In this document: in pieces, positions 1 to 64,000 of the stretch
Numbering within the stretch: the first letter of the stretch is position 1
Layout: the number at the start of each line of letters is the position of its first letter
NCBI RefSeq assembly: GCF_004295795.1
Contig: NZ_SEBR01000010.1
Coordinates: 90,720-154,719, forward strand
Reading direction: 5' to 3'
DNA: 64,000 nt
Source of the DNA: Flavobacterium sp.
GTDB lineage: Bacteria; Bacteroidota; Bacteroidia; Flavobacteriales; Flavobacteriaceae
Position numbers and translations under genes: made by a program
Notes under the pieces: model-generated
Database searches by the model: none
What the model saw: only the letters and a program-made list of their open reading frames with translations
What the model was told of the DNA's origin: nothing

Positions 1-132
1 CAAAGTGTACCACCGGATAATTGTCGGCCAAACAAACATTGATCATAACAACAATTTTTAATTATTAAACGCCTCTTGGGGTAATCAAATGTAGAAAAAA
101 AATGAATTCCGTTAAAAAATTATGTTAAAATC

Positions 133-939
133 TTACTTAAGATTTATCGGAATCTCGCAAACGGGAATCGGCAACATCTTGTGTTTGTTCGACTTATTGA
201 ATTTTTGGAAGATTTCAAACGCCTCTTTTTCGCGTCCTGCGAACATTTCCGATGTCTTTCCTTGCTCAGATTCACGCATTGCCCACTCGAGTTCGTCGTA
301 GGAAGCGCCAAGTTGGTCTTCGTCAGAACGGTCGTCCTGAAACAAACCATCCGTCGGCGGAGCGACCAAAATCGCTTCGGGAACGCCCAGAAATTCCGCC
401 AATGCATAAACATCCGACTTCATCAAATCTGCAATTGGGCTCAAATCGACGCCTCCGTCTCCGTATTTCGTGAAAAATCCTACGCCAAAATCCTCGACTT
501 TATTTCCGGTTCCCGCTACCAGAAGCCCGTGAATTCCCGCGTGGTAGTATAAAGTAGACATTCTCAGTCGCGCTCTTGTGTTGGCCAAAGTGAGAAACAG
601 CGCGTGTTCGTTGCTTGAAGTTGGAACCGCAGCTTTGAAGGTCTCAAAAACGGGAGTCAAATCGGTACGCACATCGGATACGTTGTCAAATTTTTCCTTC
701 AACCGCGAAATGTGTTCCTGGGCGCGCGTTACGTGATGTGGCGGCTGATGGATCGGCATTTCGACGCACAACGTCTTGAAACCCGTTCTAGCACAAAGCG
801 ATGAAGTGACTGCCGAATCGATTCCGCCGGAAATTCCTACAACAAAACCGTTCACTTTCGCGTTTTCGGCATACGTCTTGAGCCAATTCACTATATATTC
901 AACTGTTTCGGCTGCCTTAATCGAGCTTTTTTTGGGCAT
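133..939 (-). CDS. nadE: NAD synthetase (NH3-dependent)
   Basis: PP-loop motif SGGIDSA and NAD synthetase-like sequence; likely start at internal Met MPKKSS (ORF track extends to 1002). Confidence 0.9.
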   Translation of the reverse strand: MPKKSSIKAAETVEYIVNWLKTYAENAKVNGFVVGISGGIDSAVTSSLCARTGFKTLCVEMPIHQPPHHVTRAQEHISRLKEKFDNVSDVRTDLTPVFETFKAAVPTSSNEHALFLTLANTRARLRMSTLYYHAGIHGLLVAGTGNKVEDFGVGFFTKYGDGGVDLSPIADLMKSDVYALAEFLGVPEAILVAPPTDGLFQDDRSDEDQLGASYDELEWAMRESEQGKTSEMFAGREKEAFEIFQKFNKSNKHKMLPIPVCEIPINLK

Positions 940-1002
940 ATTGCTGTGGTTTTTTCCGGTATATTTGCACCCGGATTTTGGTAGCGCTAATTTAATCAAC
1001 AA

Positions 1003-1962
1003 ATGAGGAATCTGCTTACATTTTTAAGTTTAATTGTGCTTCTCGCTTCGTGCGACAAGAGGTCGGAAATTGAGAAAAAAGTCGAAGAGACGCCTGTGAA
1101 TATGAAGGTCGTTCGCTTTGATAAGGCTTTTTTTGGGTCGAAGCCCGATGAAATACAGGACTTGCGCTATGAGTATCCGTTTTTCTTTCCAGATCCTTCT
1201 AACGCGCCTTATGTCGAAAGACTGAACGATCCGCTTTGGAAGGAAGTCTATTCGGAGACCGAAAAAAAGTTCGGAAACTTCGCATCGGAACAACAAAAAA
1301 TCGAGGATCTTTTCAAGCACTTCAAGTATTACTTCCCAAAAACAAACACTCCGACGGTTTTCACGGTTATCGGAAACATGGATTATTCGAACAAAGTGCT
1401 GTTCAAACACGATACTTTGGTAGTTTCGCTCGAACTTTATTTAGGAGAAAACCATAAGTTCTATACCGGCGAATTTCCCGAATATCTGCGCCGCAATTTC
1501 GACGAAAAACAAATGCTTCCCGATATCGTGAACGCTTGGTCGCAGTTCAAGATCGCTCCGCCTGACAATACGTTTTTGGGTCAGATGGTCTACTTCGGAA
1601 AGCAACTTTACCTCAAGGATATTTTCCTGCCTGATGTTGCCGACAATGAAAAAATAGGCTATTCCCAACCGCAATACGACTGGTGTAATGAGAATGAAGG
1701 TTACATCTGGTCTTACTTTATAGAGAGCCAAACTTTGTACGACACCGACCAAAAACTGGCCGAACGTTTCCTCGCACAGGCGCCTTTCTCGAAGTTCTAT
1801 CTCGAGATCGACAATGAAAGTCCTGGGCGCGTTGGGCAATATATCGGCTGGCAAATCGTGAAAAGTTATATAGACAACAATAAAGCGTCGGTTCAGGATC
1901 TTTTGAAGACCGATGCGCGAACCATTTTTGAAAAATCGAGATACAAACCAAAAAAATCATGA
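1003..1962 (+). CDS. gldB: Gliding motility lipoprotein GldB
   Basis: Lipoprotein signal LIVLLASCDK; GldB-like sequence; followed by gldC and next to nadE as in flavobacteria. Confidence 0.88.
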   Translation: MRNLLTFLSLIVLLASCDKRSEIEKKVEETPVNMKVVRFDKAFFGSKPDEIQDLRYEYPFFFPDPSNAPYVERLNDPLWKEVYSETEKKFGNFASEQQKIEDLFKHFKYYFPKTNTPTVFTVIGNMDYSNKVLFKHDTLVVSLELYLGENHKFYTGEFPEYLRRNFDEKQMLPDIVNAWSQFKIAPPDNTFLGQMVYFGKQLYLKDIFLPDVADNEKIGYSQPQYDWCNENEGYIWSYFIESQTLYDTDQKLAERFLAQAPFSKFYLEIDNESPGRVGQYIGWQIVKSYIDNNKASVQDLLKTDARTIFEKSRYKPKKS

Positions 1963-2297
1963 GCAAGCTTCGCAATTCCGAAATAAAAGTTACTATTGCA
2001 CTCGACGACAACCACGTGCCTGAAAAGATGTATTGGTCGGCCCAGGACGGTGGCGTCGTAAACGAAAGGGCCAAGGCGATGTTGTTGTCGCTTTGGGATC
2101 ACAAAACCCAGGAAACGCTTCGCATCGACCTTTGGACGAAAGACATGCCGGTAGATGAAATGAAGAAATTTTTCCACCAGACGCTGGTCGCTTTGTCGGA
2201 TACGTTCCAACGTGCCACCGATGACGAGAAAATGGCCGATTCCATGCGTGATTTCTGCGAATATTTTGCCGAGAAGATGGAACTGTCCAAGAAATAG
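1959..2297 (+). CDS. gldC: Gliding motility protein GldC
   Basis: 112 aa, overlaps the gldB stop; GldC-like sequence (SEIKVTIALDDNHVPEKMYWSAQDGG). Confidence 0.88.
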   Translation: MSKLRNSEIKVTIALDDNHVPEKMYWSAQDGGVVNERAKAMLLSLWDHKTQETLRIDLWTKDMPVDEMKKFFHQTLVALSDTFQRATDDEKMADSMRDFCEYFAEKMELSKK

Positions 2298-2321
2298 CAA
2301 CCTTTAACCAAACACCAATAA

Positions 2322-2912
2322 ATGAAGAATTTTACTAAAATCACGCTTGCGGCTTTGGCGGCGGTGATGATGAGCTGTAGCGGAGACGATTCGGGAAGTC
2401 CGGCAAACGGAAGTTGCGAGACTGACGTGGCTTGGTTGCAATCGGGCAAGTTCGTTGACTACAAATTGTCGCAATTCGGATTCGACGCCGGATCGATGAA
2501 AATGTCTTTCGGAAACTGCAACGGTGACGGATTTGTCACCACACGTGAGATGCGCGATCCAAACGGAACCGTGGTTTCCACTACAAGCGATCTTATTTTC
2601 CAGGACGGAAATTTCGTGAAAAACGACGTTGGTTCTGACGGAATCGACATCACCACACTTTACAAAAAGAACGCGGCTTTGGGCGATATCTGGACTGAAA
2701 CCAGAACCGATGGACGCGTGATCACTCACGAAGTAGTCAATATGGACTCGACTGTGACAGTTCCGGCCGGTACTTTTCACTGCAAGGTTTACAAGTACAC
2801 GACTTCGACAGCCGCAAACGAATCATACATTTTCTGGAGCGACGAGATTGGGCAAATTATGGAAGACGCCGGTTTCTTCAAATTGGAGTTGCAAAACCAC
2901 AATTACAATTGA
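2322..2912 (+). CDS. Hypothetical lipoprotein
   Basis: ORF with lipobox AVMMSCSGDD; no recognised domain. Confidence 0.7.
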   Translation: MKNFTKITLAALAAVMMSCSGDDSGSPANGSCETDVAWLQSGKFVDYKLSQFGFDAGSMKMSFGNCNGDGFVTTREMRDPNGTVVSTTSDLIFQDGNFVKNDVGSDGIDITTLYKKNAALGDIWTETRTDGRVITHEVVNMDSTVTVPAGTFHCKVYKYTTSTAANESYIFWSDEIGQIMEDAGFFKLELQNHNYN

Positions 2913-2933
2913 TCGACTATTTAAAAAATGGAA

Positions 2934-2961
2934 AAGCGACCCGGAATGGTCGCTTTTTTTA
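2934..2961 (+). terminator. Rho-independent terminator
   Basis: AAGCGACC-cggaat-GGTCGCTTTTTTT hairpin plus T-run after the lipoprotein ORF. Confidence 0.75.
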
Positions 2962-2996
2962 TGCTTTGAATTGTGTAGTTGTTTACTCGTCGCAGA

Positions 2997-3611
2997 TTAA
3001 AATCCCTCGCTGAAAACCTGCTTGTTCACATCGTCAATAAAACTCAAAAGTTCATCTTTGCCGGTTTTGTCTTCGGACGAAGTTATAAAGTGCTGGGGCA
3101 TTTCTTCCCAATTGTTGGCCAGCAAGGCCTTTCTGTAATTGGCGACCATTTCTTGGGCTTTTACTTTTCCTATTTTGTCAGCTTTGGTGAAGACGATGCA
3201 AAACGGAACTTCGATCGTGCCGAGGTAATTGATGAATTCCAAATCGATTTTTTGGACTTCATGCCTGATGTCGACGAGGACAAAAGCGCATGTTAGGTTC
3301 TCGCGTTTCTCGAAATATTCGGTAATGAATTTCTGGAAAGTCGACTTTATGGTTTTCGACACCTTGGCGTATCCGTAGCCGGGCAAATCGACCAAGAACC
3401 AATTCTGGTTGATCTTGAAATGGTTGATTAGCTGGGTTTTCCCCGGTCGGCCGGAGGTTTTGGCCAAGTGCTTGTGGTTCGTGATCATGTTGATCAGCGA
3501 CGATTTCCCGACGTTCGAGCGTCCGATGAATGCGTATTCCGGGAGCGGTTCGTTCGGGCATTTTTTCGGGTCTGAATTACTTATGACGAATTCTGCAGTG
3601 TTGATCTTCAT
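2997..3611 (-). CDS. engB: Ribosome biogenesis GTP-binding protein YihA/YsxC (EngB)
   Basis: P-loop GRSNVGKSSL, DLPGYGYA G3 motif, TKAD G4 motif. Confidence 0.92.
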   Translation of the reverse strand: MKINTAEFVISNSDPKKCPNEPLPEYAFIGRSNVGKSSLINMITNHKHLAKTSGRPGKTQLINHFKINQNWFLVDLPGYGYAKVSKTIKSTFQKFITEYFEKRENLTCAFVLVDIRHEVQKIDLEFINYLGTIEVPFCIVFTKADKIGKVKAQEMVANYRKALLANNWEEMPQHFITSSEDKTGKDELLSFIDDVNKQVFSEGF

Positions 3612-3689
3612 TTGAATCGTTTTGACTGGCAAAGATACTTTTAAAGAAATGAACTCTTGGATTGGATATTGAAATCTTTGGGAAGTCGC

Positions 3690-4440
3690 CGATATTTTTG
3701 ATTCCGGCAGAAAAGAAGACCACCACCACCCGCCCGCAATTTATCGGGATTTTGGGCAATTCAAGTACAGGAAATCTGTAAAAAATCTCAAATGAAGGTG
3801 AGTTGTCAAATCGTTCAAAAGTAGGCTAGTCGTTCAGGTGCGATCAGCCAGTTCACAGGGCCAAAAATTATCGGCAAGCCAGCTATTTTTGACTCCGGCA
3901 GAAAAAAATACCACCACCACCCGCCCGCAATTTATTGGGATTTTGGGCGGTTCGAGTACAGAAAATCTGTAAAAAATCTTAAATGAAGGTGAGTTGTCAA
4001 ATCGTTCAAAAGTAGGCTAGTCGTTCAGGTGAGATCAGCCAGTTAATTAACCCAAAAATTATCGGCAAGCTGGCTAAATTGACTCCGGTGGAAAAAATAC
4101 CGCTACCACCCGCCCGCAATTTATGGGGATTTTGGGCGGTTCAAGTACAGAAAATCTGTAAAAAATCTTAAATGAAGGTGAGTTGTCAAATCGTTCAAAA
4201 GTAGGCTAGTCGTTCAGGTGAGATCAGCCAGTTAATTAACCCAAAGGTTATCGGCAAGCCAGCTATTTTTGACTCCGGTAGAAAAAATACCACCACCACC
4301 CGCCCGCAATTTATCGGGATTTTGGGCGGTTCAAGTACAGAAAATCCGTAAAAAATCTTAAATGAAGGTGAGTCGCCAAATCGTTCAAAAGTAGACCAAT
4401 CACTCAAATAAAATCGGCTAATTCACAACCCAAAAATCAC
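3690..4440. repeat. Four tandem copies of a ~190-bp intergenic unit
   Basis: GA(T/C)TCCGG(C/T).. block recurs at 3700, 3891, 4081 and 4271; each copy carries CACCCGCCCGCAATTTAT..GGGATTTTGGGC and TACAGAAAATCTGTAAAAAATCTTAAATGAAGGTGAG (small variations). Confidence 0.95.
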
Positions 4441-4534
4441 CTCCAATTCAGTGCATCGGCGAAATCAACCCAACCAAAAAATCCACCAACATTCTCAATC
4501 CAAAAACTCCAAAAAAAAAGTCCTTTCGGACCTA

Positions 4535-5299
4535 TTATAAATGCTGCTTCTTAAGCCATTCGTGCATGATCCGATTGAACTCATCCGGATGCTCCATCAT
4601 CGCGGCGTGCCCACATTTCTCGATCCAAAATAGATCAGAATGCGGCAACAACTGATGGAATTCCTCGGCAACTTCAGGCGGCGTAACCTTGTCTTCGGCG
4701 CCCCAAATCAAACAAGTGTGAATGTGCATCTTGGGCAAATCCTTGGCCATGTTGTGACGAATCGCACTCTTGGCAATCGTGAGCGTCTTGACCAATTTGA
4801 GTCTGTCGTTGGCGACCTGATAAACTTCCTCGACCAATTCCGGAGTGGCGATTTTAGGGTCGTAAAAAACTTCCTCAGCTTTTCTCTGGATGTAATCGCG
4901 GTCGCCACGGCGCGGGTAACTGTCGCCCATTGCAGCCTCGTACAAACCAGAGCTTCCGGTCAGGATCAAGCCCGACATTTTCTCCGGATAGGCCTTGGCA
5001 TGGTACAAAGCAATGTGTCCGCCAAGAGAATTTCCCAGCAGGATCACGCGGTCAAAACCTTTGTAAGTAATGAAATCCTTGACCCATTTCGCGAAAGCTT
5101 TCACGTTGGTCTTGAGGATGTTTTGGGTGTAAAGCGGCAATTCCGGGATGACAACTTTGTATCCGTGCTCGGGGAAATAGTCGAAAACGCCTCCAAAGTT
5201 GCTCAATCCGCCCATCAGTCCGTGCAAAACGATGATTGGCGTGCCTTCGCCGGCCTCGGTGTACTTGTATTTTCCCTCTTTGATAAGATCGTTATCCAT
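4535..5299 (-). CDS. Alpha/beta hydrolase
   Basis: HGLMGG oxyanion region, GNSLGG nucleophile elbow, late GHAAMMEHP; start taken at MDNDLIKEGKY. Confidence 0.85.
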   Translation of the reverse strand: MDNDLIKEGKYKYTEAGEGTPIIVLHGLMGGLSNFGGVFDYFPEHGYKVVIPELPLYTQNILKTNVKAFAKWVKDFITYKGFDRVILLGNSLGGHIALYHAKAYPEKMSGLILTGSSGLYEAAMGDSYPRRGDRDYIQRKAEEVFYDPKIATPELVEEVYQVANDRLKLVKTLTIAKSAIRHNMAKDLPKMHIHTCLIWGAEDKVTPPEVAEEFHQLLPHSDLFWIEKCGHAAMMEHPDEFNRIMHEWLKKQHL

Positions 5300-5615
5300 T
5301 AAAATTTCATTGTTCAGGTCGAGTGCAAAGATAGGAGTTTTGATGTTAGGCAATTGATTTTTTGACGTGTCCGATCGATTGATTCCACAAGAATGACAAT
5401 CAGTCAATTATCAACATTATCCCGCCATTTTCGGGCCTATTTGATTTTCGTCGGAAATTCTAAAATCCGTAAAATTCCAAACCGGAAATCGACTTCTACC
5501 GAAATTAATTTTTAAAATATTTTAAAATCTTAATAATTCGTTAAACAATTAAGGCTCTTGGATTTGGGCGATAGGTGTGCAAGTGGGTGAAGAAATGGTA
5601 AAACTTATCAACACG

Positions 5616-5650
5616 TGGGAAAAAATGGTAAGATGTGGGAGGAATTGTTA
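5616..5650 (+). promoter_or_regulatory. Candidate MraZ operator overlapping the mraZ promoter
   Basis: TGGGA-N5-TGGTA-N5-TGGGA-N5-TGTTA with 10-bp period at 5616/5626/5636/5646, next to a TAnnTTTG -7-like box (TATTTTTG, 5651-5658). Confidence 0.7.
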
Positions 5651-5682
5651 TATTTTTGCTACAATCAAATCCAAAACTGCAG

Positions 5683-6162
5683 TTGGACGCAATTATAGGG
5701 ACATACGAATGTAAAGCAGATGAGAAGGGAAGACTGGCCTTGCCGGCACCTTTGAAGAAGCAAATGGCTGCGTCGCTTCAGGATGGTTTCGTCTTGAAGC
5801 GTTCGGTTTTTCAGCCGTGCCTTGAGTTGTATCCGATGAGCGAATGGAACGCGATGATGGCTAAAATCAACAAGCTCAACAGGTTCGTGAAGAAGAACAA
5901 CGATTTCATCCGACGCTTTACGGCAGGCGTGAAATTGGTGGAAGTCGATTCGGCCGGACGCTTGCTCATCGCAAAAGACTTGCAGCAATTTGCCCAGATC
6001 AAAGTCAAAGGCGACATCGTTTTGGCCTCGGCGGTGAACATCGTCGAGATTTGGGATAAAGAGCTTTACGAGAAATCGCTTGACAACAGTGAAATGGATT
6101 TTGCCGATCTGGCCGAAGATGTAATGGGAAACATGAATGATGGCGACAATGGAATATCATAA
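5683..6162 (+). CDS. mraZ: Transcriptional regulator MraZ
   Basis: DAIIGTYECKADEKGRLALPAPLKKQM is MraZ-like; TTG start at 5683 preferred because the ORF-track start (5635) lies inside the operator/promoter. Confidence 0.88.
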   Translation: MDAIIGTYECKADEKGRLALPAPLKKQMAASLQDGFVLKRSVFQPCLELYPMSEWNAMMAKINKLNRFVKKNNDFIRRFTAGVKLVEVDSAGRLLIAKDLQQFAQIKVKGDIVLASAVNIVEIWDKELYEKSLDNSEMDFADLAEDVMGNMNDGDNGIS

Positions 6163-7045
6163 CCCTGTCTTATTAAAGGAAACTGTCGACGGACTTGACA
6201 TAAAGCCCGACGGAGTTTACGTGGACGTAACCTTCGGAGGCGGCGGACACTCAAAAGAAATCCTCAAACGCCTTGGGCCAAAAGGGAAATTGCTCGCATT
6301 CGACCAAGACACGGACGCTTTGGAAAACGCGATAGACGACGAAAGATTCACGCTCATAAACGAGAACTTCCGTTTCATAAAACGCTTCCTGAGATTTCAC
6401 AACGTTCGCGAAGTCGATGGGATTTTGGGCGATTTTGGCGTTTCATCCCACCAATTCGACGTTCCGGCGAGAGGTTTTTCGACAAGATTCGAAGGCGTGC
6501 TCGACATGCGCATGAACCAGAAAGACGAACTCGACGCTTTCAAAGTCGTGAACTATTACGACGATGCAAACCTGAGACGCGTTTTTCTCGATTACGGTGA
6601 ACTCAAGAACGCTCCGGCGCTTTCGAGGACGATCATCGAAGCCCGCGAAGAATCGCTCATCCGCGATACCGAAAGACTAAAGAAAATATTACACCGCTTT
6701 TTGCCCGCACACAAAAGCAATAAAATTCTGGCTCAGATCTATCAGGCGATCCGGATAGAAGTGAACCACGAAATGGATGCGCTCCGGGAATTTCTCGAGC
6801 AAACCGTCGAAGTCCTGAAACCCGGTGGACGTTTGAGCGTGATTTCGTATCACTCGCTCGAAGACCGCCTGGTGAAGCGCTTTGTCAAGAACGGGATGTT
6901 CGAAGGCGAGCCGGAACGCGACATGTTCGGGAATTTTTCGGTACCGATGAAAACCGTCGGGAAACTGATCGTTCCAACGGATGCAGAAATAAAAGAGAAC
7001 AACCGTGCCCGAAGCGCCAAATTGAGAATAGCCGAAAAGATCTAG
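6137..7045 (+). CDS. rsmH: 16S rRNA (cytosine1402-N4)-methyltransferase
   Basis: MEYHNPVLLKETVDGL, VDVTFGGGGHS, FGVSSHQFD; directly after mraZ. Confidence 0.95.
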   Translation: MMATMEYHNPVLLKETVDGLDIKPDGVYVDVTFGGGGHSKEILKRLGPKGKLLAFDQDTDALENAIDDERFTLINENFRFIKRFLRFHNVREVDGILGDFGVSSHQFDVPARGFSTRFEGVLDMRMNQKDELDAFKVVNYYDDANLRRVFLDYGELKNAPALSRTIIEAREESLIRDTERLKKILHRFLPAHKSNKILAQIYQAIRIEVNHEMDALREFLEQTVEVLKPGGRLSVISYHSLEDRLVKRFVKNGMFEGEPERDMFGNFSVPMKTVGKLIVPTDAEIKENNRARSAKLRIAEKI

Positions 7046-7048
7046 ACC

Positions 7049-7390
7049 ATGAACGTATACAGCATACTCAAGGCGAGATTCCTGATCAACGAAGACGCGA
7101 CCAAAAACTGGCGCTTTATCGTGTTTCTCATCGTTTTGGCCATCATCATGATCGCGAACACACAAAATTACGAACGCAAGGTCTTCAGGATCGTGGCGCT
7201 TACGAACGAGGTCAAGGAATTGCGTTCGGAATTTGTCGACAGGCGATCCGAACTCATGAAACTCAAGATGGAATCGACGGTTTCACAAAAAATGCTTGAA
7301 AGAGGAATCGTGCCATCGTCGGTTCCTCCACAAAAAATAAAAGTCAAAAAACCAGAAGACACAGGCTTCTTCTCGAGATTATGGCAGTAG
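7049..7390 (+). CDS. ftsL: FtsL-like cell division protein
   Basis: 113 aa with one TM segment, between rsmH and ftsI. Confidence 0.8.
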   Translation: MNVYSILKARFLINEDATKNWRFIVFLIVLAIIMIANTQNYERKVFRIVALTNEVKELRSEFVDRRSELMKLKMESTVSQKMLERGIVPSSVPPQKIKVKKPEDTGFFSRLWQ

Positions 7391-9393
7391 AGGAAAAAAA
7401 CATATCGTATAGGATTTACCTTTTCGCTTTCGGGATTTTCATCATCGCGATGGCCATTATGGTGAAACTTTGTAACATCCAATGGGTGGAAGGCGACCAT
7501 TACCGCGCGCTTGCCAAAGAACGCACGGTGAAGAATTTCGTGATTCCGGCCAACAAAGGCAATGTTTATTCAGCCGATGGAAGTTTGTTGGCGACCTCGA
7601 TTCCGAATTACGATGTGAGATTCGACGCCGTCGCTCCAAAGCAGGAAGATTTCCGTCAGAATTTATCGGCACTAGCCGATTCGCTGTCGGTTTTGCTTGG
7701 TCGTCCTGCCGGATATTATTACGCCGGACTGACCAAGGCGAGAAACACGAAAAGTCGCTATTACCTGATCGCGAAAGGTTTGAGTTATACCGAATGGGTT
7801 CGCATCAAGTCGTTTCCGCTGTTCAGCAAAGGCGCGTTCAAAGGCGGAATCATCACCGAACAATATACTGTGCGCGAACATCCGATAGGAATGATTGCCA
7901 AGCGAACGATCGGGTACGATGAAGTCCGCGCAGACGGAAAACATTACGCCAAAGGAATCGAAGGCGCATACAAGAAATATCTCGACGGAAAAGACGGACG
8001 AATCCTCAAACAAAAAATCGCGAAAGGTCAGTGGAAACCAATCCGCGATGTAAACGAAGTAGATCCTATCGACGGTTACGACATCATTTCGACGATCGAC
8101 GTTTACATCCAGGACATTGCCCACCATGCACTTCTGAAACAATTGCAGGAATACGACGCCGATCACGGTTGTGTAGTCGTCATGGAAACCAAAACAGGCT
8201 ACGTGAAAGCGATCGCGAATTTGGGTCGGAACAAAAAAGAAGATTCCACTTATTACGAGCGCGTGAATTATGCGGTTTCCGAATCGCACGAACCGGGTTC
8301 AACATACAAGCTCGCCGACATGATGGCGTTGTTCGAGGACAAAAAAGCCGACACGAGCGACATCTACGATTCAAAAGGTGGCGATTTTATCATTCGCGGC
8401 CGTCATGTTCGCGATTCGCACGAAGGCGGTTACGGCAAGATTTCGCTTGGTCGCGGCTTCGAAGTTTCGTCGAATACGGTTTTGGTTCAGGCGGTTTACA
8501 ATGCCTACAAGGACAATCCGATGCAATTCGTGGATCATTTGGACGATTTCGGATTGAACAAAAAACTAGGATTGCCGTTCGAAGGCGAAGGCCAGCCGTT
8601 CATTCCACACAAGGGCGGACGCAATTGGAGCGCAATTGCACTTCCGTGGATGGCTTTCGGATACGGAGTTTCCATCACGCCTTTGCAAACCTTGACCTTT
8701 TACAACGCCGTGGCCAACAATGGCGAAATGGTCAAGCCGCAATTCGTTTCGGAAATACGCGAGTGGAACAAGACCATCAAGAAATTCGACAAGCAAGTCA
8801 TTAATCCGAAGATTTGTTCTGACGCAACTGTCAAGAAATTGCAGGCTTGCCTCGAGAATGTCGTCAAGAAAGGAACGGGCAGAAGTCTTTATTCGAAAAA
8901 CTTCCCAATGGCAGGAAAAACCGGAACCGCTCAAGCGAACTACAACCGCAAAGACGGAACATCAAAGCATTACGTATCGTCTTTCGTGGGGTATTTCCCG
9001 GCGAACGATCCGAAATACACTTGCATCGTCGTCGTTCACGAACCGAATACGTCCAAGAACAATTATTATGGCGCCGACGTAGCCGGGCCGGTTTTCAAAA
9101 GGATCGCCCAAAAGATCTTTACCGATGCGCCTTCGACCAACGAAGTGAAAAACCTCGAGAAAAAGACCAAGAAACAAGAGAAGAATTACAACGATTACCT
9201 CACTAAAGTCCAGAACGTAAAGGAAAAAACGATTCCGGACGTAAAAGGAATGGCCGGAATGGACGCCGTGACTTTGCTGGGAAATCTCGGCGTGAAGGTG
9301 AAAGTCATCGGAATTGGAAAAGTTAAGAAACAGTCGATTCAACCCGGACAAAGATTCGGTGAAAACGACGTAATTACATTGGAATTGTCATGA
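7381..9393 (+). CDS. ftsI: Penicillin-binding protein / FtsI transpeptidase with C-terminal PASTA-like segment
   Basis: EPGSTYKL (SxxK), SSN, KTGTAQ motifs; C-terminal IPDVKGMAGMDAVTLLGNLGVKV. Confidence 0.93.
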   Translation: MAVEEKNISYRIYLFAFGIFIIAMAIMVKLCNIQWVEGDHYRALAKERTVKNFVIPANKGNVYSADGSLLATSIPNYDVRFDAVAPKQEDFRQNLSALADSLSVLLGRPAGYYYAGLTKARNTKSRYYLIAKGLSYTEWVRIKSFPLFSKGAFKGGIITEQYTVREHPIGMIAKRTIGYDEVRADGKHYAKGIEGAYKKYLDGKDGRILKQKIAKGQWKPIRDVNEVDPIDGYDIISTIDVYIQDIAHHALLKQLQEYDADHGCVVVMETKTGYVKAIANLGRNKKEDSTYYERVNYAVSESHEPGSTYKLADMMALFEDKKADTSDIYDSKGGDFIIRGRHVRDSHEGGYGKISLGRGFEVSSNTVLVQAVYNAYKDNPMQFVDHLDDFGLNKKLGLPFEGEGQPFIPHKGGRNWSAIALPWMAFGYGVSITPLQTLTFYNAVANNGEMVKPQFVSEIREWNKTIKKFDKQVINPKICSDATVKKLQACLENVVKKGTGRSLYSKNFPMAGKTGTAQANYNRKDGTSKHYVSSFVGYFPANDPKYTCIVVVHEPNTSKNNYYGADVAGPVFKRIAQKIFTDAPSTNEVKNLEKKTKKQEKNYNDYLTKVQNVKEKTIPDVKGMAGMDAVTLLGNLGVKVKVIGIGKVKKQSIQPGQRFGENDVITLELS

Positions 9394-10853
9394 CGCAATT
9401 GAAGGATCTATTGTACAAAGTTTCGATTGAGGCCGTAAAGGGTTCGACCGATATCGCCGTGCGAAACATCGACTTCGACTCGCGCAAAATTGGAGAGGAA
9501 GATGTTTTCGTGGCCATCCGCGGAAGCGTTTCAAACGGCCATGACTTTATAGAAAAAGCGATCAATCAAGGCGCGACTGCCGTGGTTTGCGATACTTTTC
9601 CAGATGTGATCGTCACCGGAATCACCTATGTACAGGTAAAAGACACGAACAAGGCTTTGGCTTTCCTATCGGCGAATTTTTACGGAAATCCGTCACAAAA
9701 CCTGAAGCTCACGGGCATTACGGGAACGAACGGCAAAACCACGATCGCCTCGCTTTTGTACCAGCTTTTCAAAAAAGCGGGATACAAGACCGGACTGATT
9801 TCCACAGTGAAAATCATGGTCGACGAAATCGAGTACAAAGCTACTCATACAACTCCGGACTCGCTTACGATAAACAAATACCTGCGCGAAATGGTCGATG
9901 CGGGCGTCGATTTTTGCTTTATGGAAGTCTCGTCTCACGGCATTCACCAAAAGCGCACCGAAGGCTTGCAGTTCGCGGGCGGCGTATTCACGAATCTGTC
10001 TCACGACCACTTGGATTATCACGACACTTTTGGCGAATACCGCGACGTGAAGAAGTCGTTTTTCGACCATTTGCCGCGTCAGGCGTTCGCGCTCACGAAT
10101 CTGGACGACAAGAACGGACTTGTGATGTTGCAGAACACGATCGCCAAAAAGTTGACTTACGCGCTGAAATCTTATGCCGATTATCGCGCCCAAATTCTAG
10201 AAAACCAGCTCTCGGGCTTGCTTTTGAAGATCAATGACAACGAAGTTTGGGTGCGCCTTATCGGAACATTCAACGCTTACAATTTGCTGGCGATTTACGG
10301 AACTGCGGTGAATTTGGGATTGGACCAACTCGAGGTTTTGCGCTTGTTGTCAGAAGTGGAAAGCGTTTCAGGACGTTTCCAGTTTATCGTATCCGAAGGA
10401 CAAATCACGGCGATCGTCGATTATGCGCACACGCCGGATGCACTCGAAAACGTGCTCAAGACCATAAACGACATCCGAACCAAAAACGAACAATTGATCA
10501 CGGTGGTGGGCTGCGGCGGCGATCGCGACAAGACCAAACGTCCCGTCATGGCCGACATCGCGTCGATTTTGAGCGACAAGGTGATTTTGACATCAGACAA
10601 TCCGCGAAGCGAAGAACCGGAAGCCATCATTTCTGACATGGAAAAAGGCGTGCAACCGATCAACTATAAGAAAACGGTCGCGATCGTCGACAGAAAACAG
10701 GCGATCAAGACGGCTTGCCAATTGGCCGGGCCAAACGACATCATCCTGATCGCGGGAAAAGGACACGAAACCTATCAGGAAATCAAAGGCGTGCGCTACG
10801 ATTTCGACGATATGGCCATCGCGAAAGAATTGTTACAACAACTCAATAAATAA
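9390..10853 (+). CDS. murE: UDP-N-acetylmuramyl-tripeptide synthetase MurE
   Basis: Mur ligase GTNGKTT; DNPRSEEPEAI motif; cluster position. Confidence 0.94.
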   Translation: MTQLKDLLYKVSIEAVKGSTDIAVRNIDFDSRKIGEEDVFVAIRGSVSNGHDFIEKAINQGATAVVCDTFPDVIVTGITYVQVKDTNKALAFLSANFYGNPSQNLKLTGITGTNGKTTIASLLYQLFKKAGYKTGLISTVKIMVDEIEYKATHTTPDSLTINKYLREMVDAGVDFCFMEVSSHGIHQKRTEGLQFAGGVFTNLSHDHLDYHDTFGEYRDVKKSFFDHLPRQAFALTNLDDKNGLVMLQNTIAKKLTYALKSYADYRAQILENQLSGLLLKINDNEVWVRLIGTFNAYNLLAIYGTAVNLGLDQLEVLRLLSEVESVSGRFQFIVSEGQITAIVDYAHTPDALENVLKTINDIRTKNEQLITVVGCGGDRDKTKRPVMADIASILSDKVILTSDNPRSEEPEAIISDMEKGVQPINYKKTVAIVDRKQAIKTACQLAGPNDIILIAGKGHETYQEIKGVRYDFDDMAIAKELLQQLNK

Positions 10854-10856
10854 GCA

Positions 10857-12092
10857 ATGCTGTACTATTTGTTCGAATATCTAGATAAGTCGATGAACAT
10901 TCCGGGAACGGGCGTGTTCCAGTACATCACATTCCGATCGGGCTTGGCGGTTTTGCTTTCACTGTTGATTTCGATGATTTACGGAAAGAAGATCATCAAC
11001 TTTTTGAGAAACCAGCAAGTTGGGGAAACGGTTCGCGAACTCGGCCTCGAAGGTCAGACGCAAAAAGCCGGAACGCCTACAATGGGCGGACTTATCATCA
11101 TCATATCGACGTTGATTCCGGTGTTGTTGCTCGCCAAATTGAACAACATCTACATCATTTTGCTGATCGTCACGACGCTTTGGATGGGAACTATCGGATT
11201 CATAGACGATTACATCAAGATATTCAAGAAAGACAAAGCCGGACTCAAAGGTATTTTCAAGGTGATCGGACAAGTTGGTCTGGGATTGATCGTTGGCTGC
11301 ACTTTGTACTTCAACCCGCAAGTCACGGTTCGTACCGATACGCAATACACTAATATTTTTACGACCCAAAACCCGAATCAGACCGCGATTTATCCGGAGC
11401 CGGTCGAAGAAAAGTCGACTACGACCACCATCCCGTTTTTCAAGAACAACGAGCTCGATTATGCCGAAGCCTTGAGTTGGATGGGCGACGGCTACCAAAA
11501 CTGGGCGTGGCTGATCTTCATTCCGGTCGTGATTTTCATCATCACGGCGGTTTCGAATGGAGCGAACCTGACCGACGGAATCGACGGACTCGCGGCGGGA
11601 ACATCGGCGATTTCGGTACTCGCGCTCGGGATTTTCACTTTCGTCTCGGGTAACATCATTTTCTCGAACTATCTCAACATCATGTACATCCCGAATTCGG
11701 GTGAAATGACGGTCTATATCGCGGCTTTTGTGGGCTCGCTGATTGGTTTCCTTTGGTACAATTCATATCCGGCTGCGGTTTTCATGGGCGATACCGGAAG
11801 TTTGACGATTGGAGGAATCATCGCGGTTTTGGCAATCGCTGTGCGCAAGGAATTGATGATTCCGCTTTTGTGTGGGATTTTTCTCGTCGAAAACGCATCT
11901 GTGGTAATCCAGGTGAGCTATTTCAAATGGACGAAAAAGCGCTATGGCGAAGGCCGACGGATTTTCCTGATGTCGCCATTGCATCACCACTATCAGAAAA
12001 AAGGCTACCACGAGAGCAAGATCGTGACGCGCTTCTGGATCACGGGAATCTTGCTTGCCATTACGGCGATCGTAACGCTGAAATTAAGATAG
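10857..12092 (+). CDS. mraY: Phospho-MurNAc-pentapeptide transferase MraY
   Basis: [40 protein letters not shown] motifs. Confidence 0.96.
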
Positions 12093-12096
12093 TTCG

Positions 12097-13431
12097 ATGA
12101 AAAGACTCGTGATTTTAGGCGGAGGAGAAAGCGGCGTAGGAACGGCGATTCTCGGGAAGAAACAAGGTTATGAGGTCTTTTTGTCCGATTTCGGAAAGAT
12201 CCAGAACAATTACAAGGAAGTTCTTTTACTCAATGGAATAAAATTCGAAGACGGCGGACACACCGAGGAAAAAGTCCTGAACGCCGACGTCGTGATGAAA
12301 AGCCCGGGAATTCCGGACAAAGCCGACATCGTGAAGAAACTGTTGAAGAAAGACGTTCCGGTGATTTCGGAAATCGAGTTCGCCAACAAGTATGCCAAGG
12401 GAAAAACCATCGGGATAACCGGAAGCAACGGCAAGACGACCACGACGATGTTGACGCACTGGCTTTTGAAAAGCGGCGGACTGAACGTCGGGATCGGCGG
12501 AAACATAGGAAAGAGTTTCGCCTGGCAAGTGGCCGAGGACAACTTCGATTATTACGTACTCGAACTGTCAAGCTTCCAACTCGACGGAATCGTGAAATAT
12601 GCGCCTCACATCGCGGTCATCACAAATATTAGTCCCGATCATCTGGACCGATACGACTACAAATACGAAAAGTACATCGATGCCAAATTCCGCATCACGA
12701 TGAACCAGACAAAAGACGATTACCTGATTTATGACGCCGACGACGAAGCGATCGTAAACTGGCTCAAAAACAACAAGACAAAAGCACAATTGATTCCTTT
12801 CTCGATTACCCAAACTCTCGAAAAAGGCGCCTATCTAAACGAAAACAAAATGGAAATCAACATCAACGAAGAAGAATTCATCATCGAAACAGGAGAAATC
12901 TCTCTTGAAGGCAAGCACAATCTCAAGAATGCGATGGCGGCTGCTTCGGTGGCAAAGCTGATGCAGATCCGCAAGGCGACGATACGCGAAAGCCTCACTA
13001 ATTTCCAGGGCGTCGAACATCGTTTGGAAAAAGTCCTCAAAATCGGGAACGTACAATATATAAATGACTCGAAAGCCACGAACGTGAACGCCACGTTTTA
13101 TGCGCTCGACTCGATGACATCACAAACGGTTTGGATCGTTGGTGGCGTCGACAAAGGAAATGACTATTCGGAACTTATGCCATTGGTTCGCGAAAAAGTC
13201 AAAGCGATCGTTTGCCTGGGCGTCGATAACAAGAAAATTATCGATGCCTTCGGAAACGTGGTAGACATAATGGTAGAAGTCGACAATATGACCGAAGCGG
13301 TTCGCACCTCGTCACGTTTGGCCGAAAGAGGAGAAACGGTCCTGCTTTCGCCAGCCTGCGCGAGTTTCGACTTGTTCGAGAATTATGAGGACCGCGGGAA
13401 GCAGTTCAAGAATGCGGTTCAGAATCTTTGA
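12097..13431 (+). CDS. murD: UDP-MurNAc-L-alanine:D-glutamate ligase MurD
   Basis: GSNGKTTTT, ELSSFQLD, DSKATN, LSPACASFDLF. Confidence 0.95.
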   Translation: MKRLVILGGGESGVGTAILGKKQGYEVFLSDFGKIQNNYKEVLLLNGIKFEDGGHTEEKVLNADVVMKSPGIPDKADIVKKLLKKDVPVISEIEFANKYAKGKTIGITGSNGKTTTTMLTHWLLKSGGLNVGIGGNIGKSFAWQVAEDNFDYYVLELSSFQLDGIVKYAPHIAVITNISPDHLDRYDYKYEKYIDAKFRITMNQTKDDYLIYDADDEAIVNWLKNNKTKAQLIPFSITQTLEKGAYLNENKMEININEEEFIIETGEISLEGKHNLKNAMAAASVAKLMQIRKATIRESLTNFQGVEHRLEKVLKIGNVQYINDSKATNVNATFYALDSMTSQTVWIVGGVDKGNDYSELMPLVREKVKAIVCLGVDNKKIIDAFGNVVDIMVEVDNMTEAVRTSSRLAERGETVLLSPACASFDLFENYEDRGKQFKNAVQNL

Positions 13432-13435
13432 GAAA

Positions 13436-13627
13436 ATAGATAATAGACGGATAGATAATAGACGGATAGATAATAGACGGATAGATAATAGATAGTTCTG
13501 GTTCGAAAGGCAAATGTTGAATAACGAACAATAGAACAACGAATGTTGAACAGCGAATAACGAATGTTGAACAACGAATAACGAATGTTGAACAACGAAC
13601 AATAGAACAACGAATAACGAATGTTGA
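13436..13627. repeat. Minisatellites between murD and ftsW
   Basis: ~4x 15-bp AGATAATAGACGGAT followed by iterated GAACAACGAAT(AACGAAT)GTT units. Confidence 0.93.
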
Positions 13628-13628
13628 A

Positions 13629-14981
13629 GTGAAAGACCTGCTGTATAACCTAAAAGGAGACAAAGTCATCTGGGCGTTCATCGCCTTGCTGGCGTTGTTT
13701 TCGTTCATGCCTGTATTCAGCGCGAGCTCGAATTTGGCTTATATCGGTCAGAATTCGGGCAACACCGTGAGTTTTTTGGTAAAACACGCCTTGCACATCA
13801 CGATCGGTTTCCTCATGATTTATTGGGTTCACAAAGTACCCTATCACTATTTCAAGGGAATTTCGATGATCGCCATGCCAATCGTTTGGGCTTTGTTGCT
13901 TTACACGCTGGTCAAAGGGACGGTAATCGCTGGAGCAAATGCCGCGCGTTGGATCCAAATCCCGTTCATTGGAATCGGATTCCAGACCTCGACACTGGCG
14001 CAATTGGCCATGATGGTTTTCGTGGCGCGTTACCTGTCGAAAAAACGCGAGACGCCTATCACGTTCAAGCAATCGCTATACGAATTGTGGTTGCCGGTTT
14101 TCATTACCATCGGATTGATCTTGCCAGCCAACTTTTCGACGGCGGCCTTGATGTTCGCAATGGTGATTATGTTGGTTTTTATCGGACAGTATCCATTGCG
14201 TTACATTGGCATAATCATCGGAGCCGGCGTTGGCGCACTCGTCATGTTCGTGGCCATGGCGCACGCGTTTCCGGAAGCCAAGTTCTTCAACCGCGTGCAT
14301 ACTTGGGAAAACCGAATCTCGAGTTTTGGCGAAAGAACCGAAAATCGCGACACATCAGACGAACATTACCAAACAGATCTGGCCAAAACGGCAATCGCAA
14401 CCGGCGGTCCATATGGACTCGGACCCGGAAAAAGCGTCCAAAAGAACTTTTTGCCACAATCGTCTTCAGATTTCATCTACGCGATCATCGTCGAAGAATG
14501 GGGATTGATCGGTGGCGTAGGAGTAATGGTCATGTATTTGCTGTTGTTCTTCCGATTCATCGTCGCGGCCCACAAAGCGCCGTCGGTTTTTGGCAAACTC
14601 GTGGTCGTGGGATTGGGTTTCCCGATCGTTTTCCAAGCGATGATCAACATGGCCGTTGCGGTGAATCTGCTTCCGGTCACGGGGCAAACGCTTCCGCTGA
14701 TCTCGTCCGGAGGTTCGTCGATCTGGATGACTTGCATCGCACTTGGAATCATCATCGGCGTGACCAAAAAAGAAGAGGAAATCGCTCAGGAAGTTTCCGA
14801 TAAGGAAAAACGCGAAGAAGCTTTGAGAAGATTGATAGACCAACAGATAGCGCGAGAGGACGAAGCCGAGAAAATGATGAAGGAACGCGCGCTGGCCTTG
14901 GCCGACGGAATCGATTTTTCGATAGAAGACGCGACGACGCCTGCCGGAAATCCTATGGATGCCGTTCGCGGGAAAATTTGA
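13629..14981 (+). CDS. ftsW: FtsW/RodA/SpoVE family lipid II polymerase FtsW
   Basis: Multi-TM; GGPYGLGPGKS, LPLISSGGSS; GTG start right after the minisatellite. Confidence 0.92.
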   Translation: MKDLLYNLKGDKVIWAFIALLALFSFMPVFSASSNLAYIGQNSGNTVSFLVKHALHITIGFLMIYWVHKVPYHYFKGISMIAMPIVWALLLYTLVKGTVIAGANAARWIQIPFIGIGFQTSTLAQLAMMVFVARYLSKKRETPITFKQSLYELWLPVFITIGLILPANFSTAALMFAMVIMLVFIGQYPLRYIGIIIGAGVGALVMFVAMAHAFPEAKFFNRVHTWENRISSFGERTENRDTSDEHYQTDLAKTAIATGGPYGLGPGKSVQKNFLPQSSSDFIYAIIVEEWGLIGGVGVMVMYLLLFFRFIVAAHKAPSVFGKLVVVGLGFPIVFQAMINMAVAVNLLPVTGQTLPLISSGGSSIWMTCIALGIIIGVTKKEEEIAQEVSDKEKREEALRRLIDQQIAREDEAEKMMKERALALADGIDFSIEDATTPAGNPMDAVRGKI

Positions 14982-15033
14982 GAACTGAAAGTAGTTGCAC
15001 GACGAAATGTTGAAAACCGGATTGTCGAACAAT

Positions 15034-15077
15034 GAATAACGAATAACGAATAACGAATAACGAATAACGAATAACGA
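15034..15077. repeat. Short tandem repeat (GAATAAC)n between ftsW and murG
   Basis: About six tandem copies of the 7-mer GAATAAC. Confidence 0.95.
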
Positions 15078-15082
15078 AGTTT

Positions 15083-16183
15083 TTGGCATTGACAAAACCA
15101 AGATTCATATTGAGCGGAGGCGGAACCGGAGGTCATATCTATCCGGCCATCGCCATTGCGAACGAACTCAAAGCCCGTTTCCCCGAAGCGGAATTTTTGT
15201 TCGTCGGCGCTCAGGACAAAATGGAAATGCAGAAAGTGCCTCAGGCCGGATACAAAATCAAAGGTTTATGGATCGCGGGTTTGCAGCGAAAGCTCACGCT
15301 CGACAACACGATGTTTCCGGTGAAATTGATCTCGAGTTTGTTGCGCGCGCGTTCGATAGTTCGCGATTTCAAGCCGGACGTAGCCATCGGGACAGGCGGT
15401 TTCGCGAGCGGTCCGCTTTTGCAGGTTGCAGGTTTGGCTGGCATTCCGACTGTGGTTCAGGAACAGAATTCCTATCCCGGAATCACCAACAAGATGCTTT
15501 CACGTAAAGCGCGGAAAATCTGCACGGCCTACGAAGGTCTTGAAAGGTTTTTTCCAAAAGAAAAAATAGTGTTGACGGGAAATCCGGTGCGTCAGGATCT
15601 GATCGACCTGAAAGGCAAGAAGAAAGAAGCGAGAGAGTATTTCCAACTCGATCCCGACAAGAAAACGGTTTTGGTTTTGGGCGGAAGTCTCGGTGCGCGT
15701 CGCATCAACCAACTCATCGCCAAGGAACTTTTGAACTTTTCGGCTCAAAACGTCCAGATAATCTGGCAATGCGGAAAGCTGTATTTCGACGAATACAAAC
15801 ATTTTTCAGAGAAAGAAGGCGTTCAGGTTTTGTCATTCATCGATCGCATGGATTTGGTTTACGCTGCCGCGGATATCGTGATCTCGAGAGCCGGAGCGTC
15901 GTCGGTTTCAGAACTTTGTCTCGTCGGGAAGCCCGTGATTTTCATTCCGTCACCGAATGTGGCCGAAGATCACCAAACGAAAAACGCAAAGGCGATCGTA
16001 GACAAAGATGGCGCGATCTTGATGAAAGAATCTGAGCTCGATACGAAGTTCGAGAAGACGTTCAACAATTTGCTGTCCGATGAAAATCTGCAGCAGAAAT
16101 TGGGCGACAACATCGGAAAGTTGGCCAAGGAAAATGCCACGAGAGATATTGTGGAGGAAATTGTCAAGCTGATTGGGAAATAA
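15083..16183 (+). CDS. murG: MurG UDP-GlcNAc transferase
   Basis: [41 protein letters not shown] start. Confidence 0.95.
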
Positions 16184-16204
16184 GCTTCCGACAGGATGCG
16201 ATGG

Positions 16205-16345
16205 TGCGATTTAACAGTTTTTACAGATTTTCTGTAACTGGGTGATCGAATTTTTTTGGAGGGATAAACATTTGGCCCCTTCCCTGTGCGAAGATCGCAT
16301 TTCCCGCCCACGGTTGTTTACAGGAAATCTGTAAAAAATGTTAAA
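16205..16345. repeat. MITE-like intergenic element (diverged copy)
   Basis: TTTAACAGTTTTTACAGATTTTCTGTAA ... TTTACAGGAAATCTGTAAAAAATGTTAAAA inverted ends; same architecture as 37.6-37.9 kb copies. Confidence 0.8.
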
Positions 16346-16383
16346 AAAGTAAAGTCTGAGACTGAGTTATAAAGCAACAAAAA

Positions 16384-17724
16384 GTGAATCTGAACCAAAT
16401 ACATAATGTCTATTTCATCGGTATCGGCGGTATCGGGATGAGCGCTTTGGCACGCTATTTCAAATACGCGGGCAAAAACGTCATCGGATACGACAAAACC
16501 GCGACCGAACTGACTTTTGTATTGCAGCAAAAAGGCATCGAGGTTCACTACGAAGACGATTTGCAGTTCATTCCGGAATCGTTCACGAAAGAAAATACGC
16601 TTGTCGTAGTGACGCCGGCCGTTCCCAAAAATCACAAAGAGTGGAATTACTTTTTGGACAACGGTTTCACGGTCAAGAAACGCGCGGAAGTTCTTGGAAT
16701 AATCACCAAAGACACATTTTGTTTCGCCGTTGCCGGAACACACGGAAAGACCACGACATCGAGCATTCTGGGACACGTTTTGTTCGAAGCCGGGGTCGAT
16801 ATGACAGCTTTCCTTGGCGGAATCGTCGAGAATTATGATTCGAACCTTATCGGAAACGGTACGAAAGTCACCGTGGTCGAAGCCGATGAATTCGATAGGT
16901 CGTTTTTGCATCTGCATCCGAACATCGCTTGCGTGACTTCCATGGATGCTGACCATTTGGACATTTACGGAGATTCAGCCTCGATCGAAGCGTCTTTCCG
17001 CGAATTCGCCGACAAGGTCGATGACAAGGGAATGATTTTCGTGGCCGATGGTCTTCCGCTTGACGGAAAAACGGTCGCGGTAAACAAAGAAGCCGATTTC
17101 AAGGCATTCAATATCAGGATTGTCGAAGGCGAATATCTTTTCGACGTCCAAACGCCAGACGAAATCATTCCGGATTTGCGTTTTTCGCTTCCGGGTTGGC
17201 ACAATCTGAGCAACGCAGTCATGGCTTTGGCGATGGCGCGCACATTTGGGATTTCGGCCGAAAAGATTCGCAACGGACTGATTTCGTTCAAAGGGATAAA
17301 ACGTCGTTTCTCGTACCAATTAAAGTCGGATAAATGCGTTTACATTGATGATTACGCGCACCATCCGACAGAAATCAACGCCGTGCACCAAGCCGTTCGC
17401 GAATTGTATCCGGGCAAGAAAGTGGTGGCGATTTTCCAGCCGCATCTCTTTAGCCGAACCAAGGATTTCGTCGATGGTTTTGCCGAAAGTCTTTCCAAAT
17501 TCGATGAAATTCTGTTGCTGGATATCTATCCGGCGAGAGAACTTCCGATGGAAGGCGTGACGAGCGAATGGCTGCTCTCAAAAATCGAGAATCCGAATAA
17601 AAAATTGGTGTCGAAAACCGGACTTATCCACGAAATTCTTGCGGCTGGCGCAGATGTGATCGTGACGATAGGCGCAGGCGACATTGGGGAATTGGTTCCC
17701 GAAATAAAAAAGGCATTGTCATGA
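16384..17724 (+). CDS. murC: UDP-N-acetylmuramate-L-alanine ligase MurC
   Basis: FIGIGGIGMSALA, GTHGKTTTSS, DDYAHHPTEI; GTG start. Confidence 0.95.
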   Translation: MNLNQIHNVYFIGIGGIGMSALARYFKYAGKNVIGYDKTATELTFVLQQKGIEVHYEDDLQFIPESFTKENTLVVVTPAVPKNHKEWNYFLDNGFTVKKRAEVLGIITKDTFCFAVAGTHGKTTTSSILGHVLFEAGVDMTAFLGGIVENYDSNLIGNGTKVTVVEADEFDRSFLHLHPNIACVTSMDADHLDIYGDSASIEASFREFADKVDDKGMIFVADGLPLDGKTVAVNKEADFKAFNIRIVEGEYLFDVQTPDEIIPDLRFSLPGWHNLSNAVMALAMARTFGISAEKIRNGLISFKGIKRRFSYQLKSDKCVYIDDYAHHPTEINAVHQAVRELYPGKKVVAIFQPHLFSRTKDFVDGFAESLSKFDEILLLDIYPARELPMEGVTSEWLLSKIENPNKKLVSKTGLIHEILAAGADVIVTIGAGDIGELVPEIKKALS

Positions 17725-18440
17725 AGCGTTTCAACTGGGAAAATATCCGTTTGCTGCTGATTATCATTGGGATAGGTTTTTTGTACGCGTTTAGTGCAAA
17801 CCGCAATGAACATAGGGCTTTGGCAAAATCCGAAGTAAAATTCGATCGCATCGACGACCTGTTTCTGTCGGCCGAAGCGGTTAATAAATTGTTAATAGAA
17901 AAAAATAGGGCTTCCGAAACCGTTGCGAAAGAAAATCTAGATTTGAATAAGTTGGAAAATACCGTCAATGCTCACGAAATGGTCGAAAGGTCAGAAGTTT
18001 ACGTGGGAGTCGACGGTGTACTGAAAGCTAAAGTGATACAGAAAACTCCCGTTGTGAGAGTGTTCGACGAATCCGGTTCTTTCTATATTGATCAACAAGG
18101 GAAAAAGATGCCACTATCGACGCTCTACACTGCAAGAGTGCCGTTGGTTACAGGCAAAGTGGATGCGAACAACTCGGAACTCATGAAAGTATTCCGTGCG
18201 ATTTTCGAAGATGACTTCTTGAAAAAGAACATCATCGGGATCAAGGTATTGCCAAACGGCGCTTTGGTGATGGAGAATAGGAATTTCGGATATGAAATCG
18301 ATTTCGGAAAACCCGTCAACATAGAAAGGAAGTTCAGGAATTACAAGGCGTTTTATCAAAAAGCCGAGCAAGACAGTACGATTAACAACTATAAGAGCAT
18401 CAATCTGAGATTCACGCAACAGGTGGTTTGCTCCAAATAA
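17721..18440 (+). CDS. ftsQ: Cell division protein FtsQ
   Basis: N-terminal TM, POTRA-like region, between murC and ftsA. Confidence 0.85.
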   Translation: MKRFNWENIRLLLIIIGIGFLYAFSANRNEHRALAKSEVKFDRIDDLFLSAEAVNKLLIEKNRASETVAKENLDLNKLENTVNAHEMVERSEVYVGVDGVLKAKVIQKTPVVRVFDESGSFYIDQQGKKMPLSTLYTARVPLVTGKVDANNSELMKVFRAIFEDDFLKKNIIGIKVLPNGALVMENRNFGYEIDFGKPVNIERKFRNYKAFYQKAEQDSTINNYKSINLRFTQQVVCSK

Positions 18441-18447
18441 TTCGGAT

Positions 18448-19902
18448 ATGGAAAAAGAGAACATTGCAGTAGGTTTGGACATCGGGACGACAAAAATCGT
18501 CGCCATGATCGGCAAGAAAAACGAGTACGGAAAGCTCGAGATCCTCGGAATGGGAAAATCCAAAAGCCTTGGTGTGGCGCGTGGCGTGGTGAACAACATC
18601 ACCCAGACGATCCAATCGATCCAGCAAGCGATCATGGAAGCCGAGGCCAATTCGGGTTACAAAATCAAAGACGTTGTCGTGGGAATCGCGGGTCAGCACA
18701 TCCGCAGCATCCAACATACTGATTATGTGTCAAGGAGCAATCCTGACGAGGTAATCGGCGACAAAGACATACAATTGCTCATCGATCAGGTGAACAAGCT
18801 GGCGATGCTTCCGGGTGAGGAAATCATCCACGTATTGCCGCAGGAATTCAAGATCGACGGACAAAACGAAATAAAAGAGCCGATCGGAATGTACGGCGGA
18901 AGACTCGAGTCGAGCTTTCACGTGGTCGTCGGTCAGGCTTCTTCCATCAGAAATGTGGGCCGATGCGTGCAAAGTTCCGGAATCGAGCTTTCGGGCTTGA
19001 CGCTTGAGCCGCTTGCTTCATCGGATGCAGTTTTGAGCCAGGAAGAGAAAGAAGCGGGCGTTGCGCTCATCGACATAGGTGGCGGAACGACCGATTTGGC
19101 GATTTTCAAAGATGGCATCATCCGTCACACGGCAGTCATTCCATTTGGGGGAAATGTGATTACCGAAGACATCAAGGAAGGTTGCTCGATCATCGAAAAA
19201 CAAGCCGAGTTGCTGAAAGTGAAATTCGGATCGGCTTGGCCGGGCGAGAACAAAGACAACGAGATCGTTTCGATTCCGGGTCTTCGCGGACGTGAGCCGA
19301 AAGAAATCTCGCTCAAGAATCTGTCGAAAATCATTCACGCGAGAGTTGTGGAGATCATCGAGCAGGTTTTCGCCGAAATCAAAGCTTACGGACACGAAGA
19401 TCCTCGCAAGAAATTGATTGCGGGAATCGTGCTTACGGGCGGCGGATCGCAATTGAAACACATCAAGCAATTGGTGGAATACATTACGGGAATGGACACT
19501 CGCATCGGGTATCCGAACGAGCATTTGGCCGGGAATTCGAACGAGGACATGTCGTCGCCAATGTACGCGACAGCCGTCGGACTCGTGATGAACAGCGTGA
19601 ACAACAAAACCCAGAGTGCCGTGAAAGTGCACATTGAGCAAGTCGTTCAGCCGATTTTCAGACAACAGCCGGCGCAACAGCACAATCCGTTCCAATACAC
19701 GCAACCGATGCAGACGCAAGCTCAGGAACAAGCGGTTTTCGCGCAACCCGAGACAATCAAAGAGGAAAGAATCCTCGAAAGAGTGGAAGTCGTCGACGTC
19801 GAGGTGAGAAAAGAGCCGCAAACGACAGAAGGAAAAATTCGTCGTTCGTTCTTCGACAAGTATGTCGAAAAGATCAAGGAATTCCTTGACAACGCGGAGT
19901 AG
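18448..19902 (+). CDS. ftsA: Cell division protein FtsA
   Basis: VGLDIGTTKIVAMIG, DIGGGTTDLAIF. Confidence 0.95.
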   Translation: MEKENIAVGLDIGTTKIVAMIGKKNEYGKLEILGMGKSKSLGVARGVVNNITQTIQSIQQAIMEAEANSGYKIKDVVVGIAGQHIRSIQHTDYVSRSNPDEVIGDKDIQLLIDQVNKLAMLPGEEIIHVLPQEFKIDGQNEIKEPIGMYGGRLESSFHVVVGQASSIRNVGRCVQSSGIELSGLTLEPLASSDAVLSQEEKEAGVALIDIGGGTTDLAIFKDGIIRHTAVIPFGGNVITEDIKEGCSIIEKQAELLKVKFGSAWPGENKDNEIVSIPGLRGREPKEISLKNLSKIIHARVVEIIEQVFAEIKAYGHEDPRKKLIAGIVLTGGGSQLKHIKQLVEYITGMDTRIGYPNEHLAGNSNEDMSSPMYATAVGLVMNSVNNKTQSAVKVHIEQVVQPIFRQQPAQQHNPFQYTQPMQTQAQEQAVFAQPETIKEERILERVEVVDVEVRKEPQTTEGKIRRSFFDKYVEKIKEFLDNAE

Positions 19903-19904
19903 TT

Positions 19905-20040
19905 CAGGAGCAGAAGGCAGTTGCAGAAGCAGAAGGCAGGAGCAGTTGCAGAAGACAGTAGCAGGAGCAGTTGCAGAAGACAGCAGCAGGAGCAGTTGCA
20001 GAAGCAGTTGCAGAAGCAGAAAGCAGTAGCAGAACGCAGA
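19905..20040. repeat. GCAGAAGCAGTT-type minisatellite between ftsA and ftsZ
   Basis: Iterated (GGAGCAGTTGCAGAAGACAGYAGCA) / GCAGTTGCAGAA units. Confidence 0.93.
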
Positions 20041-20114
20041 AACTACGACGGGAGCAGAATGCAAGGCGTAAAAAAACAAAACAAAGACAAAGCAAGAATT
20101 TAATACCAGAACGT

Positions 20115-22112
20115 ATGACAGGCAACTCAGAATTCGGAAGCATTTCGTTCGACTTACCAAAAAATCAGTCGAATGTCATTAAGGTAATAGGAGTTGGAGG
20201 CGGCGGAAGCAATGCCATCAACCACATGTTTAAGCAGGGCATCAAAGGTGTTGACTTCATCGTTTGTAATACCGATTCCCAAGCGTTGGGGATGAGTCCG
20301 GTGCCGAACAAGATCCAGTTGGGTGTGAACCTGACGGAAGGTTTGGGCGCGGGCGCGAATCCCGAAGTTGGACAACAATCGGCAATCGAGTCTGTAGCCG
20401 ATATCGAAAAAATGCTCGACAGCAACACCAAAATGGTTTTCATCACGGCCGGAATGGGCGGTGGAACGGGAACGGGTGCGGCTCCGGTAATCGCTCAGTT
20501 GGCAAAGGAAAAAGACATTTTGACTGTCGGAATCGTGACGATCCCTTTCCAATTCGAAGGAAAAGTGCGTCAGGAACAAGCTTTGTTGGGCGTTGAGCGT
20601 CTGCGCAAGCAAGTCGATTCCTTGATCGTCATCAACAACAATAAACTGCGCGAAGTTTACGGAAATCTCGGTTTCAAGGCCGGATTCTCGAAAGCTGACG
20701 AAGTCTTGGCAACCGCATCCCGCGGAATCGCCGAGGTCATCACGCACCACTATACGCAAAACATCGACTTGAAAGATGCGAAAACCGTGTTGTCGAACTC
20801 CGGAACCGCTATTATGGGATCGGCTGTGGCAATGGGTGAAAACCGCGCAAAAGAAGGAATCGTTGCCGCTTTGGATTCTCCTCTTTTGAACGACAACAAA
20901 ATCGCCGGTGCGAAAAACGTCTTGCTTTTGATCGTATCGGGAACAAGTGAAATCACGATCGACGAGATTGGGGAAATCAACGATTACATCCAAGCCGAAG
21001 CGGGATATAACGCCAACATCATCATGGGTGTAGGCGAAGACGAGACTTTGGGCGAATCAATCGCCGTGACTATCATCGCGACAGGTTTCAACATTGACCA
21101 ACAAACGCAAATCGTAAATACAGAACCGAAGCGCATCATCCATTCACTCGATGGTGAGCAGAAAATGGAACACAATCTTTCCAAAGGAAATGTTCTGCCG
21201 TCTGTCGATTTTTTGAAAGTTGAGGAAAGCGCTCCTCAAAACTCCGTTGAAGAAGTTGCCCAAAAAGTCGTTTTTGAACTGACGGAAGAAGAACCGACGA
21301 TCGCTGCCGCGCCAATTGCGCCCGTAGCTCCGGTTTTCGTGCAAGAACCTTTCGTTCCTGTGACGCCATCAAGACCGGTTTTCGAGATGGATCTGGTTCC
21401 GACATCGGAATTCATCAAAAACCTCGATGTGACCTTTGAAGTGGTTTCTGCCGTGAAAGATTTCGATTTTTTCATGACGACTCCGGAAGTCAAGGAAATG
21501 AAAGTACAAGAGCCGATTTTCGTCCAAAAACAAGAACAGGCGGCCATCAGCTTCGATCTTCCGATCCAGACTTCGCCCGTTGTGAATGAAGAACGCGTTT
21601 TGTTCGAATTGACTCAGGAAACCCGCGATATCAAAGTGAACGATCCGGTTCAGGTTGTTCCGATGACCGAATTGAACGAAACGGGCATCGTGAAATATTC
21701 GCTTGAGGAATATATGGAAGTCGAGAAAAGCCTCGTGGATTCAAAACCGGTTGCGGTTGTCGCTCCGACAGAGCCAGAACTCGACATTCAGATGAAACAC
21801 GTGGAAACGCAAATCCCGACGTCGAACTTCTCATCGGCTTACGAAGAAGTCTCGCCTTTGGAAATGTCGATCGAGGAAACCTTGAAACACCGCGCCGACG
21901 AGAGAAGACGCAAGTTGAAAGAGTTCAACTACAAGTTCCACAACGCGAGAATCGACGAATTCGAAAAAGAGCCCGCTTACAAGCGTTCGGGCATCGACAT
22001 AAGCTCAAATCCTATCAACAATGCCAATTCGCGCATGTCGCTGGGAACCGATAGCAACGACGACATCCAGTTGCGATCGAACAACTCTTTTCTACACGAC
22101 AATGTAGACTAA
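20115..22112 (+). CDS. ftsZ: Cell division GTPase FtsZ
   Basis: GVGGGGSNAINHM, GMGGGTGTGAAPVIA; ATG at 20115 (MTGNSEFGSISFDLPKNQS) preferred over the upstream in-frame extension through the repeat. Confidence 0.96.
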   Translation: MTGNSEFGSISFDLPKNQSNVIKVIGVGGGGSNAINHMFKQGIKGVDFIVCNTDSQALGMSPVPNKIQLGVNLTEGLGAGANPEVGQQSAIESVADIEKMLDSNTKMVFITAGMGGGTGTGAAPVIAQLAKEKDILTVGIVTIPFQFEGKVRQEQALLGVERLRKQVDSLIVINNNKLREVYGNLGFKAGFSKADEVLATASRGIAEVITHHYTQNIDLKDAKTVLSNSGTAIMGSAVAMGENRAKEGIVAALDSPLLNDNKIAGAKNVLLLIVSGTSEITIDEIGEINDYIQAEAGYNANIIMGVGEDETLGESIAVTIIATGFNIDQQTQIVNTEPKRIIHSLDGEQKMEHNLSKGNVLPSVDFLKVEESAPQNSVEEVAQKVVFELTEEEPTIAAAPIAPVAPVFVQEPFVPVTPSRPVFEMDLVPTSEFIKNLDVTFEVVSAVKDFDFFMTTPEVKEMKVQEPIFVQKQEQAAISFDLPIQTSPVVNEERVLFELTQETRDIKVNDPVQVVPMTELNETGIVKYSLEEYMEVEKSLVDSKPVAVVAPTEPELDIQMKHVETQIPTSNFSSAYEEVSPLEMSIEETLKHRADERRRKLKEFNYKFHNARIDEFEKEPAYKRSGIDISSNPINNANSRMSLGTDSNDDIQLRSNNSFLHDNVD

Positions 22113-22133
22113 CCTAAACCATTTTTTCTTTGT

Positions 22134-22172
22134 AACCCGAAAATTCCACAAGAGTTTTCGGGTTATTTTTTT
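22134..22172 (+). terminator. Rho-independent terminator after ftsZ
   Basis: AACCCGAAAAttccacaagagTTTTCGGGTTATTTTTTT. Confidence 0.85.
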
Positions 22173-22200
22173 ACCTTCGCACGACTTAAAAAACCACGAC

Positions 22201-22650
22201 ATGAGTTTACAAGCCCAGATCAACGACGAAATCAAGAATGCGATGCGAGCCAAAGACACAGTGGCTTTGGAATCATTGCGCGCAGTAAAATCGGCAATCC
22301 TTTTGGCCCAGACCGAAAGCGGCGCCAAAGAAGATTTGAGCGAAGACGAAGAAATCAAGATCTTGCAGCGTTTGGTGAAACAGCGCAAAGACAGCGCGGC
22401 GATCTACATCCAACAAAACCGCGAAGACTTGGCACAACCCGAGATCGACCAAGCGGCGGTAATCGAGAAGTTCCTTCCGGCGCAATTGTCAGAACGGGAA
22501 ATCGAGGTGATCGTGGAAGGTATCATTTCTGAAGGAAATCTTTCTGGAATGGCAAACATGGGCAAAGTCATGGGCTTGGCTTCTCAGAAAATGGCCGGGC
22601 AAGCTGATGGGAAGACCATTTCGCTTGTTGTGAAGCGTCTTTTGGCGTAA
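22201..22650 (+). CDS. GatB/YqeY domain protein
   Basis: 149 aa YqeY-like sequence (MRAKDTVALESLRAVKSAI...; MGKVMGLASQKMAGQADGKTIS). Confidence 0.9.
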   Translation: MSLQAQINDEIKNAMRAKDTVALESLRAVKSAILLAQTESGAKEDLSEDEEIKILQRLVKQRKDSAAIYIQQNREDLAQPEIDQAAVIEKFLPAQLSEREIEVIVEGIISEGNLSGMANMGKVMGLASQKMAGQADGKTISLVVKRLLA

Positions 22651-22684
22651 GCTACCACAAGGTCAAGGTGTCCAAAAAAATATC

Positions 22685-22756
22685 GGTCCCGTAGTTCAAC
22701 GGATAGAATGTCAGATTCCGGTTCTGATGATGGAGGTTCGAGTCCTCTCGGGATCA
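22685..22756 (+). tRNA. tRNA-Arg (anticodon CCG)
   Basis: Acceptor GGTCCCG/CGGGATC, anticodon stem TCAGA/TCTGA with loop TTCCGGT, T-arm GAGG TTCGAGT CCTC. Confidence 0.93.
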
Positions 22757-22874
22757 CGAATGAGTAGAAAAGCCAAATGGAAAAACGCAAGCTCCGCTTG
22801 AACGTTTTTCCATTTGGCTTTTCTACTTTGACAGCGGAGCTGTCAAGGACCGCGCGTAGCGCAGTCCTCATTCG
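22757..22874. repeat. Cloverleaf-like palindromic element immediately 3' of tRNA-Arg
   Basis: Outer arms CGAATGAG...CTCATTCG; inside, a 23-bp perfect hairpin (TAGAAAAGCCAAATGGAAAAACG), TTGACAGC-gga-GCTGTCAA, and AGGAC-c-GCGC-gta-GCGC-a-GTCCT. Confidence 0.88.
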
Positions 22875-23035
22875 GGATTCCGATGGGGGTTGTTAGCGAA
22901 ACTATCTACTTATGATTTGCGTCTATGTATTGCCTAGTTACTTTAATGGTTGTTACCTTTATTTAACTTAAGCGAGTAGATAAAAATATGGCTGTTCCGA
23001 TCGCGGCATAGGCTGTAAGCACCACTACAAGAAAT

Positions 23036-24904
23036 TTAATTAATAATCTCAATTTCTTCTTCACTAAACCAACCCAATCTAAGTAAATTGGCTTTAAACT
23101 GCTCCGGACTATCAGTGTACGCAACTATCGCTAAACTCTCTTTTGCTCTACTGCATGCCACATAAAAAAGACGGGATGTGCGATCAATCCCGGTTTCTTT
23201 TCCTGATGCCATATTTTCGTCATCGCCTTTTGTAAGTGCTTTTATGCCGAATAACTTGTCGTAACTGAACATAAAACCTTTAGATTGTTCGTCATCAATT
23301 ACTACCAAAACTCTATCGAACTCTAAGCCTTTAACTCCTTGATGAGTTCCAAAATTTGAATTGTCCGATATGTATTCATTATAATTTATTATTTCATTGA
23401 AATTTGCATTTACTGCAATGTCCCATGCTAATAATGTTTCGTCGTCATCGTCTTTATGTTCTTCTTCACCGGAACTTCTCCTTCGTTGAATAGATATTTG
23501 CAATTCGTGTGGCAGCAGGAATATTTGTGAAGTACTAACTTCTAAAAGGATGTCAATTATCTTTGGTTCCTTATCATCTTCCCATAGTCTTAATAAACCT
23601 TCAACACCAATATTAGCCTTGGTTAAAATATCTTTGGGGTCGAAGTCTTCCCGTATATTACTTTTGTCAAATAAGGGTGAGTATTGTTTTACAATATTCG
23701 ATACCTCAAATTTGTTGCCCGCTTTGTTTGCATTATATAAAGGCAATATTATTTTTATCAAAAAATTGAGAGAGGGCGAACTTCCATCTAATAGACCCTG
23801 TTTAAGCCTGTCAACTTGATATAAAGGACTGAAAAAAGTAGCAAAACCCTTGCGCGTCGCCGCCATATGATGCTCTAAAGTTAGACTCTTGACAGAATGT
23901 GTATTCTCCCATTCAACGTCTGCGGTGAGTACACCCATTCTATTTTTCGCTGTATTTTCAGCAACTTGTCTCTCTAATTCATTTCGGGCGATAAAGAATC
24001 TTACATGTCCTCCAGAATTTTCTACGCGAGCCAACTGTTGTTGACCGTCGATATCTTTTCTAATTTTATTGTTTAATTCAATAATTCTCGATTTTGATCT
24101 ATGGTTCATTTTTTTTACAGGTCGTAGCCAGTCCTCCGGCAGTTCATCTCCAAGTTTTTCTTTGCCATCACTATATATACGTTGCATAGTGTCACCAAAC
24201 AAACCTAGTAAAAATGATTTTTTGTATATGGATTGGGTTTTGAAAAGAGCCTCAATCAACTCTTTTTTAGTGTCTTGACTTTCATCGATAAAAATAATTG
24301 GATATTGGTTTACTAAAACCTGCCTAAACAATTGCTTTGAATCTAAAAAGCTACAAGCGATTGATATCACTTCGGAGTGGTTTAACGACGCTTTGGTGTA
24401 ATTGTCGCCATTGGGATTATACACAAACTTACTTATCGATGGCAGTGCGAGTAATCGCTTACTCTTAGACTCTAATTTTTTTCTATTAGATATGGCCGTC
24501 TTGTTATTAGGGTCTCTAGCCTTTGATAGTTTGTCCTCTAGCTCTTTTATCGACTCTTTTGTGTTTTTATCCACCCATTTTTTTATATCTGCAGTAAAGT
24601 TTTTAATCAACGCCCAACAAAAACTGTGTATCGTACTTACTTCAAAAATTGTATCGTAGGAGAGTCTGTGATTAATCTCGTCGGCGGCAGCATTTGTGTA
24701 TGTTATTATCGCAATTTTTCTATTATTTAGTTTATACTCGTGTCCAAAATCCGTCTTGAACCTGGTTAAAACGTTAACCAATGTGCGAGTTTTCCCAGAG
24801 CCTGCGCCCGCAAATAGGAAGAAACTTTTCGGATGTCTAGGATTGATACATCTAAAAATGTCTTCGTCGACTTGGAGGTCAATATCGTTATCTTTAGCTA
24901 TCAT
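23036..24904 (-). CDS. UvrD/PcrA-like helicase, Gabija GajB-like
   Basis: FAGAGSGKTRTL Walker A; IFIDESQDT; GVKGLEFDRVLVV; RLFYVACSRAKESL; 5 bp downstream of the GajA-like ORF. Confidence 0.83.
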   Translation of the reverse strand: MIAKDNDIDLQVDEDIFRCINPRHPKSFFLFAGAGSGKTRTLVNVLTRFKTDFGHEYKLNNRKIAIITYTNAAADEINHRLSYDTIFEVSTIHSFCWALIKNFTADIKKWVDKNTKESIKELEDKLSKARDPNNKTAISNRKKLESKSKRLLALPSISKFVYNPNGDNYTKASLNHSEVISIACSFLDSKQLFRQVLVNQYPIIFIDESQDTKKELIEALFKTQSIYKKSFLLGLFGDTMQRIYSDGKEKLGDELPEDWLRPVKKMNHRSKSRIIELNNKIRKDIDGQQQLARVENSGGHVRFFIARNELERQVAENTAKNRMGVLTADVEWENTHSVKSLTLEHHMAATRKGFATFFSPLYQVDRLKQGLLDGSSPSLNFLIKIILPLYNANKAGNKFEVSNIVKQYSPLFDKSNIREDFDPKDILTKANIGVEGLLRLWEDDKEPKIIDILLEVSTSQIFLLPHELQISIQRRRSSGEEEHKDDDDETLLAWDIAVNANFNEIINYNEYISDNSNFGTHQGVKGLEFDRVLVVIDDEQSKGFMFSYDKLFGIKALTKGDDENMASGKETGIDRTSRLFYVACSRAKESLAIVAYTDSPEQFKANLLRLGWFSEEEIEIIN

Positions 24905-24909
24905 TTTGA

Positions 24910-27096
24910 TTAACTCTCGAGTTTGACAATGTTTTTGACAGGTTTCAGCGCACTTTCCATCCAATTTAATCCCTCTCTAATATATTCTGGTACTATCAAC
25001 TCTTCCGGAGCTTCAAAATATAAAACATCGAGTGCAAATTCGGCTTTTTTTATACCGTCACTATTAATAGCGGCATAGGCCTTTTTAGCAACGCTGGTTA
25101 AATCAGGCTCTTTTGAAGCTTGAACCATTTTTTTCAGTAAACCTGCCGTGGCAGTAATCAATTTAAACTTTTCAGTATTTTCTAAAACTAATGCATCTTC
25201 GAATGTGTACGGATATACTTTGACACCTGATAGGTTTAGCTCTGTCTGATAGGCGACTCTGATGGGATAATTTTTCAACAGTTTTTCTTCGAATTTTAGT
25301 TTGACGAGCTTGTCAACTTCTATCATTTTCGGGTTCCATTTTTTTAATGTGTCGTTATTCGTAACTTGGTCTGAATATAATTTTGGTTGACATTTTCTGA
25401 ATTTATCTTTTGGCGGATCTTGCGAAGTATCAGAGAATTTTTCCTGGGAATCTAAATCTGTAATTATCAATGTAATTAGTCCAAGCTTTTCGAGTAGCGG
25501 TTTTAATCTATGTGCATGACTTCCCCCAATCTCTAAAATTGTTACGTAACAACTATCGAGAATTTTGTGATGATTTTTGATAAAATGAGGTAGAAGCATT
25601 CTTTCGGCAGGGCCTTCAACTAGAATTGCTGCATCTGCGAAAAACAAATCATTGTGGGTTGTGTTTAAATATCTTGTAACAAATTTCTCAGTTTCTTTTT
25701 CATCTGACAGTTTTGAATTAAATACTGACCTTATACTTAAAACCTCAGACGTGGGCGTGACGTTTTTGTTGATGTCTCTCTTAAAGTATCTTAGGCTTTC
25801 AAATTTTTGATGAGCGATGTAACTTGAGTGGGTGCTGATTACAAGCTGCGTAGTAAAATCTTTTCTAATCCCTAAATTTTTATGAGATCTTAAGATTTCG
25901 TATGCTTTTTTTATAAAAACTTGTTGCACCTGTGCGTGAAGGTGGGCTTCGGGCTCTTCCACCAAAACTAAATGTATTGGTTCAATGGCATTATCCTTTC
26001 CCGTAATGTTTTTGCCTTCCATCATCCACTCATCACGGTATCGGATTAGCTTAAAAACAATAGAGATTAAATTTTGATAACCTAAACCGTTATATTTTTC
26101 TGGTAATGTAAGACCTTCTGCCAGATTGTATCTTACGGCGGACTCATGATCCAAGCCGTCAGTTGCTTTTATAAGAGACGATAGCGTTATTTGAGGATTG
26201 CCAAATCCGGGGTAATTTAAGTCACCTAATTCTTTAAGAGGTGCTTTAAAACTTGATGTCAAATTATTGTCGAACGTAATTTGTGCTTCATTTAGCTTTT
26301 CAAGCGCTTCTAAATCTTTTTCATTAGGTTCGATGGACGGGTTTAAATGTTTGTCATAATACGAGCGAAGTTGCGAGGACAATGACTTTGCATCCTTAGA
26401 TGCCGGACTATCTGAATTAGCATCGCTGAAGCCACGCTGAGCATTTATTGTATGAATTTTTATCAAACCGTTTAAAGGATTCCCTTCGAGTGCTGCACTA
26501 TGCTCCGATAGTACTTGATCTTCATTCCACTTGTCGGGATCAAGTAAAAATGATTTTATCTCAAACAATGTATTTATCTTCTTTTCACAAAATTGCCAAA
26601 AACTTACAGGCCAAAGTTCTACAGCTCTGCCTGATTTCGCTTTTAAATCTTTTACCTTTTTTCTTGCGAGAATATATTCTTCAATTAACGTCTTGAGATT
26701 TCGAGGTAGTAAAACTAATCTCAGACCCAATAAACCGCCTTTCCAGTCGAGTGACGGTATAAGGTGACTTACATATCGTAATTCTGAAATATCTACTTTA
26801 AACCATAAATCTAATGATGGAAGGTGAGGTTCGAGTAGTTTATCAATTCCAGCTTCATCATTTAAGGTCTCATTTATCACCCACTCCTCAGCAACCTTAT
26901 CTAGTTCCTTCCAGTTCGTGATTGTGAAATCCTGGGTTTTAAAATCCTTTTTTTCTAAAAAAATTATTAACGCGTCCATAGCGGTTGTTTTTCCGCTATT
27001 ATTTGCTCCAACAAATATAGTTTCCTCTTCTGAAAACTCAATTTTACAATTTTTTAGTTTTCTGAAATTTTTTATTCTTACGAAATCAATTTTCAT
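24910..27096 (-). CDS. OLD-family ATP-dependent endonuclease (ABC-type ATPase + TOPRIM), Gabija GajA-like
   Basis: GANNSGKTTAMDAL Walker A; LVLVEEPEAHLHAQVQQ; VISTHSSYIAH; TOPRIM-like ILVEGPAERMLLP ... LIITDLDS. Confidence 0.83.
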   Translation of the reverse strand: MKIDFVRIKNFRKLKNCKIEFSEEETIFVGANNSGKTTAMDALIIFLEKKDFKTQDFTITNWKELDKVAEEWVINETLNDEAGIDKLLEPHLPSLDLWFKVDISELRYVSHLIPSLDWKGGLLGLRLVLLPRNLKTLIEEYILARKKVKDLKAKSGRAVELWPVSFWQFCEKKINTLFEIKSFLLDPDKWNEDQVLSEHSAALEGNPLNGLIKIHTINAQRGFSDANSDSPASKDAKSLSSQLRSYYDKHLNPSIEPNEKDLEALEKLNEAQITFDNNLTSSFKAPLKELGDLNYPGFGNPQITLSSLIKATDGLDHESAVRYNLAEGLTLPEKYNGLGYQNLISIVFKLIRYRDEWMMEGKNITGKDNAIEPIHLVLVEEPEAHLHAQVQQVFIKKAYEILRSHKNLGIRKDFTTQLVISTHSSYIAHQKFESLRYFKRDINKNVTPTSEVLSIRSVFNSKLSDEKETEKFVTRYLNTTHNDLFFADAAILVEGPAERMLLPHFIKNHHKILDSCYVTILEIGGSHAHRLKPLLEKLGLITLIITDLDSQEKFSDTSQDPPKDKFRKCQPKLYSDQVTNNDTLKKWNPKMIEVDKLVKLKFEEKLLKNYPIRVAYQTELNLSGVKVYPYTFEDALVLENTEKFKLITATAGLLKKMVQASKEPDLTSVAKKAYAAINSDGIKKAEFALDVLYFEAPEELIVPEYIREGLNWMESALKPVKNIVKLES

Positions 27097-27245
27097 ATCT
27101 GTTTTTTTATAATGCGCGTTATAGAACTGCCACCACAGCCGTTCATATGGTGCGCAAATTCTCGAATCAATCTGCGAACAGATTGTCCTATAACAAAATT
27201 TAATCTATGATGCTAGTTTACGAATTGACAAAGCGCCTGGATCAC

Positions 27246-27662
27246 TCACCTCCCCAACAACCTCTCCATCAAAACCAACTTCTCCCGCTCAGCCTCCAAC
27301 AACCGCTCATAAAGCCGCTTATTCTCCTCAAACAACTCCAAAACCTTATCCAAAGGATTAAAATTACAAACAGCACCAGTACCAAATGCCACCTGAGTAT
27401 TTGTAAACTCATTATCCGTAATGGTATTGAAGAAGTTAAAGATTGCTTCCTCGGTAAATGCCTTTATCGCCTCAGCACTAACCCCAAGCGCCTCCGCGAC
27501 ATCCGCCAACCGCTTCTCATCCACCTCAGCACTATTCTCCAAAATAGAAATACTCTGCTGACTCATGCCCAAAGCCTGGGCAAGCGCCTCTTGTTTCATG
27601 CCGCGCAATTCGCGAATACGGGAAATTTTTCGTCCGATGTGGGGTTTTGCAGGAGTTTCCAT
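27246..27662 (-). CDS. XRE-family HTH regulator with C-terminal coiled coil
   Basis: ISRIRELRGMKQEALAQALGMSQQSISILENS HTH; C-terminal heptad-like EENKRLYERLLEAEREKLVLMERLL. Confidence 0.85.
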   Translation of the reverse strand: METPAKPHIGRKISRIRELRGMKQEALAQALGMSQQSISILENSAEVDEKRLADVAEALGVSAEAIKAFTEEAIFNFFNTITDNEFTNTQVAFGTGAVCNFNPLDKVLELFEENKRLYERLLEAEREKLVLMERLLGR

Positions 27663-27740
27663 AGGTAAATGTTTGTTTTGTAAATATAGGGATTTTAAGG
27701 ATTGACGATTATAATGCGAAAATACCGAACTAGCTATTGT

Positions 27741-28538
27741 TTAATATCTAGTGAGATCTAGATAACCATTTGTATTCCAGTAAATTTTATAGCGCTCGTT
27801 TGGGGTAATCTTGTAGGCTACTGATTTTCTTAGCGTAGTGATTTTAAAGTAAAGTTCCGCAACACTTACAAGATGACTGAATTTATAGCCATTTCTTAAC
27901 TGAATTTCCTCCCAATTTATATTGTCGGTACTAATCAAATATCTTACTTCTTTGTCAGTCGTATTGCTTATAGGATAAGAGTATTTATAGTTGGCGCTTA
28001 AAGATTGGTCTACTAATGCAACAATCTCTAATCTTACATTCAATCCCTGCATAGCGTTGTTGTTTCTAAAACCAAAATATACTTTCCTGCCAATACACTC
28101 TTGACTGGCGAAACAGCAACTTACCCGATTCAACATACTTTTACATAAAGACCAATGTCCATCTCTTTTGTTTAGAAAATTATTAGCATCGACTACATTG
28201 TCAAAGATAAATGCATCGACTGAGTTATTATCGCCATTTTTAATGGCATACTTTGCAAATGAGCTTGTCAGCGAGATATTTGTGGAGCCGATTGTTTGCA
28301 ATAAATCAAACAAAGAATTCGATAAAGCGTTTGAACCCTTTGGAGTAACCGAAATCCGATAAATATAGCCTTTGGTTTTTTCAGGTAAAGTTATTTCCGC
28401 GGTATTTCTTGTGTGGCCATTTATTGCAGAAACAGAATTTACCGTGAGAGTTTCATCAGTTACTTGGATAAGTTCTTGCGAAAATATTTTACTACAAATT
28501 AGGAATAGGAATACAAGCTGAAAGTAGAAATTTCTCAT
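27741..28538 (-). CDS. Hypothetical secreted protein
   Basis: Signal peptide MRNFYFQLVFLFLICSKIFSQ; no recognised domain. Confidence 0.6.
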   Translation of the reverse strand: MRNFYFQLVFLFLICSKIFSQELIQVTDETLTVNSVSAINGHTRNTAEITLPEKTKGYIYRISVTPKGSNALSNSLFDLLQTIGSTNISLTSSFAKYAIKNGDNNSVDAFIFDNVVDANNFLNKRDGHWSLCKSMLNRVSCCFASQECIGRKVYFGFRNNNAMQGLNVRLEIVALVDQSLSANYKYSYPISNTTDKEVRYLISTDNINWEEIQLRNGYKFSHLVSVAELYFKITTLRKSVAYKITPNERYKIYWNTNGYLDLTRY

Positions 28539-28754
28539 ATGCTGGTGTAGGGTTTTCTTACTTTGTGGATGAATAAAAGTTTCGACCATAGTCCGAAATA
28601 TATTTCATGAGTTGGCCAAATACCAGAATCTTACCTGAAGCCGTTTTTGACTTTGGGATAGGAGCACGCTGACTACTTATGTTTCTCTCAATTAGCCAAC
28701 GCAAAGCGCACATAAATACAAAATCTCGGACACGGTATGATTTTAGAATAGAAA

Positions 28755-29036
28755 TTATTTATTCCATTGCTTTTTGACAAATTCTAGCAGTTTATCGCGC
28801 ATCACAATGTCACTTGCTTCTTTAAGCCTGATGATTTTCTCGACTTTCTGAAAGCTCGACTTTTGTGTAAGATCGTGCTTCTTCATAAATTCCTTAATGA
28901 AGTGTACCACCTCATATTGTTCTCTTTTATTGACTCTCTCCCTGTCTCTTGCGGCCGTGTAATTCGGATCGTCGCCCGGGGTCGTCGTGTTTTCATAATC
29001 TTGATTGACAAGATCAGATTCATCGAAATCTACCAT
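28755..29036 (-). CDS. Hypothetical protein (93 aa)
   Basis: Plausible charged ORF, no recognised domain. Confidence 0.45.
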   Translation of the reverse strand: MVDFDESDLVNQDYENTTTPGDDPNYTAARDRERVNKREQYEVVHFIKEFMKKHDLTQKSSFQKVEKIIRLKEASDIVMRDKLLEFVKKQWNK

Positions 29037-29240
29037 AGTTCAAATTTTATTTTTCCAATATTAACCCAATAATTACTAGTAGCGTTACGGAAATCCGTAA
29101 CTGGTAGTTCGTAATGAATTATTTAAGATAATTTCCAAACAAGGTTCGAGGACAACAAAAGTGAATTAATCCGAATGACTATTGTAAAGTCTCAGTTCTG
29201 GCTTGTTGCCTAGTCACAAAATCAGGATTTTCAAAAATGG

Positions 29241-29265
29241 TGTCGAACTTTTTGGGTGCAGTTCA
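29241..29265 (-). mobile_element. Solo IS3-type terminal inverted repeat
   Basis: TGTCGAACTTTTTGGGTGCAGTTCA is the reverse complement (24/25) of the IS end at 63885-63909; no transposase nearby. Confidence 0.75.
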
Positions 29266-29815
29266 AAAATGTGTGAAAAGCATAAAATCCTAAAACTCAC
29301 ACAAAGTCTACCAAGAAAGTTCGGAGAGCAAAAAGCCAATAAAAGCAAGTGCGAAAAATGTCCGCATGAAAGCAACGGCTTATAAGAATTCGACGACTTA
29401 GGAAATCGAAAAATGGCGGGTTTCAAAGAAAGACTTCCGGTCTCGAAAAAGCCGCTGAGCGAAAGGAATTAGGAAAGAATTTCTGACGCAGCCTTTACTC
29501 CACGACGGCCAAAAAGAAATACACCAATGAAAGCGCAAATGAAACCAAGCCCAGAATCAGACAAGATGTATTTAAATCGGGGCCCGAAACTGAAAAAGCG
29601 AGTCCAGACAAAACAAAGCCCGATGCAAATGTGATCGCTGATATTTTTAAGTATTTATTCTTTCTGCTGTTTGGCTTCATTTTTTCCTAACTGTGTTCAA
29701 GTGCCATGAATTGTTTTTGACCATGTCCATTGGAATAAGTCTTGTCCGTAACAACGGTTGCCGTAATCAGCGGGCTGTTGGTGTGACTCAATTAAGGTCA
29801 ACAAGAATCAAAACG

Positions 29816-30334
29816 CTAAAGCATCGATTTCCCAACAAGTTCCTCATAAATGCCATTGGCCGATTTTTTCAGGAATGTGGACGGACCAAACTGCCCTCTT
29901 ACTCGAAACTCTCCTTTCCAGACTTCCTTTTTAGTGCTCGTATCGATGCCGACGATCTCGTATTCGAAGTCCTGCAACGCTCCGTCAGTGAACATCATAT
30001 TTGTCGGGCGTAAAATCAGCAACAGATCTTTGGCGTCTTCCTTGATTTTGGCATTTATCGTCTCCTGGATTTGCGAATCCTGATTCAATTTCAGGCCTTC
30101 TTTTTCATTTTCGAAAGTGATTATCTCGACTTTCTTTTGGTTTGAGGCGAAAATTTTGTCGAGCTCTTCCTTAAGGTTATTGATGTAATTTTTGGTCTCG
30201 AACTTGCGATAGGGCATAACGAAGATCACGTTTGTGTAGGACTTTTTCTTGTTGGTGTAATCTACGATGGAATCTTTTTGGACGCCGCAGCTTATCAAAC
30301 TCAGCAGGAAAAGGATCGGTGTAATTTTTTTCAT
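29816..30334 (-). CDS. Hypothetical lipoprotein
   Basis: MKKITPILFLLSLISCGVQ lipobox. Confidence 0.65.
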   Translation of the reverse strand: MKKITPILFLLSLISCGVQKDSIVDYTNKKKSYTNVIFVMPYRKFETKNYINNLKEELDKIFASNQKKVEIITFENEKEGLKLNQDSQIQETINAKIKEDAKDLLLILRPTNMMFTDGALQDFEYEIVGIDTSTKKEVWKGEFRVRGQFGPSTFLKKSANGIYEELVGKSML

Positions 30335-30500
30335 GTTCGGTATTGGTTGGTTGGTTGGAATGCTTTTTGGCATCGGTAATCAGATCATTGCTGCAAAATC
30401 CTTTGATCGATGAAATTGCCTGTCGCGGACGAATTTATGTAAAAAGGCGATGTCTTCGTACACGAAAGTTGAGTAGTCGCACCCTGCAATCTATTCAGTA

Positions 30501-31079
30501 TCACTCCCGAAATTTGAATTTTCCAAACACGGCATCTTTCCTGACTTTCAAATCCGCATTGTCATCAGGATTTTTTGCGTCGGATGCCAAACACAACTGC
30601 ATCAGGTTTTTGGTTGCGCCGAAAGTTATGCCTTTTGCAAGGACATCTTCAGAACTGCGATACTTGTCGAAATAAGGCACGATTATCTCTATTATTTTCT
30701 TACTCAGATAGTCGGCAAACAGCTCGAATTCTTGTGTGATCTGGTAGTAATTTTTGAGCTTGGGCGCTAAATCCTCGATGCGCGAACCCGAAATAGGCTC
30801 GTAGTTTTTGACGAGAATATCGGTGTCGTAAATGGAAATCACGGCAAATTCCGTTTTCATGCTGTTGGAAGAACCGCTCCACGAGCCTCGCGAATCCAAG
30901 TGGATCAGGTGGATGACATCATTCGATTTTCGGATCAGTTTCCGTCCGAATTTCTGGAATCCGAAAGGCGCAAGGTTTGCAGCGATGACATTCTCGATTG
31001 TTTTTTTGGCTTTTGCCAGTTCGGCTTTTTCGATAGGCTTGTAGTATTTAAGATCTTCCCAATTCATTTCTTTGGACAT
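30501..31079 (-). CDS. Hypothetical protein (possibly DUF4304-like)
   Basis: 192 aa ORF; IENVIAANLAPFGFQKFGRKLIRKSNDVIHLIHLDSRG. Confidence 0.55.
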   Translation of the reverse strand: MSKEMNWEDLKYYKPIEKAELAKAKKTIENVIAANLAPFGFQKFGRKLIRKSNDVIHLIHLDSRGSWSGSSNSMKTEFAVISIYDTDILVKNYEPISGSRIEDLAPKLKNYYQITQEFELFADYLSKKIIEIIVPYFDKYRSSEDVLAKGITFGATKNLMQLCLASDAKNPDDNADLKVRKDAVFGKFKFRE

Positions 31080-31178
31080 TTTGATGTAGGCGGCTAACCT
31101 TGTGGGCGACTCTATTGAAATTTCAAGGTTGTAACCAACGATAAACCACTGATTTTTTTTGCTAAAATTACAAAAGAA

Positions 31179-32225
31179 CTACGTTTTCTTATTTCGACTT
31201 TCTGTTTTCAGCATGAATTTGTTCAGCGCTTCGAAGAAATTATTCGAATCGTCCCACATAGGAAAATGGCTTCCGTTGGGACAAATGAATATATCCACGT
31301 TTGCATTCTTGCTCATTCGTTCCCGCATTTTCACATAATAGGGAGGCGGAATAAAATCGTACTTTCCGCCAATGAATAAAGTCGGGATTTTTATTTCGAT
31401 CAAGTAGGCGTTGAAATCTGTTGCACTGATGCTGTCGGTAAAACCGAGCTCAGACATCAGCCTTCCGGTAGAATGTTCTTTTGACAGCGAAAGTGCTTTC
31501 GGCATCGGATCAGCGACCCGAGCGTAGTGTTTTTTCAGCATGATCGGCCAAGCTTTTTTTCGTATCTGAAAACCCAAAGCTTCAGGACTGCTGAAATCAG
31601 TGAATTTTCCTGTGAATCCGAATCTCAGCGAATCGGCATACTTCGCAAATTCAGGAATGTCGTCCAAAATATCGGCGTAAAGTTGCGTTTGATACTTCTC
31701 CAAGATATCGTCCTTCTCATTGATGTTGTTGCAAAGAACCAATCCTTTCAAATGAGTTGGATATTTCGCAGCGTAGGCTTGCGCAAGTTGGTTGCCCCAG
31801 GAATGTCCCAAAATGTAGAACTTGTCCAAATGAAGAGACTGGCGCACTTCTTCGATGTCGTTTACAAAGTTTTCGACAGTATAAAGTGTGCTGTCTTTCG
31901 GGATGTCGGAGAAATAAGTGCCAAGTTGGGAATAAAAGTAAACCGTGTACTTTTTTCCCAGATTTGCGGGGAAGTTTTCAAAGTATTCCGGAGATGTTCC
32001 CGGACCGCCATGCAAAAGAAGCAGTTTTATTTTACCTGTCCCTGATTTTTTCGTCCAGACCTTGTATTTTTTATCGCGAACCAAAATGATTTTTACGCCA
32101 TCGGCTTTCCTGGATTCGACAAAAATCGAATCTCTTTGCCTTGATTGCAGAATATCCGTTTCTTGAGCGAATCCATTTTCGGACAAAAGGAATAAGAGCA
32201 CCCATAAAATGCGAAACTTTCTCAT
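31179..32225 (-). CDS. Alpha/beta hydrolase (proline iminopeptidase-like), secreted
   Basis: Signal peptide; LLLHGGPGTSPEYFENFP; GHSWGNQLAQAYA; late SHFPMW. Confidence 0.83.
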   Translation of the reverse strand: MRKFRILWVLLFLLSENGFAQETDILQSRQRDSIFVESRKADGVKIILVRDKKYKVWTKKSGTGKIKLLLLHGGPGTSPEYFENFPANLGKKYTVYFYSQLGTYFSDIPKDSTLYTVENFVNDIEEVRQSLHLDKFYILGHSWGNQLAQAYAAKYPTHLKGLVLCNNINEKDDILEKYQTQLYADILDDIPEFAKYADSLRFGFTGKFTDFSSPEALGFQIRKKAWPIMLKKHYARVADPMPKALSLSKEHSTGRLMSELGFTDSISATDFNAYLIEIKIPTLFIGGKYDFIPPPYYVKMRERMSKNANVDIFICPNGSHFPMWDDSNNFFEALNKFMLKTESRNKKT

Positions 32226-32296
32226 CGTGTTCGAGTTCTTGTGTTTGATGCAAGTTAGGCCTAAAATTAGTTTGGTTGATGGAGTCGCAGCTTTTC

Positions 32297-32617
32297 CTAC
32301 TTCTTTTTTCCAACAATTTCGGCTTGTATCCTTTCGATTTTTTTGATGTCACTTGGCCAAAGCAGCAGCGAACGAACTCCCAATTTATGCAGCGTTTTGG
32401 GCTCGACATTGTTTTTTAAAGCCCATCGGATCCATTTCGAAATCATAAACGACCAGTAAATCCAAGCAACCAAAGCTCCGAGCATGATGCAAGACGACGC
32501 GTTCAAATTGGTGAATGAGACGAGCGCGAAAAAGGAAGACAAAAGGATGATCATTACCGGAATATTGATCCAAAAGTAGCCTTTCCAAATGATTTGATAT
32601 GACGATATTTTGTTCAT
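32297..32617 (-). CDS. Small membrane protein
   Basis: Two predicted hydrophobic segments. Confidence 0.5.
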   Translation of the reverse strand: MNKISSYQIIWKGYFWINIPVMIILLSSFFALVSFTNLNASSCIMLGALVAWIYWSFMISKWIRWALKNNVEPKTLHKLGVRSLLLWPSDIKKIERIQAEIVGKKK

Positions 32618-32633
32618 GATTTTGTGTCTCAGA

Positions 32634-33278
32634 TTACTTTCTCACCAAAGCGCCGTTGCGATAATAATACTTGCGCTTTCCGACCCTTAGGTAATTTTTC
32701 TCGAATTTGGCAACCCTTTCGCTCGCGGGAACGCCGTCACTGGTGACAAACATGCTACTTCGGGTCGTAAGTTCCAACATTATCAATTTATCGAAATCAA
32801 AAATAACGTAGCCTTCGTAAGATCGGTAATTTAACGGGATGGCACACGTTGGACAGCAATAAGTATTCTTGAGGAATTTCAGGATCAGTTCTTTGTTTCC
32901 AGATTTGTCCAAACCGATGTGTTGTCTATCCAATATCTGAAGATACCCTGAACACTGATTTCGGGGATCACCGATTTCCTCTAAGGTGCGTCGGTTGTTT
33001 TGGGATAGTTCCGAAAGCTTGTAAACATCATATCCGTTGGAAGTCGCGATTGCAATCGAAACCGAAAAATTGTCGCTCACCAAAAAACTGTATGGGTTTG
33101 CTATTGTGTCAATTACTTTGAAATCCTTCAGTTGTTCCTTCGTTATTTCAAATTTGGAATTTTCGACGCTGGAGAATTTCAGCTCTTTCGTGTCCGGGAG
33201 TGGAAATGGATACAATTTATTCTGTCCGAAACAACAGCAAAAACTAAAAATCAGGAGTATGGAAAACGTCGATTTCAT
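32634..33278 (-). CDS. Hypothetical secreted protein, paralogue A
   Basis: Signal peptide; CCPTC; FDFDKLIMLEL; C-terminal FEKNYLRVGKRKYYYRNGALVRK. Confidence 0.6.
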   Translation of the reverse strand: MKSTFSILLIFSFCCCFGQNKLYPFPLPDTKELKFSSVENSKFEITKEQLKDFKVIDTIANPYSFLVSDNFSVSIAIATSNGYDVYKLSELSQNNRRTLEEIGDPRNQCSGYLQILDRQHIGLDKSGNKELILKFLKNTYCCPTCAIPLNYRSYEGYVIFDFDKLIMLELTTRSSMFVTSDGVPASERVAKFEKNYLRVGKRKYYYRNGALVRK

Positions 33279-33302
33279 AAGACAAATCTGTGACTTCAAA
33301 AT

Positions 33303-34043
33303 TTATTTCAAAACTAACCTATTGTGATTATAGCGATAGTTCCGCCCTTTAATTTTAACGTAGTTGTTCCCAAATTCAATTTTGAAATTTTCAGCGTTTT
33401 CAAGATAGTCCAATTGTTGCGCTAAACTTGTCGCATCAAAATTTATCAGCTTTAAAACCTGGAGTTTATCAAAGTCGAATAGCAGATAGCCGTTTGTTGT
33501 GTGCGCTTGCGATTGGTTGCAATTTGGACAGCCGATCGTTTGATACGAAAATTTCAGCACCAATTCTGCACTTTTGAAATTGTCGAGCTTTATTCTTTCT
33601 AGCGCCTTTATCTTGAGTTTAGGTGCCGACATTATGTCCAGATGACGCAGTTTGCCTGGATTTAAGGTATCCGAAACGCGATTTCCGACAGCTTGATGGT
33701 CAGAAAACAACTCATAAACTTTGAACGTTTCACTGTCTTTAACCGCAATCGAAATTGTCCCGATGCTGTTGTCGAAATCCTGAATCAGATAAACTTCCGG
33801 GTTTGTTATGGCGACTGCGATTGGCGCTGTTTTTTTGTCCGAATAAACGTCAAGTTTATTGATTGTGTCAATCAGTTTATAGTTTCCGATGTCGGATGCT
33901 TTTATTGACTTCATTGATTTTTCGACACTCCGGAAAAGAAATTCCTCGTTGCCATTTGTGGAAGTCGATTCGCTGATAGTCTGACAATACAAACTATTGA
34001 AAGCAACAAAGAATGCCAGTAAAAACGGAATTTTTTTCGTCAT
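33303..34043 (-). CDS. Hypothetical secreted protein, paralogue B
   Basis: Signal peptide; CPNC; FDFDKLQVLKL; C-terminal FGNNYVKIKGRNYRYNHNRLVLK matches paralogue A. Confidence 0.6.
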   Translation of the reverse strand: MTKKIPFLLAFFVAFNSLYCQTISESTSTNGNEEFLFRSVEKSMKSIKASDIGNYKLIDTINKLDVYSDKKTAPIAVAITNPEVYLIQDFDNSIGTISIAVKDSETFKVYELFSDHQAVGNRVSDTLNPGKLRHLDIMSAPKLKIKALERIKLDNFKSAELVLKFSYQTIGCPNCNQSQAHTTNGYLLFDFDKLQVLKLINFDATSLAQQLDYLENAENFKIEFGNNYVKIKGRNYRYNHNRLVLK

Positions 34044-34297
34044 GACACAAAGCGGCTGGTTTTAGCATTATTATATTCACCAAACTCGAAGTACACATAT
34101 TTGTTTTTACTTTGGCTAAAAGCACCAATAGACAAAATCAAGAGCAGAACGCTAACAACCTTTCTTGCAGAAACTCGCTTTTTCCATATGGATTTTAGAT
34201 TGAATGCATTTAATCTTGCTGTGTCGCCGTTGCTGATTTTTAGTTTCCTCATTTTCATTATGTCTGTTGGAATAAATCGGTTTAACGCTGAGTAAAC

Positions 34298-34729
34298 CTA
34301 TTCCTGAGTATTCGATGTATATAACAGGGATTTTACTTGAAAGATGTAATACAAAGAATCACTTTTTTGCTCAATCAAATAATATTCATATTTAGAAGTT
34401 TCCAAAAATCTCGAGGTTAACCTTGAATCGGCAAACTCTTCAAAATTCAACAGCATGTTTGACCCGAGTAGTCTGTCCTTTGTTGCCTCGTCGACAATTT
34501 TTGGTAGTTCACATATTGCTTTAAGTGACTGTGAATAGGGATACTCAATGTAATAGGAATACTCTTTTTTATTCGCATCAAAAGTTTTGCTAATCGTGGT
34601 AATTGTTCTAAAACCTTTATTCTGAACATCAAAACTAAATTTTATATACCGATGGCTTTTTTGTCCAACTGCCGTCAAGAAAAGTAGCAGAATCGAACTA
34701 AAGGCAAGTCTTCGTAATATTTGTAGCAT
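34298..34729 (-). CDS. Hypothetical secreted protein
   Basis: Signal peptide MLQILRRLAFSSILLLFLTAVGQ; ORF overlaps the 3' end of the upstream lipoprotein gene. Confidence 0.5.
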   Translation of the reverse strand: MLQILRRLAFSSILLLFLTAVGQKSHRYIKFSFDVQNKGFRTITTISKTFDANKKEYSYYIEYPYSQSLKAICELPKIVDEATKDRLLGSNMLLNFEEFADSRLTSRFLETSKYEYYLIEQKSDSLYYIFQVKSLLYTSNTQE

Positions 34730-36497
34730 AGTTGGTGTAATTATCGTATTCAATAGATTGACTCGGGTATTGATTCATATAATCCGTAAACGCGGGACTA
34801 TTATGTAAACCCGTCATGGCGAGGTATTTATTAAACTTTGTCCAGCTCCAAGGTAACGAAACTCCGTTAACATTTATTGCGGTACTAGAGAGCTGATTTA
34901 TCGTAGACGGCGAAATTAAACTTGGATAGATTTCATTCAATATTTGTTGCATCGCGGGCACTAAATTATCAAACATGAATGAATGCTGACCCTGATTGTA
35001 AAGAACACCGCCTGAATTAGTGAAAATAGTACAATTAGGCTCTTCTAAATATCCTGTTAATTGTTCAAGTGTAAGTCCCTCTAAAATTGGTAGATTTTGA
35101 GTAGTCTCGCCAATTAACATATTCAGTTGTGCATGAATCATTTCGTGCATTATAGTTTTGACAAGGTAAATATTTGAAAGAGCAGAAGTTCCATCTAAGA
35201 ATTTTTTTTGAAATTTTATCGTTGTCGAAATATTATTGTTGGCATCTGCTGTTGTGCTTGTAATTGCAATTGCATTTTGATGTGGTGAAGGAAATGATGG
35301 TACAACCTCGAACTTTAAATTTGCTTTAGTTCGAGTTCCTCCAAATACGTTGTTGTATAATCCTTCAAAGTCGCACGAGGTCATTAATTTTGTATACAAG
35401 CAACGGAAACGTTGTCCTTCAGGCGTTGCGTTGTCAATGAGGGAAAAATCTATTAAAGCTGGTGAATCCATCGATAAGAAAAAATCGACGTTCGGCTTAT
35501 CACATATTTCTCTAAAAAGTTCTTTTGCTTTTTCCTGTTTCTCGGCAACTGTCAGGGATGCGTCACAACTCGGGGTGTCGCCCTCACTTAGAATTTCAGG
35601 GTAGGCTAGAGAAGCTATATAAGCCCGAATGTCTTGCTTCTGTTTATTGGCGAGACCGTTGTAGCATTCCTCGTCTTCCTCACTTAAGTTGTCAAGGAAG
35701 TCCCTGACCATTTTTTTGCCCGCATCTTCTTGCGTAATTACGGTAATTGTTCCATTATTGTTACCAGGCCCTCCATAGCCACCTTGAGAATTATGGGTTG
35801 GATTGTTTATAGTGAGTATTGGTCCGCCATCTGTATCGCATGGAACCAGAGAACTTGTTACTGTCCAATAAATCGAGGGAGACCATTCGTTGTGTGAGTA
35901 GTACCAACAACTGTTAAAATTAGATAGATTATGGATTCCCTCTGGGCAAATAGTATTGTTGACCTGAACCCAACTATCTTCATAGCAGTTTCCATTAAAG
36001 TAATATTTCCCTGTAATGTCCTTTATGAAACTTAGATTTTCAAGTTTAATTTTCGACACTTTACCGCTGAGGTCTACGTATTGATTCGTCTCAATCAATT
36101 TTCTTTCCTCTTCGCTGAGTTTATATTGATATAGCAAACTTTCGTAAACGTCGGGAGCGAGTTTGCTTATGACCAAATTCTCCAAAAGATTTGGGTCGGG
36201 CTTCGCTCGAAGCACTTTGAAGGTGTAGGAATGATAGTCGCCTTTCTCTACAAACGTTCCATAGTCCATATCAATGCAGAAATCATTGATGGAGTCGTAA
36301 ACGACATTCTTTCCTGTGCGGCTTTGCGGATTGAGGAGCTTGTCCACCACAGCCTGATTTTTAACATCGTCGATTGTAATCCTCTTAACGGTCGCCTTGC
36401 TCTCATGCCGATGATTGGAATTGAGTGATTCTTCTTCACTACAACCAATGCAAGCAGCCAACATCGCAACAAAATAAATTAGCTTTGAGATTCTCAT
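34698..36497 (-). CDS. Large lipoprotein with zincin-type HExxH motif
   Basis: Lipobox AACIGCSEEE; KTIMHEMIHAQLNMLIG. Confidence 0.65.
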   Translation of the reverse strand: MRISKLIYFVAMLAACIGCSEEESLNSNHRHESKATVKRITIDDVKNQAVVDKLLNPQSRTGKNVVYDSINDFCIDMDYGTFVEKGDYHSYTFKVLRAKPDPNLLENLVISKLAPDVYESLLYQYKLSEEERKLIETNQYVDLSGKVSKIKLENLSFIKDITGKYYFNGNCYEDSWVQVNNTICPEGIHNLSNFNSCWYYSHNEWSPSIYWTVTSSLVPCDTDGGPILTINNPTHNSQGGYGGPGNNNGTITVITQEDAGKKMVRDFLDNLSEEDEECYNGLANKQKQDIRAYIASLAYPEILSEGDTPSCDASLTVAEKQEKAKELFREICDKPNVDFFLSMDSPALIDFSLIDNATPEGQRFRCLYTKLMTSCDFEGLYNNVFGGTRTKANLKFEVVPSFPSPHQNAIAITSTTADANNNISTTIKFQKKFLDGTSALSNIYLVKTIMHEMIHAQLNMLIGETTQNLPILEGLTLEQLTGYLEEPNCTIFTNSGGVLYNQGQHSFMFDNLVPAMQQILNEIYPSLISPSTINQLSSTAINVNGVSLPWSWTKFNKYLAMTGLHNSPAFTDYMNQYPSQSIEYDNYTNYATNITKTCL

Positions 36498-36787
36498 ACT
36501 GTTTACTTATTGTATTAAGTCTCAAAGCTAACGGTCTTAAAATAAATAGGGTATCCCTTGCTTTAGGGATATTTAAAAATAGTGAAACTTATCAATGAAG
36601 TATCAAATACCGTTGTTTAAGCTGAGACGTTTCCAAATCTCAACGGCCGTCCCGGATCTCCGGACATCCAACTTGCTCCCTCTATTCAAAACGACGCGAA
36701 ATCCTCCAATCCGGATACGTTTTCCCACGATTTGGAAACGCGACAGGAAAATCCAAATACGACCTTTGTGATCTAAAATGACTACAA

Positions 36788-37591
36788 ATGAGCAAGACAA
36801 TATTCATAACAGGCGCGTCCTCAGGTTTGGGAAAAGCCAGCGCCAAATTGTTCCAGTCGAAAGGCTGGAACGTGATCGCCACTATGCGAAATCCCGAAAA
36901 GGAAACCGAATTGACCCAACTCGAAAACGTCACGGTTTTGCCGTTGGACGTAACCGATGCGACCCAAATCGCCGAGACCGTATCAAAGGCGATTTCCGTG
37001 CACGAAGTCGATGTCGTATTCAACAACGCAGGTTACGGGCTGATGGGCGCGCTCGAAGCGTCTACCGACGAACAGATTGTACGTCAACTCGACACGAATT
37101 TATTGGGCGTGATTCGCGTAACACAGGCGTTTCTGCCGCATTTTCGTGAAAAACGGAGCGGACTTTTCATCAGCACGACCTCGATGGGCGGATTTCTTGC
37201 GTTTCCGTTGCATTCTATTTACCACGCGGCCAAATTCGGGGTTGAAGGTTGGTCGGAAAGCATGTCTTTTGAACTGGCTTTGCACAACATCGGGATCAAA
37301 ACCATTGCGCCTGGCGGAATCGCAACCGATTTCCTGAACCGCTCGCTCGACCGAAATCTGCATCCGGCTTACAAAAATCTCGAAGACAAATTGTTTGCCG
37401 CAACCGTAGCTATGATGGACGCCGCCACATCTGCCGAAACGATTGCCGAAATCGTGTACGAAGCTGCAACTGACGGCAAAGATCAAATTCGGTATGTGGC
37501 CGGAGAAGATTCAAAAGCGATGTATGAACGCCGATCGGAACTTGGGTCGGAAGCTTTTCGCAAGGAAATCAAGAAGCAGTTTTTGGATTGA
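36788..37591 (+). CDS. Short-chain dehydrogenase/reductase
   Basis: ITGASSGLGKA, NNAGYG, YHAAKFG. Confidence 0.9.
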   Translation: MSKTIFITGASSGLGKASAKLFQSKGWNVIATMRNPEKETELTQLENVTVLPLDVTDATQIAETVSKAISVHEVDVVFNNAGYGLMGALEASTDEQIVRQLDTNLLGVIRVTQAFLPHFREKRSGLFISTTSMGGFLAFPLHSIYHAAKFGVEGWSESMSFELALHNIGIKTIAPGGIATDFLNRSLDRNLHPAYKNLEDKLFAATVAMMDAATSAETIAEIVYEAATDGKDQIRYVAGEDSKAMYERRSELGSEAFRKEIKKQFLD

Positions 37592-37596
37592 ATTTT

Positions 37597-37735
37597 TAAC
37601 AATTTTAACAGATTTTCTGTAGCCGAACGGGTCGACTTTTTCGTAGGGAAATGCACCAGCCCCTCCCCATAGAGCAAAGTTCGGAAATCCCGGAATACAT
37701 CGTTTACAGAAAATCTGTAGTTTTTGTTAAATGGA
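37597..37735. repeat. MITE-like element copy 1
   Basis: TTTTAACAGATTTTCTGTAG ... TTTACAGAAAATCTGTAGTTTTTGTTAAATG inverted ends; core GGGAAATGCACCAGCCCCTCCCCATAG. Confidence 0.88.
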
Positions 37736-37789
37736 GGTGCAACAAATTTGAGGATCCATTTTACAATTAGATACTTCGAGACCGCTATT

Positions 37790-37928
37790 TATGATTTTTA
37801 CAGATTTTCTGTAATTGGGTTTGTCAGGTTTTTTGTAGGGAAATGCACCAGCCCCTCCCCATAGAAGCAAAGTTCGGAAATCCCGGAATACATCGTTTAC
37901 AGAAAATCTGTAGTTTTTGTTAAATGAA
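37790..37928. repeat. MITE-like element copy 2
   Basis: Same core and ends as copy 1; core from GTAGGGAAATGCACC to GTTAAATG nearly identical. Confidence 0.88.
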
Positions 37929-37956
37929 GGTGGGATACGTTTAAAAATCCTATCCT

Positions 37957-38062
37957 ATCCCGATAGCTATCGGAACCAAATCCCAAATTCCAAATTCCAA
38001 ATCTCAAATCTCAAATCCCAAATCTCAAATCCAAAATCCAATCCAGATCGCTATCGGGACCA
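37957..38062. repeat. Low-complexity CAAATYYCAAAT repeat flanked by CCCGATAGCTATCGG-type palindromes
   Basis: Direct reading: CAAATCCCAAATTCCAAATTCCAAATCTCAAATCTCAAATCCC... Confidence 0.85.
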
Positions 38063-38121
38063 AATCTCAAATCCCAATCCGATATACAACCGCGCTTGCG
38101 CATTAATCCCTAACTTGTAGC

Positions 38122-38445
38122 ATGAAAATTATTGCATCAATTTCAGAGAAACACCGCCTCGTCGGCTTGCCCGAACCTGCGCATCCGCTTGTGAGCGTGA
38201 TCAGAATTTCCGATGTGCACTTTGCGGATCCTGAAATCTGGAAGCATTTTTCGGTCGATTTTTACTGCATTTCACTCAAGAAAAACGTCGGCGGAAAAAC
38301 CAGATACGGCCAAAAATATTACGACTACGACAAAGGCGTGATGACGTTTATCGCGCCCAGGCAAGTGATGTCGCTCGACGAATCCAAAACCCAAATTCGA
38401 ATACCGCCGAACAAAAACCAACAGCACTTGCCCATTAATTCCTAA
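38122..38445 (+). pseudogene. Truncated tandem duplicate of the AraC-family gene (N-terminal domain only)
   Basis: About 90 N-terminal residues nearly identical to 38454..39350, then diverges to QIRIPPNKNQQHLPINS*. Confidence 0.85.
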
Positions 38446-38453
38446 CTTGTAGC

Positions 38454-39350
38454 ATGAAAATCATTACATCAATTTCAGAGAAACACCGCCTCGTCGGCTT
38501 GCCCGAACCGATGCATCCGCTTGTGAGCGTGATCAGGATTTCTGACGTGCGCTTTGCGGATCCTGAAATCTGGAAGCATTTTTCGGTCGATTTTTACTGC
38601 ATTTCGCTCAAGAAAAACGTCGGCGGAAAAACCAGATACGGCCAAAAATACTACGACTACGACAAAGGCGTGATGACGTTTATCGCGCCCAAACAAGTGA
38701 TGTCGCTCGACGAATCCCAAACCGACATTCTGCGTCCGGCCTCGGGTTATGCGCTTTTCGTACATCCGGATTTTCTCTACGGACACGCACTCGCAACCGA
38801 AATCAAGAACTACGGATTTTTCTCGTACGCGATCAACGAAGCCCTTCATTTATCCGAAAAGGAAGAAAAAGACGTAGCCGATATTTTCGAGAAAATCGAC
38901 CGCGAATACCAACACATCGACAAGCACACGCAAGGCATTATTTTGTCGCAGATCGAGTTACTGCTCAACTACAGCAACCGATTCTACGAGCGCCAGTTCA
39001 TCACGAGAAAAAAGGTGAATCACGACGTTTTGACCAAGGTGGAATCGCTTTTGGACGAACATTTCAGCAAGCCAAATCCCAATCTTCCAACTGTCGAATT
39101 CCTCGCCAATCAACTACATCTTTCACCCCATTATCTCAGTGATCTTTTGCGCTCCCTTACCGGACAAAGCGCGCAGCAGCACATTCAGCAAAAACGCATC
39201 GAGAAAGCCAAGGAGTATCTGTCGCTGACGAATTTGTCCGTGGCCGAAATCGCGTATCAATTGGGATTCGAATATCCGCAATCGTTCAACAAGCTCTTCA
39301 AGCGCAAGACCAATTTGTCGCCTTTGGCCTTCCGTCAAACGTTCCATTGA
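38454..39350 (+). CDS. AraC-family transcriptional regulator
   Basis: C-terminal two-HTH domain: NQLHLSPHYLSDLLRSLTGQSAQQHIQ...VAEIAYQLGFEYPQSFNKLFKRKTNLSPLAFR. Confidence 0.9.
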   Translation: MKIITSISEKHRLVGLPEPMHPLVSVIRISDVRFADPEIWKHFSVDFYCISLKKNVGGKTRYGQKYYDYDKGVMTFIAPKQVMSLDESQTDILRPASGYALFVHPDFLYGHALATEIKNYGFFSYAINEALHLSEKEEKDVADIFEKIDREYQHIDKHTQGIILSQIELLLNYSNRFYERQFITRKKVNHDVLTKVESLLDEHFSKPNPNLPTVEFLANQLHLSPHYLSDLLRSLTGQSAQQHIQQKRIEKAKEYLSLTNLSVAEIAYQLGFEYPQSFNKLFKRKTNLSPLAFRQTFH

Positions 39351-39377
39351 TTTTTTCTTCGGATGGATTTCAATCCT

Positions 39378-40931
39378 TTAGCGATTGCCAAGAGATTTGC
39401 CCGAATTTTCCACCGCCACGCGATACTCCGGGTCGTCGGCAAAATTCACATCGATCACGGCTTCGGCGTTCTGAAGCAATTTGCGGCAATCCTCGCTCAA
39501 GTGTTTTAAATGGACCGTCTTGCCCAAAACGCGATATCGTTGGGTAAGTTTGTTCACGGCTTCAATGGCAGACATATCCGAAATGCGGCTTTCCCCAAAA
39601 TCGATCACGACAGTTTCCGGATCGTTCGCCACGTCGAATTTTTCGGTAAAAGCTGTTGTGGAAGCGAAAAAAAGCGGCCCATAAATATGGTAGTGTTTTA
39701 CGCCATTTTCGTCCACGTATTTTTTTGCGCGGATGCGTTTTGCGCTTTCCCAGGCAAAAACCAAAGCCGAAACAATCACGCCAATCAACACGGCGAGCGC
39801 AAGATTGTGCAGGAAAATCGTAATTGCGGCCACCAGAATTCCCACGAAAATATCCTGTTTCGGCATTTTGTCGATGATCCTGAAACTCGACCATTCGAAC
39901 GTTCCGACGGCGACCATCATCATCACGCCAGTCAATGCGGCCATCGGCAATTTCCCGATAATCGGGGCACCGAACAAAACGATGCACAAAATGGTCAGCG
40001 AGGCGACGATTCCCGAAAGTCTCGCCCTGGCTCCGGCGCTCAGATTTACGAGCGTTTGCGCGATCATAGGACAGCCGCCCATTCCAAAAAAGAAGCCGTT
40101 CAGCATATTGGCCAAACCTTGCGCCAAACTTTCGCGATTTCCGTTTCCTTTCGTGTCGGTGATTTCGTCGACGAGATTGAGCGTCAAAAGTCCTTCGGTC
40201 AAGCCGACAGCGGCCATAACGATCGCATAAGGCGCGACAATCGACAGCGTATCGAAATCCAAAGGAATATCCGGAATATGAAAAGGAGGAAAGCCGCCGG
40301 AAACCGACGCAATGTCGCTGACGGTTTTCGTATCGATGCCAAAAATCAGCACGACGGCAAAAATCACTACGATCGCTACCAACGATGCGGGAATGGCTTT
40401 TGTGATTTTCGGGAAAACCAGAATGATCAGAATCGTAAGCGAAACCAATCCCAACATGGTAAAAAGAGGCGTTCCGACGAGCCAATCAGCACCGTCCGAA
40501 GTCTTGAACTGCGTGAGTTGCGACATAAAAATGACGACGGCCAAACCGTTGACGAATCCGTACATCACAGATTGCGGAACAAGCCGGATGAATTTCGCCA
40601 ATCTGAAAAGCCCGACGATTATCTGAATCACTCCGGCGAGCACTACCGCGGCAAAAACATAATCGATGCCGTGCGATTTCATCAGTGCGATGAGTACGAT
40701 TACCGTTGCACCTGCGCCGCCTGAGATCAATCCGGGTCTTCCTCCGAAAATCGCCGTGACCAAACCCATGATAACAGCGGCGTAAAGTCCGGTCAATGGA
40801 GGGAATCCGGCCAAGATCGCAAACGAAAGCGATTCGGGCATCATCGTCATGGCTACGGTCAATCCGGCAAGAATCTCGTTTTTGTAATTGACTTTCTGTT
40901 TGAAATCGAAAAGGTTGAGGTAGGTTTTCAC
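39378..40931 (-). CDS. SulP-family anion transporter with STAS domain
   Basis: Multi-TM; PESLSFAILAGFPPLTGLYAA; C-terminal STAS VVIDFGESRISDMSAIEAV. Confidence 0.92.
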   Translation of the reverse strand: MKTYLNLFDFKQKVNYKNEILAGLTVAMTMMPESLSFAILAGFPPLTGLYAAVIMGLVTAIFGGRPGLISGGAGATVIVLIALMKSHGIDYVFAAVVLAGVIQIIVGLFRLAKFIRLVPQSVMYGFVNGLAVVIFMSQLTQFKTSDGADWLVGTPLFTMLGLVSLTILIILVFPKITKAIPASLVAIVVIFAVVLIFGIDTKTVSDIASVSGGFPPFHIPDIPLDFDTLSIVAPYAIVMAAVGLTEGLLTLNLVDEITDTKGNGNRESLAQGLANMLNGFFFGMGGCPMIAQTLVNLSAGARARLSGIVASLTILCIVLFGAPIIGKLPMAALTGVMMMVAVGTFEWSSFRIIDKMPKQDIFVGILVAAITIFLHNLALAVLIGVIVSALVFAWESAKRIRAKKYVDENGVKHYHIYGPLFFASTTAFTEKFDVANDPETVVIDFGESRISDMSAIEAVNKLTQRYRVLGKTVHLKHLSEDCRKLLQNAEAVIDVNFADDPEYRVAVENSGKSLGNR

Positions 40932-41089
40932 TTGCGGAAGTTGTCAGGATGAAATCGGATGCAAAAGTAGGCTATTTCACAACTTGTACCGATTCGATTT
41001 TTGAGCCGTACAAGCAAGCAATTTGAGCCGGACGGACAAACTACAAACGCGATTGACACACGAACTTTGTCTTATCAAAAACTTGAAAA

Positions 41090-42055
41090 ATGATACAGAA
41101 AATCAATTTGGGAAATAACGGTCCGCTGGTTTCGAAACTCGGTTTGGGCTGCATGCGGATGTCGCCGGTTTGGGGAAGCGCGCCAAGAGACGAAAACGAG
41201 AGCATTGCAACGATTCACGCGGCTCTCGACCACGGCATCAATTTTATCAACACGGGCGATTTTTACGGATCGGGTCACAACGAAATGCTTATCGGGAAAG
41301 CGATCAAAGACCGAAGAGATGAAGCGTTTATCAGCGTAAAATTCGGCGCGATTTTTTACAACAACCAATGGATCGGTCTCGATTTGCGTCCGATAGCGAT
41401 CAAGAACTTCGTCAACTATTCACTAACGCGACTCGGAATCGACACGATAGACCTTTACCAACCTTGCCGAATGGACGCAAGCGTGCCGGTAGAAGACATC
41501 GTAGGAACGGTTGGCGAATTGATCAAGGAAGGCAAAGTGCGGCATTTGGGCGTGTCCGAAATCACGTCGGAACAGCTCAGGAAAGCTAATGAAACGCATC
41601 GTGTGACGGCACTCGAAATCGGGTATTCGTTAGCCGACAGACAAATCGAAAGCGACCTGCTTCCAACGGCAAAAGAACTCGGAATAGGAGTTGTCGCATT
41701 CGCCAACACGGCCGAAGGTTTGCTCACGGGAAATCTCAAAGCGCCGCTCGCTGCCGATGCTTACCAAAACCACTTTCCGCGCTTCCAGGGCGAAAACCTG
41801 ATCAAGAATCTTGAGAAAGTGGAGTTGCTCAAAGAAATGGCTTCCGAAAAAGGCTTTACGCCAACGCAACTCGCCATCGCTTGGGTAAATTCGCAAGGCC
41901 AACACATTGTTCCGTTGGTCAGCATCAACAGCAGAGCGCGACTTGCCGAGAATTTGGCAGCGATGGAAATCAGTTTTGCAAACGAAGAAATGAATGCGCT
42001 GAACGAACATTTTGCCCCGGGCGCAATCTTGGGAAGCACTTATTTACAGCGTTAG
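41090..42055 (+). CDS. Aldo/keto reductase
   Basis: LGLGCMRMSP, FINTGDFYGSGHNE, TQLAIAWV. Confidence 0.92.
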   Translation: MIQKINLGNNGPLVSKLGLGCMRMSPVWGSAPRDENESIATIHAALDHGINFINTGDFYGSGHNEMLIGKAIKDRRDEAFISVKFGAIFYNNQWIGLDLRPIAIKNFVNYSLTRLGIDTIDLYQPCRMDASVPVEDIVGTVGELIKEGKVRHLGVSEITSEQLRKANETHRVTALEIGYSLADRQIESDLLPTAKELGIGVVAFANTAEGLLTGNLKAPLAADAYQNHFPRFQGENLIKNLEKVELLKEMASEKGFTPTQLAIAWVNSQGQHIVPLVSINSRARLAENLAAMEISFANEEMNALNEHFAPGAILGSTYLQR

Positions 42056-42058
42056 AAA

Positions 42059-42084
42059 ACAGCCGGGCTTGTCTCGGCTTTTTT
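42059..42084 (+). terminator. Rho-independent terminator
   Basis: AGCCGGG-cttgt-CTCGGCTTTTTTT. Confidence 0.7.
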
Positions 42085-42109
42085 TATCTTTAACCTGAAA
42101 ACCGATCCT

Positions 42110-42919
42110 ATGCAAAATCCGAACGAGATCATTCCCGGCGTCATTTTTTATTCCTATCTGTCGACGGTTCGAAAGGACAAAGTCGGATTTTTGGGCCATA
42201 ACACTTTGGTGATGCAAGTTGCCGGACATTTTACTTTGGAAACGGCCAACGAAAAGATCACGATGACGAGCGGAGAATTGCTTCTGATACGGAAAAACCA
42301 ACTCGGAACGATCACAAAAACGCCGTTGCCGGGACAAGACTACCAAACGTTCGTGCTGATTTTACAAGATAATGTGCTTCGGAAAATCGCCCACGAAGAA
42401 AAAATCGATTCGACCCAAAAGTATCACGGCCCGCCCAATTTGCTTATTCCGAACGACGATTTCATCAAGGCGTTCTTCCAGTCGATCGTGCCTTACATAA
42501 ACGCTTCGGACAAAATCACGGCCGAAATGGGCGAAGGCAAGGTTCGCGAAGCCGTGCGATTGCTGTTGCGCTCGAATCCGAGACTTGCGACCTTTTTGTT
42601 CGATTTTTCCGAACCACATAAAATCGACCTCGAAAAATTCATGCTCAGCAATTACCATTTCAACATGAGCGTCGAAAAATTCGCCCAACTCACCGGACGC
42701 AGTCTCGCCGCTTTCAAACGCGATTTCAAAACGATTTTCGGAACGTCGCCCAGGCAATGGCTTCAGGAAACGCGATTGAATCAGGCGCGCCAATTGATCG
42801 AGCGCAAAAAAGCGAAACCTTCCACATTTTACCTCGATCTGGGTTTTGAGACTTTGTCGCATTTCTCGCATTCGTTCAAGAAAAAGTTCGGGATCGCGCC
42901 GAGCGAATTGCTGGTGTAA
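42110..42919 (+). CDS. AraC-family transcriptional regulator
   Basis: FAQLTGRSLAAFKRDFKTIFGTSPRQWLQETRL ... FETLSHFSHSFKKKFGIAPSEL. Confidence 0.9.
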   Translation: MQNPNEIIPGVIFYSYLSTVRKDKVGFLGHNTLVMQVAGHFTLETANEKITMTSGELLLIRKNQLGTITKTPLPGQDYQTFVLILQDNVLRKIAHEEKIDSTQKYHGPPNLLIPNDDFIKAFFQSIVPYINASDKITAEMGEGKVREAVRLLLRSNPRLATFLFDFSEPHKIDLEKFMLSNYHFNMSVEKFAQLTGRSLAAFKRDFKTIFGTSPRQWLQETRLNQARQLIERKKAKPSTFYLDLGFETLSHFSHSFKKKFGIAPSELLV

Positions 42920-42969
42920 TTTCAAAAAAGAGCGTCGGTCGTATTTGCGTAAGCCTTAAATTTGGCTTT

Positions 42970-43545
42970 ATGACCGAATTCATCCGCTACATAAAATCCA
43001 ATTCGCAGATTTCAGATTCCGATCTTGTTAAAATTCTCGCTTCCGCGGATGCGAAGACATTCCAGCGCAACGAATTTCTGCTTGAGCAAGGACAAATTTC
43101 GCGCAACAAGATTTTCGTGTGCAAAGGACTTTTGCGCAACTTCGGTCTTACAGACGACGGAAGCGAACACATTTTGCAGTTCACGCCCGAAAATACCTGG
43201 ACGCTTGACGTGGAAAGTTACGACAACGGAACGCCCGCGCGCTACAACATTGCCGCAATCGAGAAAAGCAATGTTTTGGTTTGGGAAAAGTCAGACTTCG
43301 ACACATTGCTCCATGAAATTCCCGAGTTCAAAAGTTTGTCCCAACAAATCATCTCGCGCAACATTTACTACAGCCGACAGCGCATTCTCACGGCAATAAG
43401 CGCTTCACCAGAAGCCAAATACGAAGAATTCGTGACTCTTTTCCCGAGTTTGCTTTCGCGTTTGCCGCTTCACATGATCGCGTCTTATTTAGGCATGTCG
43501 GTCAAAACCCTTACGCGGATCAGACACGCCCAATTGCACAAGTGA
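42970..43545 (+). CDS. Crp/Fnr-family regulator
   Basis: cNMP-like domain plus C-terminal HTH (LPLHMIASYLGMSVKTLTRIR). Confidence 0.85.
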   Translation: MTEFIRYIKSNSQISDSDLVKILASADAKTFQRNEFLLEQGQISRNKIFVCKGLLRNFGLTDDGSEHILQFTPENTWTLDVESYDNGTPARYNIAAIEKSNVLVWEKSDFDTLLHEIPEFKSLSQQIISRNIYYSRQRILTAISASPEAKYEEFVTLFPSLLSRLPLHMIASYLGMSVKTLTRIRHAQLHK

Positions 43546-43613
43546 TTGTGGACAAATGACCACGTTTTTCGGCATGCGTTTCGGCAACTTTGTACTATCA
43601 AAATGACAGTATT

Positions 43614-44501
43614 ATGAAAGTATTCGTTACCGGAGCTTCGGGATTCGTTGGCTCCGCAGTTGTAAAAGACCTTTTGGAAAACGGACATCAAGTGCTTGGT
43701 TTGGCGCGCTCGGAAGAATCGGCCCAGGCTTTGGAAAAGGCCGGAGCCAAAGTGCACCGCGGCAATATCGAAGACCTTGAAAGCCTCAAGTCTGGCGTAT
43801 CTCAAGCCGATGCGGTGATCCACACGGCGTTCAACCACGATTTCAGCCGATACAAATTGAGTTGCGACGAAGACCGGCAAATTATCGCGGCTTTGGGCGA
43901 GGCGATCGGGAATTCGGGCAAACCTTTGGTCGTGACTTCCGGCGTCGGATTGTTGAGTTTGGGAAGGATCGTGACCGAGGACGACAGCGTCCCAAGTTCT
44001 GAGATCGTTCCAAGAGCCGCATCCGAAGAAGCTGCGATCGCGTTGCAACAAAAAGGTGTCAATTGCTATATTTTGCGCCTTCCGCCATCTACGCACGGCA
44101 TCGGAGATCACGGTTTTGTCGCGATGGTCGCCGATATGGCACGAAAGGCAGGCGAATCGGTTTACGTTGGCGACGGACAAAATCGCTGGCCGGCCGCTCA
44201 CCGTTTCGACGCGGCTTCGATGTACAGGCTTATCGTCGAAAAACAGCCGCAGCAAAAGATTTTCCACGCCGTTGCCGAACAAGGCGTCGCATTTGGGGAA
44301 ATCGCGAAAAGCATCGGGAAAGAACTCGATTTGCCCGTCGTGAGCCAAGACAAAGCCAGTGCCGAGGCACATTTTGGTTGGTTTCTACATTTCGCGTCCA
44401 TCGATTGTCCGGCTTCGAGCGAGAAAAGTTCCGCGACTTTGGGTTGGCAACCGAAACACATCGGTTTGCTTGACGACCTGAATTCCGGAGATTATTTCTG
44501 A
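43614..44501 (+). CDS. NAD-dependent epimerase/SDR family protein
   Basis: MKVFVTGASGFVGSAVVKDLLENGHQV Rossmann start. Confidence 0.88.
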   Translation: MKVFVTGASGFVGSAVVKDLLENGHQVLGLARSEESAQALEKAGAKVHRGNIEDLESLKSGVSQADAVIHTAFNHDFSRYKLSCDEDRQIIAALGEAIGNSGKPLVVTSGVGLLSLGRIVTEDDSVPSSEIVPRAASEEAAIALQQKGVNCYILRLPPSTHGIGDHGFVAMVADMARKAGESVYVGDGQNRWPAAHRFDAASMYRLIVEKQPQQKIFHAVAEQGVAFGEIAKSIGKELDLPVVSQDKASAEAHFGWFLHFASIDCPASSEKSSATLGWQPKHIGLLDDLNSGDYF

Positions 44502-44520
44502 TTTGACCAAAACCCCAAAA

Positions 44521-44549
44521 ACCTCGCTTGACCGGCGAGGTTTTTTTTT
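44521..44549. terminator. Terminator between convergent genes
   Basis: ACCTCGC-ttgaccg-GCGAGGTTTTTTTTT. Confidence 0.8.
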
Positions 44550-44558
44550 GCAAATATG

Positions 44559-45158
44559 TCAGGTTTGTTTGTTGAGCCAGCCGTTTATGAGCCAAATCGA
44601 CGAAATGACGTCTTTGGGAATCGAGAAATCGTCATAGGTAGGATTTTCAGATTGCAGCAGAAAATTCGAGAAAGGATTTTCAGGATCGCGGCGGATGTAC
44701 TTGAGATATTTGCGTCCGTCCTCGCACACGATTCCGTAAATCTGTCCGTATTCAAGGTGTTGTCGCCAGTTCGCGATATTGGTTCCGAACAGAATGCTTC
44801 CGCTCTTGATCTTGCTTTCCATGCTGTCGGAATACGTTCGGAACGCGGTGCATCCGGCGAACTCGGGAATGTCCATGAAATAATCGGGACGCAGCGACTG
44901 GATTTTTTCCGAGACAAGATTGTCATCTGCGAATTCGGAATTGAAATACGGAACCAGCGTTTTTTTTTCTTCGGTTTCTGTCACTTCATCCAATAGTTGT
45001 CGCAGCATGACTTGTCGGCTTTCGGGAATGATCGAACCTTTTTCATATTTCACGATCGACTCGCGCGTGATGCCGATTCTTTGGGCGAATTCAGCTTGGG
45101 TTTCCTTGAGTTTTTTGCGGATGAATTTTACGTCTTCGGCGGAAATGTCTTGTTGCAT
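44559..45158 (-). CDS. XRE HTH + S24/LexA-like repressor
   Basis: N-terminal ETQAEFAQRIGITRESIVKYEKG; C-terminal SDSMESKIKSGSILFG ... GRKYLKYIRRD. Confidence 0.8.
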   Translation of the reverse strand: MQQDISAEDVKFIRKKLKETQAEFAQRIGITRESIVKYEKGSIIPESRQVMLRQLLDEVTETEEKKTLVPYFNSEFADDNLVSEKIQSLRPDYFMDIPEFAGCTAFRTYSDSMESKIKSGSILFGTNIANWRQHLEYGQIYGIVCEDGRKYLKYIRRDPENPFSNFLLQSENPTYDDFSIPKDVISSIWLINGWLNKQT

Positions 45159-45307
45159 GGCGGAAATAAATTTATTAACAAATATTCTTTTTTTGTGAAT
45201 TATCAATCATTACTTAGTACATTCGCTGTAACGATTATCGCGAAGATAGCCATTTGGCCTGTATCTTTCCTCACTGCAATCACCTCATTTTTACACAACT
45301 TAATCGA

Positions 45308-45754
45308 ATGTACATGCAAGGGCATGAGCGACATATCGGGCGCAATATCAGTCGTATACGCGAACTTCTCGGCATCAAGCAGGAAACATTGGCTTTGTCT
45401 GTGGGATTGAGCCAGCAGTCGGTTTCCGTAATCGAGAAAAATGCTTTCGTAGACGATGAAAAAGTGTTGCTGTTCGCAGATGCGCTGCAAGTGAGCCCGA
45501 ACGTGCTGAAGAATTTCGACGAAAGAAAGCTGCTCGACTATTTCGACAAACTAGGAAATCTGTCTGTAGAAAATTCGATTCCGATAGCGCAAAACGAGCT
45601 TTTTCATCGCCTGCTGGAAGCTTTCGAGGCAAACAATAGGCTGCACGACGAGAAATATTCTTTGTATGAGCGTTTGTTGGAAACGGAAAAGGAAAAAATC
45701 CGCTACTTGGAAACCATCGCCAATTTGCGAGGCCAAAACAGTAAAAGTGCATAG
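45308..45754 (+). CDS. XRE-family HTH regulator with C-terminal coiled coil
   Basis: HIGRNISRIRELLGIKQETLALSVGLSQQSVSVIEKN; paralogous to 27246..27662 and 62308..62707. Confidence 0.82.
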   Translation: MYMQGHERHIGRNISRIRELLGIKQETLALSVGLSQQSVSVIEKNAFVDDEKVLLFADALQVSPNVLKNFDERKLLDYFDKLGNLSVENSIPIAQNELFHRLLEAFEANNRLHDEKYSLYERLLETEKEKIRYLETIANLRGQNSKSA

Positions 45755-45836
45755 AAGCCGCAAAACGTTTTGTTAAGATTTCGCTTTTGATTGTTTTGTG
45801 TTCTTCCGCAACCTAACTTTAAGAAAAAACAGTGTC

Positions 45837-46493
45837 ATGGGCTTGAAAGTAATCATTACCGGAGCGACGGGAATGGTCGGGGAAGGCGTACTTCTGGAAT
45901 GTCTTCGCAACGAGAAAGTGTCGCAAATCACGATCGTAAACCGCAAAAAATATGAGTTGCAACATCCGAAATTACAGCAATTGGTCGTATCCGATTTTTC
46001 AAAACTATCAGAATCTTCAACCCAAATCGAAGGCTTCGACGCGTGCTTTTTCTGCGCCGGCGTAAGTTCGATTGGAATGTCCGAAGAAAAATACACCAAA
46101 GTCACTTATGATCTGACGCTCGATTTTGCGAAGGCATTTATCGCGGCAAACCCGAATTCGGTATTCACCTACGTCTCGGGAAGCCACACTGACAGTACCG
46201 AAAACGGCAAGATCATGTGGGCGCGCGTCAAGGGAAAAACCGAGAATGACCTCATGCGCATGCCGTTCCGAGCCGTTTTCAATTTCCGTCCCGGCGTGAT
46301 GCTTCCCACGAAAGGCCAGAAAAACTGGAAAACGGTTTACAAATGGATCGGAAATGCCATGCACTTTTTCGCTCCGAAACAGGTTTTGGGAATCGATGAA
46401 GTCGGGAAAGCGATGATAAATGCAACGCTCGGCGGCTTCCAAAAACACGTGCTCGAAGTGCCTGATATTAGGATTTTGGCCAATTCGCGCTGA
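45837..46493 (+). CDS. NAD(P)H-binding / epimerase-like protein
   Basis: MGLKVIITGATGMVGEGVLLECL. Confidence 0.87.
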   Translation: MGLKVIITGATGMVGEGVLLECLRNEKVSQITIVNRKKYELQHPKLQQLVVSDFSKLSESSTQIEGFDACFFCAGVSSIGMSEEKYTKVTYDLTLDFAKAFIAANPNSVFTYVSGSHTDSTENGKIMWARVKGKTENDLMRMPFRAVFNFRPGVMLPTKGQKNWKTVYKWIGNAMHFFAPKQVLGIDEVGKAMINATLGGFQKHVLEVPDIRILANSR

Positions 46494-46517
46494 ATTCCCA
46501 TCGGATTTTGAAATCGG

Positions 46518-49025
46518 CTAGAAGAAAACCCTCAGAAACGCGCTGAAAGTTCGGCCAAGAGACGAAATGTTAACTTGTTGGATCGTCGCGTCGACTTGGT
46601 TGATGCGATAACTTCGGTTGATTTCGGTGGTTCGGTCGAAAATATTCTGTACCGATGCGCCGATTTTCACTTTGATTTTGGACGAAAGCTGGCGGCTGAA
46701 ACTTCCTGAGAAGTTCGTCTGCAAATAATCGTCGAGTTGGCGTGCATTCGGCTTTGCGTACGCGATCGCGAGGTTTTGGTTCGCATCGAAAATCGGGATT
46801 GGAGATGTTGTTCCCGTGTAGTATTTTCCCGAAAGCCAATTGGCGCCAAGCGCAAACTGCCATTTCAGATCGTCATAAACCGCTCCGAATCGAAGCGCGT
46901 TCGGAATGCTGTAAATGTTGGGAAATTCGGTAGGTGTGAACGAATCGAAGTGATACTGATTTCTGTTGAACTGATAGTTTAGCCAGGCCGTGACGTTCGT
47001 CCATTGCTTTTGGGCGAGAAATTCGATTCCGTACACGCGATATTCGCCAACGGCGTCGGCAAACTCGAACTGGTTCTGGAAACCTTGGCTGCGACTCGTG
47101 ATATGGCGCACTTTCTTGTAAAAAGGTTCGGCAGAAAGCAACCAGCGATTTTTTTTGTACGACACTAGAAACGAGGTTTGCGTGGACGTGATCAGCGGCG
47201 TTTCGAGATTGTCGGCGACCGTCCACCGCTTTTTTTCGAGTCCGAAGAAATCCTGCTGCAAGTCTACGGTTTGTTGCACGCTCTGGCTTTTGAGTTCGCC
47301 CTGAAGCGAGAATTGCAGGTTTTTGTTCACGTCAAAAGTCGTGACGATTCTGGGTTCGGTCCTGAATCTGTCCAATGTCTGAAAATAATTCTGACGGATT
47401 CCGCCAAAAAAGAACCACTTTCTCCACTGGAATTCCGCTTGCAGAAACAAAGTGTGAGCTAGCAAAAATCGGCTTTCTTCCTCTTTCATGCCCAAATTGT
47501 CGGCGTTGTGGTCAACGACACTTGTTTCAGACAAATGATAACCTGACTTAAAAATGAGATTTTCGCTCGCCCGAAAAGTATGGCGCGCGGTAAGACCTTT
47601 CTCGACGATCACGTTTTCCTGCCTTAAATTGCGTCCGTTATTGCCGATCGATCTGTCGTCTGAATCCACTCTGTAACGTGTTCCGAAAACAGACAGACTG
47701 CTGTGATGGCGCGCATTCCAATCGGTTCGAAAAACGGCATTCGCGGCCAAAGATTGCTGTTTTAGCTCGCTTTCGTCGTTGCGGATCGTGTCCGAAGAAA
47801 GACTTTGGTACAACTCAAGTTCGTTCTCGATGAAAATTGCGTTCACCTGAAGCTCTGATCGCTCGCCAAATTTCTGTCGGAATTGTCCCGTGAAATCATA
47901 GAAATAGAATTTTTCTCCGCTTCTGTAATCGACTTGTTCGTCCAGGAAAAGGTTGGTGACTTTGGTGTTCTGGAAAATCCTTTTTGAGTAGCTGTTGTAC
48001 GTTGGCGTGTTGTAAAAATCTGTTGTCGAACGGCGTCCGCTGAACTGGAAACTCGTTTTGTCGGACGTTTTGAAAGCCGTGTTGAAATCAAAATTGAGCA
48101 TATTCACGCCAATCGAATTCTCGTAATAACTGCCGGTTTCAGGCAAAGTCTCGATCAGGACCGTTCCCGAAACCGCATCGCCATATTGGGCCGGCGTCGC
48201 GTTTTTGTAAACCGTTATCGAGTGCGACAAATTTGGGTTCAAGGCCGAAACGAGTCCGAAGAAATGTCCGGTCTGGAACAATCTGATGCCGTTCCAAAAA
48301 AACAGGTTCTGGTCGTGTGTTCCGCCGCGAATCGACAAGTTCGAGATCGTCTCGTCGAAACTTACCGCGCCCGGAAGTTGCTGCATAGTCTGGAAAACGT
48401 CAGGTTCGGTCAATCCGGGAAGCAAACCTGTACTTTTGGATTGTATGTTGAAACTGCCATTCTTGAGTTGCCTTATGCCGCGCGTGAGCAAATGCGAAAT
48501 GGTCACTTCCTCAAGGATTTCGCGTTTCATGTCGAGCGCGATTATCGGCGGCGTTTTTTGGCCTTGCATCTGGAATTCGCGGGTTTCGTATCCGATGAAA
48601 GAAATCGTGAAAACAGCAATCGTGTTCGCGCAGAATTTTCCGTTTTCATCTGTTTGTGCCGACATTTTACCGGAAGTCACCGACGCGAACGGCAAAGGCA
48701 TTTTGGTTTCGGAATCGATTACGGTCACGCAAAAAACAAGTTCGGCCGATTCTTTGCGAATCACGACATAATCTTCGGACACGAACTCACAGACGAGATT
48801 CGTTGCTTTCTCGATTTCCGCTACTTTTTCTTTGAGATCTCCATCCGATTTCGGAACCAATGAAACGCCCGAAATGTCTTCATCAATGAATCCGAAATGG
48901 ACTTTATGTGTGGTTTCGAGTTGTTTCAGATACTTGCGCAATGGGATTTTGCCGACCGGTTTTTGAGCGAGAAGCCCGCATCCGAACAGCAAAACCAAAA
49001 CACGAAACCCAATTTTGAAACCCAA
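46518..49025 (-). CDS. TonB-dependent receptor with N-terminal STN and carboxypeptidase-regulatory-like domains
   Basis: STN-like N-terminus, TDENGKFC, plug LSIRGGTHDQNLFFWNGI, C-terminal aromatic FLRVFF. Confidence 0.88.
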   Translation of the reverse strand: MGFKIGFRVLVLLFGCGLLAQKPVGKIPLRKYLKQLETTHKVHFGFIDEDISGVSLVPKSDGDLKEKVAEIEKATNLVCEFVSEDYVVIRKESAELVFCVTVIDSETKMPLPFASVTSGKMSAQTDENGKFCANTIAVFTISFIGYETREFQMQGQKTPPIIALDMKREILEEVTISHLLTRGIRQLKNGSFNIQSKSTGLLPGLTEPDVFQTMQQLPGAVSFDETISNLSIRGGTHDQNLFFWNGIRLFQTGHFFGLVSALNPNLSHSITVYKNATPAQYGDAVSGTVLIETLPETGSYYENSIGVNMLNFDFNTAFKTSDKTSFQFSGRRSTTDFYNTPTYNSYSKRIFQNTKVTNLFLDEQVDYRSGEKFYFYDFTGQFRQKFGERSELQVNAIFIENELELYQSLSSDTIRNDESELKQQSLAANAVFRTDWNARHHSSLSVFGTRYRVDSDDRSIGNNGRNLRQENVIVEKGLTARHTFRASENLIFKSGYHLSETSVVDHNADNLGMKEEESRFLLAHTLFLQAEFQWRKWFFFGGIRQNYFQTLDRFRTEPRIVTTFDVNKNLQFSLQGELKSQSVQQTVDLQQDFFGLEKKRWTVADNLETPLITSTQTSFLVSYKKNRWLLSAEPFYKKVRHITSRSQGFQNQFEFADAVGEYRVYGIEFLAQKQWTNVTAWLNYQFNRNQYHFDSFTPTEFPNIYSIPNALRFGAVYDDLKWQFALGANWLSGKYYTGTTSPIPIFDANQNLAIAYAKPNARQLDDYLQTNFSGSFSRQLSSKIKVKIGASVQNIFDRTTEINRSYRINQVDATIQQVNISSLGRTFSAFLRVFF

Positions 49026-49925
49026 TTATTGCATTTTTAGCGTGTATTTTCCTTTTTCGGTCTCGACGCGTTTGACTTTGAAAGCACTTTCGACGATCTG
49101 TAATGCCGTTTCAAGATTGTCTGCCGGCAAAACGCCCGTGAACGTTTGTTCGATGTGCAGTTTCGAGTCGATCCTGATGTTGTAGACGCGTTGCAATTCG
49201 GCCGTCATCTCGTGCAAAGATGCGCTATTGAAACTGATTTTTCGGTTCATCCAATTGGGTTCGGCCTCAGAAACTTGCGATTCGATCCATTCGCCGTTGG
49301 CAATCACGAGCGATTCGCCTTTGGTCAAAATTACGTTTTTGCCGAGCTGGTCGACAGAAACCTTGCCTTCGAAACACGCGACTTCCATTTTGCCGTCTCG
49401 CGATTTCACGTTGAATTGCGTTCCCAAGACCGATACGATTCCAGTAGGTGTGTAAACCGAGAATTTCTCGCCTTTCGCGACCCGAAACCAAGCTTCGCCT
49501 TCCAGGTTGAGGTTGCGGTTGTGTTCCCAACTGAATTTCCTGAAGTTCAGCGATGCGTCCGAATTTAATGTCACTAGAGAGCCGTCGGGCAAAGTGATGT
49601 TCTGGAATTGGGCGTAACCGGTGCGAAATTGTGCCGACTGCGCGAACGTGAGCCAGTATCCGACGCCAAGCAAAAGCACGATCGAAGCCGCGGCCGAAAC
49701 CCAGATCATCGTCTGTCTGAACGAGATGACTTTGGGAGCGATTTTTTCTGCCGATACGATTGTGTGCAACATTTCGGGCTTTTCGTCCAAAGGCGTTTCG
49801 AGAGCTTCGGTAAACAATTTTATCTTTTCGTACAGATCGAAATCGGGCGATTTTTTCATTTCGGCAATTTCGGTTTCGCTCAAATTCCCATCGAGAAAGT
49901 GGGCGAGGTGATTTTCTTTTTTCAT
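49026..49925 (-). CDS. FecR-family anti-sigma factor
   Basis: One TM segment; TLPDGSLVTLNSDASLNF; GEAWFRVAKGEKFSVYT. Confidence 0.9.
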   Translation of the reverse strand: MKKENHLAHFLDGNLSETEIAEMKKSPDFDLYEKIKLFTEALETPLDEKPEMLHTIVSAEKIAPKVISFRQTMIWVSAAASIVLLLGVGYWLTFAQSAQFRTGYAQFQNITLPDGSLVTLNSDASLNFRKFSWEHNRNLNLEGEAWFRVAKGEKFSVYTPTGIVSVLGTQFNVKSRDGKMEVACFEGKVSVDQLGKNVILTKGESLVIANGEWIESQVSEAEPNWMNRKISFNSASLHEMTAELQRVYNIRIDSKLHIEQTFTGVLPADNLETALQIVESAFKVKRVETEKGKYTLKMQ

Positions 49926-49931
49926 GGCAAA

Positions 49932-50447
49932 TTATCTGAGATATTCGACTTGTTGTTTGAGCGACTGCATGGCCTGATGGATGCGTTTTTCGACGGCTTT
50001 GACCGATATTCCAAGGCGCTCGGCAATTTCGGCATACTTGAGTTTGTCGATCCGATGCATCAAAAACGCGACCCTTTGGGTTTCGTTCAGATTTTCTATC
50101 GCCGACAATAATTTCGTTTTGAATTGGTCTTCTTCCATAAGGAATTCCGGATTTTCGTTCGTTCCGATGGGAATCACTTTCGACTTTGCGTATCTCAAAA
50201 CCACTTTTTCGTGCGCGATTGCCTTGAGCGACTTCTTGAAAGCGACCGTGTACAAATACGATTTGGCTTTCTCGAATGGGATTTTCTCGCAGTTCTGCCA
50301 CAATTTTATGAAGGCTTCCTGTGCGACGTCGTTGGCTTGTTCCTCGCTTCCGAATTTGTAGTACAAAAAATTCCGAAGGTGTTTTTCCTGGCTTTTAAAG
50401 AATCGTGCGAACACATTTGGCTCGCATGTCTCGCATGTTTCGGACAT
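49932..50447 (-). CDS. ECF RNA polymerase sigma factor (FecI-like)
   Basis: Sigma-70 r2/r4: NDVAQEAFIKLWQN; LKYAEIAERLGISVKAVEKRIHQA. Confidence 0.9.
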   Translation of the reverse strand: MSETCETCEPNVFARFFKSQEKHLRNFLYYKFGSEEQANDVAQEAFIKLWQNCEKIPFEKAKSYLYTVAFKKSLKAIAHEKVVLRYAKSKVIPIGTNENPEFLMEEDQFKTKLLSAIENLNETQRVAFLMHRIDKLKYAEIAERLGISVKAVEKRIHQAMQSLKQQVEYLR

Positions 50448-50644
50448 ATTTTTTCGTTTGTTCTTAGCTAACCCCGACAGTCGGGAAAACCCTACCGAGA
50501 AAAAAAATAAAAATTCTTGGTAGGGTTTTTCTTTTCGTCGGGATTCTATTGTCGGAATCCAAAAATACGGCTTATGCCCAAAACGGAAGGTCTGCAGCTT
50601 TCCGGAAATTCAAACTAAAATCGTAAAACCTAAATTTTGACACC

Positions 50645-51100
50645 ATGAAAAAGTTCCTTTTACCAGCCTTGTTCGCAACACTTTCGCTATTCACCGTTTC
50701 TTGCAGCAGCGACGACGACGGACCGCGCCCAAATCAAGATCCGACGCCCGCAGTCACGGTCGTAACACAAGGAAATTGGTCGATCACTAATTTCGTCGAC
50801 AACGGCGTCGACAAAACCGCCGATTTTACAGGCTACACATTTACGTTCAACAACGACAATGTGATTGCCGTGAACGGGAACGGGGAAACGATTTCCGGAA
50901 CGTGGTCAATTGTTTCAGATGACGATTTCGACACGCCCGAAGATTCGAACCTCGACTTCAATATTTTCTTCCAAACCCCGACGGCTTTCCGCGTGCTGAA
51001 CGAAGATTGGGACATCGCAACTTACACAGCTACGCGCATCGAGCTTCAGGATCTTGACGACGACGGCCCATCCGATTATTTGGTTTTCGAAAGAAACTAA
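50645..51100 (+). CDS. Hypothetical lipoprotein
   Basis: Lipobox LFTVSCSSDDDG; WSITNFVDNGVDKTADF. Confidence 0.7.
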   Translation: MKKFLLPALFATLSLFTVSCSSDDDGPRPNQDPTPAVTVVTQGNWSITNFVDNGVDKTADFTGYTFTFNNDNVIAVNGNGETISGTWSIVSDDDFDTPEDSNLDFNIFFQTPTAFRVLNEDWDIATYTATRIELQDLDDDGPSDYLVFERN

Positions 51101-51120
51101 GTTCGAAACACTCCAAAAAA

Positions 51121-51152
51121 AAATCCCTCAGCGTTTGTTGAGGGATTTTTTT
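51121..51152. terminator. Bidirectional terminator
   Basis: AAATCCCTCA-gcgtttgt-TGAGGGATTTTTTT between convergent genes. Confidence 0.85.
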
Positions 51153-51154
51153 AT

Positions 51155-51814
51155 TTAGGCCAAAAGTTGTTTGAGATCGCTTATCGTTTGCGTAGGATTT
51201 TCGGCCCGGAAGACAAAATTTCCGGCTACCAGAACATCGGCTCCGGCTTCCACGAGCGACATGGCGTTTTTGTCGTTCACGCCTCCGTCGATTTCAATCA
51301 GCGTCGACGCGCCGGCTTCTGTAATCATTTGTTTGAGCTGACGGATTTTGGCGTAAGTGTGGCCGATAAACGATTGTCCGCCAAATCCGGGATTCACGCT
51401 CATCATGCAAACCAGATCGACGTCCTGTATCACATCTTCCAAAACCCGAACCGAAGTCGCCGGATTCAACGCGACTCCAGCCTTCATTCCCTCGGCCTTT
51501 ATCGCCTGAAGCGTGCGGTGCAAATGCGTGCAGGCTTCGTAGTGAACAGTCAGGTTATTTGCGCCCAAATCGGCGAAAGTATTGATATAACGATCCGGAT
51601 CGACAATCATCAAATGCACGTCAAGCGGTTTTTTGGTGTGTTTTGCGATGGCTTCCAAAACCGGCATTCCAAACGAAATATTCGGCACGAAAACGCCGTC
51701 CATGATGTCGATATGGAACCAATCCGCTTGGGATGCGTTGATCATTTCGATTTCTTTTTGCAGGTTGGCGAAGTCAGCGGCTAGCACTGATGGTGCTATT
51801 ATTGTGTTTTTCAT
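51155..51814 (-). CDS. rpe: Ribulose-phosphate 3-epimerase
   Basis: APSVLAADFANLQ, HIDIMDGVFVPN, MSVNPGFGGQSF. Confidence 0.95.
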   Translation of the reverse strand: MKNTIIAPSVLAADFANLQKEIEMINASQADWFHIDIMDGVFVPNISFGMPVLEAIAKHTKKPLDVHLMIVDPDRYINTFADLGANNLTVHYEACTHLHRTLQAIKAEGMKAGVALNPATSVRVLEDVIQDVDLVCMMSVNPGFGGQSFIGHTYAKIRQLKQMITEAGASTLIEIDGGVNDKNAMSLVEAGADVLVAGNFVFRAENPTQTISDLKQLLA

Positions 51815-52084
51815 TTTGTTTTAGTGGTTGTTTTTGTAAAGGTACGGGGATTTTTTTGAAGCTGGTTCCGGCTTCCTGGCACTAGCTTTCTTTAAAAAAC
51901 CAGTTTTTCTAAAGGCTGCAACGAGCTTCCTTCGGTCGCTGTCGCAACCTAAGAAAAATTTGGTTTTTTCTGCAAAAGGCTAGTTTGCCCGCATCCGGGC
52001 TATGGATTGTCGTAAGACGATCCTTTTTTCTTTTAAGAAATTCTTTTTTTTCGGAAACTTCTTTTTCCTCTCGAGACGTGATAA

Positions 52085-52440
52085 AAATAAGCTTCGCTTA
52101 TTTTAGGTTTTTCGGCAGCTGCGCTGCCGCAGGCTTCGATTTTCTTTCGTCGCCTGTCCGGCGGGGAGTTCTTTTGTCTGGCAACAAAAGAACCAAAAAT
52201 GCCCAGCGGCAGACCGTTTGTGGCGACCTGACAGCCTTGAAAATTCGGAAATAAAAAAAACTCGCGGAGAATGCTTTTTAACCGGAAACTCTTATTGGCT
52301 CAGACAGTTTTTCATTTCACGAATTTTCAAGACGTCAGGTGCCCGCCAAAACGCTAATGCCGCAACTAATCGGAAAGTGTCTATTGACATTTTTCCTCCG
52401 CTGCCGCTTTGGAAAAATGTGTCTCCGAAACACCTTTTTT
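52085..52440 (+). repeat. Dispersed hairpin repeat, copy 1
   Basis: GGCAGCTGCGCTGCC, TCGTCGCCTGTCCGGCGGGG, arms ACCTGACAGCCTTGAAAATTCGGAAAT (52226-52252) / ATTTCACGAATTTTCAAGACGTCAGGT (52314-52340), then GCCCGCCAAAACG. Confidence 0.85.
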
Positions 52441-52557
52441 CCAATCACCAATATCATTTCCATAACGTCGTCGTCGGAAACTTCTGGCTTCGAAAACCCG
52501 CGTTCCAGAACGTCAGAAAACCTTTCGAAAGTCCGTTGGAAGCCACATTTTCCTAGG

Positions 52558-52586
52558 ACCTAACAAATCTTGGAGATTTGTTAGGT
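52558..52586. repeat. Perfect 13-bp palindrome
   Basis: ACCTAACAAATCT-tgg-AGATTTGTTAGGT. Confidence 0.9.
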
Positions 52587-52789
52587 CTGGCCGAAGTTCG
52601 GGGAAAAAACCGAGAGTTGGTTACAGATTTTCTGTAGAAAATGTTAAATGTATTCAGGCCGAATAGTTGTTTTGTGCTGAAGTAAAATCCAAGATTCCCA
52701 ATCAAAGCCAACCGATTGTTCCGTCAAAGACACACCCGTTTTTCGCTACGGAGACAAACGAGAGGTTCTCGAAACCGAAACTTTCCTGC

Positions 52790-53125
52790 AGAGACAATTT
52801 TTAGCGCAGCGAAGCAAGCTAAAAAGCAAATAAACGCTTCCGATTAGTCCGCGGCCTAAGCACAAAACGCGGGCACCTGACGTCCCAAAAATTCGCTGAA
52901 ATGGAAACTGTTTGAGCGACCCAAAAAGTAAGTCGTTTCGGCAAAGCTTTCCCGCGAGTTTTTTCATTTCCGAATTTTTGGGGCTGTCAGGTCGCGTTTT
53001 TGGTTCAGCCGCAAGGCCTTTTTGCTACTTTTGCGGCCAGGCAAAAGTAGTCCCGCGGAAAGCGACGAACAACAACATCCGGCAGCGCAGCTGCCGCAAA
53101 CACAAAAAAAGCGCAGCTTTTTTTA
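52790..53125 (-). repeat. Dispersed hairpin repeat, copy 2 (inverted relative to copy 1)
   Basis: Arms at 52875-52902 and 52966-52992; GGCAGCGCAGCTGCC at the far end. Confidence 0.85.
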
Positions 53126-53430
53126 TCGAGGTTTCGAGAGTGAGCAATTGGTCGGCGAAAAAGAGAAACTTAATTATGGAATTTTTAATTTCAGGTACCG
53201 CCTGAAAATAAAAAACTCCGGTAATCAGCCGGAGTTTCAATCATCAATCAAAAAACGAACAGTTAATCAGACTGTTGTTGCTATAGCGATTTCCGCAAGG
53301 GAAAATGGCATCATTGTTTCAATTCCAAACATACGGATAATTTTGGAAATGCAAGTTTCAAGATTAAATTTAACTTTTTCAGGATTAACATCACTACGCG
53401 TTGTTTTATTCAACAAACGCATGGATTCGA

Positions 53431-54294
53431 TTATCCCAAATATGTTTTTAGAATCTTGCTTCTTGAGGTGTGTTTCAGGCGACGGATCGCTTTTTCCTTG
53501 ATCTGACGTACGCGTTCACGTGTCAAATCAAAAGTCTCGCCAATTTCTTCGAGAGTCATCGGATGTTGGTCGCCCAATCCGAAGTACAAACGAACTACGT
53601 CGGCTTCACGTGGCGTCAAAGTTTCCAAAGAACGCTCGATTTCGGTGCGCAAAGATTCGTGGATCAATTCGCGGTCCGGGTTTGGAGACTCGCCCGAACG
53701 CAAAACGTCGTAAAGGTTTGAATCTTCACCTTCTACCAAAGGCGCGTCCATCGAAAGGTGACGTCCGGAGTTTTTCATCGACTCTTTTACGTCATTGACC
53801 GTCATGTCAAGTTCTTTCGCGATTTCCTCGGCACTTGGCGGACGCTCGTTCGATTGCTCCAACAAAGCATACATCTTGTTGATCTTGTTGATCGATCCGA
53901 TCTTGTTCAATGGCAAACGCACAATACGCGATTGTTCGGCCAAAGCCTGAAGAATCGACTGACGAATCCACCAAACGGCGTAAGAAATGAATTTGAAACC
54001 ACGAGTTTCATCGAAACGCTGCGCGGCTTTGATAAGGCCAAGGTTTCCTTCGTTGATCAAATCGGGAAGTGTCAAACCTTGGTTCTGGTATTGTTTTGCT
54101 ACCGAAACCACAAAACGCAAATTGGCTTTCGTCAACTTTTCAAGTGCTCTTTGGTCTCCGGCTTTAATCTTTTGTGCTAGTTCCACCTCTTCGTCGGCGG
54201 TAATGAGGTCGACTTTCCCAATTTCCTGAAGGTACTTGTCCAATGAAGCTGTTTCCCGGTTGGTAACCTGCTTCGTAATTTTAAGTTGTCTCAT
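53431..54294 (-). CDS. rpoD: Primary/group 2 RNA polymerase sigma-70 factor RpoD
   Basis: [66 protein letters not shown]. Confidence 0.95.
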
Positions 54295-54427
54295 GTAATG
54301 ATTCCCTTTTTTTTAAGAAGATACAGTTGTTATACGGTTGGTTGGCGCAAAAAGTTACAAAATCGAAAAAAAAGTTTGTTAAGTTTTTTCGGCGATCGAT
54401 TTTACTATATTTCGCGAAAATTCCACA

Positions 54428-56341
54428 ATGAAAAATCTTATCAATTTTTTGTTAATGTTTTGTGTCGTCTCGGTGTTTGCCCAAAAGGGAATCGATCCGA
54501 CGGATGAAGATGTGTCGCTTGCCAAAAAATTGCGCGAACAATACGCCAAACATGACGTCGCGATCCTTGAAAGTTCGGATATCGTCAGTTTCGGGCTCAA
54601 TAAATCGGCGGGAAAAGTCACGGTCCAAAACAAGATCCGCGAAAAGCTGATGAACATCAACCATCGCGCCGACATTTACAAGTACGAATTTTACGACAGC
54701 GAATCGAAGATCGACAACTTCAACCTAAAATTCCGAAACGAGAAAAACGCAAAATTTGCCGTAAAGGACGAATTCTACAAAGACCGCGATCTTTTCTACA
54801 ACGACGCGCGCGTGAAGCACATGGAAGTCGATTTTCCGGTGCAAGGTTATATGTACAATTATGAAATGGACAAGACGTACAACGACGTCAAGTACTTCAC
54901 GTCGCTTTATTTCAACGACGAATTCCCGGTCGTGACCAAGAAAATCGAGATCACGGTCCCGAAATGGCTCAATGTCGAACTTCGCGAATTCAATTTTGCC
55001 GGAAACGACATCAAGAAAAATCAAACCGCGAACAAAGACGGGGAAACGGTTTTCTCTTACGAAATGAAGAACGTGTCGGCGCTCTACAAGGAAGACAATG
55101 CGCCGGGGCGAACCTATATTTATCCGCACATTCTCGTTTTGGCCAAATCCTATAATAAGGACGGAAAGGAGACGCGTTTGTTTTCCTCGTCGGAAGATCT
55201 TTATAAATGGTACAAGTCCTTGGTCGATATGATGAAGGATGACGCGTCGGTATTGAAGCCGAAAGTGGACGAACTTACAGCGAGGGCAAAGTCTGACGAA
55301 GACAAGATCAAGGCCATTTATTATTGGGTTCAGGACAACATCCGATACATCGCATTCGAAGATGGCATCGCAGGTTTCAAACCGGATGAATCCCAAAACG
55401 TGTTCACAAAACGCTATGGCGACTGTAAAGGAATGGCGAACCTGATCAAACAAATGCTCAAAGTTGCGGGCTATGACGCGCGTTTGACGTGGATCGGAAC
55501 CAAACATATCTCCTACGATTATTCGGTGCCGTCGCTTGCCGTCGACAATCACATGATCTGTACTTTGCTGTTCAAAGGCAAGAAATATTTCCTTGACGGA
55601 ACAGAGAAATACGGCGCTTTTGGTGTGAATGCCGAGAGAATCCAGGGCAAAGAAGTCATGATCGAAGACGGCGAAAAATTCATTCTGGACAAAATTCCGG
55701 CGGCGAACACGCAGTCGAACAAAGAATCCTACGCGATCAATCTTGCCATCGAGAACGAGACTTTGAAAGGCAAATGTTCCAAGACGTTTTTGGGCGAAAG
55801 CTGTTCGGAATTCCTTTACGGATACAACCGCTTCGGACTCGAACGCAAGCAAGATGCGCTGGAACGCTACCTGTCTTTTCGCGACAAGAATATCCAGGTT
55901 TCGAACGTCGTCACGACCGATCTTCTGAACCGCGAGCAACAACTTAAACTCGATTACGACGTTTTGGTCGCCAATAAAGTCTCAAGCTTTGACGGGGAAA
56001 TTTACGTCGACCTCGATTTCGTGCGGGAATACGGCGGATTCGACTTCAAGGAGCGCAAAACCGACTACGAATTCGACTATAAGAACCAATACGATTCGTC
56101 GATTACGGTCGCGATTCCGTCGGGTTACAAAGTTTCGAAATTGCCCGAGAATCTCACGGTCAGCTCCAAGGATTACGATATTTCTGTCACGTTTACCCAG
56201 ACTCCGAAGGAAATCATCTGCAAAAAGAATTTCGTGTTCAGGAATGGCGTGATCCGCTCGAGCGATTTCGTAACCTGGAACGACACCCAAAAGAAACTCA
56301 ACGACATTTACAAACAGCAAATCGTGCTGAACAAGATCTAA
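54428..56341 (+). CDS. DUF3857/transglutaminase-like protein, apparent catalytic Cys-His-Asp
   Basis: Signal peptide; RYGDCKGMANL, VDNHMIC, FLDGTEKYGAFG. Confidence 0.83.
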   Translation: MKNLINFLLMFCVVSVFAQKGIDPTDEDVSLAKKLREQYAKHDVAILESSDIVSFGLNKSAGKVTVQNKIREKLMNINHRADIYKYEFYDSESKIDNFNLKFRNEKNAKFAVKDEFYKDRDLFYNDARVKHMEVDFPVQGYMYNYEMDKTYNDVKYFTSLYFNDEFPVVTKKIEITVPKWLNVELREFNFAGNDIKKNQTANKDGETVFSYEMKNVSALYKEDNAPGRTYIYPHILVLAKSYNKDGKETRLFSSSEDLYKWYKSLVDMMKDDASVLKPKVDELTARAKSDEDKIKAIYYWVQDNIRYIAFEDGIAGFKPDESQNVFTKRYGDCKGMANLIKQMLKVAGYDARLTWIGTKHISYDYSVPSLAVDNHMICTLLFKGKKYFLDGTEKYGAFGVNAERIQGKEVMIEDGEKFILDKIPAANTQSNKESYAINLAIENETLKGKCSKTFLGESCSEFLYGYNRFGLERKQDALERYLSFRDKNIQVSNVVTTDLLNREQQLKLDYDVLVANKVSSFDGEIYVDLDFVREYGGFDFKERKTDYEFDYKNQYDSSITVAIPSGYKVSKLPENLTVSSKDYDISVTFTQTPKEIICKKNFVFRNGVIRSSDFVTWNDTQKKLNDIYKQQIVLNKI

Positions 56342-56353
56342 CCAAACATCAAA

Positions 56354-58507
56354 ATGAGGACTATTTACATTGCGTTATTTACGCTGTTTTCGTTCGTGGC
56401 TTCGGCTCAGGACAAAGAGGAAGTGCGGGAATTTTTTTGGGGAAAAGACGATCCGGCCAAGTCGGCCAAAGACGTTCCCGAAAAATGGAACAACGAATCG
56501 GCGGTCATTTTGTACAAATACCAGTTTTACGATTACCACAAATTCGGCAAACGCGTCAAATATGTGAGCGCGGCCAGAAAGCGAATCAAACTTCAGGATG
56601 CGGCGGCCGTGAAGGAATTTTCTGAATTTTCGTTCGAGGAAAGATTCGTAACCGACAAAGGTTTCAAGTACAAAAAAGGCACGAATACCGTCGGGATCAA
56701 AATCGTGAAACCCGATGGAAAAGAAGTGATCGTCGACGTGGAAAAAGAGTCCAAAAAAGTCGATAAGGAAAACAAGATCGCCATCGGAAACCTTGAAGTG
56801 GGCGACATCATCGACTTTTATTCGTACAGATTCGAGCCGTTCGAGTCGATGTATGCGTTTGGGTTCGATCCGGTGGAAACGACTTTGGGAGACGAATATC
56901 CGATAAAAGATTTCAAACTCGCCTTCAACACTGAAAACGACTTTTTCGTCAACTTCAACACGTTTAACGGAGCGCCCGAACTCAAGCAGATCGAAACCGG
57001 GAAAAGCAACGACAGACGCTACGAACTGGTCGCCTCCGAAATTCCCAAAAACGACTTTCCGCGCTGGTTTTATCCGCTAGTGGAATTGCCTTGCTACAAG
57101 TTCCAGGTGTATTTTGCGCGCTCGGGCAAGTTCGAGAAAATGGCGATGGCGTTCCTTCCGGAAAGCGAAAAAATCATCAAGAAAGACGTGACCAAGGAAG
57201 ACATCATGACTTTCTACAACAAGAAATATTATCCGTTCGGCGATTTGGGCCAGGTGGAAAAATTCCTCAAGGACAAAAAGTTCGAAAGCGACGAGGAAAA
57301 GTTGCGCGAGGTGTACTATTTCACGCGTCACATGTATTACACGCGCTATCTCGAGGCGATCGTGGCCGAACAGTCGAAGATTTTCCCGGCTTTCCAGCTT
57401 TACGGAATGGTGCCGCAATTTCTGGGCGACGAAGAAGCGTTCATCAAGTATTTCATGGCGTTCATGAAGGACAACAAGATCGATTACGACATCATTTTGT
57501 GCATGCCGAGATACGATGGCCCGATCTCGGGTTTGCTGATCGAGAAAGACATCAAGGTCATCATTCGCGCGAACACGGCAAAACCGATGTATCTGCAACA
57601 TTTTTCGGCGTTCACGAGTCCGGATCAGTTCGAGGAAAACCTCGAGAATACCGAGGCTTTCGTGTTGAATCTGGCAAGGCACAAAAAAGTTACCGATGTC
57701 ACGAAAGTCACGCTTCCGGGCACGACGAAAGAGGAAAACGCATCCATCGGAATACTGAAAGTCAAGACCGATGCAGATATGAAAGGACTTTCGATCGACA
57801 GAAAACTCAAGTTCCTAGGACATTTGAAGGAAGACGAGCAGGAAAGACGTTTGTATTTCTTCGATTATGTGGATGCGGACTACGAGAAATATCAGACGAA
57901 AAAGCTCGAAGATTTGATCCGTTCGGACAAAAAACAGGAAAAATTCCAAAAAGAATACGCGGCAATCGTAAACAAATCGCGCGACAACCAAAAAGAAGCG
58001 CTCGAAAAAATGGTCGAGGATGAATTCGACATCAAACCGACAGATTACAAATTTTCGGTACTGAACAGCGGCCGTTACGGAAAAGGTTCGGCCATGGAAG
58101 TCGAGGAAAAATTCGAACTCAAAGACGCGTTCATGAAGAAAGCGGGAGAGAATTACGTACTGGAAGTGGGTAAAATCATCGGCGGACAAGTGGCGCTTGA
58201 TGCCAAGGACAAGAAGCGTACGAACAACGTTTATATGTCGTTTCCTCGCAGTTTCGCCAATGAGATCGAGTTTGAGATTCCGTCAGGTTACACCGTTACC
58301 GGAATTGACAAACTCAACAAGAATGTCGTGAATTCTGCTGGTGGGTTTGTTAGTTCGGCTAAAATTGATGGTACTAAACTTGTCGTTAAGACCAATAAAT
58401 ACTATACGAATTATTACGAGCCTAATGCTAATTGGTCTAAGATGGTGGAGTTTTTGGAGGCGGCTTTTCAGTTTACGCAGGAGAAGGTTTTGTTGAAGAA
58501 GGCTTAG
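56354..58507 (+). CDS. DUF3857-like protein lacking an obvious transglutaminase triad
   Basis: Signal peptide; DUF3857-like N-half (GDIIDFYSYRFEP); no GDCK-type motif. Confidence 0.75.
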   Translation: MRTIYIALFTLFSFVASAQDKEEVREFFWGKDDPAKSAKDVPEKWNNESAVILYKYQFYDYHKFGKRVKYVSAARKRIKLQDAAAVKEFSEFSFEERFVTDKGFKYKKGTNTVGIKIVKPDGKEVIVDVEKESKKVDKENKIAIGNLEVGDIIDFYSYRFEPFESMYAFGFDPVETTLGDEYPIKDFKLAFNTENDFFVNFNTFNGAPELKQIETGKSNDRRYELVASEIPKNDFPRWFYPLVELPCYKFQVYFARSGKFEKMAMAFLPESEKIIKKDVTKEDIMTFYNKKYYPFGDLGQVEKFLKDKKFESDEEKLREVYYFTRHMYYTRYLEAIVAEQSKIFPAFQLYGMVPQFLGDEEAFIKYFMAFMKDNKIDYDIILCMPRYDGPISGLLIEKDIKVIIRANTAKPMYLQHFSAFTSPDQFEENLENTEAFVLNLARHKKVTDVTKVTLPGTTKEENASIGILKVKTDADMKGLSIDRKLKFLGHLKEDEQERRLYFFDYVDADYEKYQTKKLEDLIRSDKKQEKFQKEYAAIVNKSRDNQKEALEKMVEDEFDIKPTDYKFSVLNSGRYGKGSAMEVEEKFELKDAFMKKAGENYVLEVGKIIGGQVALDAKDKKRTNNVYMSFPRSFANEIEFEIPSGYTVTGIDKLNKNVVNSAGGFVSSAKIDGTKLVVKTNKYYTNYYEPNANWSKMVEFLEAAFQFTQEKVLLKKA

Positions 58508-58619
58508 GTTTTTAGAGGAATGAGTAGGAGGCAAGAGCTCGTTTTGTGTATGCGATTCGATCTTGTTTCTTGCTTTTTTTTATGTTGAACGGATTAGATT
58601 ATCTATTCCGGGTATTTCA

Positions 58620-59300
58620 CTACAACTTGTCAATCTGGCCGCAAATATGATTTATGTGATCTAAGCCATATAGTAATGCACCTTCGTCGATTCCCATCCA
58701 TTGAAATAATTGTTTTATGAGGCCATACTGTTGTCGAGCGTATGTAGAAGCTTTAATAGAGTTTCCTGCGCTAAAACAGATAGGTTCGTGATGCGCAATT
58801 CTGTTTCGCAGGTTATTGATCTGGATTAACTGATTGAATACAAATGTTTGATTGTATTGGACTGCGGCAGTACTGGTGGGTTTGCCCGGAAAGATTTTCA
58901 GCAAGTTTTTTCCAGCCGCAGAATATTGATTGGGAGCGAACATAAATCTCCAAAATCCAAATCCAAGTTCGGCTACAAGCTTGTCATGGGTGTAGCTATG
59001 CTTTAATTTTGCAACTCCATCGTTAATGTTTTGAGCAGTTAGTCTGCATTTGTTATTGTTGAAGATTCCACCTGGAACGGCAGCGTCGCGTAGCCAATGC
59101 GAGCCAAGATTGGCTGTGTAGTGTAAGTCAATCCTGTTTCTTAATGCAATTTCAAAACAACTGATAATTGTAAAAAGTTCCTGTGATAGGCGGAGATTTA
59201 GACGATATAACGTCATAGCCTTTCTGGTATTTCCACAGGCTGTGTAATATCGGGTCATTCTGGCTGCTGACATTATATTTTCGAAGTCTTGAAATCTCAT
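58620..59300 (-). CDS. Abi_2-family abortive infection-type protein (AbiD/AbiF-like) with HEPN-type motif
   Basis: YRLNLRLSQELFTIISCFEIALRNRIDLHY; VAELGFGFWRFMF; INNLRNRIAHHEPIC (RxxxxH). Confidence 0.83.
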   Translation of the reverse strand: MRFQDFENIMSAARMTRYYTACGNTRKAMTLYRLNLRLSQELFTIISCFEIALRNRIDLHYTANLGSHWLRDAAVPGGIFNNNKCRLTAQNINDGVAKLKHSYTHDKLVAELGFGFWRFMFAPNQYSAAGKNLLKIFPGKPTSTAAVQYNQTFVFNQLIQINNLRNRIAHHEPICFSAGNSIKASTYARQQYGLIKQLFQWMGIDEGALLYGLDHINHICGQIDKL

Positions 59301-59363
59301 GCTGTTAATTTGTTCTTTGACTGTAACTATTTACTTTTCGATTGCTTGTCACGTTTTTATTAC

Positions 59364-59451
59364 TTGTTTGTCACGTTGATAATGTATATCTTTGCCTAAT
59401 CTTATTCCCGTTAGTCCCTGGGCTCGTCCAAACTAACGGGTTTCGTTTTTT
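59364..59451 (+). ncRNA. Candidate short RNA: promoter plus intrinsic terminator, divergent to the Abi gene
   Basis: TTG(59364-59366)-N20-TATCTTTG(59387-59394), then CCCGTTAGT(59407)...ACTAACGGG(59440) + TTTCGTTTTTT. Confidence 0.5.
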
Positions 59452-59510
59452 ATAGGGTTTGCGACTTATCCCTCTTGTTGCGGTCTTTAATCAGTCGGTT
59501 TGCAAAGTGG

Positions 59511-59713
59511 TATCTTTGGACGTAGTCGACCCTTTGCGGAATAGCCTTTTTTCGCGTTAGGTTACATTTGCGGTTTAAGCGATTAGTCTATATTCGGGCT
59601 AACAATAATACTGAAAAGGTTAAGAGATCAATGATTGTGATTCTTATAAGAATCAACATCGTTAAAATTTCTCCCCGATATAGGTTGAGAGCTTACGCTC
59701 TCATCTTTTTTTT
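59511..59713 (+). ncRNA. Candidate ~190-nt non-coding transcript ending in a strong terminator
   Basis: TATCTTTG at 59511-59518; TGATTCTTATAAGAATCA hairpin; TGAGAGC-ttac-GCTCTCA + TCTTTTTTTT at 59686-59713; no convincing ORF. Confidence 0.4.
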
Positions 59714-59714
59714 A

Positions 59715-60390
59715 AGCCAACTTCGCTTATGTTGGTTATTTTGCAGCGGCTGCGCCGCCGTTGGCTTTTAGTTTCTTTCGTCGCCTGTCCGGCGGGGACT
59801 TCTTTTACTTCATTGATTTTTATTGTTTTTTAAAGGATTCAGTGAACCTCGTTCCTCGGTTTGTCTGGTAACAAAAGAAGCAAAAATGCCTTGCGACACA
59901 CCGTTTTGGCGACCTGACAGCCTTGCAAATTCGGAAATTAAAGGAACTCGCGGGAACCTTCTTTCGAAATGACTTTCTCTTTAGGCCGCTCAAACAGCCT
60001 TTAATTTCGCGAATTTGCAAGGCGTCAGGTGCCCGCCAAAACGATGATGCCGCGGACTAATTGGAACTTTTTTTACTGATTTTTGGCTTGCGCGCTGTGC
60101 CAAAAATGGGCTCGCCTGGGGAGTTTTGGTTTTTACAGGGAGATTTTTTTTCACGAAGTGCTGCACGCGCCGGAAACTTTCGTCGAAACTGTTGTGTTTC
60201 GGTTCTCTCAAATAGCCTTTATTTTACTATGCAAGTTCCGTCCGTTCGCGTTTGTCGGGTCGCAGATTGCCAAGGCGTTAGGTATCAGCCAAAACGTTGA
60301 TGCCGAGGACTAATTGGATATTTTTATTGATCTTTGGCTTGCGCGCTGCGACAAAAATGGGCTCGCTCGGGGAGTCTTGGTTCTTATGGA
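59715..60390 (+). repeat. Dispersed hairpin repeat, copy 3 plus a partial tandem copy
   Basis: GCAGCGGCTGCGCCGCC, TCGTCGCCTGTCCGGCGGGG, arms ACCTGACAGCCTTGCAAATTCGGAAAT (59912-59938) / ATTTCGCGAATTTGCAAGGCGTCAGGT (60004-60030); right half repeats from about 60240. Confidence 0.85.
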
Positions 60391-60474
60391 AAGGTTTTTC
60401 GCGAATGGAATTCCAGTGTGAAAAGTTCGAAAATTACTAGAGCAAGATTTCGACGACGTGAAGGTTGGTAACGG

Positions 60475-61026
60475 TTACCTTATCTGTTTAAGTATGGTTA
60501 ACAAATCTGGAATCTTATTATTTTGGCTCTCAGTCCAAAAGTAATGGGAATTATCGATGCTTCCGTTATCCTTCAAAAATATAGATATGCGTTTAGAGTT
60601 TTGCCCGATATGAAAACTAAACCGAATTTCTTTCGTATTGAAAATATACGTAGTTGACTGTTTCTTTTCTGTTTTGTCGTTAAGGTTAGGGACAACGTAG
60701 GAGTCTAAGAAAGTTATGAATTCATCGATCTCGTTTAGGTCAATCCAAGACGATTTAAAATATGGTTTATTTCCTTCGTTGACTGTCATATCCATTTGCA
60801 AAGCCTTGATTTTTAAGTTAGACTTCAGATTAGTTGCCTCGATAGGGAAAAATGAGACAACTTCTCCAATTCCAGAAGTAAGTTGGGCCTTTACACTCCA
60901 GTCTCTATTGACTTGGATAAACTCTGCATTGTCAATAAATTTTCGGGTGTTCGAGTTGGAGTTTGTTTCCTGAGCATAGTTGGCCAAGGAAAACATAATC
61001 AGAAATATTTGAATTAGTGATTTCAT
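60475..61026 (-). CDS. Hypothetical secreted protein
   Basis: Signal peptide MKSLIQIFLIMFSLANYAQ. Confidence 0.6.
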   Translation of the reverse strand: MKSLIQIFLIMFSLANYAQETNSNSNTRKFIDNAEFIQVNRDWSVKAQLTSGIGEVVSFFPIEATNLKSNLKIKALQMDMTVNEGNKPYFKSSWIDLNEIDEFITFLDSYVVPNLNDKTEKKQSTTYIFNTKEIRFSFHIGQNSKRISIFLKDNGSIDNSHYFWTESQNNKIPDLLTILKQIR

Positions 61027-61218
61027 AATGAGTTTGACTGAATTTGTAATCGAAAATAAAATAAGTTGGAAAATAAAAATGACCACACTTATCTCGCAAA
61101 AATAAAAGTCTTTCCATTAGAAATTTAAGGCTTTCCGTTGGCGACGTTTTAGCTACCTCCATAAGTATCAATAGCACAAGAGCCAAATACCTATGTTTTT
61201 ACTGAGTGAGGCACTTAA

Positions 61219-62116
61219 CTATTTCTGAAGATACTCTTCCAAATCCAAAATCAATTTATTCTTCTGAACGTGGAATAATGAGACTTTTTTCGACCAAAAG
61301 CCTTCATAAGCAATTATGTCTTGACCAAGCATTTTTACACTATAAAGCTCAGAAGATGGCCAAGTTGACTCCAATTTAAATTTTGAAAAGTTGCACTTCG
61401 GATAATATTCAAAATTGGATGTCTGTTGTGTTTCTATGACTTGAATAGAATCTCTAGATGTTATTACTGAGAGTAGATCATGCTTCATAACATTGAATTG
61501 CACAATTCTTTTTAGCGTTATGATTTCGATAGGCTTTCGGTTTTCCCACTTGTAGATATGATAAACACTATCTTGAAAAAAGTAGCCAAACATCCTGGAT
61601 CCTTTCAATTCTTGAACTTCATCTGGTCGCTCAATTTTACGATTCAAAAGAAGTCTAACTAATTTGGATGGTTTGGACGTGTACCACTTTTCGAAATCAT
61701 CTTTCTTTGTTTTTAAGTACTTAAAATTTTTTACTGAAATTTCAATTAAACTCAATGTTTTGGCAATGTCATGGTGTTCTATATCGATGATAAAGGTCAA
61801 GCCTTTGCGCTCTGTTTGGGTCTGTTGGTTAAATACTCTTATTTCGCTAGAATGCCTATTTCTAAGCCAAATATATATTGGCTCGTTGTACTTCAATTCT
61901 TTTAATAATGACTCTGCATATTTGGCAATAATTAGGTTTGTGTTAATCTTCTGTGTAATATGGAGTGAACGATAAAAGATTGACGTTGCCATATGTCTTT
62001 TCGATTAGAACATCTTTATGCGCAAATGAATGCACACACAGAGAACTTAATAATGATAGAAAGATTATTAATCGATTTATTATTCTAGAGGATGTGGGAG
62101 CTATGGTGTTGTACAT
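61219..62116 (-). pseudogene. Secreted protein gene split by a probable frameshift
   Basis: 61943..62155 frame (signal peptide ... TYGNVNLLSFTPYYTED*) and 61219..61992 frame (...INTNLIIAKYAESLLKELKYNEPIY...) join near 61948 by a one-base shift. Confidence 0.6.
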
Positions 62117-62307
62117 TTTTAGAAGTTTTGGCGTTCTAAAAGGATTCTCCTTCACGCGATGGAAACGTAAATTAACTACTAACTAGATGATGAGAGAAAG
62201 TTAATATTCTTACTCGAACAAATATAAAAGTCTTTACCGAAAACAATATGTTTCGCGTAAAACAAAAAAGCCGCGTTTCGAAGCATTAAGACATGATGCA
62301 GTAAATC

Positions 62308-62707
62308 TTACTTTATCACACTCTTCAAAAGAGAACTAAGCTCCTTCTCAGCAGCCAATAACCGCTCATAAAGCTTCTTATTCTCCTCAACCAACTCCAT
62401 CTATCTTATCCAAAGGATTGAAAGTACAGTGGTGATTGCCAACTTGACCTGAACTGTGATCGTAGAAGTTATTGAAGTAATTGAACACACTTTCGTCGCT
62501 AAAATTCTTTAATGTTTCCAAACTAACGCCAAGCGCCTCCGCGACATCCTTCAAACGCTTCTCATCAATCTCCTCACTATTCTCCAAATTCGAGATCGAT
62601 TGCTGGCTCATGCCCAAAGCCTGAGCCAACGCTTCCTGTTTCATGCCGCGCAGTTCGCGGATGCGGGAAATTTTACGGCCGATGTGGGATTTAGAAGGCG
62701 TTTCCAT
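62308..62707 (-). pseudogene. XRE-family HTH regulator, frameshifted before its coiled-coil tail
   Basis: METPSKSHIGRKISRIRELRGMKQEALAQ... CTFNPLDKI, then a +1 shift near 62400 restores MELVEENKKLYERLLAAEKELSSLLKSVIK*, homologous to the 27246..27662 tail. Confidence 0.75.
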
Positions 62708-62839
62708 GGTGAAGGTGTTTGTTTCGGTAAATATAAAAAAATTGCGGGTTGGCTTTGGTGGTAAGTTACCAACAATCGGGATGGGGAAAGCGCATAGCAA
62801 ATTAGCTCAGTAGCGCCCGCAATCGCAACTCAAAAGTTC

Positions 62840-62959
62840 TGTGTGAGTTTTCTAAAAAATTTTTATTTCGCACAAATTTTGTGTGACTTTTCTAAAAATA
62901 AAATAGTTCACACAAAATCTGTGTAAACTTTCCTAGTATAAAATTTGTCATACAAAGCA
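62840..62959. repeat. Three tandem 40-bp repeats
   Basis: TGTGTGAG/TGTGTGAC/TGTGTAAA-starting units at 62840, 62880, 62920. Confidence 0.85.
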
Positions 62960-62984
62960 TACCGCGAGAGTTCCCGAGCGGAAA

Positions 62985-63200
62985 CAAACTTCAATCGCAA
63001 CTCAAAAGGTCAGGCGTGGGAGAGAGAAGTGTTCGTGAAAAAAAAAACCAATGTAAAGACAAAAAATTTCCAAGCGGACACATTTTTGAAGCAGCGCGCA
63101 AGCCAAAAATCAATAAACACTTTCCAATTAGTCGCGGCATCAGCGTTTTGGCGGGCACCTGACGTCTTGGAAATTCCCGCAAATGGAAGCTGTTTGAGCC
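62985..63200 (-). repeat. Dispersed hairpin repeat, right-half copy (inverted)
   Basis: CCAATTAGTCGCGGCATCAGCGTTTTGGCGGGCACCTGACGTCTTGGAAATTC; partner arm absent. Confidence 0.75.
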
Positions 63201-63449
63201 ACCCTAGAGCCGACATCATTGATCCGGTCACGGAAAAGCGCGTTTCCGCCGATATTAGAGACTTACAATGCAGCGGAGTATGTGAGATTAAGTAAAGCCG
63301 GACTAATCGTCTTAAATTGGTTAACTTGAATTGTAGTATTTAATTGGCTATTCTTGATATTTGTAATAGGTGAAATAGTGTAACCTTGTGCAGTAGAGAA
63401 ACACGTATCTGTGTGTGAGTAACGTATCAAATTTGAATCCATCAAATGC

Positions 63450-63812
63450 ATGAAAAACCATTATGAAACATTAAAGATAAAAACTGACGCGACTCAGCAA
63501 GAAATCAAAAGATCTTACCGAAAATTAGCGGTTGAATTCCATCCTGACAAAAATAACGGCGATACTTTTGCAAATGATAGGTTTATTGCGATTCAAGAGG
63601 CGTATCATGTCCTATCCAATCATCAAAAGAAAAAAATATTCGATAAGTTATATTTAATTCACCTCTGTGAAAATGAGGAAACTTTGAGTCCTGAAAAAGA
63701 AAATGTTACCATCGGTCAGGATTACTCGACTTCCCTGATAATTCTTGCCGCGCTATTAGTTCTTGTCGTAGCTTTTTTTGCAATTTACTATTGTGTTTTT
63801 AAAAGTATATGA
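63450..63812 (+). CDS. J-domain (DnaJ-like) protein with C-terminal TM segment
   Basis: N-terminal J domain with HPDK (AVEFHPDKNNGD); C-terminal LIILAALLVLVVAFFAIYYCVF. Confidence 0.87.
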   Translation: MKNHYETLKIKTDATQQEIKRSYRKLAVEFHPDKNNGDTFANDRFIAIQEAYHVLSNHQKKKIFDKLYLIHLCENEETLSPEKENVTIGQDYSTSLIILAALLVLVVAFFAIYYCVFKSI

Positions 63813-63845
63813 GAAATTAAGAAATGCCTCTTTCGCCACGAAAGT

Positions 63846-63885
63846 TGTGTGAACTTTTCAAAAATATTTTTTCTCACACACATTT
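63846..63885. repeat. Isolated copy of the 40-bp repeat abutting the IS end
   Basis: TGTGTGAACTTTTCAAAAATATTTTTTCTCACACACATTT, then GAACTGCACCC. Confidence 0.75.
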
Positions 63886-64000
63886 GAACTGCACCCAAAA
63901 AGTTAGACACAATTTTGGGGTATCCTATGGAAAGAAAAGTAAAGCACAGTTATGATTTTAAGCTCCATTGTGTCGAAGAGGTCTTAAGGGGCCGATCTGC
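63885..64000 (+). mobile_element. Left end of an IS3-family insertion sequence (truncated by window)
   Basis: TGAACTGCACCCAAAAAGTTAGACA terminus followed by a transposase OrfA start. Confidence 0.82.
63927..64000 (+). CDS. IS3-family transposase OrfA, N-terminal fragment
   Basis: ATG at 63927: MERKVKHSYDFKLHCVEEVLRGRS..., not in the ORF track because the window ends. Confidence 0.78.
   Translation, partial: MERKVKHSYDFKLHCVEEVLRGRS

Follow-up and report, generated by a model that had tools for sequence, protein, structure and literature searches.

The window analysed here, a 64,000-nt stretch of the genome of a Flavobacterium sp. (NCBI RefSeq assembly GCF_004295795.1, contig NZ_SEBR01000010.1), contains a dispersed repeat that folds into a long hairpin, called H below, and the question is what kind of sequence H belongs to. 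The reading that we favour, with a probability of roughly 0.62, is that a family of non-autonomous mobile DNA elements has these repeats as its terminal hairpins, that a subfamily of it exchanges cargo, and that the elements are acted upon in trans. The mobile-element family is poorly known and occurs in Flavobacterium-like bacteria, and no paper on these repeats was found in literature searches.

Organization of the elements in the window

The three H hairpins that an earlier note on this DNA had described are confirmed at positions 52226–52340 (+), 52875–52992 (-) and 59912–60030 (+), with the arms as quoted there, and the flanks that it quoted are conserved among the copies. H is part of a larger end, which from the outside inwards consists of segment A (about 190 bp), segment B (131 bp, with small hairpins), H and segment D. 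The second end is inverted relative to the first, and often one to four tandem M units are located between both. Most inverted elements are simple and about 1–2 kb long. Positions 52085–53125 constitute a single inverted element, the left arm of which begins near 51851, and a second element with cargo is located at 59.7–63.2 kb. The features of the two elements are as follows.

51851..52010 (-), segment A, the outer end of the first element, a Flavo-1-type hairpin; sharp edge between a T-run and GAAGCTGGTTCCGGCTTCCTGG, common to about 30 ends
52004..52023 (+), terminator-like hairpin GGATTGTCGTAAGACGATCC followed by TTTTTT, inside the arm, from the sequence
52085..52215 (+), segment B, a string of small hairpins GGCAGCTGCGCTGCC, CGCCTGTCCGGCG and TCTTTTGTCTGGCAACAAAAGA (the last at 52170–52191), recurring with A and H in other copies
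52226..52340 (+), H, left copy of the first element, from folding against shuffles and covariation
52346..52560 (+), segment D type 2, typical of simple elements, with a hairpin at about 52387–52422 (GACATTTTTCC..GGAAAAATGTGTC)
52560..52820 (+), segment M, a tandem unit with a period of about 285 bp and 1–4 copies elsewhere
52558–52586, palindrome ACCTAACAAATCTTGGAGATTTGTTAGGT of segment M
52875..52992 (-), H, right inverted copy of the first element, from folding against shuffles
53005..53123 (-), segment B, right copy of the first element, with no A copy after it
59721..59902 (+), segment B of the second, cargo-bearing element
59912..60030 (+), H, left end of the second element, from folding against shuffles
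60031..60157 (+), segment D type 1 (GATTTTTGGCTTGCGCGCTGTGCCAAAAATG..TTTTTTTTCACGA) of the second element, directly followed by the cargo
60475..61086 (-), cargo ORF of 203 aa, no family found
61219..61992 (-), cargo ORF of 257 aa, no family found
62387..62707 (-), XRE/HTH_3 regulator (METPSKSHIGRKISRIRELRGMKQEALAQALG..), the conserved cargo gene, the open frame of which reaches 62800
63032..63150 (-), segment D type 1, right copy of the second element
63157..63201 (-), H, right end of the second element, 3' half alone (truncated; the fourth copy in the window)

At 58620–59300 (-), immediately beyond the left end of the cargo element, there is a gene for an Abi_2-like protein (PADLOC PD-T4-5, 46.7 bits, AbiD). 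Past the truncated right H, at 63440–64000, a DnaJ-like ORF is found, and at the contig end a reading frame for an IS-like transposase begins.

Copies and distribution of the H hairpin

Folded as single-stranded DNA, the copies at 52226, 52875 and 59912 have energies of -21.7, -25.9 and -35.5 kcal/mol, with z-scores against dinucleotide shuffles of -3.3, -3.2 and -6.7 respectively. Collecting the copies genome-wide, as had been proposed, gave a larger finding than the three in the window, with about 48 H hairpins of 92–128 nt in three stem classes in the regions fetched from the source genome. This assembly is in 49 contigs, many of which start or stop inside H elements; assemblies are broken by the repeats, and such islands are probably under-reported.

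A covariance model built from the source-genome copies alone has matches in 29 other genomes of the genus among 300 searched, and the hairpins found in this way have a different sequence and the same architecture. The apical motif AACTCGC..GCTCAAACAG is kept across species, while the stems differ and the feet vary by species (ACCTGAC, GTCAAAT, ACCTGCT, ACCAGCC). F. agri has about 19 H hairpins with the same foot as in the source genome and a variable inner stem; the copy numbers in relatives are lower bounds. A plain DNA search in 150 relatives gave one 33-nt match and nothing else, because the stems drift, and a covariance model was therefore needed. A pattern with exact feet had no match in GTDB contigs, where the source genome was excluded and the gap bounds were probably too strict, and no DNA similar to the H elements was found in phages, plasmids or viral contigs.

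Several H hairpins and some outer ends are broken by a nested 36-nt insert, ACTMCGCAAGCTCCGTCARTTCGCGTTGCTCGGGTC, or by its ends CAGTTCGC..GCTCGGGTC. The insert is present in L044 (around 6996–7032), L053, L058, L059, L060 and L061, and at element ends in L050, L059 and L063, and pieces resembling it are present in the rpoD-rpe regions of relatives.

Covariation and base pairing

The changes in the pairing core, which had been described as compensatory from three copies, are real, as 11 of 30 pairs are changed on both sides in 35 full-length copies of the source genome (73 cells, against 19.9 in shuffles), and the signal holds in many copies from many species. In 52 matches from 29 genomes, none of which had been part of the training of the covariance model, two-sided changes are observed in 24 of the 30 pairs (242 cells, 70 in shuffles), with a covariation score of 0.432 compared to 0.131 when shuffled and at most 0.091 when slid. 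RNAalifold, run independently, gave 26 pairs, 21 of them with compensatory changes, and the H copies of F. agri have 19 two-sided pairs (90 cells, 25 in shuffles). The alignments are fitted to the model and hence lean towards structure, but the slid controls are nonetheless far lower.

G-U pairs are nearly absent from the stems, with 9 of 996 and 8 of 1230 pairs (0.7–0.9%), compared to 73 of 736 (9.9%) in 35 tRNAs from the same loci. One pair of H, for example, is found as UA 14, AU 13, GC 11 and CG 11 times and never as G-U. In A5 one column next to the bulge is often G-U, probably a register effect. H thus covaries and yet lacks the share of G-U pairs that is usual in structured RNA, indicating a DNA hairpin. 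Relative to the upstream gene H is found 27 times in one orientation and 25 times in the other, with no strand preference and few divergent sites, although this is approximate and based on simple ORF calls. The jumps between Watson-Crick pairs and the even orientation fit a DNA hairpin or copying of the arms, and fit an RNA less well. Template switching between the arms could be an alternative explanation of their complementarity.

Flavo-1 at the outer ends

The earlier note recognized no named family in the repeat. This still applies to H, as neither in the window nor in 18 relatives does any Rfam family match it, Flavo-1 included, but not to the flank, where the outer segment A appears to be a variant of Flavo-1 (RF01705). 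The best A copy inside an element reaches 33 bits with the Flavo-1 model, for which the Rfam gathering cut-off is 42, and a profile made from 20 A copies matches solo Flavo-1 copies (47–50 bits) at E-values down to 2e-28. Genome G351 contains a complete 1-kb element in the order Flavo-1, B, H, D, inverted H, inverted B and inverted Flavo-1, with Flavo-1 ends of 49.6 and 40.7 bits, one exceeding the curated cut-off.

Segment A thus appears homologous to Flavo-1, and the ends of the G351 composite are Flavo-1. Flavo-1 was rated a probable RNA (Weinberg 2010, PMC2864571) and is described as standing alone and of unknown function, whereas here it is the outer end, on both sides, of a larger inverted DNA element, the inner hairpin of which is absent from Rfam. 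Flavo-1 matches have been found in sense or antisense of transcribed regions, and many are not transcribed (PMC9723704); this absence of a strand preference fits a DNA element.

Evidence for mobility

The outer edge is sharp and identical at about 30 ends in the source genome, with unrelated flanks. In the sister species G005 there is a stand-alone unit of 168 bp, which occurs at many places with both ends unchanged, and about a dozen species together contain dozens of copies of it. At G005 locus L171 the gap between two conserved genes is 252 bp including this unit, compared to 74–87 bp in most relatives, and the 168-bp insert is absent from this position in the relatives that could be read; at the same site L188 has a gap of 248 bp that holds another sequence. 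This empty site concerns a single unit in a sister species and not a large element. No target-site duplication, as would be expected of a DDE-transposon MITE, was found at three complete large elements. The rpe-rpoD region was tried as an empty-site test for a large element and rejected, as the intergenic regions of the relatives are too diverged and several contain a lone Flavo-1. In this region (L106–L133) the rpoD terminator is common to the relatives, and a lone Flavo-1-like hairpin is present in several and in others not, indicating a hot spot for repeats.

Cargo genes and the cargo junction

Four elements of the source genome have cargo between the ends. The element in C6 encodes an 888-aa DNA methyltransferase (MTase_II) and, next to it, a 332-aa ORF that weakly resembles HNH/Cas9, as well as a hypothetical protein and an XRE regulator, and the one in C9, the left end of which is off the contig, encodes a SIR2-like PDC-S25 protein (562 bits) and XRE. 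C32 contains ParDE and small ORFs, and in the window element at 59.7–63.2 kb XRE accompanies the two unknown ORFs. An 8.4-kb element of F. agri (L246) surrounds Fic, XRE, an AAA_15 ATPase and PDC-S06 (842 bits), with inverted arms that are 75% identical over 323 bp. At L249 of the same species H adjoins XRE, AbiJ_NTD4/PDC-S32 and a NERD-UvrD protein, with no second H found there, and at L247 a B hairpin adjoins XRE and is followed by a run of N where H would begin. The window and L246 elements adjoin homologous host genes with 53% identity over 337 aa, but orthology is not proved.

The cargo-bearing ends have D type 1 in common, and in the source genome they end at ..TTTTCACGA with the cargo directly after. 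This junction is the same in the TA, R-M and SIR2 elements of the source genome, and the D hairpin is the same in F. agri; the exception is TA-R, which carries D type 2. XRE is present in three source-genome elements and at two or three F. agri sites and accompanies the cargo in most cases. The other XRE copies of the source genome have no A, B, H, D or M within 1.5 kb, and most of 80 XRE loci searched elsewhere are without H. Direct pairs of H in F. agri were considered as integron-like cassettes and rejected, since mostly ordinary host genes are found between them. The sample is small, with four elements in the source genome and one complete in F. agri. A few elements carry anti-phage genes between hairpin ends, and they are therefore likely a vehicle for moving bacterial immunity genes.

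Nature of the elements

That the hairpin is under selection, as suggested earlier, is supported, and of the three options then given (mobile-element terminus, structured RNA or nucleoid site) the first has the best support, because of the sharp ends, the dispersal, the empty site and the inverted pairs that bound cargo. It is quite unlikely that H is instead a structured RNA (an sRNA, a 3'-UTR element or a bidirectional terminator) that has been dispersed because it is useful, with Flavo-1 being an RNA as Rfam lists it. The strong covariation would be expected of such a molecule, Flavo-1 is classed as an sRNA by Rfam and was judged a probable RNA (PMC2864571), and the terminator T-run of a gene often precedes the outer edges; but the tRNAs of the same loci have the G-U pairs that H lacks, the orientation to adjoining genes is not preferred, Flavo-1 has no strand preference with regard to transcripts (PMC9723704), and elements are gained and lost at a site. 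Somewhat less improbable, though we still doubt it, is that the elements are old repeats, immobile as units, and that the cargo has been moved by homologous recombination between copies, for example after natural transformation. Long similar ends at many places might serve as recombination arms, and elements with different cargo are found beside a homologous host gene in the window and in F. agri, but the sharp uniform edges and the 168-bp insertion require a joining mechanism beyond homology.

If the repeats are terminal hairpins of mobile elements, the basic unit of about 170–200 bp (B and H) would spread alone in many Flavobacterium species. Inverted pairs of units are present in the source genome, in G351 and at a single locus of F. 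agri, with Flavo-1-type caps in the source genome and G351, and the subfamily marked by D type 1 and the ..TTTTCACGA junction would carry cargo that can be exchanged, for the most part defence genes accompanied by an XRE regulator. One DNA strand may form the H and Flavo-1 hairpins, as could happen on the template of the lagging strand or through cruciform extrusion, and a recombinase provided in trans might recognize the shape of the stem, the unpaired bases and the conserved AACTCGC..GCTCAAACAG tip, and then cut and join. With such recognition of structure, pairing is proposed to stay under selection while the sequence of the stem drifts. Single-strand recognition, action in trans and exchange of cargo are all three inferred; no transposase or recombinase was found inside any element read, and the mobilizing enzyme has not been shown. 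Like MITEs and cargo transposons without a transposase, the elements are non-autonomous and dispersed, with inverted ends and passenger genes, but their ends are arrays of covarying hairpins, no target-site duplication was found and no parent transposon is known.

H is a new family of hairpins, and its covariation on DNA is unusually clear. The mobile-element reading also gives a testable DNA-level account of Flavo-1, a family in Rfam without a known function. Flavobacterium might collect and swap anti-phage systems by means of inverted hairpin ends, a fixed cargo junction and a marker regulator gene, and new defence genes could be sought by their position relative to these three, as with the two unknown cargo ORFs of the window.

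Candidate enzymes

The link to a TnpA_REP/IS200 relative that the earlier note suggested was tested and not found, as none of 32 Y1_Tnp loci has H within 1.5 kb. It is very unlikely that a TnpA_REP transposase (RAYT, Y1 HUH) moves the units as sequences of the REP/BIME/REPIN type. Many short intergenic hairpins, mosaics of hairpins and inverted pairs without genes of their own do recall BIMEs, the source genome has two Y1_Tnp genes, and RAYT subclass 2.6 of Bacteroidetes is flanked by atypical secondary structures (PMC6006769). Against this, H is 92–128 nt long, some elements contain genes, no RAYT is linked, 6 of 19 H-bearing genomes have no Y1_Tnp match, BLAST of the Y1_Tnp loci gave just one trivial 23-nt match, and the Y1 gene of the source genome in L069 is flanked by a different palindrome, AACCTGCAAGGTTTTGAAAACCTTGCAGGTT. 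RAYT as the mobilizer is thus unsupported.

A solitary XerA/IntI-like tyrosine recombinase of 350–370 aa, acting on H and Flavo-1 as attC-like sites, is only a lead, and an improbable one; genomes lacking H were left out of the comparison. IntI works on a folded single strand, and as in attC the hairpins are long and imperfect, with structure conserved over sequence, extra unpaired bases on one arm of the stem, and cargo bounded by the sites. Of 17 H-bearing genomes 14 contain a match of about 98–113 bits, which exceeds the Xer-like level. The protein is similar to XerA and to the IntI of V. cholerae (2a3v), and a Flavo-1 hairpin is located directly upstream of the gene in 4 of 8 loci, being of the A type in the source genome. 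However, at that level the recombinase is absent from the H-bearing genomes G017, G031 and G036, the last a single-contig genome, there is no H near the gene, and a different hairpin, conserved and belonging to the gene itself, follows directly downstream. The feet are conserved in attC, whereas those of H are not the part conserved across species and lack conserved R''/R' boxes RYYYAAC / GTTRRRY, and the H ends are inverted and not direct. None of the 17 H-bearing genomes has an integron integrase above the TIGR02249 cut-off, IntI-like relatives below it being present in 14, and on this and the unconserved feet a true integron was rejected. It is likewise doubtful that the elements are a new class of defence-carrying elements with single-strand DNA hairpins (H and Flavo-1) as ends, recombined in trans by the chromosomal XerA/IntI-like recombinase; if they were, Flavo-1, a putative RNA in Rfam for over ten years, would be the recombination site of that system.

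In L069 of the source genome (G000:C3) the Y1_Tnp (RAYT-like) gene at 1420–2055 has the palindromes AACCTGCAAGGTTT..AAAACCTTGCAGGTT on both sides, and these could plausibly be its own REP pair. The recombinase of 370 aa is encoded at L365 1198–2313 (region C33:75358–76164). The Flavo-1 hairpins upstream of the recombinase are at L360 2340–2433, L365 1004–1145, L363 1108–1181 and L359 2373–2516, two of them above the Rfam cut-off. In L358–L365 the site directly 3' of the recombinase stop (in L362, for example, the reverse complement of 766–1215) is a conserved hairpin with a stem that varies by species, an inner ACCC..GGGT and the 3' end TATATAC.AGTT. It is followed by small variable ORFs, an arrangement that looks integron-like.

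Follow-up and report, generated by a model that had tools for sequence, protein, structure and literature searches.

The window analysed here is a stretch of 64,000 nt from Flavobacterium sp. (GCF_004295795.1, contig NZ_SEBR01000010.1, forward-strand positions 90,720 to 154,719). Its minus strand carries, at 58620-59300, a gene for a short Abi_2-family HEPN protein of 226 aa, a putative RNase toxin. Pfam Abi_2 (PF07751) matches this protein with E=5.6e-8 and 33.7 bits, against a curated cut-off of 25.6, and PADLOC profiles match it as PD-T4-5 (6e-13, the best) and AbiD (9e-8); there is no NCBIfam family match. A first-pass annotation of the window had pointed to LRNRIAHHEPI as an HEPN RxxxxH motif in this ORF, and the motif is indeed there. 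It is the only HEPN motif of the protein: RNRIAH (R-polar-xxx-H) occupies codons 165-170 (58791-58808, minus strand), and R165, N166 and H170 are invariant in alignments of 11 and of 33 homologous sequences. A search of the PDB by sequence found no match to the protein, whereas a search by fold did. Foldseek paired the AlphaFold model (pLDDT 93.8) with 8vz6, the PbAbiF dimer with its ncRNA (probability 1.00, TM 0.66 by query length, E 2.4e-3), and this was the sole credible fold match, the runner-up having E 1.3. By prediction, the 226-aa protein has the AbiF fold.

Upstream of the gene and on the opposite strand there is a promoter of flavobacterial type followed by a hairpin, much as the first-pass annotation had read the letters. 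The promoter, which it gave as TTG-N20-TATCTTTG, consists of a -33 box TTG (59364-59366, plus strand) and a -7 box TATCTTTG (59387-59394). Twelve bp past it lies the proposed terminator hairpin with a 9-bp stem, CCCGTTAGT / ACTAACGGG followed by a T-run. We call the corresponding predicted transcript the class I RNA. It would span about 50-55 nt, approximately 59399-59453 on the plus strand, and R1, our covariance model of this RNA, matches 59400-59455 with 69.7 bits. The outer stem is formed by CCCGTTAGT (59407-59415) and ACTAACGGG (59432-59440). It encloses a conserved 3-nt internal loop, CCC (59416-59418), and an inner stem-loop, UGGG-CUCG-UCCA (59419-59430), whose first two pairs, U-A and G-C, are invariant. 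A U-rich tail, TTTCGTTTTTT (59441-59451), follows the outer stem directly, so that the RNA's own hairpin is its intrinsic terminator. Compared with shuffled sequences, the hairpin of the window folds with z = -4.1. There is one real copy in the genome of the window, the next best R1 score being 21.9 bits.

Two other repeats lie nearby. A direct repeat, TTGTCACG, at 59346-59353 and 59368-59375 (spaced 22 bp), overlaps the sRNA promoter in its -33 region; it was not seen in homologues and is possibly an operator, possibly chance. Farther into the intergenic region, past the sRNA, a long imperfect inverted repeat occupies 59918-60025; the MIR1428 label that it attracts is a weak model match and reflects merely the palindrome. 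On the strand of the abi gene itself, no clear promoter was recognised by eye.

Two separate searches for homologues were made, one with the protein and one with the non-coding DNA as query. The first non-coding search, of 59370-59730, gave the hairpin as its only clear match, in a genome of the same genus, directly upstream of an Abi_2 gene with 55% identity. Relatives of the protein were then drawn from 400 same-genus genomes, from plasmids and from 85,462 species genomes (the best 80 of 384 relatives being kept). Those from the plasmid search belong to Chryseobacterium (67% identity), Hymenobacter (63%), Riemerella (45%), Phocaeicola (35%) and a Neisseria record (42%). Abi_2 relatives were not found in viral contigs, and phage records gave weak Zymomonas matches only. 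In all 14 close homologues inspected first, the element is on the other strand than the gene, with 30-100 bp between it and the start codon, and class I RNA accompanies the close homologues from the genus itself, those carried on plasmids and the Neisseria relative. Among the best 80 of the 384 relatives, which are the best-scoring ones and many of them close kin of one another, R1 finds the RNA in 78 of the 78 loci with enough flank; in the other two (L085 and L120) the sequence begins at the gene. The 78 loci come from Bacteroidota and from MAGs labelled Acidobacteria. In every one of them the RNA is on the strand opposite the gene, and in 76 it occupies the short stretch upstream of and divergent to the gene, its distance from the start codon being 36-152 bp in the 72 loci measured. 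The two displaced copies lie about 1.1 kb upstream (L094) and just downstream (L122).

The promoter is conserved together with the hairpin, and at essentially every homologue the upstream region retains both. In 55 loci with distinct class I sequences, TAnnTTTG is found within 50 nt before the stem in 47, against 4.2 expected, and exactly 20 nt before it in 38; a TTG box is enriched about 23 nt farther upstream, at -43 to -41 from the stem. The consensus of the RNA is UCUUAUUCCCGGUAGYCCCUGAAGnAAUUCAARCUAUCGGGUUUCGUUUUUUAU, and its architecture comprises a 9-bp outer stem, a 3-nt internal loop, an inner stem, a loop of 2-6 nt, one 3' bulge nucleotide and a U-rich tail. The first and third C of the internal loop are invariant in 55/55 sequences, the middle position being C, U, G or A. 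The divergence of the RNA is correlated with that of the protein (Mantel r 0.33, p 0.0002).

The structure covaries far beyond shuffled controls. Across the 55 sequences, 96.6% of cells are paired (85.6 in shuffles), 77 cells carry changes in both partners (shuffles: 21.1 +/- 5.6) and the covariation score is 0.355 (0.135 in shuffles), none of 500 shuffles being as high in either of the last two measures. Relatedness of the sequences can inflate such a shuffle control; the count of changes on both sides is less affected, and so is a slide control, in which the score collapses when partners are slid by 1, to at most 0.087. Changes on both sides occur in 5 of the 9 outer pairs; in the inner stem, 2 of the 4 pairs covary and the other 2 never vary.

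Since the folding of single strands cannot by itself tell the two strands apart, the strand was decided by non-canonical pairs. An A-C cell on one strand is a G-U cell on the opposite one. On the divergent strand we count 42 G-U cells and 1 A-C cell, and the class I RNA is therefore read divergently from the gene; an RNA on the gene strand, that is, a hairpin in the 5' UTR of abi, is ruled out by the same counts.

The first-pass annotation had proposed an ncRNA of about 50 nt and/or one of about 190 nt. The short RNA is the conserved, covarying one just described. Two of the findings that the annotation had named as fatal to its reading, a lack of covariation and homologues devoid of a conserved upstream region, were looked for, and the data show the opposite of both. 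The long one fares differently: its promoter and terminator do exist in the letters of the window (a second TATCTTTG at 59511, a terminator at 59686-59712), and 59511-59712 (plus strand) folds better than shuffles, with z -3.2, but nothing like them is kept elsewhere. Homologues and 180 genus genomes hold no conserved counterpart, only short scattered fragments.

How does this RNA relate to the abiF motif of Rfam (RF03085), to which the locus had initially been linked? The link does not hold. RF03085 has no match at E<=1 in 57000-62000 of the window and none at E<=10 at the class I RNAs of 15 genomes or records, and the abiF label is therefore rejected for class I RNA. The two systems are nevertheless alike in that both join a small hairpin RNA to a neighbouring gene for a Pfam Abi_2 HEPN protein with an RN..xH motif, and the predicted fold of the window protein matches that of PbAbiF with its ncRNA (8VZ6). 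They differ in several respects. The window protein has 226 aa, against about 266-343 aa in the AbiF examples examined. The canonical RNA lies just upstream of its abiF gene on the same strand, and RNA and gene are co-directional in 4/4 Bacteroidota loci that have an RF03085 motif and a nearby, longer AbiF gene (L040, L041, L175 and, with a weak match, L039), whereas the window RNA is divergent and ends directly in its own terminator. By eye, a common core can be discerned: a 2-bp helix (G-Y/R-C or G-C), then a C-Y-C bulge, an inner stem whose first pair is U-A, and a single bulged nucleotide on the 3' side (GC-CUC-U..A-N-GC). When R1 was run against six RF03085 motifs, four (L039, L042, L043 and L175) came among the top 8 hits in 18 kb, at E 0.2-0.8 (R1 and R2 E-values are rough), partly via the U-run. 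As this recovery is at noise level, common descent of the class I and canonical abiF RNAs is no more than plausible.

At the loci of more distantly related Abi_2 proteins from this genus (25-34% identity), class I RNA is missing and another divergent RNA is present, class II (AAGCCUCUU), with the consensus RACUUGGUnAAGCCUCUU...GAAAYGUAAUCAAGU. It has the same C-U-C bulge and is followed by a separate terminator. In 14 sequences (L003, L004, L005, L017-L021, L023, L024, L031 and L162-L164), 99.5% of cells are paired and 24 are changed on both sides, against 7.3 in shuffles (0/500 as high). R2, the covariance model of class II, has matches in 11/200 genus genomes, 8 of them beside a distant Abi_2 gene and on the opposite strand. 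RF03085 has no match at the class II loci, and matches there to BTnc231 and other Rfam models are weak, generic and far below cut-off. R2 in its turn finds neither class I nor canonical RNAs, so that common descent of the RNA classes is something we infer from the core recognised by eye.

A possible third type of divergent hairpin, CCUCUCCC or a close variant, is seen upstream of the Abi_2 start in L022, L166, L172, L177 and L180, in Bacteroidota and Proteobacteria; Pseudomonas and Aeromonas are among the bacteria whose Abi_2 genes have such a hairpin next to them. Some loci combine elements. Class I hairpins occur as tandem pairs in L059 (3801-3952), L079 (61-172) and L086 (3843-3954), for comparison with which we may cite RCd22 of C. 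difficile, which carries two abiF motifs. At L010 (1149-1208, minus strand) a class I pair adjoins a class II RNA, and on contig C63 of genome G390 (L009 and L039) some 3 kb separate a class I pair from an AbiF of canonical type, itself accompanied by a weak match to RF03085.

What might the pair be doing? We put at roughly three in four the probability that it is a two-part RNA-antitoxin/HEPN-toxin module and a candidate defence system. The first-pass annotation had suggested such a module; the ~50-nt covarying RNA on the opposite strand and the AbiF-like predicted fold support the suggestion in part, and the Rfam abiF motif and the ~190-nt RNA drop out of it. There are precedents. In C. difficile, RCd22 RNA binds AbiF directly and so neutralises it (PMC12373285), and the RNase of the PbAbiF system is inhibited by bulge nucleotides of its RNA (PMC12737573). 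The transfer of this mechanism has to remain analogical because the canonical AbiF RNAs are co-directional and are matched by a different model. If it is correct, the strong divergent promoter would yield a hairpin RNA of about 50 nt, terminated on its own stem. This RNA, present in excess, would bind the dimer of the Abi_2 HEPN protein, at perhaps 1:1 per monomer as for PbAbiF, and its bulged core would block the RNRxAH active site. A phage that halts host transcription or degrades RNA would free the protein, which would be the more stable partner, and the freed protein would cut RNA and arrest the cell (abortive infection). In AbiF and type III systems, toxin and RNA stand under one promoter, with the ratio set by a terminator; here, unlike in those systems, the ratio would be set by two separate divergent promoters.

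An asymmetry between the partners is what an antitoxin would give. Each intact toxin with flanking sequence has its RNA among the best 80 of the 384 relatives, where the toxin ORF is intact in 79/80 kept loci (the list was selected for full-length matches). The RNA, on the other hand, persists beside broken toxins, one without its C-terminal part (L002) and others disrupted (L012, L029 and L016). An unselected survey of 297 phylum genomes gave 11 strong R1 hits, of which 3 lie beside intact toxins, 3 beside broken ones (L124, L129, L144) and 5 without a toxin within 1.5 kb; in L126 the toxin was lost and the RNA kept. This fits, and does not prove, loss of the toxin leaving a harmless antitoxin behind. 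Because such orphans exist (5 of the 11 strong hits), the RNA may also serve some other purpose, or be retained as a terminator. Orphan RNAs of class I or class II with no Abi_2 gene nearby are L126, L127, L128, L131, L132 and L189-L191; two of them, L128 and L131, occupy the same site, immediately behind ilvB and adjoining a nucleotidyltransferase/HEPN-like gene pair.

Orphans at such terminator-like sites after ilvB, and the position of the hairpin between divergent genes with a terminator at its end, could suggest a local role only: transcription interference, an insulator or terminator, or a DNA or RNA operator for autoregulation of abi, with no antitoxin acting in trans. We consider this improbable. 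A dedicated promoter stands at fixed spacing, with the predicted transcription start just before the hairpin, and the RNA is present even where it is displaced, about 1.1 kb upstream of the gene (L094) or just downstream of it (L122). A plain terminator, moreover, needs no invariant internal loop, UG/CA inner pairs or inner-stem covariation, and R1 gives ordinary terminators no more than 36 bits, whereas nearly all class I RNAs reach 45-83; covariation and the conserved promoter together disfavour it. Less probable again is an RNA that activates or aims the HEPN RNase as an obligate cofactor or guide, in the manner of Cas13, rather than inhibiting it. The tight one-to-one association of RNA and protein and the kinship of the family to Cas13 ancestry (PMC12373285, PMC12737573) would suit that role, but the whole RNA is a conserved hairpin with no spacer or variable guide segment, its sole hypervariable part is a loop of 2-6 nt, and the characterised AbiF RNAs are antitoxins (PMC12373285). 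Orphan copies might also recall a mobile palindromic (REP-like) repeat near these genes by chance, a notion with hardly any credit left, as the single real copy in the genome of the window (next best 21.9 bits) rules it out, position and strand are fixed relative to the gene and the promoter is conserved alongside.

An RNase toxin held by a small RNA, as we infer for the window pair, also recalls the type III toxin-antitoxin systems (ToxIN, CptIN, TenpIN). In classical type III systems the RNA is co-transcribed upstream of the toxin, in repeats. The window toxin, however, has the HEPN fold and not the ToxN fold, its RNA is on the opposite strand under a separate divergent promoter, and nearly all loci have no tandem repeat array, the RNA being single except for the pairs of L059 and L079/L086. 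Cas13 (type VI CRISPR) is likewise an HEPN RNase, for which the AbiF lineage is the proposed source, but it has two HEPN motifs and a CRISPR array, against one motif and no guide segment here, and the 450 bp upstream of the homologues showed no repeat array. PD-T4-5, the best PADLOC match of the window protein (E=6e-13), is a distant, plasmid-borne AbiF/D relative that gives abortive defence in E. coli (PMC9519451); it was reported as a single gene.

Since the same hairpin, whose structure bears strong signs of selection, accompanies nearly every relative of the protein, the Abi_2 protein and its divergent RNA would seem to be a hitherto undescribed branch of the AbiF-type systems of toxin and RNA antitoxin, which are related to the origin of Cas13. 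To our knowledge, only the co-directional RF03085 motif has been catalogued so far, and our search of the open-access PMC literature turned up no description of a divergent Abi_2 RNA. We lean, by a small margin of belief, towards the broader view that divergent structured RNA partners are the rule for the short Abi_2/AbiD HEPN family, with two covarying classes at the least and in all likelihood a third (CCUCUCCC), all from one bulged-hairpin core shared with abiF RNA; the Rfam abiF motif would then greatly understate how widely RNA-antitoxin HEPN toxins occur and how much they vary. With its minimal, self-terminating divergent RNA of about 50 nt, a large Abi_2 subfamily would represent such a pair in the simplest form known, and it would supply candidate RNA partners for genes annotated merely as "Abi family protein". 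AbiF with its RNA antitoxin is held to be the ancestor of Cas13, and the RNA classes may offer a natural series for tracing the transition from antitoxin RNA to guide.
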